The translations under genes were made by a program, and so were the position numbers. This document shows, one piece after another, positions 1 to 64,000 of a stretch of DNA of 64,000 bases (positions are counted from its first letter, which is position 1; the number at the start of each line of letters is the position of its first letter). A model generated the notes under the pieces. It saw nothing but the letters and a program-made list of their open reading frames with translations, made no database searches and was not told the DNA's origin. This DNA is from Alphaproteobacteria bacterium 46_93_T64 (lineage in GTDB: Bacteria; Pseudomonadota; Alphaproteobacteria; Sneathiellales; Sneathiellaceae): positions 62,001 to 126,000 of the forward strand of contig MAAN01000022.1 in assembly GCA_002163135.1 (NCBI GenBank), in the 5' to 3' direction.

Positions 1-1171
1 CCTGTCCGCCGCCGAAATTAACAGCATACAATCCGTTTTTAACGGAGGATAGAATTTCTTCAGGATCCCTGTCTCCATCCAGCATGTAGGTATTTGTCAT
101 CCGAGGCATGGGTTGATGGGCAAAGCTTTCACGGCGACCATTTCCCGTAGGTTCCACACCCATCAATCGAGCATTTTGACGATCCTGCATATAGCCAACC
201 AGAATTCCGTCCTCGATTAAGGTTGTGCAAGAACTAGCGGTTCCTTCGTCATCTACACTTATAGATCCACGGCGGTCTGGTATTGTGCCGTCATCAACAA
301 CTGTGACGCCGGGGGCTGCAACGCGTTCCCCGATTAGGCCAGAGAAGACAGATGTTTTCTTTCTGTTAAAATCACCTTCCAGTCCATGGCCAATGGCTTC
401 ATGCAGGATAATTCCAGGCCAACCCGGACCCACAATGACATCCATCTCGCCGGCAGGAGCATCAACACTGTCCAGATTAACAATGGCTTGGCGAAGCGCC
501 TCATCAACAGTTTCTTTCCAAGTATTTTCTTCCAGATAGAAATTATAACCTGTGCGGCCCCCTGTTCCGTGGCTGCCATTTTCGCGCCGCCCATTTTGCT
601 CAACGACAACCGACACATTCAGTCGCACCAGTGGACGAATATCGCCAGCTCTAGCGCCTTCACTTCGTATGATTTCGATAGCTTGCCATGATCCGGTAAG
701 AGATGCGGAAACTTGCACAATGCGTGGATCTTTCGCACGGGCATAGGCGTCAATCTCTGCGAGAGTTTTAACCTTCACATCAAAAGGGATTTCGCTCAAC
801 GGATTGTCTTCTGAATAAAGAGCGCGGTTGGCACCCGCAGGAGGCAGTGCAATGGAGCCACTTTTACCAGAAGTAACTGCGCGAACCGTTTCCGTAGCCT
901 TGCTAATGGCTTCTTCACTTAACTCAGAGGCGTGGGCGAAGCCGGTCGCTTCGCCGGATACTGCCCGCAGCCCGAAACCTTGTGTTGTATCGAAACTGGC
1001 ACTTTTCAGGCGGCCGTCATCAAAGGAGAAACCTTCAGATTGGCGATACTCGAGAAACAGTTCTCCGTCGTCGGCCCCCTCAAGTGCTTTTGAGACCAGT
1101 TTTTCAGCCGCAGATCTGTCCATCCCTGTATCTTCAAAGAATAGTTTGTCGGCCGTTTTTATGTCAGTCAC
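1..1171 (-). CDS. tldD: TldD metalloprotease (partial, C-terminus outside window)
   Basis: TldD of the TldD/PmbA (peptidase U62) family, which with PmbA/TldE degrades unfolded peptides and matures some modified peptides in the cytosol. I translated the minus strand from a GTG at 1171, preceded by a GGAG ribosome site seven bases upstream; the frame stays open to base 2, giving 390 codons. The metal-binding helix is visible as HEAIGHGLEGD, followed by the glycine-rich segments usual for TldD, and the last visible residues are NFGGGQ. The remaining C-terminal part, which carries the last metal ligand in this family, lies before base 1. It is divergent from the ctaC operon across about 470 bases. 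Identification is firm; only the C-terminus cannot be judged. Confidence 0.93.
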   Translation of the reverse strand, partial: MTDIKTADKLFFEDTGMDRSAAEKLVSKALEGADDGELFLEYRQSEGFSFDDGRLKSASFDTTQGFGLRAVSGEATGFAHASELSEEAISKATETVRAVTSGKSGSIALPPAGANRALYSEDNPLSEIPFDVKVKTLAEIDAYARAKDPRIVQVSASLTGSWQAIEIIRSEGARAGDIRPLVRLNVSVVVEQNGRRENGSHGTGGRTGYNFYLEENTWKETVDEALRQAIVNLDSVDAPAGEMDVIVGPGWPGIILHEAIGHGLEGDFNRKKTSVFSGLIGERVAAPGVTVVDDGTIPDRRGSISVDDEGTASSCTTLIEDGILVGYMQDRQNARLMGVEPTGNGRRESFAHQPMPRMTNTYMLDGDRDPEEILSSVKNGLYAVNFGGGQ

Positions 1172-1374
1172 TTGAGGCTCCAGTTTACAAAACGAAATAG
1201 TGGATAATTTGTATCTAACTAAGAATATGTGGGTTTGTTAGTCAAATGTCGAGAGAGCTATTTAAACATATTGAATCAGATGAAGCAGATTAGCGGCATT
1301 AATAATGCGACATTATGTCACATCTTGAATGGAGTAAGGGGAAACCCCTAGCACGTTTATTTTCTAATATTTTC

Positions 1375-1394
1375 GTTTAGATATGTATCTAAAC
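1375..1394. promoter_or_regulatory. 20-bp inverted repeat ahead of ctaC
   Basis: GTTTAGATATGTATCTAAAC: two 9-base arms (GTTTAGATA / TATCTAAAC) around a TG centre, in the long space between divergent tldD and ctaC. A related half, GTATCTAA, occurs at 1211-1218 on the tldD side. This has the size and symmetry of a dimeric repressor operator. The cognate regulator is not identifiable from the window. Confidence 0.45.
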
Positions 1395-1521
1395 TATTGT
1401 TTTTATGCGTCAAAAATGCGTTTTACACAATTCTGTAGTGCTTTTGTAAAACGTCTGACCATATTAATTGCACAGTTGCCCTTGTTCTTTGGGACATCCT
1501 TAGTGTAATTTCCGCAACAAA

Positions 1522-1535
1522 TTGATCTAAATCAT
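1522..1535 (+). promoter_or_regulatory. Fnr/FixK-type box upstream of ctaC
   Basis: TTGATCTAAATCAT matches the Crp/Fnr-family consensus TTGAT-N4-ATCAA at nine of ten defined positions. It lies just upstream of the best -35/-10 pair for ctaC, with its centre about 44 bases before the inferred transcription start. Fnr-type control of terminal oxidases by oxygen is well established in alphaproteobacteria. Whether this site activates or represses is not clear from position alone. Confidence 0.55.
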
Positions 1536-1537
1536 TT

Positions 1538-1566
1538 TTGATTTGCATCAGCAGACTAGGTATAAA
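1538..1566 (+). promoter_or_regulatory. Sigma-70-like promoter for the ctaC operon
   Basis: A -35-like TTGATT at 1538-1543 and a -10-like TATAAA at 1561-1566 are separated by 17 bases. The predicted start near 1573 leaves a leader of about 70 bases before the ctaC start codon. The Fnr-like box directly abuts the -35 element. Confidence 0.5.
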
Positions 1567-1645
1567 GCAAAGACAGATAGAATTCCGAACGAGTATTTGG
1601 TGCGGAGTTCCAATAAGATTAAGAAGCTATTAGAGACGGGAACTA

Positions 1646-2497
1646 ATGATGGCTATTGTTAAAAATATTGTCGCACTATTTACTGCGTTTGCAGTAACAG
1701 CGTTGACAATGGGCAGCGCAGTTGCAGCTAAAGGACAAGCAGAACCTTGGCAGCTTGGATTTCAAGATGCGTTTTCTCCTGTTGCTCATCTTCAACAGGA
1801 TTTCCACGACACATTGATGATTTTGATCACGGCAATTACGCTTTTTGTGTTGGCGTTGATGATATATGTTGCGGTACGTTTCAATCGTAAAGCAAATCCG
1901 ACACCTTCCAAAACAAGCCATAACACTATGATTGAGATAGTTTGGACAATCGCTCCAATTCTTATTCTTATTGTTATTGCCGTTCCATCATTGAAGCTTC
2001 TCTATTACGCAGACCGTATTGAAGTGGCAGACATGACACTCAAAGCGACTGGCTATCAGTGGTATTGGGGATATGAATATATTGACGAAGAAGAGTTGTC
2101 TTTTGAGGCTATAATGCTTGAAGAAGACGAGCTTAAAGAAGGTCAGCCCCGTTTGCTTGCTACTGACAATATGATTGTTCTTCCTGTCGACACAAACATC
2201 CGTCTGTTGATAACTGCAGAAGACGTACTCCATTCATGGGCCATGCCTGCATTTGGTGTAAAACTTGATGCTGTTCCCGGCCGTATTAATGAGACATGGA
2301 TGCGTATTGAAGAAGAAGGCGTTTATTACGGGCAATGTTCTGAGCTTTGTGGTGCTCGCCATGGCTTTATGCCAATTGCGGTAAAGGCAGTCAGTAAAGA
2401 AGAATACAAAAAGTGGCTTGTGAAAGCTAAAGAAGAATTTGCTGGCTTGGATGCCCCCGCTGTGAATGTCGCAGCAGCATCCACAGTCACACAGTAA
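1646..2497 (+). CDS. ctaC: Cytochrome c oxidase subunit II
   Basis: Subunit II of the aa3-type cytochrome c oxidase, which accepts electrons from cytochrome c at the CuA centre and passes them to subunit I. The 283-residue product has an N-terminal signal-like segment (about 7-28), two membrane helices (about 55-77 and 95-118) and a periplasmic cupredoxin domain. CuA ligands are present: H196, then C231, E233, C235, H239 and M242 in CSELCGARHGFM; the aromatic electron-entry patch YQWYWGY is at 137-143. It is first in ctaC-ctaD-ctaB-coxF-ctaG-ctaE. Two consecutive ATG codons are possible starts. Expression is probably driven by the promoter and Fnr-like box just upstream. Confidence 0.97.
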   Translation: MMAIVKNIVALFTAFAVTALTMGSAVAAKGQAEPWQLGFQDAFSPVAHLQQDFHDTLMILITAITLFVLALMIYVAVRFNRKANPTPSKTSHNTMIEIVWTIAPILILIVIAVPSLKLLYYADRIEVADMTLKATGYQWYWGYEYIDEEELSFEAIMLEEDELKEGQPRLLATDNMIVLPVDTNIRLLITAEDVLHSWAMPAFGVKLDAVPGRINETWMRIEEEGVYYGQCSELCGARHGFMPIAVKAVSKEEYKKWLVKAKEEFAGLDAPAVNVAAASTVTQ

Positions 2498-2505
2498 TCG
2501 GCTAG

Positions 2506-4125
<1,620 letters not shown>

Positions 4126-4142
4126 GTAAGACGGAGTATTTT

Positions 4143-5060
4143 GTGCCTGACACAAGCATAATACAAAACAACACAGCTCGTGCCGAACAAGGTTCTGCAC
4201 GGGCTAGTGACTATTTTGCTCTGCTGAAGCCGCGGGTGATGTCACTTGTTGTCTTTACAGGACTGGTTGGAATGGCTGTTGCGCCTGGAAGCCTGCACCC
4301 TGTCTTGGCTTTTACGGCGTTGCTTTGTATTGCAGTGGGTGCGGGCGCTTCTGGCGCGATTAATATGTGGTATGATGCCGATATTGATCTGATCATGGAG
4401 CGGACTAAAAATCGCCCCGTGCCAGCCGGTAAAGTTACTGCAGGCGAAGCGCTAGGTATTGGTGTTTCTCTGTCAGTGGCGTCTGTCTTGTTGATGGGAC
4501 TTGCTATTAATCTGGTCGCGGCCTTTCTCTTGGCCCTTACTATTGGTTTCTACGTCTTTATTTATACGATGTGGCTGAAACGCCGGACACCACAGAATAT
4601 TGTTATTGGCGGTGCCGCAGGTGCGTTTCCTCCAATGATCGGTTGGGCTGCTGTTACAGGTGATGTCAGCATTGAAAGCCTTGTTCTTTTTGCCATTATA
4701 TTCTTCTGGACGCCGCCTCACTTTTGGGCGTTGTCTTTATGGCGGGATATCGATTATGCCAAAGCAGGCGTTCCGATGTTACCTGTTGTCGCAGGCCGCG
4801 AGGCAACGCGCCGTCAAGTAATGTTCTACAGTGTTCTATTATTTCCAATTGGCGTGTCACCGTATTTCCTTGGATATGCAGGACCAGTATTTGGAATTGG
4901 GGCGACGATACTTGGCGTAATTTTCCTGTTTGGTGCCGCGAAGGTATGGCTGAAAAAAGACGAGACAAGTGCAAAACAACTTTTTGCATTTTCAATTCTG
5001 TATCTCTTCTTGATTTTTGCCCTCCTTCTTGGAGAAGTAATTGTGAACGGAGTGGTTTAA
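4143..5060 (+). CDS. ctaB: Protoheme IX farnesyltransferase (heme O synthase)
   Basis: UbiA-family membrane prenyltransferase that adds a farnesyl chain to heme b, giving heme O, the precursor of the heme A used by CtaD. The 305-residue product is strongly hydrophobic with about nine predicted helices. It shows the first Asp-rich motif ([19 protein letters not shown]) and the conserved loop [11 protein letters not shown]. The start is GTG at 4143, 17 bases after the ctaD stop. The next gene, coxF-like, starts one base after its stop codon, so translation is probably coupled. Confidence 0.96.
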
Positions 5061-5061
5061 G

Positions 5062-5187
5062 ATGACTATGGACGACGAAAAGAAAAAACTAAGAACCCGT
5101 AACCTTGTAGTTGGCGGGATCTTGGCTGCTATTGTAGTCTTGTTCTATCTGATCACTTTAGCGAAGTTGACAGTGAGCGTCATATGA
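5062..5187 (+). CDS. coxF: CoxF-like small oxidase assembly protein
   Basis: A 41-residue ORF from ATG at 5062 to TGA at 5187. It begins one base after ctaB and its stop overlaps the ctaG start as ATGA. The product has a charged N-terminus (MTMDDEKKKLRTRN) and a single hydrophobic helix at about residues 15-33. Alphaproteobacterial oxidase operons usually carry such a mini membrane protein, often named CoxF, between the heme O synthase and Cox11 genes. The call rests on position, size and topology; its exact role in assembly is not established from the sequence. Confidence 0.8.
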   Translation: MTMDDEKKKLRTRNLVVGGILAAIVVLFYLITLAKLTVSVI

Positions 5188-5786
5188 ACGACGCCTCCCG
5201 AAAATCCAAGCGTTTGGGTATTGGGCTTGCTCTCGTTGCTGTGGGAATGGTGGGTTTGTCTTTTGCCTCTGTCCCTCTGTATGACCTGTTTTGTCGGGTT
5301 ACGGGATATGGCGGAACTACCCAGCGGGCAGAGACCGCATCAGATGAAATTCTGGATCGCAAGATCACGATCGATTTTGATGCAAACACTGGCCGGAATA
5401 TGCCTTGGAAATTCAAAGCTGTCGAACGGAAGATAAGTATCAAAATTGGGCAAACAGGGATCGCTTACTATGAAGCGTTCAACCCAACGGATAAAGTGAT
5501 TACGGGCACTGCGGCATTTAATGTTTCGCCGCAAAAGGTTGGCCAGTATTTCACAAAGATTGATTGTTTTTGCTTTACTGAACAAACATTGCAACCCGGG
5601 GAGCGGGTTGATATGCCTGTGACTTTCTATGTCGATCCAGAGATTGACCGGGATATTAATACGCGGGAAGTTGAAACAATTACGCTTTCTTACACCTTCT
5701 TCGTGACTAACGAAGCAAGTGCAGAGAACGAACAAGAAGTATCGAGTAATGAAATTGCGGAAAAGACTTCCGCATACGTAAACTGA
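5184..5786 (+). CDS. ctaG: Cytochrome c oxidase assembly protein CtaG (Cox11)
   Basis: Cox11-type copper chaperone that delivers Cu(I) to the CuB site of subunit I. The 200-residue product has one N-terminal membrane anchor (about 14-32, ending in ASVPLYDLFCR) and a periplasmic immunoglobulin-like domain. The copper-binding CFCF motif is present in KIDCFCFTEQTLQPGE, and a further conserved cysteine lies just after the anchor (LFCRVTGYGG). The start overlaps the upstream 41-residue gene by four bases. A short CCCGG/CCGGG hairpin follows, before ctaE. Confidence 0.96.
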   Translation: MNDASRKSKRLGIGLALVAVGMVGLSFASVPLYDLFCRVTGYGGTTQRAETASDEILDRKITIDFDANTGRNMPWKFKAVERKISIKIGQTGIAYYEAFNPTDKVITGTAAFNVSPQKVGQYFTKIDCFCFTEQTLQPGERVDMPVTFYVDPEIDRDINTREVETITLSYTFFVTNEASAENEQEVSSNEIAEKTSAYVN

Positions 5787-5850
5787 CCTGTCAAAAGGTC
5801 GTTAATTTAAACTACCCGGAAAAATACCGGGATGATTGCAGGAGTTAGAA

Positions 5851-6648
5851 ATGGCAGATGCTCACGCTAAAAAGCATGATTATCATCTTGTAGATCCGAG
5901 CCCTTGGCCAGCCTTGGCCTCTCTTTCTGCGTTCATCACAGCAATTGGTGCCGTGATGTTCATGCATGAAAAAGGGTACGCTGTCTTCACTATTGGCATG
6001 ATATTGCTTTTATATACCGCCTTTGTTTGGTGGCGTGATGTTGTGAAAGAAGGCGAACATCAGGGGCATCATACACCTGTGGTTCAACTTGGCTTGCGAT
6101 ATGGCATGCTTTTGTTTATCGCCTCCGAAGTTATGTTCTTCGTTGCGTGGTTCTGGGCATATTTTAATGCTGCGTTCTTCCCAACGGAAGCTATCGGTAG
6201 TGTTTGGCCTCCTCAAGGAATTGAAGTCTTTGATCCTTGGCATTTGCCTCTGGTCAACACATTGATCCTTCTGACATCTGGCACAACAGTAACCTGGGCG
6301 CATCACGCATTACAGCATGGCGACCGTAAAGGTTTGATCCAGGGATTGACGTTGACAGTTATCCTCGGCCTCGTGTTCTCAATCGTTCAAGGTTATGAAT
6401 ATTCGCACGCGGCCTTTGGTTTCCAAGACGGCATCTATGCGTCAACATTCTACATGGCAACAGGTTTCCACGGTTTCCATGTGATCGTTGGTACAATCTT
6501 CTTGTTGGTTTGTTTGATCCGGGCCATGAAAGGCCACTTCACAACCACACACCATTTCGGCTTCGAAGCAGCCGCTTGGTACTGGCATTTTGTTGACGTT
6601 GTTTGGTTGTTCCTCTTTGTCGCAATCTATTGGTGGGGTTCTGCCTAG
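5851..6648 (+). CDS. ctaE: Cytochrome c oxidase subunit III
   Basis: Subunit III of the aa3 oxidase, a seven-helix membrane protein that stabilises the proton pump of subunit I. The conserved [14 protein letters not shown] helix with its buried glutamate is present, as are the later segments [10 protein letters not shown] and [15 protein letters not shown] chose the ATG at 5851, which has GGAG at 5841-5844, over an in-frame TTG at 5836; this gives 265 residues, the normal length. It is the last gene of the cluster before a strong terminator. Confidence 0.97.
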
Positions 6649-6954
6649 GACCTCCTGAAATAATGCCTTTGATGGTGAAATGATTTCCTTCATATCGCAT
6701 TGGTGTCTCCTGCAAATACCAGTGCATAATAAATGGGATTTAATTTTATACTAAGGCAGTAATCAAACCAGGGCAGCGGTACACAACCGCTGCCCTTTTT
6801 AATTTTAGTCTCACTGTGATTTGAAATGTGTGCCCTTAACCGCAGACGTTCTAAGCTTAATATTTGATAGCTCAGAACCTCTTCTCTTTTATTGGCAGCT
6901 GGTTTGATTTAAACTCACTTACGACAACAACTCAGATTTTAAGCTGCAATATTT
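6649..6954. other. Gap between ctaE and surf1
   Basis: About 300 bases that contain the terminator at 6771-6800 and an AT-rich stretch before surf1. No convincing gene was seen on either strand. Confidence 0.6.
6771..6800 (+). terminator. Rho-independent terminator of the oxidase operon
   Basis: A perfect 10-bp stem GGGCAGCGGT / ACCGCTGCCC with an ACACA loop, followed by TTTTT. It closes the ctaC-ctaE cluster and separates it from surf1. Confidence 0.93.
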
Positions 6955-7671
6955 ATGAAAAAATTCTCTCCAGGTTATTTGCCGACCCTTATGACAATAC
7001 CGGCGGTTCTCATTATGCTGACTTTAAGTGTTTGGCAGCTAAATCGGTATTTTTGGAAGGTTGAACTCCTAGATACATTGAACCAGCAACTAGCTGCAGC
7101 TGCGGTGCCGTTGCCTTCTGGTGACTTGGTTCCAGATGTCTGGAGTTACCGCCGAGTGAGTTTGGCGGGAACCTTCCTTCACGATAAGGAAATTCATCTA
7201 TTTGCGCACACTGTGAAGGGCTTAAAAGGCTTTCAGATTATCACGCCCTTTGTTCGGGAAGATGCTGAAGGAACAGTCTTGATTAACCGAGGTTGGGTGC
7301 CTGAGCACAAAAAAGAAGCAATAACCAGATTAGAAGGCAATGTTTCTGGTGTTGTCGAGATTTCAGGGATCGTTCGAAAAGCGTGGGCGAAATCGTATGA
7401 TTTTCTTCCCAAAAGCAATGCAGACACCAATGTCTGGCTTTATGGGGAGTTGGATGACATGGCAACGCATTTGAAATTGAACGTTTCCCCAGTTTTTGTC
7501 GAAATAGATGCGGGTCCTGTTCCAGGCGGCTTCCCAAAAGGCGGTCAAACACGCGTCAGCGTCCCCAATAATCATATCGAATATTTTGTAACGTGGTTAG
7601 GAATGGGCGGTGCGATGTTCGTAATCTATCTGGTCTATGGATACCGGCGGGCAAGAGATACACAAGTTTAA
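6955..7671 (+). CDS. SURF1 family oxidase assembly protein
   Basis: SURF1/Shy1-type inner membrane protein that helps insert heme a into cytochrome c oxidase subunit I. The 238-residue product has the expected two-helix topology: an N-terminal helix (about 9-27, followed by the family motif VWQLNRYFWK) and a C-terminal helix (about 208-226), with a periplasmic domain between containing LINRGWVPEHKK. The end has the typical NNHIEYFVTWLGMG sequence. It sits behind the terminator of the cta cluster, so it probably has its own promoter, although the function belongs to the same pathway. Confidence 0.93.
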   Translation: MKKFSPGYLPTLMTIPAVLIMLTLSVWQLNRYFWKVELLDTLNQQLAAAAVPLPSGDLVPDVWSYRRVSLAGTFLHDKEIHLFAHTVKGLKGFQIITPFVREDAEGTVLINRGWVPEHKKEAITRLEGNVSGVVEISGIVRKAWAKSYDFLPKSNADTNVWLYGELDDMATHLKLNVSPVFVEIDAGPVPGGFPKGGQTRVSVPNNHIEYFVTWLGMGGAMFVIYLVYGYRRARDTQV

Positions 7672-7683
7672 ACAGGAACAATA

Positions 7684-9177
7684 ATGTCTTCATACGACAC
7701 TCTTGAAAAGCGTTTCAAACGCATGTCTGCGATAAGTGGTGCCAGTGCAATTTTGAACTGGGACAATGCTGTTATGATGCCCGATGGCGGCGCTGCAAGC
7801 CGTGCGGAACAACTTGCATCACTAGGTGTACTGCAACATGAGTTGTTAGTGGATTCCGAAATTTCGGATTTAATGGATCAGGCCGAACAGGAAGCGCCAG
7901 AACTAAGTGATTGGCAGCAAGCTAATTTGCGTGAAATGCGAAATAATTGGCGACACGCTAGCGCTGTCAATACAGACCTTGTTGAGGCTCTATCGCACGC
8001 GACATCAAAATGTGAAATGCAATGGCGGAGTGCCCGGGAAAACGATAATTTTTCTGAGCTTCAAGAAAGCCTGAATGAGGTTTTGTCTCTTACGCGTGAG
8101 ATGGCTGATGCCAAAGCCGAACAATTCAATTTAACGCCCTATGATGCCTTACTCGATCAATATGAACCGGGATGTCGTCAGGAGCAGATAGACGTCCTCT
8201 TTGACGATCTGCAGTCTTTCCTGCCTACCTTTTTAGAAGAAGTTCTTGAAAAACAGAACGCAGGAAAATCGTTTGATGCGTTGGAGGGGCCGTTCAGCGT
8301 TGAGACGCAAAAAAATCTTGGTTTAACGTTTATGACGGACCTTGGTTTTGATTTTGAGAGGGGACGGCTTGATACCAGTCATCATCCTTTTACGGGAGGC
8401 ACGCCAGATGACGTCCGTCTGACGACGCGTTATGAAGAGGATGACTTCACCCAAAGCCTGATGGGGACGTTACACGAGACTGGCCACGCCCTGTATGAGC
8501 AGAACTTGCCTAGAGAATGGAGATCTCAGCCAGTTGGCCAATCTCGTGGCATGGCACTTCATGAAAGCCAATCGTTGGTGGTGGAAATGCAACTTTCAAG
8601 AAGTGAAGCTTTTTTGACTTATGCGCTTCCGAAAATTAAAGAGGCCTTTTGCGGTGAAGGAGATAATTGGACGTTTGATAACTTCAAGCGGCTGTATCAT
8701 CATGTAAATAGAGGGTTCATTCGTGTAGACGCGGATGAAGTTACATACCCCTTACATGTTATCTTGCGTTACCGCCTGGAAAAGGCGCTGTTGAGCGGTG
8801 ATCTGCAGGTGCAGGACTTACCGACCTCCTGGAATGATGGAATGGTGGAGTTGTTGGGGATCCGTCCACCAAGTGACAAATTGGGCTGCCTTCAGGATAT
8901 TCACTGGCCCGGTGGGGCGATTGGTTACTTCCCAACATACACAATGGGGGCACTTGCAGCGGCTCAGTTTTTTGGGGCGGCGGGGAATGCTTTGCCTGAG
9001 TTGGATCGTCAGATTAAAGAAGGTGATTTTGCGCCATTGGTCAATTGGCTAGAGAAAAATGTTCATGCGTTTGGAAGCCTGAAGACTACAGATCAAGTGC
9101 TTATCGATGCGACGGGATCCGCACTCAACACCGATGCCTTTAAAAAGCATCTTAAAGCAAGATATCTTTCGGACTGA
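7684..9177 (+). CDS. Carboxypeptidase M32 (carboxypeptidase Taq family)
   Basis: Zinc metallocarboxypeptidase of family M32, which removes C-terminal amino acids from peptides in the cytosol. The 497-residue length is typical. The zinc motif HETGH is at residues 264-268, with the third ligand expected in ALHESQS (about E294), and the family segment HHPFTGGTPDDVRLTTRY precedes it. There is no signal peptide. It begins 12 bases after surf1 and may be co-transcribed with it, though no functional link is evident. Confidence 0.95.
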   Translation: MSSYDTLEKRFKRMSAISGASAILNWDNAVMMPDGGAASRAEQLASLGVLQHELLVDSEISDLMDQAEQEAPELSDWQQANLREMRNNWRHASAVNTDLVEALSHATSKCEMQWRSARENDNFSELQESLNEVLSLTREMADAKAEQFNLTPYDALLDQYEPGCRQEQIDVLFDDLQSFLPTFLEEVLEKQNAGKSFDALEGPFSVETQKNLGLTFMTDLGFDFERGRLDTSHHPFTGGTPDDVRLTTRYEEDDFTQSLMGTLHETGHALYEQNLPREWRSQPVGQSRGMALHESQSLVVEMQLSRSEAFLTYALPKIKEAFCGEGDNWTFDNFKRLYHHVNRGFIRVDADEVTYPLHVILRYRLEKALLSGDLQVQDLPTSWNDGMVELLGIRPPSDKLGCLQDIHWPGGAIGYFPTYTMGALAAAQFFGAAGNALPELDRQIKEGDFAPLVNWLEKNVHAFGSLKTTDQVLIDATGSALNTDAFKKHLKARYLSD

Positions 9178-9281
9178 AAATTCTGTCTATTTTGAACAGA
9201 GCGGTATAGAAAGAATATAGTAATACGTGTAATTTACGCGGAAAAATTAAACTTTGCCTGCCATCTAAGCTGGAGATAAAA

Positions 9282-10682
9282 GTGCGGTATATCAGTACAC
9301 GCGGTGATGCGCCGACCTTGAACTTTGAAGAAGTCGTTTTAACGGGCCTGGCCCGAGATGGCGGCTTGTATGTGCCTGAAACTTGGCCACAGATGTCTGC
9401 GGATGATATCCGTAATCTGGCCGGAAAAACTTATGCTGAAGTCGCGGCAGAAGTCCTGCAGCCCTTCCTAGGGGATTGTATTAGCCCCGAAGACTTTAGG
9501 GCTATGACTGAGAAGGCTTACGGCACGTTCGCTCACAAAGCCGTTGTTCCTCTGACCCAGCTCTCGGAAAATGATTTCCTGATGGAGCTATATCACGGCC
9601 CTACGTTGGCGTTTAAAGATGTGGCCCTTCAACTGTTAGGCTTGCTTTATGATCACTTGCTAAGCCGCCGCGGAAAACGGGTTACAATAATTGGCGCGAC
9701 ATCTGGTGATACGGGATCAGCTGCTATTGAAGCCTGCCGCGGACGCGATGCTGTTGATATATTTATCCTGCACCCGAAAGGGCGCGTATCGGATGTTCAA
9801 CGCAAGCAAATGACCTCAGTATTGGACAGCAATGTGTATAACATTGCCATCGACGGCGATTTCGATGACTGTCAGGCTATGGTCAAAGCAATGTTTAACG
9901 ATCACGACTTCCGAGATGAGTTAGGTGTTTCTGCGGTAAATTCTATCAACTGGGCGCGTGTCATGGCGCAGATTGTTTATTTCGTTACGGCTGCGGTGAG
10001 CTTGGGAGGACCAGATCGTTCTGTCTCTTTCTCAGTGCCTAGTGGCAATTTTGGTGACGTCTATGCGGGATATTGTGCGACTAAAATGGGTCTCCCAGTT
10101 GATCAGCTAATCGTTGCAACAAACCGGAATGACATTTTGGCCCGTTTTTTCAATAGCGGTAGTTATCGAAAAGAAGGCGTTGATCCTACGGTCAGCCCGA
10201 GCATGGACATTCAGGTTTCCAGCAATTTCGAAAGATTATTGTTTGATCTGTGTGCCCAGAATGGGGCTACTGTTCAGGATTACATGCGTAAATTGGATGC
10301 AGAAGGCGGTTTTGATATTGATATGAAGCAATTGAACCAGATTATATTCTCTGCTGGAAATTGCTCCGAAGAAGAAACGCTTGAGACCATCCGCAAAACG
10401 TTGGAAGAAAGCGATAAGCTTGTTGATCCTCATACAGCCGTTGGATTGAAAGTGGCAGAAGACTGCCGCAAAGATCAAGCTATACCAATGGTTACTCTCT
10501 CAACTGCGCATCCTGCCAAATTCCCTGCAGCAGTTGAAAAAGCATCTGGTGTCTATCCTCAATTGCCTGCCCATATGGCGGATCTTTTTGGGAGAGAAGA
10601 AAAATTAGTTGATTTGCCCAATGACTTGGTCACAGTTCAGGCCTATATCAGAGAAAGAGCCCGAGTTTTAACCGCGGGCTGA
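9282..10682 (+). CDS. thrC: Threonine synthase
   Basis: PLP-dependent enzyme converting O-phosphohomoserine to threonine, the last step of threonine synthesis. The 466-residue protein is of the long type, with N-terminal MRYISTRG and the cofactor lysine K112 in GPTLAFKDVALQ. The phosphate-binding segment GATSGDTGSAA follows. A GGAG site lies six bases before the GTG start at 9282. The homoserine kinase gene thrB lies about 6 kb away on the other strand, so both terminal threonine steps are in this window but not in one operon. Confidence 0.97.
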   Translation: MRYISTRGDAPTLNFEEVVLTGLARDGGLYVPETWPQMSADDIRNLAGKTYAEVAAEVLQPFLGDCISPEDFRAMTEKAYGTFAHKAVVPLTQLSENDFLMELYHGPTLAFKDVALQLLGLLYDHLLSRRGKRVTIIGATSGDTGSAAIEACRGRDAVDIFILHPKGRVSDVQRKQMTSVLDSNVYNIAIDGDFDDCQAMVKAMFNDHDFRDELGVSAVNSINWARVMAQIVYFVTAAVSLGGPDRSVSFSVPSGNFGDVYAGYCATKMGLPVDQLIVATNRNDILARFFNSGSYRKEGVDPTVSPSMDIQVSSNFERLLFDLCAQNGATVQDYMRKLDAEGGFDIDMKQLNQIIFSAGNCSEEETLETIRKTLEESDKLVDPHTAVGLKVAEDCRKDQAIPMVTLSTAHPAKFPAAVEKASGVYPQLPAHMADLFGREEKLVDLPNDLVTVQAYIRERARVLTAG

Positions 10683-10695
10683 TGGAAAATATATA

Positions 10696-11955
10696 ATGGC
10701 TCAAAAAGTATCCACTTTATCTAACGGTTTACGCGTAATTTCTGATCCGATGCCACATCTTGAAACCGCGGCGGTCGGGGTTTGGGTGGATACCGGTGCG
10801 AGACATGAAAATTTACCTGTGAATGGTATCTCGCACGTTCTTGAGCACATGGCTTTCAAGGGAACAGAAACCCGGTCAGCCCGTGAAATTGCGGAAAGTA
10901 TTGAGGCTGTCGGGGGACATCTGAATGCTTATACAAGCCGAGATCAAACAGCTTATTATGCTCGAGTTTTGAAAGACGACGTCCCACTGGGAGTAGATAT
11001 TCTCGCGGATATTTTGCAAAATTCTGTATTTGATGAAGCAGAACTAGCACGTGAACAAGAGGTCATTGTTCAGGAAATAGGGCAAACAAACGACACACCG
11101 GATGATATAATATTTGATCATTTACAGGAAACTGCGTTTCCAGATCAGGCAATCGGTCGTTCTATTCTTGGCATTGCAGAGCGGGTTCGCGGTTTTGATC
11201 GAGCTGTTATTTCCGATTATATGACAGAACATTATACCGCGCCGAAACTGGTGCTAAGTGCTTCGGGTGCCGTTGATCATGATGCCCTTGTGGAGTTGGC
11301 GGAAGAAAAATTTTCTAAACTGTCGAGTGGCGCCGTCCATGAGATGGAAGCCGCAACTTATAAAGGCGGTGAGTATCGCGAAGCTCGGGATTTAGAACAG
11401 GTCCATTTTGCACTTTCAGTTCCCGGTGTGACATACAACGACGACGATTTTTACACTATTCAAATCCTTGCTGGATTACTTGGTGGGGGAATGTCTTCAC
11501 GGTTGTTTCAGGAAGTTCGTGAGAAACGCGGCTTATGCTATTCGATTTTCTCTTTCGCGTCTTCCTTCATGGATACAGGATTGTTCTCGGTTTATGCAGG
11601 TACGGGCCCAGATCAAATATCTGAACTCAGCAGTGTTATTGTGGATGAGTTGCTGAAAACCGCTAAATCCATTGACGAAAGTGAAGTTGCTCGTGCGAGG
11701 GCACAGCATAAAGCAGGCCTTCTCATGGGACTTGAAAGCCCGGCTGCACGCTGCGAAGTGCATGCGAGGCAGATGTTGATTTTTGGCCGGGTCATTCCGC
11801 CATCTGAAATTGAAGACGAAATCGATAAAGTGACAGCTGAGCGTATCGAAAACGCTGCAAAACGTTTGTTTGAGGGAGTTATCCCAACGATTGCAGCGCT
11901 TGGACCTGTGAAAAACCTTGAAAACTATGACCAATTTGCGGCAAGGTTCAATTAG
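10696..11955 (+). CDS. M16 family processing peptidase (MPP-like)
   Basis: Zinc peptidase of family M16B, related to the beta subunit of the mitochondrial processing peptidase. The inverted zinc motif HVLEH is at residues 47-51 and a downstream glutamate in REQEVIVQEI (about 127) supplies the third ligand. The glycine-rich loop GLLGGGMSSRLFQEVREKRGLCYS, characteristic of the C-terminal half, is present. At 419 residues it is normal length. It follows thrC by 13 bases, a pairing frequent in alphaproteobacteria. The natural substrate is unknown. Confidence 0.95.
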   Translation: MAQKVSTLSNGLRVISDPMPHLETAAVGVWVDTGARHENLPVNGISHVLEHMAFKGTETRSAREIAESIEAVGGHLNAYTSRDQTAYYARVLKDDVPLGVDILADILQNSVFDEAELAREQEVIVQEIGQTNDTPDDIIFDHLQETAFPDQAIGRSILGIAERVRGFDRAVISDYMTEHYTAPKLVLSASGAVDHDALVELAEEKFSKLSSGAVHEMEAATYKGGEYREARDLEQVHFALSVPGVTYNDDDFYTIQILAGLLGGGMSSRLFQEVREKRGLCYSIFSFASSFMDTGLFSVYAGTGPDQISELSSVIVDELLKTAKSIDESEVARARAQHKAGLLMGLESPAARCEVHARQMLIFGRVIPPSEIEDEIDKVTAERIENAAKRLFEGVIPTIAALGPVKNLENYDQFAARFN

Positions 11956-12010
11956 GCGGCCAAATATGTTCGCCCCATGAGAGCAGTCTTGATTACCCTG
12001 CGAGGCGATT

Positions 12011-12643
12011 TTGCTACAAAAATTCTGGAAGACAGATCGTGACAATCCCATTTATGGGGATCGACTGTATTTGCGACATCCAAAGATTTCTGATTGGGCT
12101 GAGTGGTCGAAGATCCGAGAGATAAGCCGCCAGCATCTCGTGCCGTGGGAGCCAGTTTGGTCGCGAGATTCGTTGACGCGTCAGCACTTTCGAGATCGAC
12201 TTCGTCGTTACGCGTCGGACGCCAAAGCAGACAATGGCTATGCGTTTTTTCTATTCAGAAATACAGATGATCAATTGCTTGGAAGCATAACGCTGAGCAA
12301 TATTCAAAGGGGTGTCTCTCAAACCGGGACGTTAGGGTATTGGACAGGCCTGCCTCATATCCGGCACGGGTATATGTTCGAGGGGATATGCACACTGCTT
12401 CCGGAATTGTTTGAAACATACTCTCTTCGCCGTATTGAAGCCGCATGTTTACCTGAAAATATACCTAGTGCCTCCTTGCTTGAAAAAGCCGGATTTACGA
12501 GAGAGGGGTATGCTAGACAATATTTATGTATAAACGGGAACTGGCAAGATCATTTGCTCTTTGCGATCTTGAAGGGGGATACAATTGCTCCTAGCCAAAT
12601 CGAAGAACGTCGATCAGGCATGGCCGGCATCACCGGAAAGTAA
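12011..12643 (+). CDS. GNAT family N-acetyltransferase (RimJ-like)
   Basis: Acetyltransferase of the GNAT superfamily, closest in pattern to RimJ/RimL enzymes that acetylate protein N-termini such as ribosomal protein S5. The domain runs over the whole 210 residues: YGDRLYLRHP at the start, GSITLSNIQRG for the central strand, GYMFEGI in the cofactor loop region, and NIPSASLLEKAGFTREGYARQYL at the C-terminal part. The start appears to be a TTG at 12011 with a weak purine-rich site; no upstream in-frame ATG is seen. Its 3' end overlaps the convergent yqgE gene by 30 bases. The substrate is not determined by the sequence. Confidence 0.88.
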   Translation: MLQKFWKTDRDNPIYGDRLYLRHPKISDWAEWSKIREISRQHLVPWEPVWSRDSLTRQHFRDRLRRYASDAKADNGYAFFLFRNTDDQLLGSITLSNIQRGVSQTGTLGYWTGLPHIRHGYMFEGICTLLPELFETYSLRRIEAACLPENIPSASLLEKAGFTREGYARQYLCINGNWQDHLLFAILKGDTIAPSQIEERRSGMAGITGK

Positions 12644-13255
12644 CCCCGGATCAAAGCCCAGTTTATTAATCGCTGCATGCCATTTGTTACCAAGTCTGTC
12701 TCCAAAGACCAGATCATGGTCTGCATCGACAACAAGCCAACCATTATCCTGAATTTCTTTTTCTAGCTGTCCTGGACCCCAACCTGAATACCCTAAAGCA
12801 AGAAAACTGTCCTGTGGGCCTTCTCCAAGTGCCATACTTTTCAACATATCAAGCGTGGCAGTTAGAGCGATATCATCACAGATCATCATTGATGTATCGT
12901 GAATCATATCCGTTGTATGAAGAACGAAACCTCGTTCTGCCTCCACCGGACCTCCAAAATGTATTTTTTGACTATCAATCACGTCGATATGCGGAATTTC
13001 AAGTTGCTCCAAAAGGTCTTCAAAGGAAAGAAGATCAAGATTGCGATTGAGAACTATCCCCATCGCGCCTTCTTCACCATGGGCACATAAAAGAATAATG
13101 GCTTTTTTGAATTGCGGGTCAGGCATAGTTGGCATTGCGATCAGAATCTGACCTTCCAGATAACCTTCTTTTTGCTCTATGGTATTCGTCATATTACTGT
13201 CGCTCTTATTAAAGTGATCACCTGTAACTGAAGGTTGATCTAATTGTGACATCAT
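12614..13255 (-). CDS. yqgE: YqgE/AlgH family protein
   Basis: Member of the YqgE/AlgH (DUF179) family of unknown biochemical function. The 213-residue product has the family start YLEGQILIAMPTMPDPQFKKAIILLCAHGEEGAMGIVLNR, the central IHFGGPVE, and the C-terminal GYSGWGPGQLEKEIQDNGWLV. It lies alone on the minus strand, convergent with the acetyltransferase gene, and is divergent from the DsbD-N-like gene. The N-terminal 30 residues are a non-conserved extension; a later start near EGYLEGQ is conceivable. Confidence 0.93.
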   Translation of the reverse strand: MMSQLDQPSVTGDHFNKSDSNMTNTIEQKEGYLEGQILIAMPTMPDPQFKKAIILLCAHGEEGAMGIVLNRNLDLLSFEDLLEQLEIPHIDVIDSQKIHFGGPVEAERGFVLHTTDMIHDTSMMICDDIALTATLDMLKSMALGEGPQDSFLALGYSGWGPGQLEKEIQDNGWLVVDADHDLVFGDRLGNKWHAAINKLGFDPGLLSGDAGHA

Positions 13256-13327
13256 AATTTCAAAAAATACTTTATACTATAGCGAGAGCTGATCTCTTCT
13301 CTCTAACTTGGTAACGAATGATGAAAA

Positions 13328-14176
13328 ATGAAGCAAATTTATAAGTTTTTTTCTTTTTTTGCTACGCTGATGCTAATAACACCGTCGGTATTTGCAGTAG
13401 ATTTGACATCAATTTCTAACTCTGATTGGGCGGTATCAGAGATGTCCCGTGCTCGATTGCTGTCGGTGACAACGGGAACGGGCGGGCAAAAAGAAGTCGT
13501 GCTTGGAGTTCACATCCAACTGGATAGGGGCTGGAAAACCTACTGGCGAAGCCCTGGCGATACTGGCATTGCTCCCACATTCGGTTGGAGCGGCTCAGAG
13601 AATATTGCGAATACTGAAATCTTATGGCCGGCACCGGAATCATTTGAAAGCGCTGGCTATTTATCCTGGGGATTTGAGACGGAAGTTCTGTTTCCGGTTA
13701 AAGTCACTTTAAAAGATGCAGACAAAGATCTTCGTGCCAAACTCGTACTGACTTACGGTGTATGCAAAGAAGTTTGCGTACCCATCCAACAAGAATTCTC
13801 TCTGCATTTACCGAATGCTGCAGCAGAGCAATCCGCGGAAAAGAATTTGTTCCAACAATATACAGCCTTGGTGCCTGCGCCACTTGGACTGTCGGCATTG
13901 GCTCAGCGTATAGAAATCAGGCACCTAACGAAGAATTTTTTGGAAGTCACGGTTGATACAAATAATTCCTTTGAAAATCCAGAGTTGATTCTTGAAGGAG
14001 AGGACGGAGATTTCTTTGCGGTCGAAAAAACTGTGATAGACCGTAATGGGAACAAGGTCTCCTTCTCAATAGCCGCTGATTTCGTAAATGATCCGAAGCG
14101 AATTTTGGGGCGCAAACTAAGAGCGACACTCATAGATAACAGTCAGGGCGCTGAAGCGAGTGTTGAAATAAAATAA
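13328..14176 (+). CDS. Exported DsbD N-terminal-domain protein
   Basis: A 282-residue protein with a signal peptide (about 1-23, ending VFA) and an immunoglobulin-like domain like the periplasmic alpha domain of the thiol:disulfide transporter DsbD/ScsB. The redox cysteine pair is visible in TYGVCKEVCVPIQQEFSL, a pattern also found in stand-alone DsbD-alpha proteins. It lacks the membrane and thioredoxin domains, so it could act as a periplasmic electron carrier or binding protein. The peroxiredoxin gene starts about 100 bases downstream; a shared redox role is possible but inferred. Confidence 0.85.
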   Translation: MKQIYKFFSFFATLMLITPSVFAVDLTSISNSDWAVSEMSRARLLSVTTGTGGQKEVVLGVHIQLDRGWKTYWRSPGDTGIAPTFGWSGSENIANTEILWPAPESFESAGYLSWGFETEVLFPVKVTLKDADKDLRAKLVLTYGVCKEVCVPIQQEFSLHLPNAAAEQSAEKNLFQQYTALVPAPLGLSALAQRIEIRHLTKNFLEVTVDTNNSFENPELILEGEDGDFFAVEKTVIDRNGNKVSFSIAADFVNDPKRILGRKLRATLIDNSQGAEASVEIK

Positions 14177-14273
14177 TCTGGCAAACGTCACATTTCAGGT
14201 TGTTTTTGTGGTGTAAGAGAAAGACTATGCTACAATTCTAGAAATCCTCCAATTTGCAACTAGGAAAAATTTA

Positions 14274-14753
14274 ATGACTATTTCAGTAGGCGACAAACTG
14301 CCAAATGCCGATCTCATGGAAATGACTGCAAAAGGCCCTTCAAAATTAGCAGTTAGCGATTTATTCGCAGGCAAAAAAGTCGCAATGTTTGCTGTTCCAG
14401 GTGCGTTTACACCAACTTGTTCCGCGAAACACGTGCCGGGATTTCTCGCAAATCTTGATGCCTTGAAAGGCAAAGGCGTAGAAGAAGTAATTTGCCTGTC
14501 TGTGAACGATCCGTTCGTAATGGCAGCGTGGGGAAAATCGCTATCTGCAGATGGAATTCGTATGGTTGTTGATCCAGATGGTGCTTTCACAAAAGCAATG
14601 GGTGTTGAATTTGATGCGTCCGGTGCAGGCCTTGGTGTGCGTTCACGTCGGTATTCAATGATTGTCGACGACGGTGCTATAAGTCAATTGAACCTCGAAG
14701 AAACCGGTGGTTTTGAAGTTTCGGATGCTGAAACACTTCTTGATCAGATCTAG
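14274..14753 (+). CDS. Peroxiredoxin (Prx5 type)
   Basis: Thiol peroxidase of the Prx5/redoxin group, reducing hydrogen peroxide and organic hydroperoxides in the cytosol. The 159-residue product has the peroxidatic cysteine C49 in VPGAFTPTCSAKHVPGF and the usual catalytic environment later (SRRYSMIVDDG). No glutaredoxin fusion is present. A strong terminator follows directly and also serves rnhA from the other side. Confidence 0.95.
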   Translation: MTISVGDKLPNADLMEMTAKGPSKLAVSDLFAGKKVAMFAVPGAFTPTCSAKHVPGFLANLDALKGKGVEEVICLSVNDPFVMAAWGKSLSADGIRMVVDPDGAFTKAMGVEFDASGAGLGVRSRRYSMIVDDGAISQLNLEETGGFEVSDAETLLDQI

Positions 14754-14763
14754 TTTTCGTATG

Positions 14764-14788
14764 CGGGGAGGGATGACCTCCCCGTTTT
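14764..14788. terminator. Terminator between peroxiredoxin and rnhA
   Basis: Stem CGGGGAGG / CCTCCCCG with a GATGA loop followed by TTTT, placed between two convergent genes. On the plus strand it ends the peroxiredoxin transcript; the T-run on the other strand is weaker. Confidence 0.88.
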
Positions 14789-14790
14789 AT

Positions 14791-15231
14791 CTATTTGAAT
14801 TTTTCCATGCCCTTATTGGCCAATTGGTCAGCTTTTTCGTTTCCCGGATGCCCCGCGTGTCCTTTGACCCAATGCCAGCTAATGGTATGACGGGCGATAG
14901 CCTCATCAAGCTCCACCCATAAATCTTTGTTCTTAACTGGCTTCTTTGCTGCGGTTTTCCAGCCATTTTTCTTCCAGTTAGCCATCCATTTGGTAATGCC
15001 GTCTTTCACATATGTACTGTCAGTATGCAGAGCCACACTGCTGGGCCTTTTTAAGGCGGTAAGTGCATTGATTGCCGCGCTAAGTTCCATACGATTATTC
15101 GTCGTATCAGGAGCTCCGCCGCATATTTCTTTTGTTTTACCGTCAGCTTCCAGCAACGCGCCCCAACCCCCCGGGCCAGGGTTGCCCGAACATGCGCCAT
15201 CTGTATAAATTGTTACTGTTTTTTCTGCCAA
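14791..15231 (-). CDS. rnhA: Ribonuclease HI
   Basis: Endonuclease that cuts the RNA strand of RNA-DNA hybrids. The 146-residue product carries the four catalytic acids at the expected places: D11 in [16 protein letters not shown]49 in NNRMELSA, D71 in HTDSTYV and D135 in NEKADQLA. The basic protrusion [17 protein letters not shown] is present, as in E. coli RNase HI. Together with rnhB at 34 kb both RNase H classes are represented in this window. Confidence 0.97.
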
Positions 15232-15394
15232 TTTGTCACCTGTCGGCTGTGCATATTTGAATAAGTTTTTGCCAGCATATCTGAAACCAAAGGCAGGTCA
15301 GTAAAATAATTATATTTTAACCTAATTTTAGGCGCTTGGGTTCAGGATGATAAAATAATCTAAGAATTAACCTATTCTGTCTGTCGAGGACCTT

Positions 15395-16141
15395 GTGAAC
15401 GCTATGACAAAAAAGATGTTCTCTGCTGAAAAGCAACAACTTCAACATGTGAGTTCAGATGTGGGGACGCCAGACCCCACCGGTGGTATGAGCCAAGAGC
15501 AATATGATGTGCTTTTAGGGGCTATACATTCATTAAGAGAGGATATTGCAGGAGGTTTTGAAGCAAAAACCGGCCCAACGCTCAATGAAGAAGTGCTTGA
15601 AGACTTTAAAAAAGAATTTGCAGAATCTATGCAATTGAAGATCGAGTTGGAAGAGCTCTCTCGTGTGATCTTGGAAACTCGGCGTGAAATCACATCGATA
15701 AACTCTCATGAAAAAGGGCCCAAAATTCATGCAATGACCGACCAATTGGATGCCGTTGTTGGTGATACTGAAACAGCGACAAATACGATTTTGGCGGCAG
15801 TTGAGACCATTGAAGATAAGAATGAGAGTTTAGAGCTTAACGCAACTGATCCTGATGAACTTGAAATTACGCAAGCCATCAGCAACGCCGTAATGAAAAT
15901 CTACGAAGCCTGCGGTTTTCAAGATATTACAGGACAGCGTATTTCTAAAGTCGTTGGAACGCTCAAATTCGTTGAAGATCGTATTGCAACCATGATTGAT
16001 ATCTTGGGTGGAGAGGAGCAATTAGCTGACCTTGAAGGAGTTGAGCAGGACGTTCAAAAAGACGGGGACGTTGAACTCAGCGGCCCACGTGTTGAAGGCC
16101 AGGAAATTTCCCAAGATGAAATTGACGCGCTCTTTGATTAA
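15395..16141 (+). CDS. cheZ: CheZ-like protein phosphatase
   Basis: Probable phosphatase of the chemotaxis response regulator CheY-P. The 248-residue, mostly helical and acidic protein has the CheZ core motif with the catalytic glutamine in CGFQDITGQRISKVV at about residues 172-186, followed by VEDRI. The last residues, ISQDEIDALFD, form an acidic amphipathic tail of the kind that binds CheY-P in CheZ and FliM. A GTG at 15395 is close behind GAGGA; an ATG at 15404 is the alternative. There are no other che genes next to it. Its stop is only 6 bases from the convergent thrB stop. Confidence 0.85.
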   Translation: MNAMTKKMFSAEKQQLQHVSSDVGTPDPTGGMSQEQYDVLLGAIHSLREDIAGGFEAKTGPTLNEEVLEDFKKEFAESMQLKIELEELSRVILETRREITSINSHEKGPKIHAMTDQLDAVVGDTETATNTILAAVETIEDKNESLELNATDPDELEITQAISNAVMKIYEACGFQDITGQRISKVVGTLKFVEDRIATMIDILGGEEQLADLEGVEQDVQKDGDVELSGPRVEGQEISQDEIDALFD

Positions 16142-16147
16142 TCAGCT

Positions 16148-17116
16148 TTATTCGATCCCATATGCCGAGACGGTTTTAACATCCTGAAGAAAACGAATTT
16201 TCTTTAGATATTCGGCTGGATTTTTTGGTTTCACTAGCGCTCCTTCAACCTGGTTTAGCCAATCATACAGCCGTGTGAGGTAGAAGCGTAAAGCGGCCCC
16301 GCGGCAAAGAAGGGGGAGAGCCTCCAACTCCTCGTTAGAAACACTCCGTACACGGCGATAAGCATTTAACAGCTTTCGGGCTTTGGTAATGTTAAAGCTT
16401 GCATCACTTTCAAAGCACCAAGCATTAAGGCAGATCGCCAAATCATAAACAAGAAAGTCATTGCAGGCGAAGTAGTAATCAATTACGCCGCTAACCTGAT
16501 CGTTCAGGAAGAAGATATTGTCGGGGAAAAGATCTGCGTGAATGACACCTTGAGGAAGATCTGACGGCCAGTTCTCTTCAAGAAAAGTAAGCTCATTCTC
16601 AATTTCTACAACTTCAGCATCTTTTATAGAATTGTCGTGCCGACTAGCAAGACAATCGTTCAGCAGAGGACGCCAGCTGTTCATTGAAAGCGTATTAGGT
16701 CTGCTAATTTCAAAGTCCGCAGCAGCGACATGCAAGTTGGCCAGACTATCTCCGAGCATGGCGCAATGATCTGGAGTTATTCTCCGAATGGAGCGGCCTT
16801 TCAAGAATTCGATAATGGCTGAGGGGCGCTCAGCAACTGTCGTTAGTGTCTCACCTTTTTTTGTTACGATTGGCCTCGGGGATACAAATCCTTTTTCTGC
16901 CAAATGTTCCATTAGGCCAAGGAAAAACGGCAAGTCGTCTTTATTTACCCGCTTTTCATAAAGCGTCAGAATGTAAAATCCAGTTTGCGTTTGAAGAAGA
17001 AAATTTGAGTTCTCGACGCCTTCTGCAATTCCCTTGCATGAAAGGGCCTCTCCGATATCATATTCACGCAACAGTGCATCTAAATCATCGTCGGAGATTT
17101 CAGTATATACGGCCAT
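16148..17116 (-). CDS. thrB: Homoserine kinase
   Basis: Homoserine kinase of the aminoglycoside-phosphotransferase-like fold found in many alphaproteobacteria, phosphorylating homoserine for ThrC. The N-terminal segment MAVYTEISDDDLDALLREYDIG and GIAEGVENSNFLL (nucleotide loop) are typical, and the catalytic loop is GVIHADLFPDNIFF with the metal-binding region GVIDYYFACND. I chose ATG at 17116 over a TTG twelve bases upstream, giving 322 residues. No clear ribosome site is visible. ispH lies upstream on the same strand with a 52-base gap, so the two could share a transcript. Confidence 0.95.
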   Translation of the reverse strand: MAVYTEISDDDLDALLREYDIGEALSCKGIAEGVENSNFLLQTQTGFYILTLYEKRVNKDDLPFFLGLMEHLAEKGFVSPRPIVTKKGETLTTVAERPSAIIEFLKGRSIRRITPDHCAMLGDSLANLHVAAADFEISRPNTLSMNSWRPLLNDCLASRHDNSIKDAEVVEIENELTFLEENWPSDLPQGVIHADLFPDNIFFLNDQVSGVIDYYFACNDFLVYDLAICLNAWCFESDASFNITKARKLLNAYRRVRSVSNEELEALPLLCRGAALRFYLTRLYDWLNQVEGALVKPKNPAEYLKKIRFLQDVKTVSAYGIE

Positions 17117-17168
17117 ATTTTGTACCAATTGGGCAGTCTTTATTCCCGATAGAGAATTTGATTGCCTG

Positions 17169-18116
17169 TTATTTTTCTAAAATGCGTGGAAGCTTGAACG
17201 TAACATGTTCTTCACTTGTTGTTATTTCGCGAACTGTAACGTCATACCGTTCAGAAAATGCAGCAACCACTTCCTCAACCAGTGTTTCTGGGGCGGAGGC
17301 CCCGGCGGTAATTCCAATGTTGGTGCAATTCGCTAGTTTTTCCCACGGAATATCACGTGCGCGTTGAACCAAACTAACGTATTTACATCCGCTTTTTTGG
17401 GCCACTTCGACAAGGCGCATGGAGTTAGATGAATTGGGAGCTCCGATTACAAGAACACCGTCACATTCTGCTGCTAGTTCTTTTACAGCGGCTTGCCGGT
17501 TTGTCGTTGCGTAGCATATATCTTCTTTTTTAGGGGACGCAATATTGGGGAATTTGTTCCGCAAGGTTGCGACAATAGCTGAAGTTTCATCTACAGAGAG
17601 AGTGGTTTGTGTCAGATATGCAAGATCCGCATCGGGGTTTATTGGTGAAAAGGCTTGAGCATCTTCCAGAGTTTCCACAAGTGTAATTTTCCCCTCTTTT
17701 AACTGACCCATAGTCCCGATAACTTCGGGGTGTCCCTTATGACCAATAAGAATGATTTCCATTCCGTCCTTGTCGTGACGTTCGGCCTCTCTGTGGACTT
17801 TACTGACCAGTGGGCAAGTGGCATCGATGAAAAACATATTGCGGGTTTGAGCTTCTTCAGGCACCGATTTCGCAACGCCATGAGCTGAAAAAATGACAGG
17901 TACGTTCTTTGGTACATCACTTAGCTCATCGACGAATACAGCGCCTTTTGCTTCCAGATTCTCCACAACATATCTGTTGTGCACGATCTCATGACGCACA
18001 TAGACCGGGGCACCGTATTTCTCTAATGCGCGTTCAACGATTTGGATTGCCCGGTCCACGCCAGCACAAAAGCCACGAGGGGCCGCCAAAAGAAGATTTC
18101 GTTGTTCAACTGTCAT
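17169..18116 (-). CDS. ispH: 4-hydroxy-3-methylbut-2-enyl diphosphate reductase
   Basis: Last enzyme of the MEP isoprenoid pathway, a 4Fe-4S protein that turns HMBPP into IPP and DMAPP. The three cluster cysteines are in [22 protein letters not shown] and [10 protein letters not shown], and the substrate-binding SSNSMRL motif is present. Starting at ATG 18116 ([10 protein letters not shown]) gives 315 residues, the normal length; a longer in-frame start at 18161 would add an unconserved 15 residues. ispE of the same pathway is at 45.5 kb. Confidence 0.97.
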
Positions 18117-18308
18117 TTGCCAACCTAACATGTATGCGGGCGAAAATATCCCATTGAACAATAATATTTAATTGCCGAGCTTGTCATGCTTGCTAAAAAA
18201 TCCTGTCCATCTTAAATTCGGCGGATTAGTACATCAAATTGCCTAAAATTACCAGACTTTGACGCGCCTTGGATAAATGCGGCATGTCAGAAGCGAAAGA
18301 ATGCCGGG

Positions 18309-18869
18309 ATGATACGTAAATTCAAACATTTGAAGTCCATTTCCCTTCTAGCTGGGGTGTTCGTCTTAAGTGCTTGCGCCGGAGGATTGGATACCGATTT
18401 ATTTAGTTCAAGTAAGCGCGTGTTGCCTTGCCCAAATGTGGCGGTACTTCCCAATGCAGGAAATATCACCATTTTCCGGAGCGGACCGGGTCGTGATCTG
18501 GTTGATGTCGAGTTTGAAGGTGTTATTGTCCCAACCAGCGGTGAGTGCGTATACGAGAATGATGATAGCGAAGTATTAGCTGAGTTGATTCTTCGTATCG
18601 GAGCGATCAAAGGCCCAGCAGCGACTTCACAAAAACAAGTGTTCCCGTTTTTTGTGGCTATTGCAGACAATAATAAAAAAGTATTGGGTAAAAAGATATT
18701 TGAAAGCCTGATCGAGGTTCCGCAAGGGAAACGGAGAGGGGCGGTACAAGAGGAAATCATCCAAATAATCCCGATTGCCAGTGGCCGTTCAGGTGCAGAC
18801 TATACGATTGTGATGGGCTTTCAGCTGACAAATGAACAGCTTGAGTATAATCGAAAAACAGCGAACTAA
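18309..18869 (+). CDS. Putative lipoprotein of unknown function
   Basis: A 186-residue product with a basic start (MIRKFKHLKS), a hydrophobic stretch and a lipobox LSAC at about residues 20-23, so it is probably an envelope lipoprotein. The mature part has a conserved-looking segment RVLPCPNVAVLPNAGNITIF and alternating strand patterns. I do not recognise a named domain beyond resemblance to lipoproteins annotated as hypothetical in alphaproteobacteria. It ends about 80 bases before the glycine riboswitch and is likely a separate unit. Confidence 0.75.
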   Translation: MIRKFKHLKSISLLAGVFVLSACAGGLDTDLFSSSKRVLPCPNVAVLPNAGNITIFRSGPGRDLVDVEFEGVIVPTSGECVYENDDSEVLAELILRIGAIKGPAATSQKQVFPFFVAIADNNKKVLGKKIFESLIEVPQGKRRGAVQEEIIQIIPIASGRSGADYTIVMGFQLTNEQLEYNRKTAN

Positions 18870-18949
18870 AAAAGCCAGCTTTTCGTCTAAAAAGATCATG
18901 CCATTTGACAGAAGCGAAAGCATCACTATTATCGGGGCATTCATACAGA

Positions 18950-19141
18950 CGATCCCTGCGGGAGAGATGACTTAGAGTCATCGCCGAAGGAGCAACCACC
19001 TCGGAAACTCTCAGGCACCCGGACCGCAGGAGGATGAATCTCTGGAAAGCAAGCTGAATTTTCAGCTTCACCGAAGGGGTAAGCACAAAAAGCTATGTGG
19101 GCTTTTTATGTCAAATCTCTCAGGTCCTAAGACAGAGGGGG
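18950..19141 (+). ncRNA. Tandem glycine riboswitch
   Basis: Two consecutive glycine aptamers in the leader of gcvT. Each contains the conserved signatures: CCGAAGGAGCAA at 18984-18995 with CTCTCAGG at 19008-19015, and CCGAAGGGGTAAG at 19071-19083 with CTCTCAGG at 19117-19124. The P1 stem of the first aptamer is CTGCGG (18956-18961) paired with CCGCAG (19024-19029). Tandem glycine riboswitches usually turn on glycine cleavage genes when glycine is plentiful. About 58 bases separate it from the gcvT start. Confidence 0.96.
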
Positions 19142-19198
19142 TTATTACCTACGCTTGGTGCGTTGGTGATTAACTTCTTTGTGGACTGAGACATACCT

Positions 19199-20308
19199 AT
19201 GAATGATACCTCGCAGACAAAACAAACAGCACTTTATGATTTGCATGTAGAGCTCGGCGCTAAAATGACGCCCTTCGCTGGCTATGATATGCCTGTGCAA
19301 TATCCTGATGGCATTATGAAAGAACATCTACACACTAGAGAAAAAGCTGGTTTGTTTGATGTGTCACACATGGGGCAAGTCGTTATTTCAGGCGCCAACC
19401 CTGCCAAATCAATTGAAAAACTGATCCCGGGAGATATTGAAGCACTCTCTGCGGGCCAGATGCGCTACAGCTTTCTGACGAATGACAATGGCGGCATCCT
19501 TGATGATCTTATCGTAACGCAACGCGGAGACGATTTGTTCGTTGTTGTAAATGCAGGATGTAAAGATCAAGATATTGCACTGTTCAAATCTGCACTGAAA
19601 AACGATGCGACAGTTACAGTTCTGGACGATAGAGCGCTAGTCGCCTTGCAAGGTCCCAAGGCCGTTGAGATTTTAGCACGGTTCAACCCAGCCGTCGCCG
19701 ATATGTCATTTATGTCCTACCAAGAGTTGGAAATTGCAGGAGCGGCATGTTTCGTGACACGTTCCGGCTACACGGGCGAAGATGGATATGAAATCTCTAT
19801 TCCAAACGAGCGCGCGGAGGAAGTTTGTCGGGCGTTTCTAGCTGAAGAAGAGGTCGCGCCGATTGGATTGGGTGCACGGGATTCGTTGAGGCTTGAATCC
19901 GGTCTATGCCTCTATGGGCATGACCTGACAACAGAAACAACACCTGCATCAGCGGGTCTTCTATGGGCAATCAGCAAACGTCGCCGCGAAGAAGGGGGCT
20001 TCCCCGGCGCGACGATCATTATCGATGAGATTGCTGCAAAGCCTAAAATGAAACGCGTGGGTATTTTGCCTGAAGGACGGGCACCCGCACGGGAGCATAC
20101 CGAGATCGCGGATATGGACGGCAATGTAGTTGGTGAAATTACGTCTGGCGGGTTCGCTCCGAGCCTACAGGCACCAATTGCTATGGGATATGTCCCGCTT
20201 GAGCTCTCCAAAGCTGACACACAATTACAATTGATTGTTCGGGGAAAGGCTAGGGCGGCGAAAGTCGTGAAAATGCCGTTTGTCGAACAACGTTACTATC
20301 GCGGCTAA
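19199..20308 (+). CDS. gcvT: Glycine cleavage system T protein (aminomethyltransferase)
   Basis: Tetrahydrofolate-dependent aminomethyltransferase that releases ammonia and forms methylene-THF from the aminomethyl-lipoyl H protein. The 369-residue product shows MTPFAGYDMPVQYPDGIMKEHLHTREKAGLFDVSHMGQV, the folate-binding region SGYTGEDGYEIS and GARDSLRLESGLCLYGHDL. It is the first gene of gcvT-gcvH-gcvPA-gcvPB, controlled by the riboswitch in its leader. Confidence 0.97.
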   Translation: MNDTSQTKQTALYDLHVELGAKMTPFAGYDMPVQYPDGIMKEHLHTREKAGLFDVSHMGQVVISGANPAKSIEKLIPGDIEALSAGQMRYSFLTNDNGGILDDLIVTQRGDDLFVVVNAGCKDQDIALFKSALKNDATVTVLDDRALVALQGPKAVEILARFNPAVADMSFMSYQELEIAGAACFVTRSGYTGEDGYEISIPNERAEEVCRAFLAEEEVAPIGLGARDSLRLESGLCLYGHDLTTETTPASAGLLWAISKRRREEGGFPGATIIIDEIAAKPKMKRVGILPEGRAPAREHTEIADMDGNVVGEITSGGFAPSLQAPIAMGYVPLELSKADTQLQLIVRGKARAAKVVKMPFVEQRYYRG

Positions 20309-20347
20309 TAGCCCGTTCAATTTTATTAGTAATAATAGGAAAATAAG

Positions 20348-20722
20348 ATGAGCACAAAATATACAAAAGATCATGAGTGGGTGACAGTCGAAGGTGACGT
20401 TGCGACCGTCGGCATTAGCGTTTATGCGCAAGAGCAGCTTGGCGATGTTGTCTTTGTCGAAGTTCCGGACATGGGCCGTGAGCTGGAAAAAGGGGATGAA
20501 CTTGCCGTTGTTGAAAGCGTGAAAGCAGCATCTGAAGTTTATGCACCGGTCAAAGGTGAAGTTGTTGCCGTGAATGAAGACTTGGAAGATAAACCTTCCT
20601 TGGTCAATGAGGATGCGCAGGGCGCAGGTTGGTTTGCGAAAATCAAAATTGAAGATACGTCTGATCTGGAAGATATGATGGATGAAGCTGCGTATAAAGA
20701 ATATACAGAAGGCCTTTCCTAA
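20348..20722 (+). CDS. gcvH: Glycine cleavage system H protein
   Basis: Lipoyl carrier protein that shuttles the aminomethyl group between P, T and L proteins. The 124-residue product has the lipoylated lysine K59 in [19 protein letters not shown] lies upstream of the ATG. The stop codon overlaps the gcvPA start (TAATG), suggesting translational coupling. Confidence 0.98.
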
Positions 20723-22071
20723 TGAGATATATGCCACATACTGCTGAAGAACGGCAGGCGATGTTGCAAAAGATTGGTGTGAGTTCGATTGACGATCTTT
20801 TCGTCGACATTCCTGAAGATGCACGTTTAACAGGTCTCTTAGATCTGCCAAAGCATGCGCCTGAAATGGATGTTGACGCAAAAATGCTCGCCTACGGCGC
20901 GCAAAATCTGTCGCCATCTTCTGCACCTAGCTTTTTGGGCGCTGGCGCCTATCGCCACCATGTACCATCTGTTGTCGATCATTTGATCCAGCGTTCAGAG
21001 TTTTTAACAGCCTACACGCCTTACCAGCCTGAAATTAGTCAAGGAACGCTACAAGCGTTGTTTGAATTCCAGACTCAGGTTGCTCTGATCACAGGCATGG
21101 ATGTGGCTAACGCGTCCATGTATGATGGTGCGACTGCGTGTGCGGAGGCCGTTTTGATGGCGTGCCGCGCCACACGCCGTAAAAAAGCAATCCTGTCTTG
21201 TAATTTGCATCCGCATTATCGTGAAGTTACGGATACGACCGTTCAATTTACTGATTTCAGTGTTGAAAGCCTGCCCCCTTCAATAGATGGTGTGGAAGAC
21301 CTTACCGCTGATCTTGGTAAAGATATTGCATGTGTCGTGGTCCAAAACCCTGATTTCTTTGGGCGTTTGCAGGATCTATCTGATCTTGCGGATAAATGCC
21401 ACGAAGTCGGAGCGCTTTTGGTTGTTGTCGTAACGGAAGTTGTCTCCTTGGGCGCGGTTCGCTCTCCGGGTGACATGGGTGCGGATATCGTTGTCGGCGA
21501 AGGCCAATCAATTGGTGTTCCATTATCATATGGCGGCCCATATGTAGGATTGTTTGCGACACGTCAGAAATACGTTCGTCAGATGCCTGGCCGACTTTGT
21601 GGGGAGACTACCGATCAGGATGGTACTCGCGGATTTGTACTGACCCTGTCAACACGTGAACAGCATATCCGGCGGGAAAAAGCGACGAGTAACATTTGCA
21701 CGAACGCTGGACTTTGCTCATTGGCTTTCAGTATTCACATGAGTCTGCTTGGTGAAGTTGGTTTTGCTAAACTCGCCAAACTTAACCACAGTGAAGCCGC
21801 AGCGGCAGCAGATAAAATTTCGGCAATCGATGGTGTTGACGTGCTGAACGAAACATTTTTCAATGAATTCACTGTGAAGTTACCGGTTCCGGCACAGGAC
21901 GCTGTCGAAAAGTTGGCGGCTAAAGGCATTCTGGGCGGTGTTCCAGTTTCCCGGCTTTTGCCAAATGCTGATGGTTTCGAAAACTTATTACTGATCACTG
22001 TGACAGAAACTAACACTGACGATGATGTGGACCAACTGGTCGCTGCGCTGAAGGAGATTGCCAATGCTTAA
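20722..22071 (+). CDS. gcvPA: Glycine dehydrogenase (decarboxylating) subunit 1
   Basis: N-terminal subunit of the two-part P protein, which decarboxylates glycine and loads the H protein. At 449 residues it matches the split GcvPA type. It has the family features [17 protein letters not shown] at the start, [13 protein letters not shown], and the C-terminal region [13 protein letters not shown]. The pyridoxal lysine is in the partner subunit, as expected. It overlaps gcvPB by eight bases. Confidence 0.97.
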
Positions 22072-23608
22072 TGTTGGACGACCGTCAAGACCTGGTGCCG
22101 TAACACAAGGGCATGATTTGGAAAGCACCTATACAGGTAACAAAGCGTTGAACCTTGAAACACCATTGATTTTTGAACAAGGCGTCAAAGGTCGTGTTGG
22201 TGTGGATATGCGCGATCCAAAAGAAGTCAAAAGTCGCTTAGGCGGGTTGGAACGCAATGAAGAAGTTGGGCTCCCTGATTTATCAGAACCACAAGTGGTT
22301 CGCCACTATGTTCGCTTGAGCCGCCAGAATTACTCCATTGATGCTGGTTTCTACCCACTTGGATCCTGCACAATGAAGCATAATCCCCGCATTAACGAGA
22401 AAGCAGCTCGGATGAAGGGATTGGGTGATATTCACCCGATGCAACCTGTAAGTACCGTTCAAGGTGCATTGGCACTTATTGATGATCTGGCGCACTGGTT
22501 GAAAACTATCACTGGAATGTCAGCCGTTGCCATGTCACCTGCAGCGGGTGCGCATGGTGAATTGTGCGGTATCATGGCCATTCGTGCAGCACACGATGCT
22601 AAAGGTGAGCAGAGAACACGCATCTTGGTGCCTGAATCAGCTCATGGGACTAACCCAGCGACTGCTGCTCTATGTGGCTACAAGGTTGAATCTGTTCCTG
22701 CACGTGCTGATGGACGTATGGATTTGGACGCATTTGAAGCTAAGTTAGGCCCTGATGTTGCCGGTGTCATGCTGACTAATCCTAACACTTGTGGTCTGTT
22801 TGAAAACGATGTGAAGAAAATCGCCGATCTCATCCACAGTGTTGGTGGGTATTTCTATTGTGACGGTGCAAATCTAAACGCTATTCTGGGCCGCACACGC
22901 CCGGGAGACCTTGGTGTGGACGCAATGCATATCAACTTGCATAAAACCTTCTCAACGCCTCATGGTGGCGGTGGGCCGGGTTCTGGGCCAGTTGTTCTGT
23001 CAGATGCTCTTGCTCCCTATGCACCTGTTCCATTTGTTGTGGAAGAGGGCGGTAACTATTCTCTTCAAGAACAAGTTGAAGAGGGTGCCGCTAAAAGCTT
23101 TGGTCGGATGAAAACTTTTCACGGTCAAATGGGAATGTTCATTCGGGCACTGGCCTATATGCTCAGTCATGGCTCTGATGGTCTTCGTCAGATCGCTGAG
23201 GATGCAGTTCTCAACGCCAACTATATTCGTGTTGGACTGGACGATTTGCTTAACTCACCGTTTGAAGGTGTTTGCATGCATGAGGCTCTTTTCGATGACA
23301 GCACTTTGAAAGATACAGGGGTAACCACCCTTGATATAGCCAAAGCGATGATCGATGAGGGTTATCATCCAATGACAATGTATTTCCCGCTTGTTGTTCA
23401 TGGGGCCATGCTGATTGAGCCCACTGAAAGTGAAACAAAGGAAACATTGGATCTATTTATCGGTAGCATGCGGCATTTGATTGAAAAAGCTCAGACTAGT
23501 AATGATCCAGAGTTTTTTGTTCAGGCGCCTAAGTTTGCTCCGCGTAAACGACTTGATGAGACCGCTGCAGCTCGTAGTCCAATTTTGCGTTGGACTGCAC
23601 CTGAGTAA
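22064..23608 (+). CDS. gcvPB: Glycine dehydrogenase (decarboxylating) subunit 2
   Basis: C-terminal subunit of the split P protein, carrying the PLP-binding lysine in [21 protein letters not shown]. The 514-residue product begins at ATG 22064, inside the end of gcvPA. It has the family motifs [19 protein letters not shown] and [17 protein letters not shown]. It is the last gene of the riboswitch-controlled operon and is followed at once by a strong UUCG-loop terminator. Confidence 0.97.
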
Positions 23609-23636
23609 TATTTGAAGGATATGTCAATCCTCCTAT

Positions 23637-23665
23637 GGTCCCGCTTCGGCGGGGCCTTTTTTTTT
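23637..23665 (+). terminator. Terminator of the gcv operon
   Basis: Eight-pair stem GGTCCCGC / GCGGGGCC capped by a TTCG tetraloop and followed by nine T residues. Confidence 0.95.
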
Positions 23666-23701
23666 GTGCTCGTAGTCTGACCAATGTGCGAAACAGGCAA
23701 T

Positions 23702-23731
23702 AAAAAACCCCGCCATAAGCGGGGTTTTTTT
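23702..23731. terminator. Bidirectional terminator between gcv and F0 ATP synthase operons
   Basis: AAAAAACCCCGC-CATAA-GCGGGGTTTTTT: a GC stem with an A-run on one side and a T-run on the other, so it can stop transcription from both directions. It is the natural end of the atp operon on the minus strand and a second stop behind gcvPB. Confidence 0.93.
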
Positions 23732-23748
23732 ACGGGTGGATGCGAGAC

Positions 23749-24234
23749 TTAGTTAAGTTGCGCGCCCAAATCCTTAATAGATTGGTCGATTAGAGAGCCA
23801 GCTTCTTTTGCCTTGATGTTGTCTTTCATCAGCTTTTCAGCTGCTGTAATAGCAACATCAACGGCAATATTCTGAACTTCCGCAATTGCCTTCTCTTCAG
23901 CTTGCCTGATCTTGGCTTCTGCCAATTCCTGACGACGCGTTAGAGTGGCCTGTAGTTCAGCTTCGCTTTCTTTCCGAATTATTTCAGCATCTTCTTTCGC
24001 TTTAACAACGATTTCTTCAGCAGTTGCAAAAGCATCACGTTGACGGCGTTGGTAATCAGCATACATGGCTTGCGCATCTTCACGCAATTTCTGTGCTTCA
24101 TCCAACTCGCTCTTGATGCGGCTTGCCCGTTCATCAAGTTGCTTTCCTACGATAGAAGGAAGTTTGAAATAAATAACAACGGCAATGAAACCAAGGAAGG
24201 CAATTGCTACCCAAAATGCGGGATCATGTAGCAT
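23749..24234 (-). CDS. atpF: F0F1 ATP synthase subunit b
   Basis: Peripheral-stalk subunit b of the ATP synthase. The 161-residue product has one N-terminal membrane helix (about 7-25, FWVAIAFLGFIAVVIYF) and then a long charged coiled coil, with the family pattern LREDAQAMYADYQRRQRDA. It is the last gene of the F0 operon and its start overlaps the b' gene by one base. Because two b-type genes are present, the stalk is presumably a b/b' heterodimer, as in photosynthetic and many other alphaproteobacteria. Confidence 0.94.
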   Translation of the reverse strand: MLHDPAFWVAIAFLGFIAVVIYFKLPSIVGKQLDERASRIKSELDEAQKLREDAQAMYADYQRRQRDAFATAEEIVVKAKEDAEIIRKESEAELQATLTRRQELAEAKIRQAEEKAIAEVQNIAVDVAITAAEKLMKDNIKAKEAGSLIDQSIKDLGAQLN

Positions 24235-24725
24235 TAGGCACTCCCCTTCGCACTAGCTTCAACAGCTGCGCTTAAATCAGCGTCGCTAACTTCAAGAGAA
24301 ACAAGTCGGGAAACCGCAGCTTTTGCAGCTTCACCAGCAATATTCCGAACATTGGATAATGCTGTTTCCTTAGCATCAGCGATGCTTTTCTCAGCCGCTT
24401 GTGCTTTTTCCGCAAGTTTGGCTTCAAGATCAACCCTGCTGGCGTCCTGCTCTTTGGTGAGTGTCGCTTTAAGTTCAGACACCATACCATGGGCTTTCGC
24501 CCGAGCTTCTTCCAGCGCGGCTTCATATTCCGCTTTTGCCTTATCGGATTCTTCACTTAAGCGCTTGGCTTCATCCAAATCCCGGGCAATGCGGTCTTGA
24601 CGACCTTCCAAAACCTCAGAAATGCGTGGGATAGCCACTTTTGCCATTGCGATATACAAAATGACAAAACTGATAGCTAGCCACACAAGTTGGGGTGGGA
24701 AGTCTACAAAATTGAGCTGCGGCAT
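24234..24725 (-). CDS. atpG: F0F1 ATP synthase subunit b'
   Basis: Second peripheral-stalk subunit (b', also written AtpF2/AtpX). The 163-residue product begins MPQLNFVDFPPQLVWLAISFVILYIAMAKVAIPRISEVLE, which holds the membrane helix and is the usual b' signature, and continues as a long coiled coil rich in Ala, Lys and Glu. The order c - b' - b is that of other alphaproteobacterial F0 operons. Confidence 0.94.
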   Translation of the reverse strand: MPQLNFVDFPPQLVWLAISFVILYIAMAKVAIPRISEVLEGRQDRIARDLDEAKRLSEESDKAKAEYEAALEEARAKAHGMVSELKATLTKEQDASRVDLEAKLAEKAQAAEKSIADAKETALSNVRNIAGEAAKAAVSRLVSLEVSDADLSAAVEASAKGSA

Positions 24726-24780
24726 AACCGTTCCTAATTCCTAGCGTTCAAAAGTTCTTTAACTTAAATAGTTAAAGAGA

Positions 24781-25005
24781 TTAAACGAACAGGATGATAA
24801 GAGCGATAACCATAGCAAACAGAGCAACAGCTTCTGTTAAGGCAAAGCCGAGCAGAACGTTACCAAATACTTTTGGTGCTGCTGCTGGGTTGCGCAAAGA
24901 ACCTGAAATGTAAGATCCGAAGATGTTACCCAAACCAAGACCAACGCCTGCTAGTGCGATAGTTGCGAGGCCGGCGCCGATCATTCTTGCTGCTTCTACT
25001 TCCAT
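24781..25005 (-). CDS. atpE: F0F1 ATP synthase subunit c
   Basis: Proteolipid of the rotating c ring. The 74-residue product is a two-helix hairpin with the glycine-rich first helix (ALAGVGLGLGNIFG), the polar loop RNPAA and the proton-binding glutamate E58 in FALTEAVALFAM. The carboxylate environment lacks the sodium-binding Q/S/T set, so proton coupling is likely. Confidence 0.97.
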   Translation of the reverse strand: MEVEAARMIGAGLATIALAGVGLGLGNIFGSYISGSLRNPAAAPKVFGNVLLGFALTEAVALFAMVIALIILFV

Positions 25006-25052
25006 GATATTTTTCCTTCGTTAAACAAAAACTATGTAATTGTTAAATAAAA

Positions 25053-25832
25053 TTAGTGATGCAGGTTAATCGCATCGTTTAAGTAAAGACATGACAGGAT
25101 TGCGAAAACATATGCTTGCAGGAATGCAACCAAGAATTCGAGACCAGTCAGACCAATAATAAAAGTAAGTGGAAGCCATCCGCCCCACCAACTAAGCCCA
25201 ACAACAAATGCGCCAAATACTTTCAACAAAGCGTGACCTGCCATCATATTGGCGAAGAGACGAACTGAAAGGCTAATAGGGCGAACGAAATAAGAGATTA
25301 TTTCGATGGGTACGAGAATAGGCATCAGGAACATTGGAACGCCACTTGGCGCAAACAATGTCAGGAATTTAAATCCATGACGCACAATTCCTACAATTGT
25401 AACTACTAGGAATACTGTCATCGCTAATCCAAACGTCACAACGATGTGGCTAGTAACAGTAAACGTGTAGGGGACCATTCCGATAAGATTACAGAACAAT
25501 ACAAACATGAAGATGGAGAAAATGAACGGGAAGAACTTGCGTCCCTCTGAACCGACATTATCTTTCAACATGTTCGCAATAAATTCATAGCTAAGTTCGG
25601 CCATAGATTGCATACGACCCGGAACCATCGCCCGTCCACGCATGCTCCATGTCAGAAACACAGTAATTGATGCAACAACAATGAGCATGAACAAAGAAGA
25701 GTTGGTGAATGAAACGTCGATGCCACCGACATTCATTTCAACCAAACGCTTAATTTGGAATTGCCCCATCGGGTCGATATGGAGTCCCTGACCTTCTGCC
25801 ACGATACTATATCCCGTTTGAATCTGTTTCAT
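25053..25832 (-). CDS. atpB: F0F1 ATP synthase subunit a
   Basis: Stator channel subunit of F0. The 259-residue product has the essential arginine in RPISLSVRLFANMMAGH and the C-terminal LEFLVAFLQAYVFAILSCLYLNDA. The first 20 or so residues (MKQIQTGYSIVAEGQGL) precede the conserved DPMGQFQIKRL, so a later start cannot be excluded. It lies between the subunit I gene and atpE in the F0 operon. Confidence 0.96.
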   Translation of the reverse strand: MKQIQTGYSIVAEGQGLHIDPMGQFQIKRLVEMNVGGIDVSFTNSSLFMLIVVASITVFLTWSMRGRAMVPGRMQSMAELSYEFIANMLKDNVGSEGRKFFPFIFSIFMFVLFCNLIGMVPYTFTVTSHIVVTFGLAMTVFLVVTIVGIVRHGFKFLTLFAPSGVPMFLMPILVPIEIISYFVRPISLSVRLFANMMAGHALLKVFGAFVVGLSWWGGWLPLTFIIGLTGLEFLVAFLQAYVFAILSCLYLNDAINLHH

Positions 25833-25860
25833 ACATAGAGAAGCAAATCATTTGCCACTC

Positions 25861-26175
25861 TCATTCTTCAAAGTCTTCCGGATTCATCGCCTTGGCAACT
25901 TTGTAGACATTATAAATGCCAACAAACATACCAATCACGACAAATACCAACAAAAATATAGGTTTCGTGCCCAACCAACTGTCGATCATCCAACCTAAAC
26001 CGCCGCAAACCAGAAAAGCCGCTATTATCTCTACAGACAATCGCCAAGCTCGACCCAGTGCGCCGCTTCGCTCTACTTGTAGTCGTCCATCCCAGGAGCT
26101 TTGCTCATGTTTCTGACGCGCCTGCTCAAGCCGAGCTCTAAATTCTTTCTTTTCTTGAGGGGTCGGTTCAGACAT
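25861..26175 (-). CDS. atpI: ATP synthase subunit I (AtpI/AtpZ family)
   Basis: Small membrane protein encoded first in the F0 operon, thought to assist c-ring assembly. The charged N-terminus is followed by two membrane helices (about 44-62 and 69-87 in the form starting MSEPTPQ) containing GGLGWMIDSWLGTKP, typical of the AtpI/AtpZ group. I prefer the ATG at 26175; in-frame GTG codons at 26190 and 26184 are alternatives and no clear ribosome site settles it. Confidence 0.9.
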   Translation of the reverse strand: MSEPTPQEKKEFRARLEQARQKHEQSSWDGRLQVERSGALGRAWRLSVEIIAAFLVCGGLGWMIDSWLGTKPIFLLVFVVIGMFVGIYNVYKVAKAMNPEDFEE

Positions 26176-26335
26176 TTCCGTCACATTCACGAAAAATTAA
26201 CGTCATCCATTTCCCCCTTCTCAAAGCGCGGGAAACATACGGTCTGACTATCGCACTGTCAAGTTCGAATGAGCAGCTTGGTTGACCCTTGTGTAGAAAG
26301 TTAAATGGCACTGTGTTTTCCTAATCGATTTCGCT

Positions 26336-29300
26336 TTAGCTGATTTCGTTTGTCATCAGTTGTGCACGCGTCAAATCAACGGATACAAGTTGTGAGATTC
26401 CGCGCTCCGCCATAGTTACACCAAACAATCGGTCCATGCGAGCCATTGTAATAGGATGATGGGTTACAACGAGAAAACGTGTGTCCGATTGTTTGGAAAG
26501 TTGATCAAGAAGGTTGCAAAGGCGTTCTACGTTTACATCATCAAGTGGGGCGTCGACCTCATCAAGAACACAAATAGGGGCGGGGTTGGTAAGGAACACT
26601 GCAAATAGCAGTGCAACGGCTGTAAGGGCTTGTTCTCCGCCTGACAGAAGAGACATAAGCTGTAGGCGCTTGCCAGGTGGACTTGCCATAATCTCCAGTC
26701 CTGCAGCCAGTGGGTCTTCTGATTCCGTTAATTTCAAATGGGCATAACCACCCCCAAAAACCTGCTTGAACAGGTCTTGGAAGTGCGCGTCGACCTTCGT
26801 AAAAGCAGCTAGTAGGCGCTCACGGCCTTCTTTGTTCAAACTTGTTATACCTTGCCGCAGCCGTGCAATAGCGGCTTCTAGGTCCGTCCGTTCTTTCAAG
26901 AGGGTCGAGAGTTGTTCATCTACTTCGCTTGCTTCGATTTCAGCCCGCAAATTAACAGGACCCATGCCGTCTCGTTCTTTCTTAAGGCGTTCGACTTTAC
27001 GCTCGCTGATGTCAACAGTGGGAATTTCCTCAGCTTCATCGATTTGACCCGCAGATTTGATTTTCTCTGGAGTGCATTCCAACTTTTCGTATATTTGTTC
27101 AGCCAAACTAGTCAAAATGTCGGCGGAATGCTCAACATCTGCTTGATAACGAACGCGCTCTTCGCGACAAGTGGCAAGGGATTCTTGTGCGAGGCGGAGT
27201 GCTTCATCACATTGCCTTAAAACAGATTCGGCCTCAGCTACTTGATCGCGAACTGCACTGCGAGCCCCGTCTGCTCGCGCCATCTCATCGGAAAGCTCTC
27301 CACGTTTTCTATTGATTTCCTCTGGTTTGTTCACCAAATCTTGCAGTTCTTGATCTGTCGATGAGAACCTAATTTCCAGTTGAGAGAAATGCTCAGCCAT
27401 GTTGGAACTACGTCTGATCCAATTCTCGCGCTCTGCATCAATGGTCTGTAATCGATCTCCTCGAATTGCTGATTCGCGGAGTAATTGGTCGTGATTGCTG
27501 CGTACGGATCCGATCTTATCGCGCTTTAGTCTTAAGTCCGATTTGAGCTTATCCAGGCGAGATTGTGATTGAGATATATCTGGCAGATTGGATTGTTCTG
27601 TCTGAAATTTGGATAATTGCTGTTGCTCTTCAGTTATGTCGTTGTTCAGAGATCTTTCTTGATCCAGCAATGCTTCAAGTTTTGAACTTTTGGAAGACTG
27701 CGCACGCTCTTGTTCAGTTTGTCTGGCTTTCAAAGATGTGAGTTCTTTTTCGGCCTCCCTTTGCTTCACCCTAAGATGTTGTTCTCTTTGACGAGAATTA
27801 ACGAGATGTTCTTCCGAGAGCACCAACCTCTTTCGAAGAGAATTTAGGGAGGTTTCCTGTTTTCCTTGTTGTTGCTCAAGATCGGCTAGTCGGTTGCGTT
27901 GCCCAATCCGGATGGCTGCGGCAGATTGTGTTCCTGCTTTTTGATGGAAACCGTCCCAACGCCATAAATCACCTTCCAATGAAATGAGCCACTGCCCGTA
28001 TTCAAGCGTTTCTAACGTTTTTGCAATCTGATCATGGGAGCGGACAACTCCGATTTGGGATAAGCGTGCTTGTAGCGCGGGCTCTCCTCTTACATATTGT
28101 CCAAGTGTATCAATACCTGCAGGAAAGCGAGGAGGGGTAGATCTTTCCTCTACGGTTGCCCAAAATGCAGATGCCTTTGTATCTGTTGGTGCTTCCAGAT
28201 CATCGCCAAGCGCCGCGCCTAATGCTGTTTCATATCCAGTATCAACTGTGAGCTTTTCTGAGACTGATTGCCAATTTGCATCCGTTTCGCGCTGAAGAAG
28301 TGTATTTAGGGCTCTGATTTCTGCTTGAATGGTGGCTAATTCTTTTTCAGCATCCCTGAAGTCTTCTCTAGATTGACGTTCTTGCTCATCGGCCTTCTGC
28401 CTTTCAACCTCCACCTCTTCTAGATTGAGGGTTAAATCTGCGGCCAGAGTTTCAGTGGTAACAATATCTGCTTCAAATTTAGTTCCCGTCGAGAGAACTT
28501 GAAGTTGCCCTGCAAGAGCTAGCTTTTCTTTCGTTAAACGTGCAAGCCGTTCATTTTGGCGGGCTTGATTTCTCTCAGCAGTCACTACTTGTTGCCTTAA
28601 GCTGTTGTGGTTAGCTTTTTCAGAGGCGATGACTTCTGTGGCTGCGTCTAGCTCTGACTGAAGCTCTCGAATGAGTATTTGGCGCCCAGCAATGTCTTCG
28701 TGCAAAGTCTTGAGTATCGGGCCTTCCTCTTTAACTGCGTGTGCAAGTTCTTCTTTTTCTCTGCGAAGTTTCTGTACGGCTTCAGCCGCGTCCTTTTCGA
28801 GATCTTTTTCCCGGTTCATGTCACTGGAAATCTGTGATTTTCGATCTTCCAATTGTTTCTGTGCTTTGCGAAGTCTTTCTTCTTCCGCATTTAGCTGCTC
28901 ATTTTGCAAGGCCAATCGGTGGACTAGGGCAGCGGCAGCGGCTTCAGCATCCCGCAGTGGTTTTAAGGCTTCGTTGGCCGTTAGGCTTGCATTTTGTGCT
29001 AAAGCTGTTTGGCGAGTAAGCTCTGTAACTGCAACTGTTGCTTCTTTTAGCTTTTCTTTAGCCGTTGCTTCAGTTTTGGCCGCATGCTCATACTTGCGGT
29101 AAAACAGCATGGCTTCGGCTTTTCGGATATGCCCTGAAATATTCCTATAGCGTGTCGCCTGCCGTGCTTGCCGTTTGAGGCTGGCCAGTTGGACTTCAAG
29201 TTGCCCTGTTACATCATCCACGCGTTCGAGATTTGTCTCAGCAGCCTTTAAACGAAGCTCGGCTTCGTGCCGCCTTGAGTGCAAGCCCGAGATACCGGCG

Positions 29301-29800
29301 GCTTCTTCCAAAAGATGACGCCTGTCTTTGGGTTTCGCGTTGATCAGTGAGCCAACACGTCCTTGACTAACTATTGCCGTAGAATGAGCGCCTGTTGCCA
29401 TATCAGCAAATAGCAATTGAACATCGCGGGCACGGGTAATTTTACCGTTTATTCGGTAATCTGATCCAGTCTCGCGGCGAATGCGCCGTGTTACATCAAG
29501 TTCAATATTATTATTGTAGGCTGGCGGCGCGGCGCGATCGGTATTATCAAGGCCCAGCGTAACTTCCGCCATATTACGGGCCGGGCGGCTAGTTGTACCG
29601 GCAAAAATGACATCATCCATAGCGCCGCCGCGCATATTCTTTGCGGAAGTTTCTCCCATAACCCAGCGGAGGGCTTCCACCAGATTTGATTTACCGCACC
29701 CATTTGGGCCGACAATGCCGGTGAGGCCGTCTTTAATCAATAATTCCGTCGGTTCAACAAATGATTTGAAACCAGACAGACGCAATTGAGAAAATTTCAC
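26336..29800 (-). CDS. smc: Chromosome segregation protein SMC
   Basis: Structural maintenance of chromosomes ATPase that compacts and segregates the chromosome. The 1154-residue protein has an N-terminal Walker A (GPNGCGKS at 31-38), a long coiled coil interrupted by the hinge (roughly residues 510-640), a second coiled coil, and a C-terminal ABC signature LLSGGEQAL followed by Walker B in PICVLDEVDAPLDD. Length is as expected. It starts 18 bases after the dsbA-like gene, the common alphaproteobacterial order. Confidence 0.97.
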   Translation of the reverse strand: MKFSQLRLSGFKSFVEPTELLIKDGLTGIVGPNGCGKSNLVEALRWVMGETSAKNMRGGAMDDVIFAGTTSRPARNMAEVTLGLDNTDRAAPPAYNNNIELDVTRRIRRETGSDYRINGKITRARDVQLLFADMATGAHSTAIVSQGRVGSLINAKPKDRRHLLEEAAGISGLHSRRHEAELRLKAAETNLERVDDVTGQLEVQLASLKRQARQATRYRNISGHIRKAEAMLFYRKYEHAAKTEATAKEKLKEATVAVTELTRQTALAQNASLTANEALKPLRDAEAAAAALVHRLALQNEQLNAEEERLRKAQKQLEDRKSQISSDMNREKDLEKDAAEAVQKLRREKEELAHAVKEEGPILKTLHEDIAGRQILIRELQSELDAATEVIASEKANHNSLRQQVVTAERNQARQNERLARLTKEKLALAGQLQVLSTGTKFEADIVTTETLAADLTLNLEEVEVERQKADEQERQSREDFRDAEKELATIQAEIRALNTLLQRETDANWQSVSEKLTVDTGYETALGAALGDDLEAPTDTKASAFWATVEERSTPPRFPAGIDTLGQYVRGEPALQARLSQIGVVRSHDQIAKTLETLEYGQWLISLEGDLWRWDGFHQKAGTQSAAAIRIGQRNRLADLEQQQGKQETSLNSLRKRLVLSEEHLVNSRQREQHLRVKQREAEKELTSLKARQTEQERAQSSKSSKLEALLDQERSLNNDITEEQQQLSKFQTEQSNLPDISQSQSRLDKLKSDLRLKRDKIGSVRSNHDQLLRESAIRGDRLQTIDAERENWIRRSSNMAEHFSQLEIRFSSTDQELQDLVNKPEEINRKRGELSDEMARADGARSAVRDQVAEAESVLRQCDEALRLAQESLATCREERVRYQADVEHSADILTSLAEQIYEKLECTPEKIKSAGQIDEAEEIPTVDISERKVERLKKERDGMGPVNLRAEIEASEVDEQLSTLLKERTDLEAAIARLRQGITSLNKEGRERLLAAFTKVDAHFQDLFKQVFGGGYAHLKLTESEDPLAAGLEIMASPPGKRLQLMSLLSGGEQALTAVALLFAVFLTNPAPICVLDEVDAPLDDVNVERLCNLLDQLSKQSDTRFLVVTHHPITMARMDRLFGVTMAERGISQLVSVDLTRAQLMTNEIS

Positions 29801-29818
29801 GGCCCCTCCATTATTGTT

Positions 29819-30517
29819 TTACAAAAGCTTTTCTAGAAAACCTTTGACGTCTTCGTAAATCCATTCGCGATTTTCATCGCCAGTGAAATGATCGTAATAG
29901 TTAAAACGCTCACCATTAATAAAAATGGAAGGCGTGCTGTCGACGCCATACTCGTTATTGCCAACCATACGATCCATTAGAATGCGTTCACCCAGCTCTT
30001 GGTCTTCAAGAGCCGCATCAAATTTCGCACGTGGAACGCCCAGCATTTTACCGATTTCAGCCAAGTCTTCGGTTATGTTGCCGCCGTCTCTCCACTGAGG
30101 TTGTTTGCTATAAAGAATTTCCAGAGCTGGGAAAAATCTGTTTTTTCCAGCGGTATGGGCGAGAACAGACGCCTGAAATGCCCATCGATCCAACGGAAAA
30201 TCTCGATAGACGAGGTAGGCTTTTCCTGTGTCAATAAAGTCTTTCTTGATCTTGTGAAGTATATTGTTGTGGAAATTTCCACAATGTCCGCATGTGAGCG
30301 ACGCATATTCTACAATTGCAATCGGCGCAGTTGTATCGCCTAATACATTGTCGTCTTCAAGGATTTTCATGACATCTGCTTGCGCACTACTTGGCACCAG
30401 TGACGCGGCCGCGCCAAGTGCAAGAGGGGCAATAGTTGCTGAAGCTACAAAATGTCGACGTGAAACTGACAATTTTTGATCTTTCATACTAGATGTTGTG
30501 TTAGTATACCTTTTCAT
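29819..30517 (-). CDS. DsbA family protein with Tat-like signal
   Basis: Periplasmic thiol-disulfide oxidoreductase of the DsbA/thioredoxin fold. The 232-residue precursor has a twin-arginine-like signal (SVSRRHFVASATIAPLALGAAA) and the redox motif CGHC in EYASLTCGHCGNFHNN. The cis-proline segment is STPSIFINGERF. A start at the internal MKDQKLS is also possible. It precedes smc and follows a DUF721 gene, an arrangement conserved in the class; it probably introduces or shuffles disulfides in exported proteins. Confidence 0.92.
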   Translation of the reverse strand: MKRYTNTTSSMKDQKLSVSRRHFVASATIAPLALGAAASLVPSSAQADVMKILEDDNVLGDTTAPIAIVEYASLTCGHCGNFHNNILHKIKKDFIDTGKAYLVYRDFPLDRWAFQASVLAHTAGKNRFFPALEILYSKQPQWRDGGNITEDLAEIGKMLGVPRAKFDAALEDQELGERILMDRMVGNNEYGVDSTPSIFINGERFNYYDHFTGDENREWIYEDVKGFLEKLL

Positions 30518-30606
30518 ATGAGATTCCTCAAATCTTTCTACTGTTCTTGTTTTGTTAGAATTAAGTTGTTGAATTTATTTAATGATTTCTGCACCCGTGT
30601 GGGCAT

Positions 30607-31101
30607 CTATTGATTTTCTTTGTTCTTTCGGCCTGCCATAGCAGCTCCCAGTTCTATTAAATTTTGCTTTAATTCTGGATCTTCAATTTGGTCGACGGTC
30701 TTATCAATCCAGTGTTGTTGTTCTTTGGTAGGAGGCGGAAGCGGCTGTTTTGTGCGCTCTTCAACGATTTTTACCGGTGCTTGAATCAACTGTAGGCGAG
30801 CAACAGCTCGATATCCGAAGAAACTATTGATTCGCTCAATGATTAGTGGTTCGAACTGTTGGAATTCTGGGGCAAACCCCGGTGTAACTCTAACTTTCAG
30901 CGTTGCGTCTCTATTTTTATTGCGTGAATAGGCCAACCGCTCTGGGCTGGAAGCACGTGCGAGGGTTGGTCCAACGATAGTTGCCCATTTGGAAAGGATA
31001 TCAGCCTGTGCAAAACCACGCCGCACTAGTGCTGCACGCGTGCTTTTCCCGATTAAACTGCCGATGGCTTTTGGGCCTGATTTGTGACTTATTTTTCTCA
31101 A
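30607..31101 (-). CDS. DUF721 (DciA-like) protein
   Basis: A 164-residue DUF721 protein. The N-terminal domain (GSLIGKSTRAALVRRGFAQADILSKWATIVGPTLARASSPERLAY, residues about 16-60) is the part shared with DciA, the ancestral loader of the replicative helicase DnaB in bacteria without DnaC/DnaI. The C-terminal part is charged and less conserved. It is divergent from mutY. Its function as a helicase operator is inferred from the family only. Confidence 0.85.
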   Translation of the reverse strand: MRKISHKSGPKAIGSLIGKSTRAALVRRGFAQADILSKWATIVGPTLARASSPERLAYSRNKNRDATLKVRVTPGFAPEFQQFEPLIIERINSFFGYRAVARLQLIQAPVKIVEERTKQPLPPPTKEQQHWIDKTVDQIEDPELKQNLIELGAAMAGRKNKENQ

Positions 31102-31186
31102 TGGGTAAAAATCTCTTTTCCTACTGATGTTCTGCCTATCATATAGAAACAGACTTGCTGCTTTAGAATGATTTATTCAAAATAAA

Positions 31187-32305
31187 ATGACCACTCACAA
31201 TTTCGACAACTCCGAATTCGCTGCGCGTGTTCTTAACTGGTATGATGTAAATGCGCGATGTTTGCCGTGGAGATCTGCTCCAGGCGAATACGCAGATCCG
31301 TATCACGTGTGGCTTAGCGAAATCATGCTGCAACAAACGACTGTTGTGACGGTTGGTCCTTACTTTGATAAGTTTCTTCAGAAATGGCCGACGATTGAAT
31401 TCCTTGCAACTGCTCCCCTTGATGATGTGCTAACGGCTTGGGCTGGCCTTGGGTATTATGCCCGCGCTCGTAATTTACACAAATGTGCCGCCACAGTTTG
31501 GCACAAATATGGCGGTGTCTTTCCAAATTCTGAAAAAGAATTGTTAGAGTTGCCAGGAGTGGGTCCATATACCGCCGCTGCAATTGCTGCCATAGCTTTT
31601 TCTGTACCTGCGGTGGTGGTGGATGGCAATATCGAACGTATTATAAGTCGGGTCTTCAGGGTTCAGGAAATTTTACCGAAGGCACGGGCCGAACTTAAAG
31701 AGTTTGCAGCGTCCGTAACACCAGAGTTGCGTACAGGGGATTATGCGCAAGCATTGATGGATATTGGCTCGCGTATTTGTAGCCCCAAAAAACCGTCTTG
31801 CAGTGAATGCCCTCTAGTTGACTTGTGTGCTGCCCATGGGAAAGGTGATGCAGAAATTTACCCAAAGAAGATGCCTAAGAAAGCGAAGCCAACGAAAATG
31901 GCATCTATCCTTTGGATTGAAAATTCTGACGGGGAAGTGTTGATGCGTCGCCGAGAGGAAAAGGGCCTGCTTGGTGGCATGATGGAATTTCCATCCACGG
32001 ACTGGGAGTTAGTAGCGGAATTTGAAACTGTTGGACCCGGACAATTGCAGTCGCTAATTGATGAGCTGGGGATGAACGCTCTTGGTTCAGTGGATAAGAC
32101 TGCAGAATTGGTGAAGCACACATTTACGCATTTTCATTTGAAGCTGTTGCCGCAGATCCTGTTTGTACGCGCCAATGATCTCGCTGCTTCCAATCATTTA
32201 AGATGGATCCATCCCTCAAAGTTTACAGAGATTGCGTTGCCAACGTTGATGGCAAAAGTTTTTGCGTCTGTAAAAGCTGAGCAAGGACGCTTGGGTTTCG
32301 ATTAA
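31187..32305 (+). CDS. mutY: A/G-specific adenine glycosylase
   Basis: Base-excision enzyme that removes adenine paired with 8-oxoguanine. The 372-residue protein has the catalytic glutamate in WLSEIMLQQTTV, a helix-hairpin-helix LLELPGVGPYTAAAIAAIAF, the catalytic aspartate in VVDGNIERII, and the 4Fe-4S cysteine pattern CSPKKPSCSECPLVDLC. A C-terminal NUDIX-like domain (from about residue 240) is present. Its stop codon is adjacent to the convergent EF-hand gene. Confidence 0.97.
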   Translation: MTTHNFDNSEFAARVLNWYDVNARCLPWRSAPGEYADPYHVWLSEIMLQQTTVVTVGPYFDKFLQKWPTIEFLATAPLDDVLTAWAGLGYYARARNLHKCAATVWHKYGGVFPNSEKELLELPGVGPYTAAAIAAIAFSVPAVVVDGNIERIISRVFRVQEILPKARAELKEFAASVTPELRTGDYAQALMDIGSRICSPKKPSCSECPLVDLCAAHGKGDAEIYPKKMPKKAKPTKMASILWIENSDGEVLMRRREEKGLLGGMMEFPSTDWELVAEFETVGPGQLQSLIDELGMNALGSVDKTAELVKHTFTHFHLKLLPQILFVRANDLAASNHLRWIHPSKFTEIALPTLMAKVFASVKAEQGRLGFD

Positions 32306-32306
32306 C

Positions 32307-32717
32307 CTAGAGCCCCGGAGAGACAAACTCTTCCCGGGAGATACTCCCGTTTTTGTCTTTATCGAGCAATTGGAAACGTTTGCTTCCAATAGCCAGAAAT
32401 TCATCAAGGGTTAGGATCGTGTCCGCGTTTTTGTCAGCTTCTTTGTATTCATCTGTTACAGGAACTGGGGCATCTGCTGCAGATACGGAACTACGCAGCT
32501 TATTAGCTTTTACATACTCTTCAAATTCGACAGTGCCGTTCCCGTCTAAATCCAGACCCGAAAAATATCTCTTGCGAAATGATACGGCTTCTTTTTCGTC
32601 AATTTCATTACTAGCATCTCGATCGATGCCAAGAAATTGTGAGCTGTTAAATGTCGATGCACTTACATTGCTGGAAATCAGCAAGACCGAAGTCGCAATA
32701 AATAATATAGTTTTCAT
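32307..32717 (-). CDS. Exported EF-hand protein with four calcium loops
   Basis: A 136-residue protein with a signal peptide (about 1-21) and four EF-hand loops at residues 32-43 (DRDASNEIDEKE), 56-67 (DLDGNGTVEFEE), 95-106 (DKNADTILTLDE) and 119-130 (DKDKNGSISREE), all with acidic residues at positions 1, 3 and 12 or their usual substitutes (position 3 of the third loop is Asn). This makes it a calmodulin-like periplasmic or secreted calcium binder. I chose ATG 32717 because of GGAGGGG just upstream; a longer in-frame reading back to 32846 overlaps ccrM and is not credible. It lies 44 bases after ccrM on the same strand. Target unknown. Confidence 0.88.
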   Translation of the reverse strand: MKTILFIATSVLLISSNVSASTFNSSQFLGIDRDASNEIDEKEAVSFRKRYFSGLDLDGNGTVEFEEYVKANKLRSSVSAADAPVPVTDEYKEADKNADTILTLDEFLAIGSKRFQLLDKDKNGSISREEFVSPGL

Positions 32718-32761
32718 CAGAGAACCCCTCCAAATTTTCATACTAGAAGGGGATAACCCTT

Positions 32762-33924
<1,163 letters not shown>

Positions 33925-33943
33925 AGTGCGTTAGGCGATACTG

Positions 33944-34585
33944 TTAATTTTTGACCTCATGAGCATTTAAAATTTTTCTGATAGGCGCAAAACTTCGCCT
34001 ATGTTGTGGTGTTACTCCGTAAAGACTCAACCCCTTGCGATGTTCAGCTGTTCCATAACCTGCATTTCTCTCCCATCCGTAGTGCGGATACAGTGCTGAA
34101 AGAGCACACATTTTTCGATCGCGTGTCACTTTTGCAACAATAGAAGCCGCGGAAATGGAGAAAGAAATACTATCTCCTTTTATAATAAGTTGTGTTGGGT
34201 GCCCAAGCTTTGGATCCCTGTTCCCATCTACAAGTAGGGCGGTGGGCGTAATTTTCAAATTTTCTAGCGCACGACGCATGGCAATAAAGGTTGCCTGAAG
34301 GATGTTATGTTCATCTATTTCAGCGGGGCTAGCTTCGCCAATACCGACTTCCGAAGTCTCGAGGATTTGTTCGAAAAGTGTTTCTCGTTTGGATCTGGAA
34401 AGCTTCTTGGAGTCTGTCATCCCGAGTGGATAATTATCAGGATCAAGTATGACCGCGGCAGCGACGACGGGACCCGCAAAAGGGCCCCGTCCAACTTCGT
34501 CTATGCCTGCGACGAGGCCGCCCAATTTTTTCTCATACTCAAAATGAGGCGTGAGCAAGTCAGCGCCCCATTGTATAAAATTCAT
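33944..34585 (-). CDS. rnhB: Ribonuclease HII
   Basis: RNase HII, which removes ribonucleotides from DNA and RNA-DNA junctions. The 213-residue protein has the catalytic D29/E30 in AGIDEVGRGPFAGPVV, the later aspartates in LLVDGNRDPKLG and the SIVAKVTRDRKM motif. The start overlaps the end of the carboxymuconolactone decarboxylase-like gene by 26 bases, so it appears to be the last gene of the acuR operon by position. Confidence 0.96.
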   Translation of the reverse strand: MNFIQWGADLLTPHFEYEKKLGGLVAGIDEVGRGPFAGPVVAAAVILDPDNYPLGMTDSKKLSRSKRETLFEQILETSEVGIGEASPAEIDEHNILQATFIAMRRALENLKITPTALLVDGNRDPKLGHPTQLIIKGDSISFSISAASIVAKVTRDRKMCALSALYPHYGWERNAGYGTAEHRKGLSLYGVTPQHRRSFAPIRKILNAHEVKN

Positions 34586-35129
34586 CGTTCGGGCGCATGG
34601 ATGTCAAATTGGCCATGCGGTTACTTAGACCAAAGAACGCAGTAATTGCGCCAATATCCCAAATGTCTTCATCGTCCAAACCATGTGCCCGAAGAACTGC
34701 GAAATCTTCATCGTTGATGGATTGGGCGTAGTTCGAAACTTTTAGCCCAAAATCAATCATCGCTTTCTGCCGGTCTGTAATGTCCGCCTTGTGATGATTT
34801 GTCGCCAGTTGATCTGCAAGAAGAGGCTGTTTCGAATAAATGCGAAGAAGTGCACCATGTGCGACAACGCAATACAGACAGCTATTATCTGAAGACGTTG
34901 CGACAATAATCATTTCTTTCTCAGCTTTGGTGAGGTTGCCCTCACGTAGCATAATAGCGTCATGATAATTGAAGAAAGCACGGAGCTCATCAGGGCGATG
35001 GGCCAATGCAAGAAAGACATTGGGGATGAACCCTGCTTTTTCCTGCACAGCGAGAACCATATCTCTCAAATCTTCCGGCAGTTCCATGACATCTGGCACG
35101 GAGTAGCGGCTAATAGGATGATCCGTCAT
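34560..35129 (-). CDS. Peroxidase-related enzyme, AhpD/carboxymuconolactone decarboxylase-like
   Basis: A 189-residue AhpD-like protein of the peroxidase-related group. The redox signature CLYCVVAH (CxxC with a histidine four residues later) lies in SSDNSCLYCVVAHGALLR, as in the alkylhydroperoxidase AhpD. The rest is helical, with MVLAVQEKAGFIPNVFLALAHRPDELRAF typical of the family. It starts 15 bases after acuI and overlaps rnhB, so it is co-transcribed with both. A role in handling reactive by-products of acrylate-type metabolism is only a guess from context. Confidence 0.88.
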   Translation of the reverse strand: MTDHPISRYSVPDVMELPEDLRDMVLAVQEKAGFIPNVFLALAHRPDELRAFFNYHDAIMLREGNLTKAEKEMIIVATSSDNSCLYCVVAHGALLRIYSKQPLLADQLATNHHKADITDRQKAMIDFGLKVSNYAQSINDEDFAVLRAHGLDDEDIWDIGAITAFFGLSNRMANLTSMRPNDEFYTMGR

Positions 35130-35144
35130 TTTTATTGTCCTTCT

Positions 35145-36125
35145 TTACGCGTTGACGTTCACAACAGTACGGCCACGAATATTGCCTTCGAGCAATTCTT
35201 TTGCTGCTGGAATTGCTTCTGATAGCGAAATCTCGTTTGTGATCAACTCAATATGGGATATATCCAGATCCGTTGCTAGGCGCGCCCAGGCTTGCATGCG
35301 TTTATTACGTGGGCAATAGACACTGTCTACGCCGTTTAAAATAATGCCGCGCAAAATGAACGGTGCAACACTGGCCGGAAGATCCATGCCTTGTGCAAGG
35401 CCGCAAGCCGCAATGGCGCCGCCATATTTAATGCCTGCACATATATTCGCCAAAGTGTGGCTGCCAACTGTATCTACTGCACCAGCCCAACGTTCTTTAC
35501 CAAGAGGGCGGCCTGGTGATGAAAGCTCAGCCCGGTCAATAATGTCTGAGGCCCCCAAAGATTTTAGGTATTCAGCTTCGTTTGGTCGGCCCGTGGAGGC
35601 AATGACAGTATAGCCAAGTTTCGCGAGAATGGAGATAGCAACGCTACCAACGCCGCCAGCGGCACCAGTTACGAGAATTTCACCTTTGTCAGGCGTCACA
35701 CCTTGTTGTTCGAGTGCCATTACGCACAACATAGAAGTATAGCCAGCTGTGCCGATGGCCATAGCTTGTTTTGGTGTAAAGGCGTCCGGAAGCGGCACAA
35801 GCCAGTCACCGTTTACGCGTGCTTTTTCAGCAAGACCACCAGAATGAACTTCTCCAACACCCCAGCCATTCAATACCACTTGATCACCAGCTTTGTAGTC
35901 TGCATGGCTGCTAGTTTCAACAGTACCCGCGAGATCAATACCTGGCACTAGAGGGAATTTCCGCACGACTGGTGATTTTCCAGTAATGGCAAGACCGTCT
36001 TTATAATTTAGTGTGGAATAATCAACTTTTACTGTCACATTGCCTTCAGGCAGTTGATCTTCTGAAATGTCTGTAAGATTGGTTTCGTAGACGTCATCTT
36101 CTTTAGTAATCAAAATGGCTTTCAT
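35145..36125 (-). CDS. acuI: Acrylyl-CoA reductase (AcuI/YhdH family)
   Basis: Zinc-free medium-chain dehydrogenase/reductase of the AcuI/YhdH group, reducing acryloyl-CoA to propionyl-CoA with NADPH. The 326-residue product has [31 protein letters not shown], the cofactor motif [14 protein letters not shown], and the YhdH-type end [20 protein letters not shown] precedes the ATG. It follows an AcuR-like regulator gene by four bases. In marine bacteria this pair handles acrylate made from DMSP; no DMSP lyase gene is seen in this window. Confidence 0.93.
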
Positions 36126-36129
36126 TCTC

Positions 36130-36798
36130 TTATTCCTTTTTATTATAATCGCCTGCAGTGAAATTGCTGTTTAATCCAGCAAAAAAGGCTGCAACGAACA
36201 AGTCGATTGGATTGGTTGATTTTACGAGCTTTGATCTAAGGATTGCGCCTTCCCAGCCAATCCAGAAAAAGGCTGCGAGGTCTTTAGTGTTTGAGTCCGA
36301 AGGGATGTCGCCTTGTCCTTTTGCTTCATCCAGGCATCCTGCAATGCGATGTTGCCAGTCGAGAAATGTATTTTCTAGAGGTTCTCTGAAATCTTCGCTC
36401 AAAGAGCCAAGCTCCTGACCCAGATTGCCGATTAGGCATCCTCGCTTGAAGCCGTACCTTTGCATTCCTTGTTTAGCATCGTCCACAAAATCGGTAATTC
36501 GAAGGAGAGGGGGACGCTTTTCATTTAACAGCCAGCGATCCAATTTTTTTGCAAAGAAACGTCCGTAATTATCGACGACAGCCAATCCGAATTCATCTTT
36601 GCTAGAGAAATAATGGTAGAAAGAACCTTTTGGTATTTTAATGTCTTTCAGTATTTCCACTATCCCGGTGCTGGCAAATCCTCGTTCCGTGAAAAGGGCT
36701 GTACCATGACGAATAAGTTGATCCCGTGTGTCCAACTGACCTTCGACGGTTTTCGGGGGGCGCCCGCGGGGCCGGATTGTCTTGTCCGTGTATTCCAT
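36130..36798 (-). CDS. acuR: TetR family regulator, AcuR-like
   Basis: TetR-type repressor of 222 residues. The DNA-binding domain (about residues 25-70) contains [31 protein letters not shown]. The C-terminal domain has [15 protein letters not shown] and [15 protein letters not shown], segments I recognise from AcuR of Rhodobacter, which represses acuR-acuI-dddL and is released by acrylate. It is first in acuR-acuI-(AhpD-like)-rnhB, and an operator-like palindrome lies 9-25 bases before its start. Ligand identity is inferred from the family. Confidence 0.88.
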
Positions 36799-36806
36799 CC
36801 TTATTT

Positions 36807-36823
36807 ATAGACCGATCGTCTAT
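36807..36823. promoter_or_regulatory. Operator-like palindrome of acuR
   Basis: ATAGACCGATCGTCTAT: arms ATAGAC / GTCTAT around five bases, placed directly before the acuR start on its coding strand. Such a site is the size bound by TetR-family dimers (compare NemR-type TAGAC...GTCTA boxes). Autorepression of the acu operon is the simplest reading. Confidence 0.7.
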
Positions 36824-36861
36824 TAAATGGCAAGGCGAGTTTTAATTGATAATTTTTGCTG

Positions 36862-37953
36862 TCACAATAAGCTTAGTTGGTCCCCTGGATTTTGCGGCGG
36901 CGTGAATAGGTCTGTATCTAAATCATACATTCGATTTTCGAGGTTCAATTTACGAGCTGCATTATGAAATCGCATTCTGATGAGATCTGCATAAGCACCG
37001 CTTCCACGCATCCTGTCATTGAAATTTGGATCATTATCCCGACCATTTCTCATTGACTGGATTAACTTCATGACCTTACTCGCACGATCTGGGTAATGCT
37101 TTTGCAACCAGTCTCTGAATAAATCGGAGACTTCATGGGGGAGGCGAACAGGAATGTAGATTGCTTGAGAGGCGCCATTATCTTTTGCAGCCTGCATTAT
37201 GCTTTCTATCTCCATGTCATTTATAGCTGGAATAACAGGGGCGATTTGAACAATCACTTTTATACCTGCTTTTGCCAGTATCTCGATGGCTTTTAACCTT
37301 TTATTTGGCGCACTTGCTCTTGGCTCCATTAGTCGGGAGAGTTTGTTGTCGAGGCTAGTCACTGAGATACAAACACAGGTCAAATTTTCTAGGGCAAGGG
37401 GCGCTAAAATGTCGATGTCCCGTAATACGAGATCTGATTTGGTGGTGATGGTAAAAGGGTGCCTTGTCTCCGCCAGTAATTCGATAACGCTGCGTGTGAT
37501 CTCATACCGTTTTTCAATAGGTTGATACGGATCAGTGTTGGTTCCGAGGGCTATTGGACGGCACTCATAGTTTTTGTTGCTTAGGGTTTTGCGCAACAAT
37601 TTCGCGGCATTAGGTTTTGCAAATAATTTTCTTTCAAAATCTAAACCCGGGGATAAATCCATATAAGAATGAGTTGGCCTAGCGTAGCAATAGATACATC
37701 CATGTTCACACCCCCGGTAGGGATTTACAGATCTATCAAATGGTAAATCGGGAGAGGTGTTTCGGCTCAGGATGGATTTGGCAATTTCTGTTGTAACGGT
37801 GGTTTGAAAAGAACCATCATCCAGACGGTAATCACGCCATTCATCAGAAATGGTTTTTCGAGTTTCATCGCTAAATCGAGAGTCGGGGTTAAAGGTTGCA
37901 CCTCTTCCGCGAATGCGGGGATCTTCTCTTTGGGGAAAGGGTAATTTTACCAT
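36862..37953 (-). CDS. PA0069-family radical SAM protein
   Basis: Radical S-adenosylmethionine protein of the PA0069/SplB-like group. The 363-residue product has RGRGATFNPDSRF at the start and the cluster motif CxxxCxxC as CEHGCIYCYARPTH, followed by DLSPGLDFERKLFAKPN, which is characteristic of the family. Substrate is not known; related proteins are annotated near DNA repair genes. ATG 37953 is chosen because the conserved family start (MVKLPFPQREDPRIRGRG) begins there. Confidence 0.92.
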   Translation of the reverse strand: MVKLPFPQREDPRIRGRGATFNPDSRFSDETRKTISDEWRDYRLDDGSFQTTVTTEIAKSILSRNTSPDLPFDRSVNPYRGCEHGCIYCYARPTHSYMDLSPGLDFERKLFAKPNAAKLLRKTLSNKNYECRPIALGTNTDPYQPIEKRYEITRSVIELLAETRHPFTITTKSDLVLRDIDILAPLALENLTCVCISVTSLDNKLSRLMEPRASAPNKRLKAIEILAKAGIKVIVQIAPVIPAINDMEIESIMQAAKDNGASQAIYIPVRLPHEVSDLFRDWLQKHYPDRASKVMKLIQSMRNGRDNDPNFNDRMRGSGAYADLIRMRFHNAARKLNLENRMYDLDTDLFTPPQNPGDQLSLL

Positions 37954-38003
37954 TCCCCAACATATCAATTTTTAAGAACAAATCAAGAACAAAAATAGTC
38001 GGA

Positions 38004-38381
38004 TCATTTTTGATTTGCTAAAATTGCAAGGCGCTGGATGCTGGCATTCTCCAGAAATTCAAATGCATCATCGTCCAGTTCTTTGAAGGAGAAAGCGACT
38101 TGATTTTTACCGAGTATAATTCTTGTAACTGTTGCTTTGCAAGAAACGTAAGTCCGGTTGTTCGGTGAGTAGGAAAGTTCAGATACTGTAACAACATCAC
38201 CAACTGGGGGCCGCCCTTTATAATCTGTGATACGGAACCCACCAAGACTCCAGTCGTAAGTGTTTACATGTCGATCAGCAACCGTAAGGCTGAGCAAAGG
38301 CAGCTCGAAGCGATGGTCTCTTCGGTTATGAGGCCGGTATTTTCCAACTGTAAAGAAATTCGCCATGCTGCTTTTGTGCAT
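38004..38381 (-). CDS. PilZ domain protein
   Basis: A single-domain PilZ protein of 125 residues, a likely receptor for the second messenger cyclic di-GMP. The two ligand motifs are present: NRRDHRFE (RxxxR) at about residues 19-26 and DWSLGG (D/NxSxxG) at about 43-48. It has no partner domain. A start six codons downstream (MANFFTVG) is equally possible. It lies alone between the radical SAM gene and moaB. Confidence 0.9.
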   Translation of the reverse strand: MHKSSMANFFTVGKYRPHNRRDHRFELPLLSLTVADRHVNTYDWSLGGFRITDYKGRPPVGDVVTVSELSYSPNNRTYVSCKATVTRIILGKNQVAFSFKELDDDAFEFLENASIQRLAILANQK

Positions 38382-38467
38382 CCCCCGTTTATTTTGTTTT
38401 GGATACTAACTATCGAGGGAAAATCTTAATAATCCGTATGCAAGTTTTGTATATTGGGTTGATTGTT

Positions 38468-39016
38468 TTAAGATTTGCTTCTTTTTTGGTGTTCTTGCAA
38501 GCGATCGAATAGTTCTACAAAGTTACAAGGCATGTATCTGTAATCAAGTTGATGCACCAAAATGTCATCCCAGCCATCTTTAACGGCCCCTGTTGAACCC
38601 GGCAGGGCAAAAAGATAGGTACCACCAGCTACTCCAGCCGTTGCGCGGGATTGTATAGTGGAAGTCCCAATTTTTTGATAGCTCAGCATTCTGAAGAGTT
38701 CACCAAAACCTTGAATTTCTTTCTCATAAAGTCCTGAGAAGGCTTCAGGCGTGATATCTCGTCCCGTAACGCCTGTACCTCCGGTGGAGATTACGACATC
38801 TACTCGATCAGATGAAATCCACTCTTTTACAACTTCTTGAATGTCAGAAATTTCGTCTTTGACAATTTTACGGTCGGCTAGGGTATGTCCAGATTTCTCT
38901 ATGCGATCTACCAGTGTTTGCCCAGACCGATCTTCAGCAAGGCCACGAGTGTCAGAGACTGTTAATACGGCGATCTTTACGGAGATAAAGGTACGGCTCT
39001 CATCAATTCCGGGCAT
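38468..39016 (-). CDS. moaB: Molybdenum cofactor biosynthesis protein B
   Basis: MoaB/Mog-type protein of molybdopterin synthesis (adenylylation step). The 182-residue product has the MoCF signature ISTGGTGVTGRDITPEA and FALPGSTGAVKDGWD. I chose ATG 39016 behind GGAAAGG; an ATG at 39034 lacks such a site. The start lies inside the end of the lytic transglycosylase gene, so the two are probably coupled. Confidence 0.94.
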   Translation of the reverse strand: MPGIDESRTFISVKIAVLTVSDTRGLAEDRSGQTLVDRIEKSGHTLADRKIVKDEISDIQEVVKEWISSDRVDVVISTGGTGVTGRDITPEAFSGLYEKEIQGFGELFRMLSYQKIGTSTIQSRATAGVAGGTYLFALPGSTGAVKDGWDDILVHQLDYRYMPCNFVELFDRLQEHQKRSKS

Positions 39017-40865
39017 TTGTCGCGACCTTTCCATTTTTTGTATCTAACGGATAATATTGGGGCCAGTGCCCTTGTGCAATGTCATCCAGTGCGGGAAGTT
39101 CTTGTCCCAAGCGATGTCTGTAAATCCAAAAATTTGTCAGCACTCGCTTGATAAAGCCTCTGGTCTCGCGGCTTTGCATCGCCTCAATAAAGAAAAGTGG
39201 ATCTTCACTTCCTTTAGCGCGTTTTTTCCATTTAATCAGATTTCCAGGGCCGCCGTTATAGGCAATGGTCAGATAAAACAGATTAGTTTTAACGTTTTTG
39301 TCCTTCATTAAATGCCTTAGATATTTTTGACCGAGTTCCAGATTATAGGAAGGATTAAATAGTTTGCGGCTCTTGCGATTTTTTAGGGATTTGTCATTAG
39401 CAAGATAACTTGCTGTTCGTGGCATAAGTTGCATCAGACCTTTGGCGCCAACCGGGCTTTTCGCTCTTGCATAGAAACCAGATTCTTGGCGCATAAATGC
39501 GTACAACAACGCACGGTCGACCTTAAAACCCTTTTGTGGTTTCCAAAGTGGCACTGGGTATAACGCAGCATCCCAAATTGTGTTCTCTTTTTCCCAAAGA
39601 TAAAGACCCATCCGCATGGCCACTGACGGGGCCCCAATGCGTTCTGATAGAGAGAGCAGCATTGGAGCAAGCTTTGTATTAGCACTTGGAAACGCTGTCC
39701 GGAGTTCTCGCTCAGCCAGATAGAATTGCCCGGCCTCACTCAACGCGATTGCGCGGCGTGCCTCGGGCAGTTTGGCAAGCCAATCAAGGTCACTTTGTTT
39801 CAGCACGGGTAGTTTCCAGCCAAACGGCTTGTGGACCCCTAATTGACGCAAAGCCAAGAGACCGTAAAATGTATAGGGCTGCTGCGTGGCATTTTCCAGA
39901 TACTGAAGCGTTTTTTCAGGTTTTCCCAGCTTCAAATAGGCTCTGGAAGCCCACCAACTTGCCCGACTTGCAGTCCAGTCTGATATTCGCTTTACATTGG
40001 TAAGTGCCACAAAATGCTTAGCAGCCTTCTTCAGTTTTTGCAGGCGCCATGCGGCAAGACCAGCTGTCCAGTTCGCATGAGGGGTATATTTTGACGCTCT
40101 CTTGAGCGCACCTTCAGCATATTCGATCGCTTTCTCATCATTTCCATATAGGAAGAAGCTGAGAGAAGTTTTTTCCTGAAGCTGCGCGTATTCAACGCGA
40201 TCGAGAAGTTTGATGATCTTCTTTTGCTCAAGATACTCAGAAGCCTTCGTTGGTTGACCTCTAAACAAGTATCGACGCACCACTCTTTTTGCATGGGCGA
40301 CTTCATTCCGCTTTTGTGCGGACCGTTTACGTTTACTTTTGTACGCCCGGGACACAAAAAACGGTTGTCCGGGGCCGGTTCCCCCCAAATATCGTCCTGA
40401 TTTTGGTTTGGGTGTTGGTTTCCAGTCAGATCTGTGACGACTTACAGCCAAACGATATAATTTGCTTGATCCAGGATGGTCAGCATATTGCTTCATCCAC
40501 ATGTGTAACTCGGGGTAAGTCGCACGGTATTTGTTCGGGTGCATATATCTTTGGTATTTTACGTGACCAAGCAGAATTGGATTGTCAATTTTTTTAACAA
40601 GCTTGTCAGCGGCTCGCCAATCGCCATTTTCCTGAAGGTTGAAGATTTTTTGATACAGGCCTGCATCTTTGTCCGACAGGATAGAGGGGACCTCCTCGGC
40701 GTATGAAGAGGAGCCAAGTGCTATGTATAAAAATACGGTGGCTGCGAGGGTAGAGAGATGTGTCTGTGATTTTTTTTGCTTCAATGAGCAAAGAACCGAA
40801 ATCAGACAATTTATTATAAACATACTGTCAAAACCAACGCGATTGAATGAAGAGTTACGTACCAT
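39003..40865 (-). CDS. Soluble lytic murein transglycosylase
   Basis: Periplasmic enzyme cutting peptidoglycan to anhydro-muropeptides. The 620-residue product has a hydrophobic N-terminal segment ending SSSYAEE, a long helical superhelix domain with TPR-like repeats (about 60-440) and a C-terminal SLT domain with the catalytic glutamate in MRQESGFYARAKSPVGAKGLMQLMP and later YNLELGQKYLRHLM and AYNGGPGNL. Start is uncertain: ATG 40823 is the alternative and neither has a clear ribosome site. Confidence 0.93.
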   Translation of the reverse strand: MVRNSSFNRVGFDSMFIINCLISVLCSLKQKKSQTHLSTLAATVFLYIALGSSSYAEEVPSILSDKDAGLYQKIFNLQENGDWRAADKLVKKIDNPILLGHVKYQRYMHPNKYRATYPELHMWMKQYADHPGSSKLYRLAVSRHRSDWKPTPKPKSGRYLGGTGPGQPFFVSRAYKSKRKRSAQKRNEVAHAKRVVRRYLFRGQPTKASEYLEQKKIIKLLDRVEYAQLQEKTSLSFFLYGNDEKAIEYAEGALKRASKYTPHANWTAGLAAWRLQKLKKAAKHFVALTNVKRISDWTASRASWWASRAYLKLGKPEKTLQYLENATQQPYTFYGLLALRQLGVHKPFGWKLPVLKQSDLDWLAKLPEARRAIALSEAGQFYLAERELRTAFPSANTKLAPMLLSLSERIGAPSVAMRMGLYLWEKENTIWDAALYPVPLWKPQKGFKVDRALLYAFMRQESGFYARAKSPVGAKGLMQLMPRTASYLANDKSLKNRKSRKLFNPSYNLELGQKYLRHLMKDKNVKTNLFYLTIAYNGGPGNLIKWKKRAKGSEDPLFFIEAMQSRETRGFIKRVLTNFWIYRHRLGQELPALDDIAQGHWPQYYPLDTKNGKVATNARN

Positions 40866-40882
40866 ATTTCAGGGAATGGGTA

Positions 40883-41707
40883 TCATAATTGAGCGGTTAA
40901 AGCAGCTTTTAGTTTTAGAAGATCAGCCCAAGCCAATTTTTTTGACGCAGGATGCTCCATCAGAAAGGTTGGGTGAAAAATACTGAGCGCCGTAACTGTT
41001 TGTGAATTTGCCTCAACCGTTTCCCAACTTCCGCGTAATTTGTTAATACCTGTTTTTTTCTCAAGCAAGAACGCAGCGGCTTCACCGCACATAAGAATGT
41101 GCTTTGGGGATGCTAATTCGATATGCCTTCTGATAAAGGGAAGGCATATCGCTTGTTCTTCACGCGTTGGGACGCGTCCGCCCGGTGGGCGCCAAGGCAA
41201 ACAAGCAGAAAGATATACAGCATCTTCGTTAAGTCCGATGGATCCCAGCATTTTCGCAAGAAATATTCCAGATGCTCCCGCAAAAGGAAGTCCGGATCGA
41301 TCTTCTTCAGCAGAGGGTGCGCGGTCGATGATCATTAAATCAGCTTCTGGGTTGCCACGCGCAAATACAGTATTTGTGGCCATTGATTTAAGGGCGCATC
41401 CGCCAAAATTCTCTATCACGGCTTTTAGTTCCAAAATGGAATTTGCCGAGTTTGCTAGGGCATTGGCTTCCTGAACTCCCTGACCACTTGAAGCCGGTAC
41501 ACTGTTTGCCAAGACCTCGGGCTGCTGGTGAATTGGGAATTGCTTCGGTGCCGGAACAGAGTTTGGCTCAACTGGGGGTATATTAATTGCGGGCTGAGAC
41601 GGCGCAGGGCGGTCAAACTGATTGACGGGCGTTTCACCAATCGCTTCATCCACACCAGCAAGCAGGTAGAAGTCCAGAATTTCTTTTATATTTGCGTCAG
41701 TTTGCAT
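40883..41707 (-). CDS. Uracil-DNA glycosylase family protein with altered active site
   Basis: A protein of the uracil-DNA glycosylase superfamily (family 4-like). From ATG 41707 it is 274 residues, with a variable Pro/Gln-rich stretch at about 30-85 and the glycosylase domain from about 100. Recognisable motifs are LPWRPPGGRVPTREE, CLPFIRRHIE and HPTFLMEHPASKKLAWADL. However the motif normally GEAPG reads DRAPS (residues 128-132), replacing the catalytic glutamate by Arg. The N-terminal cluster region has one cysteine (GGCALK) where classic family 4 has CxxC, a feature also seen in other alphaproteobacterial members. It may be less active or use a different residue. Confidence 0.83.
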   Translation of the reverse strand: MQTDANIKEILDFYLLAGVDEAIGETPVNQFDRPAPSQPAINIPPVEPNSVPAPKQFPIHQQPEVLANSVPASSGQGVQEANALANSANSILELKAVIENFGGCALKSMATNTVFARGNPEADLMIIDRAPSAEEDRSGLPFAGASGIFLAKMLGSIGLNEDAVYLSACLPWRPPGGRVPTREEQAICLPFIRRHIELASPKHILMCGEAAAFLLEKKTGINKLRGSWETVEANSQTVTALSIFHPTFLMEHPASKKLAWADLLKLKAALTAQL

Positions 41708-42024
41708 AAACGCATCATAGCAGGGCTTTGGCATAAAGTTGAAGCCATAGGTTTTATGTTTTCAAAATGACGTCAAAATCCCAGAATTTCGTAGGGGAAA
41801 GTTGGTGCTCCCTTTTCGCACCTATTGCTAGGACCATTACCTTTCTTTGTTCTTAGGGGCAGAAAACTGCCAAACTCCATGCGAAACAGGATTGACGCAC
41901 CGCAAAAAAAATATAGTGTCTAGATAAAAAAAGGGATGGTAGGGCGCTCATAACTTTTGACAGAAGATCTCAAAAGTCGCGTACTACTGCTGAATCAACG
42001 ATAAGATGCTAGAAGAGGCTTGAT
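41708..42024. other. Gap between divergent UDG and ETF-QO genes
   Basis: No gene is seen. A 7-bp inverted repeat CTTTTGA (41954-41960) / TCAAAAG (41970-41976) overlaps a -35-like TTGACA at 41957-41962, about 65 bases before the ETF-QO start. It could be a control site, but the -10 element is poor. Confidence 0.4.
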
Positions 42025-43674
42025 ATGGAACGCGAATCTATGGAATTTGATGTCGTTATTGTTGGAGGCGGGCCATCCGGGCTTTCCGCAGCGATAAAAT
42101 TGCGGCAGCTAAGCATGGAAGCTGGTTTGGATCTCAGTGTTTGTGTACTGGAAAAAGGTTCAGAAATCGGGGCACATATCCTGTCTGGCAACGTGTTCGA
42201 AACGCGGGCGCTGGATGAGCTTATTCCGGATTGGAAAGAGAAGGGCGCTCCGCTCAACACACCGGTAAAGTCCGAAAAATTCTTTTTCATGACATCCCAC
42301 AGTGAAATGCGGCTTCCGAATTTTATGTTGCCAAAGCAGTTGCATAATAAAGGCAACTATATCATCAGTCTTGGAAACCTGTGCCGCTGGCTCGCGGAAC
42401 AAGCAGAAGAATTGGGTGTGGAAGTTTACCCGGGCTTTGCTGCAGCCGAAGTGCTCTATCATGAAGACGGCAGCGTTAAAGGTGTCGCGACCGGTGATAT
42501 GGGGGTTGGCCGTGACGGCGAAAAGAAACCAACATACGAGCCGGGTATGGAGCTGCATGCTAAATACACAATGTTCGCTGAAGGTGTCCGTGGCTCTTTA
42601 ACCAAAACACTATTTGAAAAATTTGATCTGCGCGACGATTGTGATCCACAATCTTTCGGGATTGGTATCAAAGAGATTTGGGATCTAGACCCTTCTAAGC
42701 ATAACGAAGGTCAGATTTTCCACACTTTCGGTTGGCCGCTTAAAACAGATACTTACGGTGGCTCATTTGTCTACCATCTTGAAAATAATCAAGCGTATGT
42801 AGGGTTCGTTGTGGCGTTGGATTACGACAATCCTTACCTGTCACCATATGACGAATTCCAACGCTTTAAAACACATCCGATGATGAAGGATATGTTAGAG
42901 GGCGGTAAACGTGTTGCGTATGGCGCTCGTGCGATTAATGAAGGCGGCTTACAATCAATTCCAGAGCTTGTGTTCCCAGGGGGAGCCGTTATTGGTTGTT
43001 CGGCTGGTTTCTTGAATGTGCCGAAGATTAAGGGCACACATACTGCCATGAAAAGCGGTATGATGGCAGCAGAAGCCGCCTTTAATGCACTTAAAGAAAA
43101 TTCAGAAAGCCCTGCGAAAGTTTTGAGTGAATACCCTGATTTGTTCGAAGCGTCATGGGTGCGTAAAGAACTCTATCAAGTTCGTAACTCCAAGCCTGCG
43201 TTCAGGTGGGGCCTTTTCGCCGGTACACTCTATACAGGCGTGTCCCTAAAGGTGTTCGGCGGCAATGAGCCTTGGACTTTCAAAATTCACGAAGATCACA
43301 AAAGCTTGAAAAAAGCAAAAGACGCCGAGAAAATAAACTATCCTAAATACGATGGTGTTTTCAGTTTTGATAAACCGTCATCGGTTTTCTTGTCAGCAAC
43401 AAATCATGAAGAAGACCAGCCTGTTCATCTGACATTGAAAGATGACAGCATACCGGTTGCCGTGAATTACAATGAATATGCAGGACCTGAACAACGTTTT
43501 TGTCCCGCTGGAGTTTACGAATTTCTTACTGATGACGATGGATCTAATCCGCGTTTGCAAATAAATGCACAAAACTGCGTGCATTGTAAAACTTGCGATA
43601 TCAAAGACCCAACCCAGAATATCAACTGGGTTGTTCCTGAAGGTGCGGGCGGTCCAAACTATCCAAACATGTAA
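42025..43674 (+). CDS. Electron transfer flavoprotein-ubiquinone oxidoreductase
   Basis: Membrane-associated FAD and 4Fe-4S enzyme that passes electrons from ETF (fatty acid and amino acid oxidation) to ubiquinone. The 549-residue product begins with the FAD motif [13 protein letters not shown], has [29 protein letters not shown] and ends with the cluster region [34 protein letters not shown] precedes the ATG. No ETF genes are adjacent. Confidence 0.97.
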
Positions 43675-43785
43675 AAAGGCTCGTTATTCCTAAAAAAGGA
43701 ATTATCTTGGTTATCAAGGGGTGATGAATACATTACTGTAACTTCAATATTACTCCTTGGTATCTAGATTGTAGAGGCATTTGGA

Positions 43786-45546
43786 ATGGCGCAGCGGGTT
43801 AACAGAAAAATATTTATGTGTCTGTCGAGCGTAGCGGTGCTGGTTCTCCTCACTGGTTGTTCTGCAGTTGGTGAAGGGACGGGACGTGACTACGCACCCT
43901 TGCCTTTTCAGGATGAAGGCGGCGTTGACTCCTCTGTTTCTGCGACCCTTCCTGGGAAATATCTGGCAGGTCGCCAGGCACTCCGCGAAAAAGATACGCA
44001 ATCAGCGACCGATTTTTTTGACGCAGCTTATTCCCTCAATGGCCAAGATGATTTCTTGCTGCAAAACACATTTCGTGCCGCTCTTTCCAATGGAGATAGT
44101 AAGCGTGCCCTAATTTTGGCCGAAGAGATTGTTAAACGTAATATCCCAAGGAATGACACAGCTCAACTTGTCCTGGCGATCGACGCAATCCACCAAAGCC
44201 GTTTTAAGGATGCCCGACAGAGAGTTGATGAGATAAAAGCCAACGGTTTTAATATTCTTCTAAAACCAGTTCTAAGTGCTTGGATTTTAGTTGGTGAAGG
44301 TAAATTACCCGAAGCAACTAAAGCCTTGGAACAGTTAGAAAAATATGAGGGTTTTAAACTTCTAAAATCTTATCACCTAGCGCTGCTTGCCCATGTCTCT
44401 GGGCAGACAGAACTGGCGAGAGAACAATATCGGTTGGCGCTTAAAGGGCCTTCAGGTCGGGCTGTAAGGTTGGTGCAATCTTATGGCACATTCTTGCTCG
44501 AACAAGGCGAGAAAGTTGCGGCACGACAATTATTTGAAAATTACAAAAAACGTTTCCCTTTAAGTCCCACAATTAACCGTCTGCTTGATAAACTTGAAAA
44601 CGATGAAAGTATTGATCCGTTAATTGGATCGCCTATTGAAGGAGCCGCAGAGGCTCTATATAGCTCCGCAGCTATTATAGGGCAGGAAAAAGCAAATGGT
44701 GCTGCCGTTACATTTGCCTATTTTTCATTGATGCTGCGCCCGGACTTAACTGTTGCAAACGTTCTTCTTGCAGAGATTTCCGAAGATAGAGGACAGCTTG
44801 AGAAAGCACTTGGATATTATAACAAAGTTCCGGAACACTCTCCGTATTACTTGAATGCAAAAATCCGGATTGCCTGGCTTACCTATAAGCTGGGGGATGA
44901 CGCAACCGCTCTTTCCACGCTTAATAAACTGACTATAGATAATCCTACAGAGGTCGAACCTCTTATCGTATTAGCTGACTTAAGTCGCGATAGGAAAGAC
45001 TGGCAAAACGCAGCTGCTGCTTATGGTAAAGCCATAGATAATATTGGAGCTGCAAAAGCGCGTCTTTGGTCATTACATTATGCGCGAGGAATTGCGTATG
45101 AGCGGATGAACAAGTGGGAGCTTGCCGAAGCAGATTTATTGCATGCTCTCACATTAAAACCAAACCATCCTCAGATACTGAATTATCTTGGATATTCTTG
45201 GGCAGACCGCGGTGAAAAACTGGAAAAGGCGAAAGAGCTTTTGATTAAAGCTGTATCGTTGCGGCCCCGCGACGGATATATCGTCGATAGTCTGGGGTGG
45301 CTGTATTACCGGGTGCAGGATTTTGATAATGCAGCATTGCAATTGGAAAAAGCAGTCGAGTTGCAACCAGAAGATCCAACCATCAATGATCATTTAGGGG
45401 ATGCTTACTGGCGGGTTGGCCGGCAAGATGAAGCCCGCTATCAGTGGCAGCGTGCTCTTTGGCTGGATCCGGAGGCAGATCAGATTCCAATTATACAGAA
45501 AAAGCTGAATGAAGGGCTCGCAATTCAGGTTGACCTTGAAAAATGA
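43786..45546 (+). CDS. TPR-repeat lipoprotein
   Basis: A 586-residue envelope lipoprotein with a lipobox LTGC (C25) and tetratricopeptide repeats through most of its length; the clearest, near the C-terminus (about 445-560), include HPQILNYLGYSWADRG, DGYIVDSLGWLYYRVQDFDNA and DPTINDHLGDAYWRVGRQDEA. This protein type is common in alphaproteobacteria next to ispE, whose start it overlaps as ATGA. It probably acts as a scaffold at the outer membrane; its partners are unknown. Confidence 0.9.
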   Translation: MAQRVNRKIFMCLSSVAVLVLLTGCSAVGEGTGRDYAPLPFQDEGGVDSSVSATLPGKYLAGRQALREKDTQSATDFFDAAYSLNGQDDFLLQNTFRAALSNGDSKRALILAEEIVKRNIPRNDTAQLVLAIDAIHQSRFKDARQRVDEIKANGFNILLKPVLSAWILVGEGKLPEATKALEQLEKYEGFKLLKSYHLALLAHVSGQTELAREQYRLALKGPSGRAVRLVQSYGTFLLEQGEKVAARQLFENYKKRFPLSPTINRLLDKLENDESIDPLIGSPIEGAAEALYSSAAIIGQEKANGAAVTFAYFSLMLRPDLTVANVLLAEISEDRGQLEKALGYYNKVPEHSPYYLNAKIRIAWLTYKLGDDATALSTLNKLTIDNPTEVEPLIVLADLSRDRKDWQNAAAAYGKAIDNIGAAKARLWSLHYARGIAYERMNKWELAEADLLHALTLKPNHPQILNYLGYSWADRGEKLEKAKELLIKAVSLRPRDGYIVDSLGWLYYRVQDFDNAALQLEKAVELQPEDPTINDHLGDAYWRVGRQDEARYQWQRALWLDPEADQIPIIQKKLNEGLAIQVDLEK

Positions 45547-46415
45547 GTTTGTCGAAACTTGCCCGACCGAAAATTAATCTCTTCCTTCACATCACGGGTA
45601 AGCGTGCGGACGGATATCATCTACTTGAAAGCCTTGTCTGTTTTCCAGAGGGTGGAGACAAAATAAGGGTCCAATCAGAAGACCAGATAATTGTCTCTGT
45701 ATCCGGGCCTTTCGCAAATATGCTCGGGCCCTCTCAAGACAATCTTGTCGTCTTGGCTGCAAAGCTTCTTCAAGAACAGCAGAACATAAATATGGGCGCT
45801 CATATTTATCTTGAAAAAAACCTTCCTGTGGCCTCTGGCATTGGTGGGGGATCGTCCAACGCGGCAATTTGTCTTCAGCTTCTATGTGAATTATGGAAAG
45901 TGACTCCCTCCAACGAAGAGTTAAAGTCTATCGGTGAGCAGATTGGAGCGGATGTTCCCGTTTGTCTTTACGGTCGGTCGGCGCTCATGAAGGGGATCGG
46001 AGAGATAATAGAGCCCGTAAGCTCGTTACCTGATCTATATATCCTGCTAGTCAATCCATTAATCTCTGTTTCAACGCCCTCAGTGTTTAAGACTCTTAAC
46101 TGGGACAACAAACGGAATATGTTTCTGCCATTTGGTTTCTCCACTGATGTTGATGAATTCTTAGGCGAGCTGGAAAATTGCACAAATGATTTACAAACCC
46201 CTGCAATCTCTCTCGTTCCTGAAATCAGTTCTGTGCTAAGCGCAATTGACGCGCAAGAGGGATGTCGTCTCTCTCGAATGAGCGGCAGTGGAGCAACCTG
46301 TTTTGGCCTTTTCAAAACCCGTGAACTTGCAGAACGGGCAAGAGTTGCAATATTAGAGAGCCATCCAGATTGGTGGGGCGTGGCCTCTCGAATGAATACT
46401 GGGGCGGCAGAATAA
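45543..46415 (+). CDS. ispE: 4-diphosphocytidyl-2-C-methyl-D-erythritol kinase
   Basis: GHMP-family kinase of the MEP isoprenoid pathway. The 290-residue product has KINLFLHITGKRADGYHLLESL, the ATP loop LPVASGIGGGSSNAA, the catalytic aspartate in GADVPVCLYG and the C-terminal MSGSGATCFGLF. It overlaps both neighbours (four bases upstream, one base downstream), indicating one transcript with the TPR lipoprotein and the next lipoprotein gene. Confidence 0.97.
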   Translation: MSLSKLARPKINLFLHITGKRADGYHLLESLVCFPEGGDKIRVQSEDQIIVSVSGPFANMLGPSQDNLVVLAAKLLQEQQNINMGAHIYLEKNLPVASGIGGGSSNAAICLQLLCELWKVTPSNEELKSIGEQIGADVPVCLYGRSALMKGIGEIIEPVSSLPDLYILLVNPLISVSTPSVFKTLNWDNKRNMFLPFGFSTDVDEFLGELENCTNDLQTPAISLVPEISSVLSAIDAQEGCRLSRMSGSGATCFGLFKTRELAERARVAILESHPDWWGVASRMNTGAAE

Positions 46416-47233
46416 TGTTTGGGCGCTTCGCCACTATCTTTGTGGTTTTGATAGCAGCTGTCGGTTTAAGCGCATGTACAGAAAAACCCCCTCAAAGAAT
46501 ACAAGCAGCGAAATTTAACACGCCCTCATTTTCTGATGCTGAAGCAGTTTGGAGAAATGCAACGCTGGCGTTGCCAGTTCGCGGCTCGGTCGGCTCCATG
46601 GTCACGACCAATGACGGGGCGATTGGGTTGTTGCAGCTGGCTGGGGCGAAGCCCAGCACCCGTTGGCCTGTTATCCTCATACTTAACGGATGCGAACAGA
46701 AGGTCTCGCTTCAGCTAATGCGAGCGTTTGCAGAGCAGGGGTTTGTTACTTTCTCTCTTGATAGCGCAGCAAGGCGGCGTGAGCCGATTGACTGCGGCCC
46801 AGATAAGGATGGGCATGAAAGGGCACGGCTAAACTCACAGTATAAAGAAGGCGAGCTGGATTATGCTCTTAACGAACTTCAGTCCGTGTCTTGGGCAGAT
46901 ACGCAAAATTTCTTCTTATTAGGGATAGGGGAGGGAAGTACGACAGTTGCTCGAAACTCTGGGCGTTTTGTCAAAGCGAGAATATTAGCTGAATGGGATT
47001 GCAGTGGGGGATCGAGTGCTGTAGGGGTGCAAAATGACGAGGGTTCTCCTGTACTTTTGATCAACTCAGCAGGGATGCCAATTGGAAAACAAGACGGTTG
47101 CGCCACCTATCTAGTAAATCAGATAGAAAGCCAAAGTTTGACCTTGCCTGAAAGCTATCCAAACGGCATTTTGCTTGAGCCGATTGTCTTTACTCAGATG
47201 CTCCAATTCCTTGATCGCCAGCTGTTCAAATAA
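46415..47233 (+). CDS. Alpha/beta-hydrolase-like lipoprotein without a visible nucleophile
   Basis: A 272-residue lipoprotein starting at ATG 46415, which overlaps the ispE stop as TAATG. It has a signal segment and a lipobox LSAC (C21). The mature part looks like an alpha/beta hydrolase of the dienelactone hydrolase type: strand PVILILNGCE, helix, strand GFVTFSLDS, and a nucleophile-elbow-like FFLLGIGEGST. There the usual Ser or Cys position is Glu, so catalysis is doubtful. It is the last gene before the tRNA-Gln and ends the core region. Function unknown. Confidence 0.72.
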   Translation: MFGRFATIFVVLIAAVGLSACTEKPPQRIQAAKFNTPSFSDAEAVWRNATLALPVRGSVGSMVTTNDGAIGLLQLAGAKPSTRWPVILILNGCEQKVSLQLMRAFAEQGFVTFSLDSAARRREPIDCGPDKDGHERARLNSQYKEGELDYALNELQSVSWADTQNFFLLGIGEGSTTVARNSGRFVKARILAEWDCSGGSSAVGVQNDEGSPVLLINSAGMPIGKQDGCATYLVNQIESQSLTLPESYPNGILLEPIVFTQMLQFLDRQLFK

Positions 47234-47300
47234 AATTTTCATTTTTTTGATTTTAGGGCTTGAGGTTACTGACCTCTTTCGATAGAAAGGGGCTCTCCAA

Positions 47301-47375
47301 TGGGGTGTCGCCAAGTGGTAAGGCAACGGGTTTTGATCTCGTCATTCGCAGGTTCGAATCCTGCCACCCCAGCCA
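47301..47375 (+). tRNA. tRNA-Gln(UUG)
   Basis: Cloverleaf of 75 bases with encoded CCA. The acceptor stem is TGGGGTG / CACCCCA with discriminator G, the anticodon stem ACGGG / CTCGT encloses the loop TTTTGAT with anticodon TTG, and the T-loop is GGTTCGAATCC. It marks the border between core genome and island: an integrase gene begins about 110 bases downstream. Confidence 0.97.
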
Positions 47376-47437
47376 TTTTTCTCTTAAGTAATTCAAATAC
47401 TTAGCTTTTTGCGAGCCTCCAGCCGTGTGACTTGTTA

Positions 47438-47459
47438 CTGGTCCACCGCGCTGGTCCAC
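47438..47459 (+). repeat. 9-bp direct repeats between tRNA-Gln and integrase
   Basis: CTGGTCCAC at 47438-47446 and again at 47451-47459, separated by CGCG. The place, between a tRNA and an integrase start, is where recombinase arm-type or excisionase sites are usually found. Confidence 0.5.
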
Positions 47460-47483
47460 TTTTGTTATGAAAAGAGGACGCAT

Positions 47484-49167
47484 ATGAGCGACTATCTCCG
47501 ACTCAGAAAAGGAATTTATCATTTCCGTAGAAAGGTTCCCGTAAATCTAATACAAATACTGGGTGTTCAAGAAATAATAAGATCAACGGGAACAGGGGAT
47601 CGCCGGCTAGCGAAGAAAAAGGCACGGGAAATGCTTTTAGCCAGTGATCGGTTGTTCGAGATTGATTGCGTTGGGGAATTAATGGAAAAAGAACAACTGA
47701 AACAGCTTGCGCGGAAATACTATTCTGAAAAATTTGAAAAATTCGAAGAATGGATGGCAAATACTTCCAATAGAGAAAGTTACCCCACCATTATAGATGA
47801 GCTCTTGCGGCAATATAAAAAAGCCCTGAAAGAGAATTCTGGGGAACCAGTTGTTAAATCAAGAGATGAGTTTCTCGCTTCCCAGCAAATTGTGCCACTG
47901 AGCGATCCCAGAAAAGTTGCTCTGTTCGATCATTTTTTGCTTAGAGCTGAAATCGCATGTCTTGAAAAATTGAGAGAAAGTGACGCCGGAAATTTCGGGT
48001 ATGTGCCAAATGATGAATTGTTTAAATATGATATTACCGAAAAACAACAGAATGCAATTGGCAAAAAAAACTAGCGTAAAGCCACTATTCTCTATTGCAA
48101 GTGAGGATCATCTTGAAAAGAGGCTATCGCAGAACGCGATAAATATTAAAACGGCGAGCGACTATAGGATGACATATCGTAATTTTGTTGATGTATTAAG
48201 AGATAAACCGTTTGACGAATACACAAGAGGAGACGTTAGCACGTATATGGACATTGCTACGCTTCTACCGGCAAATTGGTATCACAGTAAAGAATACAGA
48301 GGTTTAACATTTAGAGAGATTGTTGGGAAAACAAAAGGGAAGGATATTAAACGGCTTTCTCAAGGGGCGCTGGGGAAACATTTGAGGGCATTGTCCGGAT
48401 TCTACAAGATTCAATTTCAAAAAGGAGAAATGGAAGATGAGGGACCTACAAAGCATTACAGAATATCCAAAGGGGCTCCGGAACGTAAGGAAAGAGTGAT
48501 ATGGCCCACAGATATGTTGGTTAAGTTATTTTCCGCACCACTATGGACAGGAGCAAAATCAATAAATCGGTTGCGACATCAAGGAAATGTGTTGCTCGCT
48601 AATCATAAATATTGGCTGCCTATACTGGCCTTGTTCCATGGTAATAGAACAGAGGAATTCGCTCAACTACGTATACAAGACCTGAGAGAAGAGGATGGAA
48701 TATTCTGCTTCTATTTGACAAATGAAGAAGGTCTAAAGCTTAAGAATAATAATTCAAAACGTTGTGTTCCTATACACCCATTCGTCAAAACTCTTGGGTT
48801 CTTAGATTACTATAGAAGTATATCTGGAAATTCGACAGGTAGACTTTTTCCGGAAATGAAACGCGACACATTTGAGAAAAAATTTGGTCCGAATTTTAGC
48901 AAATGGTTTACAAGATATCGGCAGGAAATAGGCGTCTATGTATTGTTGCAGGACGCACATTCATTTCGGCATAATGCTACAAACAAATTATATGAAATGG
49001 ATGTTGCTGAACACCTAATTGATGAATTAACCGGGCATAAAGGCGGCAGTATTAGTCGTCAGGTGTATAAGGGAAAAATGCCAATCGTTAAGTTATATGC
49101 AGCGATAGCAAAAATAGAATGGCCTGAGGTTGAAGAAGTGCTTTTGCGGCACAGACGAAAATTCTAA
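47484..49167 (+). pseudogene. Tyrosine-recombinase integrase split by a frameshift
   Basis: Phage/island integrase in two frames. The first part (ATG 47484 behind AGAGGA, to TAG 48074, 196 residues) has the N-terminal arm region SDYLRLRKGIYHFRRKVP. The second part, read in frame through GCA at 48061 and running to 49167, holds the core-binding and catalytic domains with Arg in HGNRTEEFAQL, His-x-x-Arg in HSFRHNAT, GHKGG and Tyr in RQVYKG. Removing one base from the A8 run at 48063-48070 joins both into about 560 residues. All catalytic residues are intact, so this is a recent mutation, a sequencing error, or a slippage-dependent gene. It probably inserted at the adjacent tRNA-Gln. Confidence 0.88.
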
Positions 49168-50465
49168 TGTGAAAAAAGCGGCCACGGCACATTTGAAAAT
49201 ATCCAAAGAGATTTTGGTCGACGGATCAAAATATAATGAATTAATAAGTCGAGAAATTCAAAATATGAATTTGAACGTAGTAGGTTCAATAAGTGTATTG
49301 GTATGCACTGCGGCCGGGGTTTGTTAGGCACCCCTCAGCGGCGCTCAAATGGAAGAAGAGAAATGGTTAAAGCCTTTAAGTATATTACTGATGGATTTTA
49401 CATCGCTGTTTTTGCAGTAATCCAATTTAACTGGATACACTTCTGTTGAATAAATAATGCGTTCATTGGTGTAAGTTATCTAAAACTACAGCCTTAAACA
49501 GCAAATTTACCAATGTTTTTAGATTTTGAATCAGCCGGATTTTTCTCTCTGAACGGCGTTATTCCCATTCTACCATTTTCTTCTCTACCCGGAGATATCA
49601 AGTTGTGCGGCGCCAGCCGCCGTCTTATTTTCATTAATCTATGATTTCTAGTAATTAACTTAGTGAGTCGCTACGCGACACCGGGCTTCGCCCGGAGAAT
49701 TTTAATCTTTTCTATTTTGAAAATCTTATTCAAAGACTTAGTCTTTTCACATCAGCGTACTCTACAAAATACCTTTCTAGAGATGCTCAAATCCCCCGGC
49801 ACCGGAAATGGACGCAAATGTGGCGTCATTGAACCATGCAAACATTATGTTGTTGCATAGTCCTCTCCAGTACCCAGAGGAATTTCAATGATCTTTCTGT
49901 CGAAGACTGTTTAGCACCGATCGATGGTTAATCGCAGTAGGCGGCGTTCCTTACCCACATATAAGTGCCGAAATCCAGGCCGTTAAGGCGCAAACGCGGT
50001 CACAGCTAGTTAGCTGCACACTCATTCACCGCAAACATTGCAACGATGAATAAATAAGTGATCGCTGATGAGGCGATCTACTATCTATGGCTTTACTCAC
50101 AGTTTTACCATCTGCTCGGAGTGCGACTTCCTTATAATGCCGGTCTAAGTCCCGGTGTCATCAGTGAAATTGTGGTCGCTATGGTCAAATTTTCCAAATT
50201 CGATAGGTTGATTATAGGTGGATGGAAAACGCCTGTCAAAAATGGCAGAATTCTGGGGTTTGGTGAGCTTTCGATATTGAAGTAGGTGCTCCTAATCACT
50301 CATAGGAATTTTTTTCGACATTATCCGCAAGAAACTTGAAGCAATGGTGAGGCCGGTTTTTGATATCACTTTGATGCGCGAGCTTCCATGTTCTCAAATT
50401 TGACCAATGCACAACTGGTCCGTTAACTTAAAGTTATAAATAAGTAATATTACGGAGTTTGTATC
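49168..50465. other. Gene-poor stretch behind the integrase
   Basis: About 1.3 kb with no convincing gene; small ORFs have no recognisable domain. It contains hairpins: GCGGC-GCCA-GCCGC at 49607-49620, and the double hairpin at 49667-49695. It looks like decayed island DNA. Confidence 0.55.
49667..49695. repeat. Back-to-back double hairpin
   Basis: GTCGC-TAC-GCGAC at 49667-49679 followed one base later by CCGGGC-TTC-GCCCGG at 49681-49695, then an AT-rich stretch. The two tight stems resemble REP-type elements or a terminator; no second copy of the full unit was noticed in this window. Confidence 0.5.
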
Positions 50466-51080
50466 ATGATAAATAAGCAAAAATCTGCTTCTACAAAAAA
50501 AGTAAAGAATCAAAATAGACCACAAACCATGACGATTGAAGTTTGGGAAGAAATTAGGCTGATGTATGAGACGGGGAATTACACTCAGCGGCAACTAGCT
50601 AAATATGTAACAGCCAAAGGCTTTTCTTGCTATCAGGGGAATATCGCTCGACGTGCAGACAAATACAATTGGATAAAGGGTTCTCTAAGAGACGAAATCC
50701 GAGCGGAGGTTTTAAAGGAGTACAAGCAAACGATGGGAGAGCAGCTAGTTGATATGCTTCTGCAACACACAAGTGTCGCGCGGATGATGCAAGCTGAAGT
50801 GTTGCGTCATTTTCATAAATTGGCAGATGAAAGAAAAATTGACAAAAATCGCGTGTTACCACCCAACCAACTTGCAACTCTCGTAACTACAGCAAAAACA
50901 TTGCAGGACATGGAAGCCCGTTCGTTTGGCTGGAATTACAAAGAAGGTAAACCGTATAGTGGTGCTGACGATGATGTAGCTGAGGAGTTACCTGTCTTGA
51001 CAGTCAGAGTAATGACTGAAGAAGAAGAACAGGAAATCCGGGAGCAAGGAGCGAAACGGCTTGAAGAAATTAATGGCTAA
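50466..51080 (+). CDS. HTH protein resembling phage terminase small subunit
   Basis: A 204-residue protein with GGAG eight bases before the ATG. The N-terminal part (about 20-75) is a helix-turn-helix, MTIEVWEEIRLMYETGNYTQRQLAKYV followed by ARRADKYNWIKGS, the layout used by small terminase subunits and related phage DNA-packaging or regulatory proteins. The middle is helical and the end strongly acidic (EEEEQEIREQ). No large terminase or structural phage gene is next to it, so if it is phage-derived it is an orphan. The call is by pattern only. Confidence 0.5.
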   Translation: MINKQKSASTKKVKNQNRPQTMTIEVWEEIRLMYETGNYTQRQLAKYVTAKGFSCYQGNIARRADKYNWIKGSLRDEIRAEVLKEYKQTMGEQLVDMLLQHTSVARMMQAEVLRHFHKLADERKIDKNRVLPPNQLATLVTTAKTLQDMEARSFGWNYKEGKPYSGADDDVAEELPVLTVRVMTEEEEQEIREQGAKRLEEING

Positions 51081-51695
51081 CACGGGCTCCAGAATATACG
51101 CAAATTTAGTCAATATTTGTGCAGAGAATAATTCGTTTATGTTGAACTAAATTGTAATGGTCCAAAATTGAACTGGTAGGCTTGACCCAAGAGAGTCGAT
51201 TAAATCCCATAGTCGGCTCATCTCTCAATAACGGACGTTTATATGTCCTGATTGGAGGTTATTCTTTGTTCCGTTTTGTGCCAAAATCAGACATGTCACA
51301 GTCGACGGGTCAAGAGCCACTCAGTTCCCCTACCCCCCTTAATCTCTGGAGCTCTGGAGCTCTGGAGCTCCTCGCTAACAAATTTGATCTGACAAAGGCC
51401 GGCCCAATGCCCTTTATCTGAAAAACCGCACTCTTTCAGATTAACCGAATGCTGAAGGCCGCGATGCGTTTGAAGTCGACTTTAGTATGCTGATGCCGAG
51501 GATATGTACGAAGCAGCCGCGCCTGACCTACACTAGGCTGCGCTCAGAATCCTCGCTTGCAGCTTCGCCGACTTCAATTTCGCCGCGGGTTCTATTGCGC
51601 TGATGGAGCCGAGCGGTTGGTCCCACAACGGCTCGGCAATTCCCTGTAAATAGCAAATCCAATTCTGCTGCGGTTATTGGCGCAATTCCGGATCG
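51081..51695. other. Gap with a short tandem repeat and an unexplained GC-rich patch
   Basis: No gene is supported. It holds three tandem CTCTGGAG units at 51344-51367, and at about 51440-51650 a patch richer in G and C than its surroundings that may be a remnant of a lost gene. I could not assign that remnant. Confidence 0.4.
51344..51367. repeat. Tandem octamer CTCTGGAG x3
   Basis: Three perfect head-to-tail copies of CTCTGGAG, with a further CTC. A possible site of slipped-strand length change; it is not inside a recognised gene. Confidence 0.8.
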
Positions 51696-53528
51696 CTAAA
51701 TTGCTTTAACACTACCAACAAATTGCTCCACTTCCTGGCGCAATATATTAAAACGTTCGCTTAACGTTTTTGAAGCCTCTAATACTTCACTGGACGCCGT
51801 ACCCGTCTGCTCCGATCCTGCCCGGACATTGACAATACTGTCGGAGACACTCTGTGTACCGGTGGCGGCTTCCTGAATATTGCGGCTGATCTCACTGGTT
51901 GCGGCCCCCTGTTCCTCAACGGCAGAGGCAATCATGGTAGCAATTTCATTCATCTCGGCAATGGTTTTTCGGATGCCCTCTACCGAGCTGACGGCATTTT
52001 GGGTTGCTCCCTGAATTGATCCGATTTGAGCGCTGATATCTTCTGTGGCCTTGGCTGTCTGACTAGCCAAATTCTTGACCTCAGAAGCGACGACGGCAAA
52101 ACCTTTGCCGGCATCCCCGGCTCGTGCGGCTTCAATGGTGGCATTCAGAGCCAGCAAATTGGTCTGTCCGGCGATATCGTTGATTAAATTGACCACATCT
52201 CCAATTTTCTGGGCCGCTTCAGCCAGCTCGCGGATGGTTTGACTGGTCCCGTCAGCCGTTTCAACAGCCTTGCCCGAAATATTCGTCGAATGAGAAACTT
52301 GCCGGCTAATTTCATTGATTGACGAGGTCAGTTCCTCAGTAGCACTAGCCACCGACTGCACACTGACCGTTGCTTCTTCGGCTGCTGAGGCCACGGTCTC
52401 ACTCTCCTCTTCGGTTTTCCTCGCAACCTCCGACATGGATTGGGCTGAGGATTCCATTTGAGTGGAACTCGCCGCAACGATGCCGAGAATTCCCTCGACG
52501 GTTTCGCTAAATCCCACAGTCATTCCGTTCAACTTTTCTTCGCGGGCCTGGCGTCTCGCCGCCGTTTCCGCGTCACGCTTGCGTTCACTTTCCAATTGAT
52601 CTTGTTCACGCTGCCGTTCGTCCAGTGCCCTCTGTTCGCGTCTGCGGGCAACCTCTCTCTCTTCTTCTTCAAGCCGTAGCTTCACAATGGCGTTTTGTTT
52701 AAAGATATCAAGGGAACTGGCCATTTGGCCAATTTCGTTGGACAAACCCAGTGACGGTATTTCTATGTCTATGGCGCCATTCGCCAATTCTTCCATGGCA
52801 TTATTCATCTCGCTTATACGTGTCGTCATTGTACGTGTTATGAGAAAACCAGCGATCGCGCTCAGCAGCACAGTGATACTGCCGGCGATAAGTAGCACAC
52901 TGATAGCCGCCCGCTCATCCGCCTCGGCCGTCATCAAAGCCGCTTCGGTGAAATGCTCGATATCCAGCAACGCATCCACAAGCTCTTTGTCGATTTGTTT
53001 CTCTTGATGTTCAACTTCTTCAGCAAGTTCCAAAGCCTGTTGCAATTCGCCTCTTTCGGCTAGATGCAGCGTTTTTTCTGCCAGCTCTTCATAAATCTTA
53101 TGTTCCGTATGGACCTTCTCCATGATAGCGAGGAGTGTCCGGAATTCAGTCTTATCCTTGTCGGTATGAGCGGTTTCGATCGCGTTCGTCAGGACCGCTT
53201 CGGCCTGTTTCAATTCGTCTTCAACCAGATGACCCAGTGTTGAAAATTCCTCCTCCAGCACCTTGAAATGAGCAAGGTTTGCTCGATCACCGGATAATCG
53301 CTGGCTCAGCGACATGGAACGTTCAAACAAAATAGCCTGTTCCAGTTGATGCAAAGTAACCGATGTGAATTTTTCGGTCAGCGGCATATCCCGTTCCGCA
53401 ATATCCTCGATTTCCACTCCGATCGCTTGCATTTTAAGAATACTAAACCCTGAAGTACCTATGAGTGCGGCAATCAACAAAACCACAAGTCCATAAATAC
53501 GTGTTGATATCTTTATGTTTTTCAACAT
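51696..53528 (-). CDS. Methyl-accepting chemotaxis protein
   Basis: Chemoreceptor of 610 residues: first membrane helix about 10-32, a helical periplasmic sensor (four-helix-bundle type, about 35-205), second helix about 207-231, a HAMP domain, a long coiled region rich in Glu and Arg (about 285-345), and the cytoplasmic signalling hairpin with [34 protein letters not shown]. No CheB/CheR-binding pentapeptide is seen at the end (FVGSVKAI). It lies alone in the island. The ATG is directly behind GAGGA with short spacing; a TTG one codon later would be better spaced. Confidence 0.95.
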
Positions 53529-54485
53529 TTCCTCACTCTTTCACTTAATAACGGGTACTTGACGAGCGGATCTACCAGCTGCAAAATTAATCAACAGGCG
53601 ACGTTTTGATCTCGGCTACAAACTCCGCCGCTGTGTCAATAGCAAGCGATTAAATGAACAACGCACGAACGATTTAATTCCTGGTCTTCACACGCTGAAT
53701 GTCTAACTCTTTAATTAGACTGACAAACTTCTGTTGCTATTTTCCTGCAACCCGAATTGGCTCTTATATGCTTTCCAAATGAATTGTATCAATTAGGTTA
53801 TTAATTTGGAGCTAATTATTAAAAACTAATATTTTAGGCGCGACTTATTAGGGTTGTTTCAGCAATCGACCGCGCTGTAGTTCCCTCCCAAGCGACAAGC
53901 TGCTGCTCGCCGATGCAGTTTCGAGAGCCGCTGAGCAGCCCGGCTATAGGGGTGAACCTTGGAGTTATGACGGAATGGCGGCATGGAATATCGGGGTTAC
54001 ATGGAATATAGGGGTTGGTATGTGGCATTTATTTTCCGCCTAGTGACGCATAAAAGTCCGTTCGGGGTCAACTTGAGAAGTCTTGACGGCCACTTATTTG
54101 TGTCCTCTCAGCCCCTTCAATCCGAACACTGTAAATGTATTTTCAAATTTCTCTGAAATATCTTCCGCTTAACGTGAAAATTCAGACTTAAACTCGGCGA
54201 TCTTAACGGGTCTCAAATGTGCCAAAAGGGGAAGCTCGAGATGCATATTTAGGAAAATGATTAAAGACTGCAAAGATGATCCGAATTACGAAAGAATTGC
54301 CACAATGCGTCCAGATACGGCCAAATCATCAATTTAGGGGCAGCAGCATGGCCGTAATTTAAACTCCTTCCATTTGCAGTGTGGTTTCACCATCTTAGCT
54401 TTCAATACTGATGCTATTAGAAAAATAATTGTTAATAGATAGTGGAGTATTATTAGGTACCAAATTTCTTATTGGAAATGCGCTT
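53529..54485. other. Gap before the hybrid kinase
   Basis: About 950 bases with no credible gene. It includes repeat copy 1 (54051-54231). A GC-richer part at 53840-54010 contains ATATTCC-like short repeats and may be remnant coding DNA that I cannot assign. Confidence 0.5.
54051..54231 (+). repeat. Dispersed intergenic repeat, copy 1
   Basis: First of four related stretches. Shared landmarks in order: AAAAGTCCGTTCGGGGTCA, CCCCTTCAAT-CCGAACA, TTTCTCTGAAATATCTTCCGCTT, TTCAGACTTAAACTCGGCGATCTTAA, GTGCCAAAAGG. Same orientation as the other copies. This is the most diverged of the first three. Confidence 0.7.
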
Positions 54486-56558
54486 ATGGACCAAGACTTG
54501 CGACACCTGGAGATATTGACGAAGGCAGAGCTAATTGCTGAAGTTCAGCGCCTGCGCGCATGTCACAGATTAACTGTCGAGCAAAACCCTAGTTCGCAGA
54601 GTGATTTTTCTGACGCAAACAAGGTGGATCGGTACGAAAATCTAGAAACAGAATTTAACGAGTTGATCGATGCTGTTGACAGTATGAACGCCGCGTTCAT
54701 TCTGTATGATGCCAATAACCGCTTTGTCCGCTGCAATTCTCTACACAAAATCTATTACCCGCACCTGAGCGATGTATACCTGCCAGGCACCCCGCGCAGC
54801 GTTGCATTGAGACGACACGCTGAACATTTGGCAGACCTCGCGCCGGAATTCGATATCGAAGCCTACTTAGCGAAACGTGACATATACCGGGGCATCCCAC
54901 GCCCTGATGAAGAACGTCAAATGACAAACGGGCGCTGGCTCTCTATTCGCGAACACTTGACATCGACCGGTGGTTTGGTAACCGTTCGCACCGATATTAC
55001 TGACCGAAAAAAAAGCGAAGCCAAGCAGCATGAAAGTGAAGAGCGTTTTCGAGCGTCATTTAAATCCAGTCACGGCATAGCAACAATTACAGATATTGAA
55101 ACGGGAACGTTTATTGATGTAAATGACGCATGGTTAACGCTTAGAGGTTTCGAGAAACATGAAGTAATCGGAAAGACAGCAGTTGAGCTAAATGTTTGGG
55201 GTTCAGAGGAGCGCCGAGAGGAAATTGTAAGCGAACTCAAACTTCGCGGAAGATTACTCAATTACGAAACACACGCCGTCACCAAGGCTGGAGAAATCCG
55301 CGAGACAATTATCAATGCCGAGGTGGTGAATATCCAAGGCAAGGAACTAATGTTTCTTTCTGGATCAGACGTAACCGAACGCAACCGATTTGAAAAACAA
55401 CTCCGCCGGTCGCAGAAAATGGAAGCTGTTGGCCAACTGACGGGTGGCATCGCTCATGATTTCAACAACATTCTTGGGATAGTTTTGGGTAATCTGGAAA
55501 TCATTCAAAGCTTACCACCGGGTGACAATAAAATTGCTGGTCGCATCGATGTCGCAAGAAAGGCAGTAGAACGTGGCGCTGATATCACCCACAAGCTTCT
55601 TGGATTTTCTCGGAAAGATCCACATGAAGTGCGGCTTGTGGACATAAATGGATCGGTCAACAATTTGCTGGATTTAGTCAGCAAATCTCTAACTGTCTCC
55701 ATTGATATAAAAACGTATCTTGCAGATGAATTATGGACCGTTGAAATCGACCCCGGAGATTTTGAAGACGCAATCCTTAATCTGGCGCTAAATGCGCGGG
55801 ATGCCATGCCAGATGGTGGCAAACTGACGATTGAAACTGCGAATATAGTATTTGATGAAGAATTTGTTGTGCATAATCCAAAAGCCTCAGCTGAAAGCTA
55901 TGCCCAGATCACTATCAGGGATACAGGGGCAGGAATGACCAATAAAGTAATAGACAGGGTTTTTGATCCTTTCTTTACTACAAAGGAAGTCGGAAAGGGA
56001 ACTGGGCTTGGGCTCAGTATGGTCTATGGTTTTGTTGAGCGGTCTGGTGGGTTCATAACTATTGATTCAGAAATAGGTAAGGGCTCAGCATTTCATCTGT
56101 TTATTCCCCGAACTATTGAAAATGCAACTGATCTGAACGATACAAAAATTACAACTGGCAAGCTACCTCTAGGTCATGAGAAAATATTGATTGTCGATGA
56201 TGAAGAGGGACTACGCGATATTGTGGCCATTAATCTTGGTGACCTAGGATATAACACGCTTGTGGCAGGAGATGGGCCAAGTGCTTTGAAGATACTCGAA
56301 CAAGAACGCGATATTGACCTTTTGTTTAGTGATGTCGTGATGCCAAAATTTATGAACGCTTATGAATTGGCTCAGAAGGCACATAAAAGACACCCACAAC
56401 TAAAGATATTGTTGACCAGTGGTTATGATGAAAATCTGGGCGAAATTGAAAATGATGACCCCTTCCTTATCAAGCTGAGAAAGACACAACTGAAAAAACC
56501 TTACGCCATCTCTGAGTTGGCTATCGCTATTCGCGAGGCGTTGGATGAGGAACTCTGA
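54486..56558 (+). CDS. PAS-containing hybrid sensor histidine kinase
   Basis: A 690-residue cytosolic hybrid kinase from ATG 54486 (an in-frame TTG at 54429 is less likely). A coiled start is followed by a PAS-like domain (about 45-175) with the PAC end TVRTDITDRKKSE, a second PAS (about 185-300) ending FLSGSDVTERNRFEKQL, the histidine H324 in GGIAHDFNNILG, the N-box NLALNARDAMPDGG, G-boxes DTGAGM and GKGTGLGLSM, and a C-terminal receiver with the phospho-acceptor D616 in LLFSDVVMP. There are no membrane helices. No cognate output gene is adjacent. Its stop codon leads straight into repeat copy 2. Confidence 0.94.
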   Translation: MDQDLRHLEILTKAELIAEVQRLRACHRLTVEQNPSSQSDFSDANKVDRYENLETEFNELIDAVDSMNAAFILYDANNRFVRCNSLHKIYYPHLSDVYLPGTPRSVALRRHAEHLADLAPEFDIEAYLAKRDIYRGIPRPDEERQMTNGRWLSIREHLTSTGGLVTVRTDITDRKKSEAKQHESEERFRASFKSSHGIATITDIETGTFIDVNDAWLTLRGFEKHEVIGKTAVELNVWGSEERREEIVSELKLRGRLLNYETHAVTKAGEIRETIINAEVVNIQGKELMFLSGSDVTERNRFEKQLRRSQKMEAVGQLTGGIAHDFNNILGIVLGNLEIIQSLPPGDNKIAGRIDVARKAVERGADITHKLLGFSRKDPHEVRLVDINGSVNNLLDLVSKSLTVSIDIKTYLADELWTVEIDPGDFEDAILNLALNARDAMPDGGKLTIETANIVFDEEFVVHNPKASAESYAQITIRDTGAGMTNKVIDRVFDPFFTTKEVGKGTGLGLSMVYGFVERSGGFITIDSEIGKGSAFHLFIPRTIENATDLNDTKITTGKLPLGHEKILIVDDEEGLRDIVAINLGDLGYNTLVAGDGPSALKILEQERDIDLLFSDVVMPKFMNAYELAQKAHKRHPQLKILLTSGYDENLGEIENDDPFLIKLRKTQLKKPYAISELAIAIREALDEEL

Positions 56559-56749
56559 TGTCCGCAATGGGTCATGAACGGTTGTTTTTACCGGTCTGAA
56601 AACACTTCCGCTTAGCCCCCTTATAACGGACATTGAAAATGAAATTTCAGATTTCTCAGAAATAACTTCCACTTTCAGTGCAGCTGCGGACATAAACTCG
56701 CCGGTCCTAAAAGGTCTGAAAAGTGCCAAAAGGCGACATGTCACGTGCA
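56559..56749 (+). repeat. Dispersed intergenic repeat, copy 2
   Basis: Starts at the first base after the kinase stop. Landmarks: TGTCCGCAATGGGTCA, GGTCTGAAAACACTTCCGCTTAGCCCCCTTATAACGGACAT, TTTCAGATTTCTCAGAAATAACTTCC, GCTGCGGACATAAACTCGCCGGTC, AAGTGCCAAAAGGCGACATGTCACG. It is the fullest copy. Confidence 0.8.
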
Positions 56750-56995
56750 ACGGTTTTTGATGCATTTAGGTTCCCTGTCTAATCTTGAAATTGAAAAAAA
56801 ACCTCGCCAACAAAATGAATATGGTCAATGAAATTTAACTATATATACATGAGTATTATTATGATCTAATGTTCATGTTCAAGGTATCCATGCGTTGTAA
56901 CGCAACGTTATTAATTTACCGAGATAGAATATCATTTTCCCGTTCTTTGCGGCTCATGATTTTAAGCGGACTAATCTGTAGGGGGGTTACAAAAA
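56750..56995. other. AT-rich leader of the VPLPA-CTERM gene
   Basis: No gene. AT-rich sequence likely to hold the promoter of the next gene, ending in an AGGGGGG ribosome-site-like run about ten bases before the ATG. Confidence 0.5.
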
Positions 56996-57540
56996 ATGAA
57001 CTTTGTTAGAAATCTTATTCTATCTCTTGTTTTCGGAGGTGTCGTTTCTTTAGCTGCCACCACAACACAAGCTGCTGATTTCAACTATCAGTTTACGGGC
57101 ACAGAAGGAACAGTATCAGGAACTATCACGCTCAGAGAAGTTAGAACAGGCTATTATACGGCAGAGCGTTTCACGATCAGAAGATACGAAAATCCAAACG
57201 GTACGATACGCACATTTACCATATTCATTGACATTCCCGATGTAGACGACCAAAATTTTATTTATAATACATTTAGAATGGAAGACGGAAAGATATCTTA
57301 CTATCGGTTATTTTCCAAATTCTTACATATGTTACCATTCACTGTGATTAATTGGAATTCGTACAGTAAAGTAGGTAATGAATTATCTCTTTTCTTCCCC
57401 CCCCCAAACAATAAGATATCCTATAGGGGAAACCTCACATTCTCACCATTATAGTCCCACTTCCTGCGGCCCTCCCGTTATACGGCGCGGGTCTCGCAGT
57501 CATGGGATTTATAGGCTGGCGTCGTAGTCGTAAAGCCTGA
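56996..57540 (+). pseudogene. VPLPA-CTERM surface protein, sorting signal out of frame
   Basis: An exported protein whose C-terminal sorting signal lies in another frame. The first frame (ATG 56996 to TAG 57454, 152 residues) has a signal peptide (about 1-26, ending TTTQA) and a strand-rich domain FNYQFTGTEGTVSGTITLREV. From 57454 the next frame reads VPLPAALPLYGAGLAVMGFIGWRRSRKA to TGA at 57540: a VPLPA-CTERM signal with its motif, hydrophobic segment and basic tail. The shift must be within 57427-57453, because the second frame has TAG at 57424. A C9 run at 57397-57405 is a further unstable place. Without the signal the protein would be released rather than sorted by an exosortase-type system. 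Confidence 0.82.
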
Positions 57541-57660
57541 GGGACATGAACAGGGGAATTCTCCAAGTTCCCCAATAAGCCAGCTATACAAACGTCTGAC
57601 ATACTGCTCAAGCGCAAAGGGGGTTAATTCCCTTTCTCGCTTTTACGTTCCAAATAGTGA

Positions 57661-57856
57661 CATAAAAAGGTCCGTTCAGGGTCATAAGCAGACTTTTTTC
57701 TTAGCCAAAATCACTTCTGCTCTGCCCCTTCATAGCGGACATTTGCATTCTGAAATTGGATTTCTCAGAAATAGCTTCCGCTTTCCGCACAGTTGCGGAC
57801 ATAAACTCACCGATCTAAAATAGTCTCCATAGTGCCAAAAAGAGACATGTCACGGG
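57661..57856 (+). repeat. Dispersed intergenic repeat, copy 3
   Basis: Landmarks: AAAAAGGTCCGTTCAGGGTCAT, CTGCCCCTTCATAGCGGACAT, TTTCTCAGAAATAGCTTCCGCTTTCCG, AGTTGCGGACATAAACTCACCGATC, TAGTGCCAAAAAGAGACATGTCACG. Its end is almost identical to that of copy 2. Confidence 0.8.
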
Positions 57857-58041
57857 CAATGATTTAAGAGCCAATCTGGTCCCATACTGGCTTGAATAAC
57901 TGGATTAGGAAAATGGCACCCAGGGCCTCTCATCAGAAGCAACAATACGCCCTATTAACAACAGTATTTTCAGTGAAACCAGTCATATTGATGTCAAACG
58001 ATTTTCAGCCCTTCAATCCGTGTAAATTTCATAAAAATGAG

Positions 58042-58070
58042 AAAACGGGCAGCATAATGCTACCCGTTTT
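58042..58070. terminator. Terminator-like hairpin
   Basis: ACGGGCAGCA-TAA-TGCTACCCGT with one internal mismatch, with AAAA before and TTTT after, so it could act in both directions. No gene is clearly assigned to it. Confidence 0.6.
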
Positions 58071-58349
58071 CAATCCAAGGAAACTTCTGCCAGTTACGTA
58101 GACAGGAACGCCGGACAGTTGTTTCCAATAAGAGGCCAGGGAACGGACCTCCTTTACCCGGATCAAGGCTTTCACTGAGCGGCATCAAACTTGATGTCAA
58201 AACAAGTATTTATTCAATCAAGTACAACTCTTATTGCCACTTAAAACACGTTCAATTACTGGCGTGAACATAGCAAAGTTGCTATATATAAACGCAAATT
58301 TTATCGGATATACTGTCAATAAAATTTTTCGTATTTTTTTGATTTATAG

Positions 58350-58535
58350 GAGATAAATGACAAAATAAATGAGCGATTACATGAGCTTTCCCTGAGTGTC
58401 GAGCAAACCATCGACCAGAATGAATTATGGGAAATTTTAAAATCCAATCTTTCTTCATTTAGCATGCAGTGGGCCAATTATGCATTCGGACTGCTGGACG
58501 ATCTTATCTTCATGTCTAATATGTCGGAAGAGTGA
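58350..58535 (+). pseudogene. LuxR autoinducer-domain-like fragment
   Basis: An open frame of 61 codons (58350 to TGA 58535) reading INDKINERLHELSLSVEQ, then DQNELWEILKSNLSSF and MQWANYAFGLLDDL. It resembles the N-terminal helices of the LuxR-type protein encoded just downstream on the other strand (FNQKLISANSQADIWRLFKNH). An AGGAG site and ATG at 58347-58359 stand in front, but in the neighbouring frame, which stops after three codons. It looks like the frameshifted, truncated start of a second LuxR-type gene. Similarity is by eye only. Confidence 0.5.
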
Positions 58536-58671
58536 TTGGAGACAAAATGGTCCTTCAGGTCTCGACAATTAATCAGCACTTTCAAAATGCAATGTGGCGT
58601 CTTAACGCAAGGGTCCGAAAGCATGCTATTGTAGTTGCCATGAGCAAACGCCAATTGTTCCTATCAAAAAG

Positions 58672-59439
58672 TCAAAGAACCAACTGCCCGGTAGTTAGCG
58701 CTTTTGCAAGCGCTTGTTCCCGTGTTTTTGCATTGAGGCGCAGTTTTGCTTTCTGGATATGCAAATTCACTGTAGCATTTTTCAAATTCATTTTTTCCGC
58801 TATTCGATCAGGTCGCAGCCCCGCAGACAGATAACGCAATACGTCTTTCTCACGGTCTGTAAGCAGATGTTTTTTATTAAAAAGCAATCCATTCGATGAT
58901 TGAAAAAACTCGTCATTTGTCTTGATCTCAAATCGGGCCATGGCTTGATTTACCATATGGAAAACGATATTCAAACTAACCCCGTGCTGGGTATAAAGAT
59001 CATGTACTTCCGCATCTGTTGTATTAAAAAATGCTGCACCGGCAGCCAGCGTGCTCCTAGAGGACGTTGGCAACGGCGTATAAAATCCGCAGCTTGAACC
59101 GAAATCTTTTAAATCTTCAAGCGCTTGCTGATTAATTGTATCTAGTCCTGTCCTGCCAATCCGAGTTTGACTATCAAATATTATCGTGTCCACACTGGAA
59201 ATGCAGTGTTGTGTAACAAAATCAGTTGGAGCATATTTCTTTGCGTGAAGCGCACGCCAATCGTTGTTCATCGTCGAAAAATACGCAAGCTGGCCCGGCA
59301 CACCATTAACGTAATTGAGGCCCGTTATGCTGTAGTAAAGCATGTGGTTTTTAAAAAGACGCCAAATATCCGCCTGTGAATTAGCAGATATTAGTTTTTG
59401 GTTAAAGGCTCGTACTCTATTGTCTTTATCGGAAAACAT
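58672..59439 (-). CDS. LuxR family regulator with autoinducer-binding-like domain (solo)
   Basis: A 255-residue transcription regulator from ATG 59439, behind GAGGG. The N-terminal domain (about 1-175) has the layout of acyl-homoserine-lactone receptors, with NNDWRALHAKKYAPTDFV in the ligand region, but several positions usually conserved there are changed. The C-terminal LuxR HTH (about 190-250) is clear: LLTDREKDVLRYLSAGLRPDRIAEKMNLKNATVNLHIQKAKLRL. No luxI-type synthase lies in the window, so it would be a solo. Ligand unknown. Confidence 0.88.
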   Translation of the reverse strand: MFSDKDNRVRAFNQKLISANSQADIWRLFKNHMLYYSITGLNYVNGVPGQLAYFSTMNNDWRALHAKKYAPTDFVTQHCISSVDTIIFDSQTRIGRTGLDTINQQALEDLKDFGSSCGFYTPLPTSSRSTLAAGAAFFNTTDAEVHDLYTQHGVSLNIVFHMVNQAMARFEIKTNDEFFQSSNGLLFNKKHLLTDREKDVLRYLSAGLRPDRIAEKMNLKNATVNLHIQKAKLRLNAKTREQALAKALTTGQLVL

Positions 59440-60361
59440 TATGCCCTCAACCTGTAAGCTTAGAAAAAGCACGTCACATTATTTTACATCAAACTAAATA
59501 TTGTAATTTGTATTCTATCCAAAGGTAGAGGTTTGGTTTATGTCCTAGTTTTAGGCAGCATAAGATAATGTTTGTATATAAACAATTTTAAGTAATATCT
59601 ATATGTATTTACAAAAAAATTAGGTCTGTATTTGAACCTAATATACCAACCAGATAACAAGCCTCTAGTTTTCTAGATAACTAATAGCTTCTCATAATAT
59701 CGTTTTTCATATTCTACTGCGTTGTCGTGACAATTTCCTTCGCGGCTCAAGCTAGCTTCCAAGTTATTATCTATAAGGAATTTACGCCAGCCCGGGCATT
59801 TATACTGAACGTATTGACCGGAATGTATCAACACTTTCGCTTCTGGTTTCCGCCTTCAGAATGCCATCTGCAAGGCATCGATAACAAAGTCAGCCCGTGG
59901 ATTACTTTTCATGCTCCAACCGACAGTATTGTGAGAGAACAGAGCCAAGACAATCACTAGATGCAGCCACCCCTTATAAATTCAAATAAATGTGAAATCT
60001 GTGACCGAGGCTCGATTAAGGCGATTGATCTTAAATTGGCGTGCCAGTGTTTTGGAACAGGAACCGCCATTTACAGTCAGCTTGTATTTGAAATCCACTA
60101 TGTTGAACGAAGCCAATCTATTGAACTGTTATACAAACGCTTCCTACTGACCGGGCGCCAGAATAACAAAGAGAAAAGTCCGCAGTGGGTCACTAGCGGC
60201 TGTTTTCAACAGTCTGAAAACACTTCCGTTATACCCCCTTACAACAAACATCAGATTTTGAATTTTCAGATTTCTCTAAAATAACTTCCGCTTACAGTGA
60301 CGAAACAGACATAAATTCGTCGATCATGCCCTTACAGTGCGCTAGCCTATTTGATTTTTGT
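59440..60361. other. AT-rich gap with repeat copy 4
   Basis: About 900 bases between the LuxR-type gene and a small gene. The 59440-59700 part is very AT-rich and probably carries the luxR promoter. Two small plus-strand ORFs (59727-59960 and 59961-60284) have no recognisable content and the second runs into the repeat, so I do not call them. Confidence 0.5.
60175..60343 (+). repeat. Dispersed intergenic repeat, copy 4
   Basis: Landmarks: AAAAGTCCGCAGTGGGTCACTAGCGGCTGTTTTC, CAGTCTGAAAACACTTCCGTTATACCCCCTTACAACAAACAT, TTTTCAGATTTCTCTAAAATAACTTCCGCTTACAGTG, CAGACATAAATTCGTCGATCATG. The last block (GTGCCAAAAGG) is lost. Same orientation as the other copies; the convergent 44-residue gene begins just after it. 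Confidence 0.75.
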
Positions 60362-60496
60362 CTAGTTCGCTTTCTTACCGGAGATAACAACGCCCGCTTT
60401 TCCAGCGCCTGAGTTTGCCGTTGCGGAGACCTTTGGTTTCTCCTTCTTGGGTTTTTTAGCTTCTTTATTACCTTTAGAATTATTACCTTTGGCCAT
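60362..60496 (-). CDS. Small basic protein of unknown function (44 residues)
   Basis: A 44-residue ORF from ATG 60496, with AAGGA six bases upstream, to TAG 60362. The product starts MAKGNNSKGNKEAKKPKKEK and ends AGVVISGKKAN: lysine-rich, probably disordered. I recognise the MAKG-N-S-K-GNKEAKKPKK pattern from short hypothetical proteins common in alpha- and other proteobacteria, whose role is unknown. Good ribosome site and typical composition make it a likely real gene. Confidence 0.75.
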   Translation of the reverse strand: MAKGNNSKGNKEAKKPKKEKPKVSATANSGAGKAGVVISGKKAN

Positions 60497-60913
60497 TGTC
60501 TATCCTTTTTAATAAAATCCGATTTCCACAATACCTGACTCCTTTCACAAAACCCACTACTTCCGCTCTGGGTCAAATTCAGACCTGCGACACGGCTTAA
60601 TTGGGTGGTCCGCTTTGCCTTCAACAACCGACCCTCTTTAAGTTTTAATTCGTTAAGTAGCTTTGCGTCAAATTAGACGACTGTCGTTAATCGTAGCGTA
60701 TCAATGCGCGCTGGATTTATTGCAAGTACATACTAAAAAACTGAATACACCAAAGGGGCCCAAATTTTTCCTTCATTTACTCGGGGTACCACGGTCACTT
60801 TGCATAGCCCCCTAGTTTTTTTATTCGGCCTGATGGAATATCTAATACTGTTCGTCCGGCACTATTCAGAAAATGATTGCTCAGTCATTTCGCCAAGGAC
60901 AACTTCGATTCCG

Positions 60914-60947
60914 AACTGATAATATAATTCTTATTTTATTATCAGTT
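60914..60947. promoter_or_regulatory. Palindrome A upstream of the short recombinase
   Basis: AACTGATAATA at 60914-60924 and its exact inverse TATTATCAGTT at 60937-60947, with a 12-base spacer. The same half-site recurs in palindrome B. Possible operator or recombination core. Confidence 0.6.
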
Positions 60948-60995
60948 GTTGTTTTCTGCGGCTTACAAGAAAGAAAACGGTTGAGGTTATTTCCT

Positions 60996-61036
60996 ACTGA
61001 TAATAAATATATGAAATCGAATGTTTTATTATCAGT
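60996..61036. promoter_or_regulatory. Palindrome B abutting the short recombinase
   Basis: ACTGATAATAAA at 60996-61007 and TTTATTATCAGT at 61025-61036, a perfect 12-base inverse with a 17-base spacer. Its right arm ends four bases before the GGAG ribosome site of the recombinase gene, so it lies in the probable mRNA leader. Confidence 0.6.
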
Positions 61037-61050
61037 TATTGGAGAAAATC

Positions 61051-61650
61051 ATGGCGCTGGGCAAACAAGCGAAGGTTTTAACGGACAAACAGTGCCGTAT
61101 TGTACTGAGGCACTTGGAAGAGTCCCGTTATCCAGTCAGAGACAAGGTTATGTTCCTTTTGTCTATTAAAGCCGGATTGCGGGCTAAAGAAATAGCCTCG
61201 ATTACTTGGGCGATGGTTACCGATGCTAACGGTAATGTCTCTGACCATATTGCTCTTCCCAATACGGCCAGTAAGGGAAAGGGCGGCGGCCGGACCATTC
61301 CCTTGAACTCTGATTTAAAATCAGCTTTGATCGATCATCAATCGCGGTTGGGCGACAAGGCTGTCCCACAAGCACATATCATTCACTCAGAACGCGAGAA
61401 GATCAAAGGTATGGCTGTGGGGTCAATAACGGTCTGGTTCCATCGGCTGTACGCCGGTATGGGCTTTGACGGCTGCTCCAGCCATAGCGGACGCAGGACC
61501 TTCATTACGAAAGCCGCCCATAAGATTACAGAGGCTGGTGGATCTCTTCGGGATATCCAGCAGCTTGCCGGGCATTCTGATCTATCTACAACCCAACGTT
61601 ATATCGAGGGAAGCAGTCAGGCAAAAGTTAAAGTCGTTGATTTGATTTAG
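61051..61650 (+). CDS. Short tyrosine recombinase (catalytic domain only)
   Basis: A 199-residue tyrosine recombinase made up almost entirely of the catalytic domain, the size of FimB/FimE-type invertases. ATG 61051 has GGAG seven bases upstream. Catalytic residues are complete: R44 in AGLRAKEIA, Lys in NTASKGKGGG (75/77), H145-x-x-R148 in SSHSGRRTF, H175 in LAGHSDL and the nucleophile Y184 in TTQRYIEG. There is no N-terminal arm or core-binding domain. It has its own leader with two matching palindromes. Enzymes of this form either invert short DNA pieces or serve mobile elements; the target is not known here. Confidence 0.9.
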   Translation: MALGKQAKVLTDKQCRIVLRHLEESRYPVRDKVMFLLSIKAGLRAKEIASITWAMVTDANGNVSDHIALPNTASKGKGGGRTIPLNSDLKSALIDHQSRLGDKAVPQAHIIHSEREKIKGMAVGSITVWFHRLYAGMGFDGCSSHSGRRTFITKAAHKITEAGGSLRDIQQLAGHSDLSTTQRYIEGSSQAKVKVVDLI

Positions 61651-61783
61651 ATTGAAAGCAATTGATGGGAAGTTGGAGGTCAATACTACTAAATAAACAA
61701 ACTGAGGTTTTCCCGACCATCGCAGTTCACTAGTCGGAAAAATTATGCCTCTTTGCTTAGCCTAGGCAACAAATCTAGTTGAT

Positions 61784-62428
61784 CTAAATACCACATTTTT
61801 TCAAAGCTTCGCCAAATCCAGCTAGTGAAATTTTGTTAGGATCGCTTTTGATGTTTGCCGAGCTCTGCCTGAAAATTAAGTTTGTTCCAGATTTCATTTG
61901 ATCAAGAATAGCGATCGCTTTACTTCCAGATGCCATAGTTGAAGGTGACATCAGTTGATGAGCAGACATTTGAGTGTTTTTCATCATCTGGGCGTATGCC
62001 TCTTGGTTTATGTTTGGGTTCCCCTTCATTACCTTGCTTAAGTCCTGCATGTAAGAGTTGTCTATTTCGCCCTCAATTTTCGTTTCTGAAGGGAAGATTG
62101 TCCAAGAAGCCATTCCATCAATACGCATTTGGGCGGTACCTATTGGAATGAAAGTTTTTGTGTTGCCAATAGTAATAGGAGGACGTGTCAGCCCAATGGA
62201 TATTTCACCCTTCCTAATTTCCACAAGAGGGTAAATCGCGTTTGCCGTTCTCCAAGCAAAGCTATTACCTTGTTTGATATTCCATGTGGATATTTGGCAT
62301 TTCGAAGAATCGTCGAAGGGATCTATTTTATTGCTAACGTGCCACTTGAACTCTGTCTGATTACCTGTCGTCTGGCAACCAACAAGTAAGAAACTCATAA
62401 CTATCAGCGCAATTTTTCCACTATTCAC
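61784..62428 (-). CDS. Putative lipoprotein of unknown function
   Basis: A 214-residue product with a signal segment and lipobox LLVGC (C18), so probably anchored in the envelope. The mature part is strand-rich up to about residue 120 (e.g. WTIFPSETKIEGEIDNS) and Met/Gln/Ser-rich after that. One more cysteine pair member is seen at each end (SKCQIS, KKCGI), which could form a disulfide. I do not recognise the family. It lies alone between the recombinase and the Sel1-type gene. Confidence 0.75.
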   Translation of the reverse strand: MNSGKIALIVMSFLLVGCQTTGNQTEFKWHVSNKIDPFDDSSKCQISTWNIKQGNSFAWRTANAIYPLVEIRKGEISIGLTRPPITIGNTKTFIPIGTAQMRIDGMASWTIFPSETKIEGEIDNSYMQDLSKVMKGNPNINQEAYAQMMKNTQMSAHQLMSPSTMASGSKAIAILDQMKSGTNLIFRQSSANIKSDPNKISLAGFGEALKKCGI

Positions 62429-62741
62429 TTTGATACTCCAATAGCAACTATTTGTTAGAAGTCCATGTTAGGCTGACTTGGTTAGCAAGCTCCTATTAGT
62501 TGCATCATGAGAAGAATTTGGCTTGATTGCAATCTACTTTATGGCTTGTTGTAAAAAAAACATGCGAAACTCGAAGTTGCATAAATTGCGTGGCGTCATT
62601 CTCCGTCAAATATGTGGAAGGTAGAGGGATATATTCAGAATATTCAATACCTAGTAGGATATTTTGATTAATCGAAAACCCAAAGGTGTATTGAAGGGAA
62701 TAGTCCCGAAAAAATCAAGGCTGTGGATCCAATTTTAAAAT
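62429..62741. other. Gap between divergent lipoprotein and Sel1-type genes
   Basis: About 310 AT-rich bases with nothing I can assign; presumably both promoters are here. Confidence 0.5.
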
Positions 62742-64000
62742 TTGACGGAAAAATTGAGCTCATTTAATCGGCTTTTAGAAAATAAGTCATTTGCTGCGAG
62801 CAAGCAGAGCAAGTCTTCTTCACACGCAGAAAACATAATTGGTTTTTGGGATTTTGAAACTATTGGTAATAACAAAATTTCAGATGGGAACAAATGCAGC
62901 CAATACGTGGAAGCGTTTTTTGCAGATGGAAAATATATCTATCTGGACAGGTATACGGATAAAAACGGCTTGAAAATGATTTTCATCAAAAGCGGCATCT
63001 ATACTTTGACGGACAAAAGTGTCGCCATCAAAGTAACGGCTGCTCAATTTATTCGAGACGGCGAACCCCAACCTAAAAAGAAAACAGAACAATATACAAA
63101 ACGGAAAATTAAAAATATTGCCACTGATACCTACTCAACTTCAGATACTGAAAAATACTACATAAGAGATTCAAAACGAGTGGAACGTAGAAAATTGTCA
63201 ATCGGTTGGGTGCGCTGTCGCGAAGTAGAAGTCTTATGGGCCTTGGAAAATGGAAATATTGGTGAAGCGTATTTCTCAACTGAAAATGACGACTTGAAAA
63301 AGGCGGTTACAGCTGAATCTCTTGGGAAAATGGCCGTATCCTCTTACGCTGTGAAAGATTACTCAAATGCCCGTATATGGGGAGAGAAGGCGGCTGAGAA
63401 AAATCAAGCTGAGGGTTATTGGGTGCTTGGAAAACTCCATTTTTCGGGAGCTGGAGGGTATAAATCCGATTATGTGGAGGCTGTTAAATGGCATAGAAAA
63501 GGCGCTGAGGCAGGACATCCAGGGTCTCAGAATGCTCTTGGCAATGCATATTACAGAGGACGTGGTGTGAAACGCGATAATTCTTTGTCCGTTGATTGGC
63601 ATGAAAAGGCGGCTGAGCAAGGGCTGGTATCTTCACAATTTTTCTTGGCGACGACGTTCTGGTATGGAGAGCCAGATATAGAAATTGATCTTGAAAAGTC
63701 GTTGTTGTGGTTTGAGAAAGTCATTTCATCAAATTCTGTAGATGCCAAAATGATGGAACGATCCAGAAAAAGTGTTAGGCATTTGAAAGACCAAATCAAA
63801 GAGGAAGCAGAAGAGTTAAAACTCGAGCTGGCAAGGAAGAAGCAACAAGAAGAAATCGATAAAGACGAATTTTGGACTGCGATAAGAACCAATGATTTCG
63901 GGTCTGCTACGAGACTAATTCGTGCAGGGAAGTCCCCTAATTCACTTTTGGGAGGTATTTCTTACGTTCATCGCACAGCGTCGTATGGTTCCCCGAAAAT
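62742..64000 (+). CDS. Sel1-repeat protein with ankyrin-like start (partial, runs off the end)
   Basis: A frame open from TTG 62742 (stop at 62736) to the window end, over 415 codons; TTG 62754 is an alternative start and no strong ribosome site is visible. The N-terminal part (about 30-115) reads NIIGFWDF, KCSQYVEAFFADGKYIYLDRY, a strand-rich stretch. Sel1-like repeats follow from about residue 215: YSNARIWGEKAAEKNQAEGYW, YVEAVKWHRKGAEAGHPGSQNALGNAYYRGRGV and SVDWHEKAAEQGLVSSQFFLATTFWYGE. A charged coil and then NDFGSATRLIRAGKSPNSLLGG, an ankyrin-type opening, end the visible part. Probably a protein-binding scaffold; the rest is outside the window. Confidence 0.8.
   Translation, partial: MTEKLSSFNRLLENKSFAASKQSKSSSHAENIIGFWDFETIGNNKISDGNKCSQYVEAFFADGKYIYLDRYTDKNGLKMIFIKSGIYTLTDKSVAIKVTAAQFIRDGEPQPKKKTEQYTKRKIKNIATDTYSTSDTEKYYIRDSKRVERRKLSIGWVRCREVEVLWALENGNIGEAYFSTENDDLKKAVTAESLGKMAVSSYAVKDYSNARIWGEKAAEKNQAEGYWVLGKLHFSGAGGYKSDYVEAVKWHRKGAEAGHPGSQNALGNAYYRGRGVKRDNSLSVDWHEKAAEQGLVSSQFFLATTFWYGEPDIEIDLEKSLLWFEKVISSNSVDAKMMERSRKSVRHLKDQIKEEAEELKLELARKKQQEEIDKDEFWTAIRTNDFGSATRLIRAGKSPNSLLGGISYVHRTASYGSPK

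Follow-up and report, generated by a model that had tools for sequence, protein, structure and literature searches.

The window analysed here, a 64,000-nucleotide stretch corresponding to positions 62001-126000 of contig C11, belongs to a 4.0-Mb genome in 41 contigs, whose genus is inferred to be Sneathiella. It carries a series of repeats, their component sites and the genes between them:

51211-51329, + strand: weak tail fragment (E 0.05 and 6e-5)
54054-54232, + strand: copy 1, a worn composite repeat (H1-H2-Hx-H3)
54429-56558, + strand: PAS/histidine kinase/receiver gene, between copies 1 and 2
56558-56739, + strand: copy 2, closest to the family consensus and with the top profile score of the family
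56560-56583, + strand: end site H1 of copy 2 (GTCCGC..GGGTCA..), where the junction with genome G007 lies
56606-56633, + strand: site H2 of copy 2 (TTCCGCTTAGCCCCC..CGGACAT), 46 bp from the H1 start
56667-56693, + strand: extra site Hx of copy 2, 61 bp from the H2 start
56714-56739, + strand: end site H3 of copy 2 (GTCTG..GTGCCA..GCGACAT), 47 bp from the Hx start
56996-57454, + strand: gene without family match, between copies 2 and 3
57668-57848, + strand: copy 3
58672-59472, - strand: LuxR-type regulator gene, between copies 3 and 4
60176-60338, + strand: copy 4, H3 largely missing
60561-60633, + strand: fragment consisting of flank and H1 site, with the flank and left half in common with contig C32 of G007

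The four same-strand repeats of about 180 bp recognised by an earlier sequence-only reading were recovered in their places: aligned on the + strand they had a mean column identity of 70%, and blastn of each copy against the window returned the other copies (E = 3e-30 for the best pair, about 1e-3 for the weakest pairs). Their ordered landmarks were likewise present, with most of the last block missing from copy 4, and the stop codon that ends the PAS/histidine-kinase/receiver gene is indeed where copy 2 begins. As that reading also held, the copies were without recognisable coding content, copy 4 lying mostly within a 107-aa ORF (59961-60284) that has no family match. The count of only four copies held for a first-pass profile of the window built from these four, to which the two weak fragments at 51211-51329 and 60561-60633 have to be added.

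The suggestion that the repeat is tied to this island proved wrong, since a sequence-only model of 21 copies gave 32 matches in the own genome, spread over ten contigs (C1, C7, C11, C19, C24, C33, C34, C36, C38 and C41). The same model matched 13 of the 24 genomes of the genus, own included; four loci duplicating the window had been taken out of the family searches. With copy 2 as DNA query, 10 of 95 genomes matched, namely the own genome, eight genus mates and, by a single 29-bp match, one genome outside the genus, and at the sensitivity of this query the full-length form looks genus-restricted. The core GTCCGCTTTGGGTCATNAGCGGAC with up to two mismatches was present in 14 of 385 alphaproteobacterial genomes (reversed control zero among the rows listed), and phylum-wide 7 of 299 genomes had a related pattern, most of them with a single match. 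A genome-contig scan produced seven stretches; the profile was run on two of these, L052 and L056, and found the repeat in both. Many of the compared genomes were fragmented, and the ORF sets were called mechanically.

Each copy is a row of worn 24-28-bp palindromes, GTCCGCT-N10/11-AGCGGAC, mostly about 46 bp apart and with typed centres: GGGTCA in H1, CCCCC in H2 and GTGCCA or TAGCCA in H3. An alignment of 28 extended copies had fixed ends, (A)TGTCCG..GGGTCA and GTGCCA.AAGCGGACAT, and was divided into two subfamilies differing in the middle; ATGTCCGC..GG at its head and ..GCGGACAT at its tail form imperfect terminal inverted repeats. A clean relative was found on IMG/VR contig L139 (6719-6837), with a three-site plan and starts 45-46 bp apart: ATGTCCGCTTT-GGGTCA-TTAGCGGACAT with one mismatch in the left arm, ATGTCCGCTTT-GCCCCC-AAAAGCGGACAT and ATGTCCGCTTT-GTGCCA-AAAGCGGACAT. 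Compared with this plan, window copy 2, with its sites at 46, 61 and 47 bp, has one site extra. When the two arms were sought in 40 contigs with any gap from 4 to 20 bp between them, gap 10 gave 113 matches and gap 11 gave 44, while all other gaps gave 32 together and shuffles 1-3 per gap. The typed H1/H2/H3 centres and the spacing of about 46 bp recur in unrelated genera, in which, as judged by eye, the spacers are not conserved while the spacing is. The 28-bp form with 11-bp inverted arms and a 6-bp centre was found in the clean sites of L139, L217 and L444, while the window copies are too worn to display it fully. None of the four is free of mismatches in the arms, and copy 4 is without part of H3. 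The most plausible reading of the window copies is that they are worn junctions in an old array, lying between the hybrid kinase, an orphan small gene and the LuxR-type regulator; they are degenerate and probably no longer active.

Clean versions of the sites were found in unrelated alphaproteobacteria and in plasmids of Pantoea, Klebsiella and Vibrio. The three-site form was present on a plasmid of Bradyrhizobium sp. Ash2021, and plasmids of Pantoea, Duffyella, Klebsiella and Vibrio had a form with two sites, whose centres are TTCGCTCA and GTGCCA and whose starts lie about 40-42 bp apart. The L139 query matched 67 of 72,556 plasmid records, 43 of them from Pantoea. Escherichia coli ATCC 25922 has a single GTGCCA site between genes of an apparent prophage region, and a match to this type of site was present in 147 of 5,426 E. 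coli genomes, at one place each. Only 3 of 50,697 phage records matched, with a single site. In viral contigs the motif TTTCTCNNAAATANCTTCCGCTT gave no matches, and a 14-mer gave at least 120 stretches, probably mostly by chance, with L139 and its clean H1-H2-H3 among them.

Sites and genes are arranged in arrays. On the contigs of G315 the sites alternated with ORFs, one closely fitting ORF per interval; at its locus L375, for instance, ORFs 2256-2855, 2944-3798 and 3917-4273 lay between sites at 2149, 2901, 3865 and 4288. Of 82 adjacent pairs of units, 67 pointed the same way and 15 were opposed (own, genus, G031, G040, G315 and G082 sets). A 49-kb Pantoea stretch contained 15 sites (none after shuffling), all 11 orientable ones being on the + strand, as were all five orientable sites in a 50-kb stretch of another Pantoea plasmid. 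The sites avoid ORFs: 28 of 136 overlapped one at a coding fraction of 0.83, and in the own genome 2 of 34 elements lay in ORFs at a coding fraction of 0.87. Flanking genes in the own genome were co- and anti-oriented in equal numbers (17:17 on each side), and in other alphaproteobacteria the gene upstream of the unit was co-oriented more often (52 to 25). The contig GC skew agreed with element direction in about six clusters and disagreed in about five, and a replication-strand bias behind the uniform orientation was therefore rejected.

A comparison of flanks revealed pairs of elements with one side only in common. Upstream of copy 2, the 3' end of the kinase gene has a 96.8% identical counterpart in G007, which is followed there by an element of a different subfamily; the elements at C38:52793 and C33:312327 are 93-98% identical downstream and unlike upstream; and the fragment at 60561-60633 is alike in G007 through the flank and the left half of H1, departing, as judged by eye, right past the centre. 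Gene segments between elements were common to contig C7 of the own genome and contig C2 of G006 without the elements. Of 199 non-edge alignment ends, 16 coincided with an element or site in each of the two partners, with 0.08 expected from coverage, an expectation that ignores relatedness; this test did not start from junctions, omitted alignments under 200 bp or inside elements and did not count ends near sequence edges. The other 183 ends were not at sites, many of them being tandem repeats or distant paralogues. The genus members G003 and G015 had in common a 3,433-bp block of 99.97% identity, and the block of G023 was 99.88% identical to that of G003; outside it G003 was unrelated to both, and the block ended inside H1 and H3 (ATGTCTTTCAT/GGGCGG and GGGCCG/AATGCAGAC, the stroke marking the end). 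A likelihood walk on 14 pairs chosen from the flank comparison placed seven ends within H1 or H3 or on their border; five were elsewhere or not placed, and two were not anchorable.

For plasmids, the query was a 6.5-kb region of Pantoea agglomerans containing seven sites; compared with all records it matched 108, and ends were counted in 59 of the 107 matched records left after exclusion of the self row. Among the matches listed, 42 of the 50 alignment ends in 25 Enterobacterales rows fell inside sites, 3.6% of the query being site sequence, and none of the 68 ends in 34 rows from outside Enterobacterales was at a site; many of the plasmid rows are related and thus represent only a handful of independent events. 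A DUF4440-GrpB cassette was met in four contexts (five cases examined), among them, at 95.8%, a plasmid of Klebsiella pneumoniae. The plasmid junctions were at or near site centres, such as GTCTGCTGTTCGCT/CATAGCGGAC in one partner with the other unrelated past the stroke.

Site architecture, spacing and mostly uniform orientation were thus observed, and in several independent cases blocks ended inside the end sites. We consider it reasonably probable that the repeats are composite recombination sites joining gene cassettes into mostly same-direction arrays. Each composite would consist of two to four palindromic core sites of 24-28 bp, a core site having the inverted arms GTCCGCT and AGCGGAC, extending up to ATGTCCGCTTT and AAAGCGGACAT, around a short type-specific centre; given the conserved arms and short centre, clean sites have an 11-6-11 layout, as dif does. 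Exchange would take place between end sites with like centres and would swap the DNA outside while the centres stay, so that cassettes, single or grouped, could move among loci, replicons and species, and the window copies would be decayed H1-H2-Hx-H3 members of this system. We infer that a site-specific recombinase makes the exchange, probably one of the tyrosine type; core sites of tyrosine recombinases have inverted arms at a fixed spacing and a shared centre, within which exchange occurs. None of 25 tyrosine-recombinase loci, out of 61 integrase matches in six genomes, had a site in its flanks. A XerD-like group was present in all six of these genomes and a XerC-like group in five, the second gene of G040 having been compared only in part, and no other integrase group was that widespread among the six. 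The 209-aa integrase of the window was rejected as partner, being present in just one of 24 genus genomes.

By analogy, the system would work most like the pdif/dif module island of Acinetobacter. As in the XerCD-dependent modules, genes stand in a row between 11-6-11 sites; in contrast to pdif, the sites here are grouped into composites, two to four at a time, have typed centres and mostly point in one direction, and their arms ATGTCCGCTTT and AAAGCGGACAT we take to be unlike the dif arms. In the part of the source consulted, the Acinetobacter modules are described as rows of gene modules between 28-bp sites with 11-bp inverted arms and a 6-bp centre, common to replicons at >99% identity (PMC12907356). 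Integron attC sites are similar in forming same-direction arrays of small gene units with a long imperfect palindromic site, often past a stop codon, whereas the genes in the own genome point both ways. Canonical attC was rejected, since RYYYAAC/GTTRRRY boxes were present in none of 81 units (shuffled mean 0.1) and none of the four window copies. No integron integrase was found beside the arrays among the loci examined; integron arrays without an integrase do exist. The likeness to REP/REPIN elements lies in short intergenic palindromes in multiple copies, but REP/RAYT was rejected, PF01797 being absent from the own genome and none of eight PF01797 loci in related or site-bearing genomes having a site nearby. 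Tn3-type res, the site of serine resolvases, has three palindromic subsites in about 115-120 bp and is similar in this respect, but exchange ends here appear in the first subsite as well as in the last. PF00239 was found in 7 of 13 site-bearing genomes and was absent from G040, G315, G082, G392, G022 and G023, several of the genomes being incomplete; with its absence from G040, G315, G082 and other site carriers, res was rejected as a general explanation.

The sequence-only reading had pictured an old, degenerate, spreading and non-autonomous unit, and this description suits copies that are diverged, dispersed and intergenic and for which a dedicated enzyme was not found. A non-autonomous transposable element (MITE), possibly composite, whose ends GGGTCATNAGCGGACAT and TGGCTATNAGCGGACAT were moved by a transposase located elsewhere or lost, would account for dispersed copies with inverted ends, and the common blocks would then be composite transposons, consistent with a block that runs from H1 in one copy to H3 in the following copy. 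We nevertheless regard it as unlikely: inspection of the junctions by eye showed no direct target duplication, the arms beyond the ends are part of a palindromic site, array orientation is mostly uniform, the gene segments common to C7 and G006 lack the elements, and only the spacing, not the spacers, persists in other genera. No clean empty site was found. Since related genomes retain one flank and differ in the other from the end palindromes on, a cassette-junction site is favoured over a plain MITE.

Nor do we give much credit, and slightly less than to the MITE, to passive rearrangement, in which fragile palindromes or short homology would let repair or homologous recombination join segments with no dedicated enzyme. 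Hairpin-forming DNA is prone to break, and no enzyme was found in the loci and genomes examined; however, Alpha- and Gammaproteobacteria alike keep the typed centres, the fixed spacing and the direction, which plain fragility leaves unexplained, and the ends of resolved pairs lie at the outer sites and not throughout the body. A structured RNA or regulatory element spread through intergenic regions, the other proposal of the sequence-only reading, was rejected as very improbable. Its intergenic position would suit such an element, and column shuffling of 15 copies gave z near -7 for one strand and near -6 for the other, values to be expected of any palindromic DNA, but the check for covarying stems by RNAalifold yielded no pairs over 21 copies, Rfam gave no match up to E = 1 in 53000-61500, and orientation was unrelated to the evenly balanced flanking genes of the own genome.

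The sites were not described in the portions of the open-access literature covered by our search (PMC4713083, PMC5357621 and PMC12907356 among it), and the motif-string match in PMC4713083 was a LAMP primer; other motif-string matches were to primers or to papers with apparently unrelated titles. It is possible, though we propose it tentatively, that composite GTCCGCT-N10-AGCGGAC sites of Alpha- and Gammaproteobacteria, with type-specific centres, define a third cassette class beside integrons and pdif modules, in which a recombinase would assemble and reshuffle accessory-gene arrays, with the Sneathiella repeats as fossil arrays. If true, accessory genes such as regulators, oxidoreductases and GNAT/DUF1778 pairs would be moved by an unannotated cassette system, both among the plasmids of Enterobacterales, plant-associated as well as clinical, and within marine alphaproteobacteria. 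Since the sites are easily found by pattern, cassette content and transfer could then be mapped at once, and the recombinase for a non-dif 11-6-11 site would become a direct, testable question.

The list below gives the features of the window and of the two gammaproteobacterial sequences.

Window 58041-58071: strong, terminator-like inverted repeat GAAAACGGGCAGCAT/ATGCTACCCGTTTTC with a 1-nt loop
Window 61021-61650, plus strand: XerC/D-like recombinase of 209 aa, catalytic domain only
L219:1500-1527 (Escherichia coli ATCC 25922): lone clean GTGCCA-type site
L451:46058-46085 (Pantoea agglomerans plasmid): palindrome AGTGTCCGCTTT-ATGTTA-AAAGCGGACACT with perfect 12-bp arms

The E. coli ATCC 25922 site lies in an apparent prophage region, and a match to the GTGCCA-type site was present in 147 of 5,426 E. 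coli genomes, always at one place per genome. The ATGTTA centre of the Pantoea palindrome represents yet another centre type.

The own genome (G000) contained an additional subfamily of H1 (GGGTCA-centered) units at C41:77435-77522, C41:111351-111434, C24:101211-101295 and C7:212259-212354. The downstream sequence common to this subfamily had 78–90% identity over ~200–300 bp in the members at C41:111351, C24:101211 and C7:212259, and extended over only ~40 bp in the C41:77435 member. Contig C7 also included ~288-bp units repeated in tandem (271932-276018), which probably belong to a gene for a repeat-domain protein.

Near the end of ORF 56996-57454, located between repeat copies 2 and 3, a run of nine C was seen by eye (region 57398-57538). 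As judged from the sequence, this gene may be frameshifted or phase-variable, because the frame just 3' of its stop encodes a tail which, inspected by eye in the same region, we take to be VPLPA/PEP-CTERM-like.

The 209-aa recombinase was found in one of the 24 genus genomes. Inverted repeats based on CTGATAATA/TATTATCAG were located directly upstream of its gene (60914-61041), and are perhaps binding sites of the adjoining recombinase itself.

Follow-up and report, generated by a model that had tools for sequence, protein, structure and literature searches.

A VPLPA-CTERM sorting tail out of frame with its secreted-protein gene in an alphaproteobacterial genome with no recognisable exosortase

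Introduction

Secreted proteins of the VPLPA-CTERM (TIGR03370) and PEP-CTERM (PF07589) type follow a common layout, with a signal peptide, a divergent body that fits no family, the VPLPA motif, a hydrophobic segment and a basic end. In Chlorobium tepidum, two PEP-CTERM tails occur with no EpsH, and low counts of this kind are regarded as possible degenerate systems in the accessible part of Haft 2006 (PMC1569441). The paper on gene loss in Ferrovum describes, in the portion available, the loss of the whole PEP-CTERM system and shows there no leftover tails (PMC4886054). As for genes interrupted by a change of frame, the available text of the GeneTack survey puts singleton frame transitions down mainly to indels or sequencing errors (PMC3711429). 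A full-text literature search for PEP-CTERM, exosortase and frameshift together found no paper, and the term VPLPA-CTERM occurred in a single one.

The gene described here has the same layout as the VPLPA-CTERM and PEP-CTERM proteins, but its tail is out of frame, the residues T-I-I stand where S/T is expected, and no exosortase was found in the genome. It resembles the C. tepidum case, as the accessible part of that paper presents it, in that sorting tails are present and the exosortase is undetectable; however, instead of two tails, a TIGR03370 search of the present genome gave 15 tails at E <= 0.05 and 23 places up to E 10 (PMC1569441). With the singleton frameshift genes and pseudogenes covered by the available GeneTack text it shares a single transition, seen in one genome, with no conserved counterpart found in relatives, but it departs from them in that its body is an orphan, which leaves no other species for comparison, and a paralog displays the intact state (PMC3711429).

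Results

The window, that is, the whole stretch of 64,000 nucleotides analysed, spans positions 62001-126000 of contig C11 in a 4.0-Mb genome of 41 contigs (G000), with an assembly completeness of 99.85% and contamination of 0.06%. Its relevant features are collected in Table 1. As the first-pass annotation of this DNA had claimed, both frames are present in the sequence, and the signal-peptide ORF ends exactly where the frame of the tail begins. The N-terminus of the ORF, MNFVRNLILSLVFGGVVSLAATTTQAADF, is a clear signal peptide as read directly from the sequence, no predictor being used. The -1 frame opens with GTC at 57454, the G of the ORF's TAG, reads VPLPAALPLYGAGLAVMGFIGWRRSRKA and stops at 57538-57540, such that the start of the tail overlaps the stop of the ORF by one base and leaves no gap. 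The annotation had also placed the joining frameshift within 57427-57453, and this was verified, since a TAG in the tail frame closes that frame immediately upstream and confines the junction to this interval. A frame of the same base composition would stay open for 152 codons by chance with a p of about 4e-5. The GC content is 37% in the body versus 60% in the tail. Neither Pfam nor NCBIfam gave a family match of useful score for the 152-aa body. An AlphaFold model predicted from the single sequence was of poor quality (pLDDT 42) and was set aside.

Table 1. Features of the locus, in window coordinates.
Feature	Position	Strand	Remark
Start codon and signal-peptide region with the upstream GGGGGG stretch	56980..57075	+	DNA alignable with the intact paralog on contig C9
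Signal-peptide ORF, 152 aa as assembled	56996..57454	+	ATG start; stop TAG 57452-57454
C9 homopolymer (Pro-Pro-Pro codons)	57397..57405	+	tail frame out of reach at every length
TAG in the tail (-1) frame	57424..57426	+	upstream limit of the frame junction
In-phase X_XXY_YYZ heptamer G_GGA_AAC	57427..57433	+	candidate, weak -1 slippery site; 0.043 expected per 9 codons
Eight bases between F-S and the tail's V	57446..57453	+	a single codon in the paralog; probably the indel site
Stable hairpin at stop and tail	57453..57509	+	begins 19 nt past the heptamer
VPLPA-CTERM tail, -1 frame	57454..57540	+	VPLPA motif, hydrophobic helix, RRSRKA, stop
Dispersed intergenic repeat copies	54103-54232, 56560-56790, 57708-57865, 60178-60325		no Rfam match
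LuxR-type regulator, downstream of the gene	58672-59472	minus	GerE domain, weak autoinducer-binding match

Searching the genome with TIGR03370 gave the tail 21.7 bits (E 0.0014), and a second search gave 20.4 bits, which is below the curated cut-off of 25.35, as is the case for most intact siblings in this genome. The VPLPA motif, the hydrophobic helix and the basic end are all present, though out of frame, and among the 23 places matched in the genome the window's is alone in having a short frame (37 aa). In the first search at the DNA level, the tail was 75-81% identical to six other tails of the genome, and a seventh, at C24:117968, was a broken relic. We then compared the 28 codons of the tail with those of 14 distinct intact tails of the PLPAA[LF]PLYG type from the same genome, and found 10-16 synonymous and 2-9 replaced codons per comparison; a K25 to S change was the sole residue shared with none of the 14. 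By a crude majority-rule parsimony over the first 24 codons, eight of the base differences from the C9-contig paralog fall on the window side, with no residue changes. As the differences are mostly synonymous, the tail has been read in its frame for nearly all its history, which leaves a recent break, an artefact, or a tail still translated by recoding.

The residues preceding VPLPA follow a strong genus-wide rule that lies outside the 25 positions of TIGR03370. From the fetched loci, which do not include every hit of the genus, we gathered 84 distinct tail-bearing frames and could place the motif in 80 of them (25 from this genome and 55 from other genomes), the four that did not fit the pattern being dropped. 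Position -2 is S or T in 79 of the 80 placed tails; V, I or L precedes it at -3 in 75 of the 80, and A or V follows at -1 in 72. The tail frame of the window gene has T-I-I at positions -3 to -1, such that the I at -2 breaks the S/T rule, and any shift upstream of 57448, at the heptamer included, yields a lead-in unlike that of the relatives. In the upstream frame, F-S is encoded at 57440-57445, followed by eight bases up to the V of the tail. Based on this arrangement, a small indel inside these eight bases would account for both the frame and the lead-in, although hydrophobic-S/T pairs are not rare and another one lies a few codons upstream of this F-S.

The comparison with close relatives, proposed with the first-pass annotation, was run and gave no ortholog of the body among 24 other genomes (23 genus-mates and one further genome of the family), so the break cannot be dated on the tree; likewise, no homolog of the body was found in plasmids or in a scan of genome contigs. 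The sole homolog found is a paralog in the same genome, on contig C9, which is a single continuous frame of 193 aa and matches the first 50-56 aa or so of the body. Its signal peptide is 58% identical over 50 aa, its tail DNA 80% identical over 81 bases, and no relative was detectable for the middle of the gene. Because the paralog is continuous and can be aligned at the DNA level at both ends, the joined state is ancestral and the break derived.

Further decayed VPLPA genes were looked for with the C9-contig paralog as query, a choice that favours fragments in its own genome. Tails in frames shorter than 100 aa made up 3 of 27 own matches and none of 111 in the 23 genus-mates (Fisher p 0.007, with the bias of the own-genome query); a 28th own match, which is the N-terminus of the window gene, was left out of the 27. 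The three own cases are the tail in the window and two others. At C24:117964 (locus L008, 1480-1600), a lone tail with an internal TAG lies about 100 bp past a VPLPA gene that is intact; on contig C7 (locus L096, 1500-1935), a copy of this intact C24 gene was observed that is broken in several places. Two candidates from other genomes were rejected as decayed genes: a 91-aa tail frame in G011 is cut by the end of its contig (length 55947), and a 117-aa frame in G013 is a short intact gene. The rest of the VPLPA cohort appears intact, and decay is therefore not general.

A search for an exosortase-type gene elsewhere in the genome, also proposed in the annotation, came out negative: there was no match to TIGR04152 and none to PF09721 at E <= 1, whereas PF09721 found matches in 17 of the 24 genus genomes searched. 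Of the 17 genus genomes with a completeness of 90% or more and a contamination of 5% or less, 14 have a match, and the three without an exosortase carry 15 (this genome), 1 and 0 tails at E <= 0.05. At the three exosortase loci that were read (L047, L049 and L050), the exosortase is adjoined by a tyrosine-kinase-like AAA_31 protein and by a second protein, which we take to be a chain-length-determinant-like protein. The kinase neighbouring the exosortases of the genus-mates had no match in this genome, in a search run without a positive control.

The nine-C homopolymer reported for the gene is real, and the claim that a change in its length ends the protein early stood in part. Runs of ten or seven C lead to a stop at TAA 57412, as claimed for ten, but with eight C the third frame continues through to a stop at 57525-57527, the tail being absent; the assembled length of nine gives the stop at 57454. 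Runs of nine C number 4 in the genome against about 12 expected for independent bases. Of the four, the window's run alone lies within an ORF of at least 90 aa, and the C9-contig paralog lacks this run.

The surroundings of the gene include copies of a dispersed intergenic repeat, about 130-160 bp long and 74-78% identical to one another, two of which flank the gene; further copies were observed near VPLPA genes on contigs C24 (L057) and C34 (L059, partial). For the LuxR-type regulator, used as a synteny marker, a pattern-seeded scan of genome contigs gave no relative. A search of Rfam found nothing near the gene.

Discussion

The locus is probably an ordinary case of a recent indel, after which the protein is now secreted untailed or is decaying. 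This reading is based on the presence of two frames, an intact paralog and a tail that has diverged mainly by synonymous changes, together with the lack of an exosortase match and the other decayed VPLPA genes. We propose that a gene for a VPLPA-CTERM-type secreted protein received, between body and sorting tail, a recent indel whose length is not a multiple of three. The product as assembled would be a 152-aa exported protein ending just short of the tail, with the 28 tail codons untranslated, and it would presumably be released instead of anchored. Selection on the tails may have been relaxed owing to the loss of the exosortase. Taken by itself the break is ordinary, a frameshift of recent date in a surface-protein gene that evolves fast. 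Among the outcomes offered by the first-pass annotation, namely decay, assembly error or switchable expression, decay is the one best supported, and switching found no support.

The main rival to a recent indel is a sequencing or assembly error, in which the true gene is one frame and a base was miscounted, or a small misassembly arose, within 57427-57453. We hold this to be somewhat unlikely. The tail is still in good order, the frames are parted by one junction alone, the critical stretch holds a run of four G (57426-57429) and a run of three A, and the available text of the 2013 survey ascribes many singleton frame transitions to sequencing errors or indels (PMC3711429); nevertheless, the completeness and low contamination of the assembly argue against it, with a single base miscounted upstream of 57448 both position -2 and position -1 would be I, against the rule at -2, and the breakage of two other VPLPA genes goes beyond what a single error explains. 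That the protein naturally ends at 57454 and the tail is a remnant, from a neighbour or from a gene since replaced, seems quite unlikely to us: lone tails do persist in this genome, as at C24:117964, the GC content of body and tail differs and the middle has no homolog, but the upstream region, the signal peptide and the tail all match the C9-contig paralog in the same order, and the two frames overlap by one base at the stop with no gap.

Programmed -1 ribosomal frameshifting at the G_GGA_AAC heptamer, with the tailed form in the minority and the released form in the majority, is favoured by the position of the heptamer, in phase and directly after the limiting TAG. The expectation in Table 1 derives from 67 matches in 13900 codon positions of window ORFs of at least 250 aa, and simulating the gene from its own codons put the chance of one heptamer or more in about eight positions at 0.066. 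Of the 24 tail rows compared (22 distinct), none folds as stably as this hairpin, at -26.0 versus -21.0 for the next one; its stability is matched by 3.5% of synonymous shuffles, and its z is -2.8 against dinucleotide shuffles; these statistics on heptamer and hairpin are, however, post hoc. The usual spacer between a slippery site and its stimulator is 5-9 nt, and here it is 19 nt. Moreover, the product would have T-I-I preceding VPLPA, four further X_XXY_YYZ matches occur in the gene (three of them within the C run), no enzyme that would use the tail was found in the genome, and with no body homologs found outside this genome the conservation of the site has no comparison. Given the absence of an ortholog and the poor lead-in, we rank recoding low, as very improbable. 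Phase variation through the nine-C run is in our opinion extremely unlikely. The run is real, lies inside an ORF and has only three counterparts elsewhere in the genome, and surface proteins are typical phase-variable products according to the available text of the GeneTack survey (PMC3711429). On the other hand, no run length joins the tail, C runs are not commoner than chance, the remaining three lie outside ORFs of at least 90 aa, and the paralog lacks the run. Nor is the proposed switch between anchored, released and off forms supported: its frameshifted product would lack the S/T at -2, and no exosortase was detectable to do the anchoring.

Returning to a recent indel as the preferred explanation, the orphan tail cohort is a more interesting lead than the break. 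It could be that the exosortase gene is missing because it falls in a gap between contigs. A reading that we consider unlikely, yet worth stating, is that this near-complete genome retains some twenty VPLPA-CTERM proteins, their tails under visible purifying selection, with no recognisable exosortase; if that absence is real and of long standing, the tails must be processed by another enzyme, and the window gene would be one that has just escaped this system by losing its tail. For the genus, S or T at position -2 offers a simple test of a well-formed tail. With 15 tails at E <= 0.05, no exosortase match and genus-mates that mostly have one, this genome is a natural case in which the decay of tails after loss of the enzyme may be set against their use by something else.
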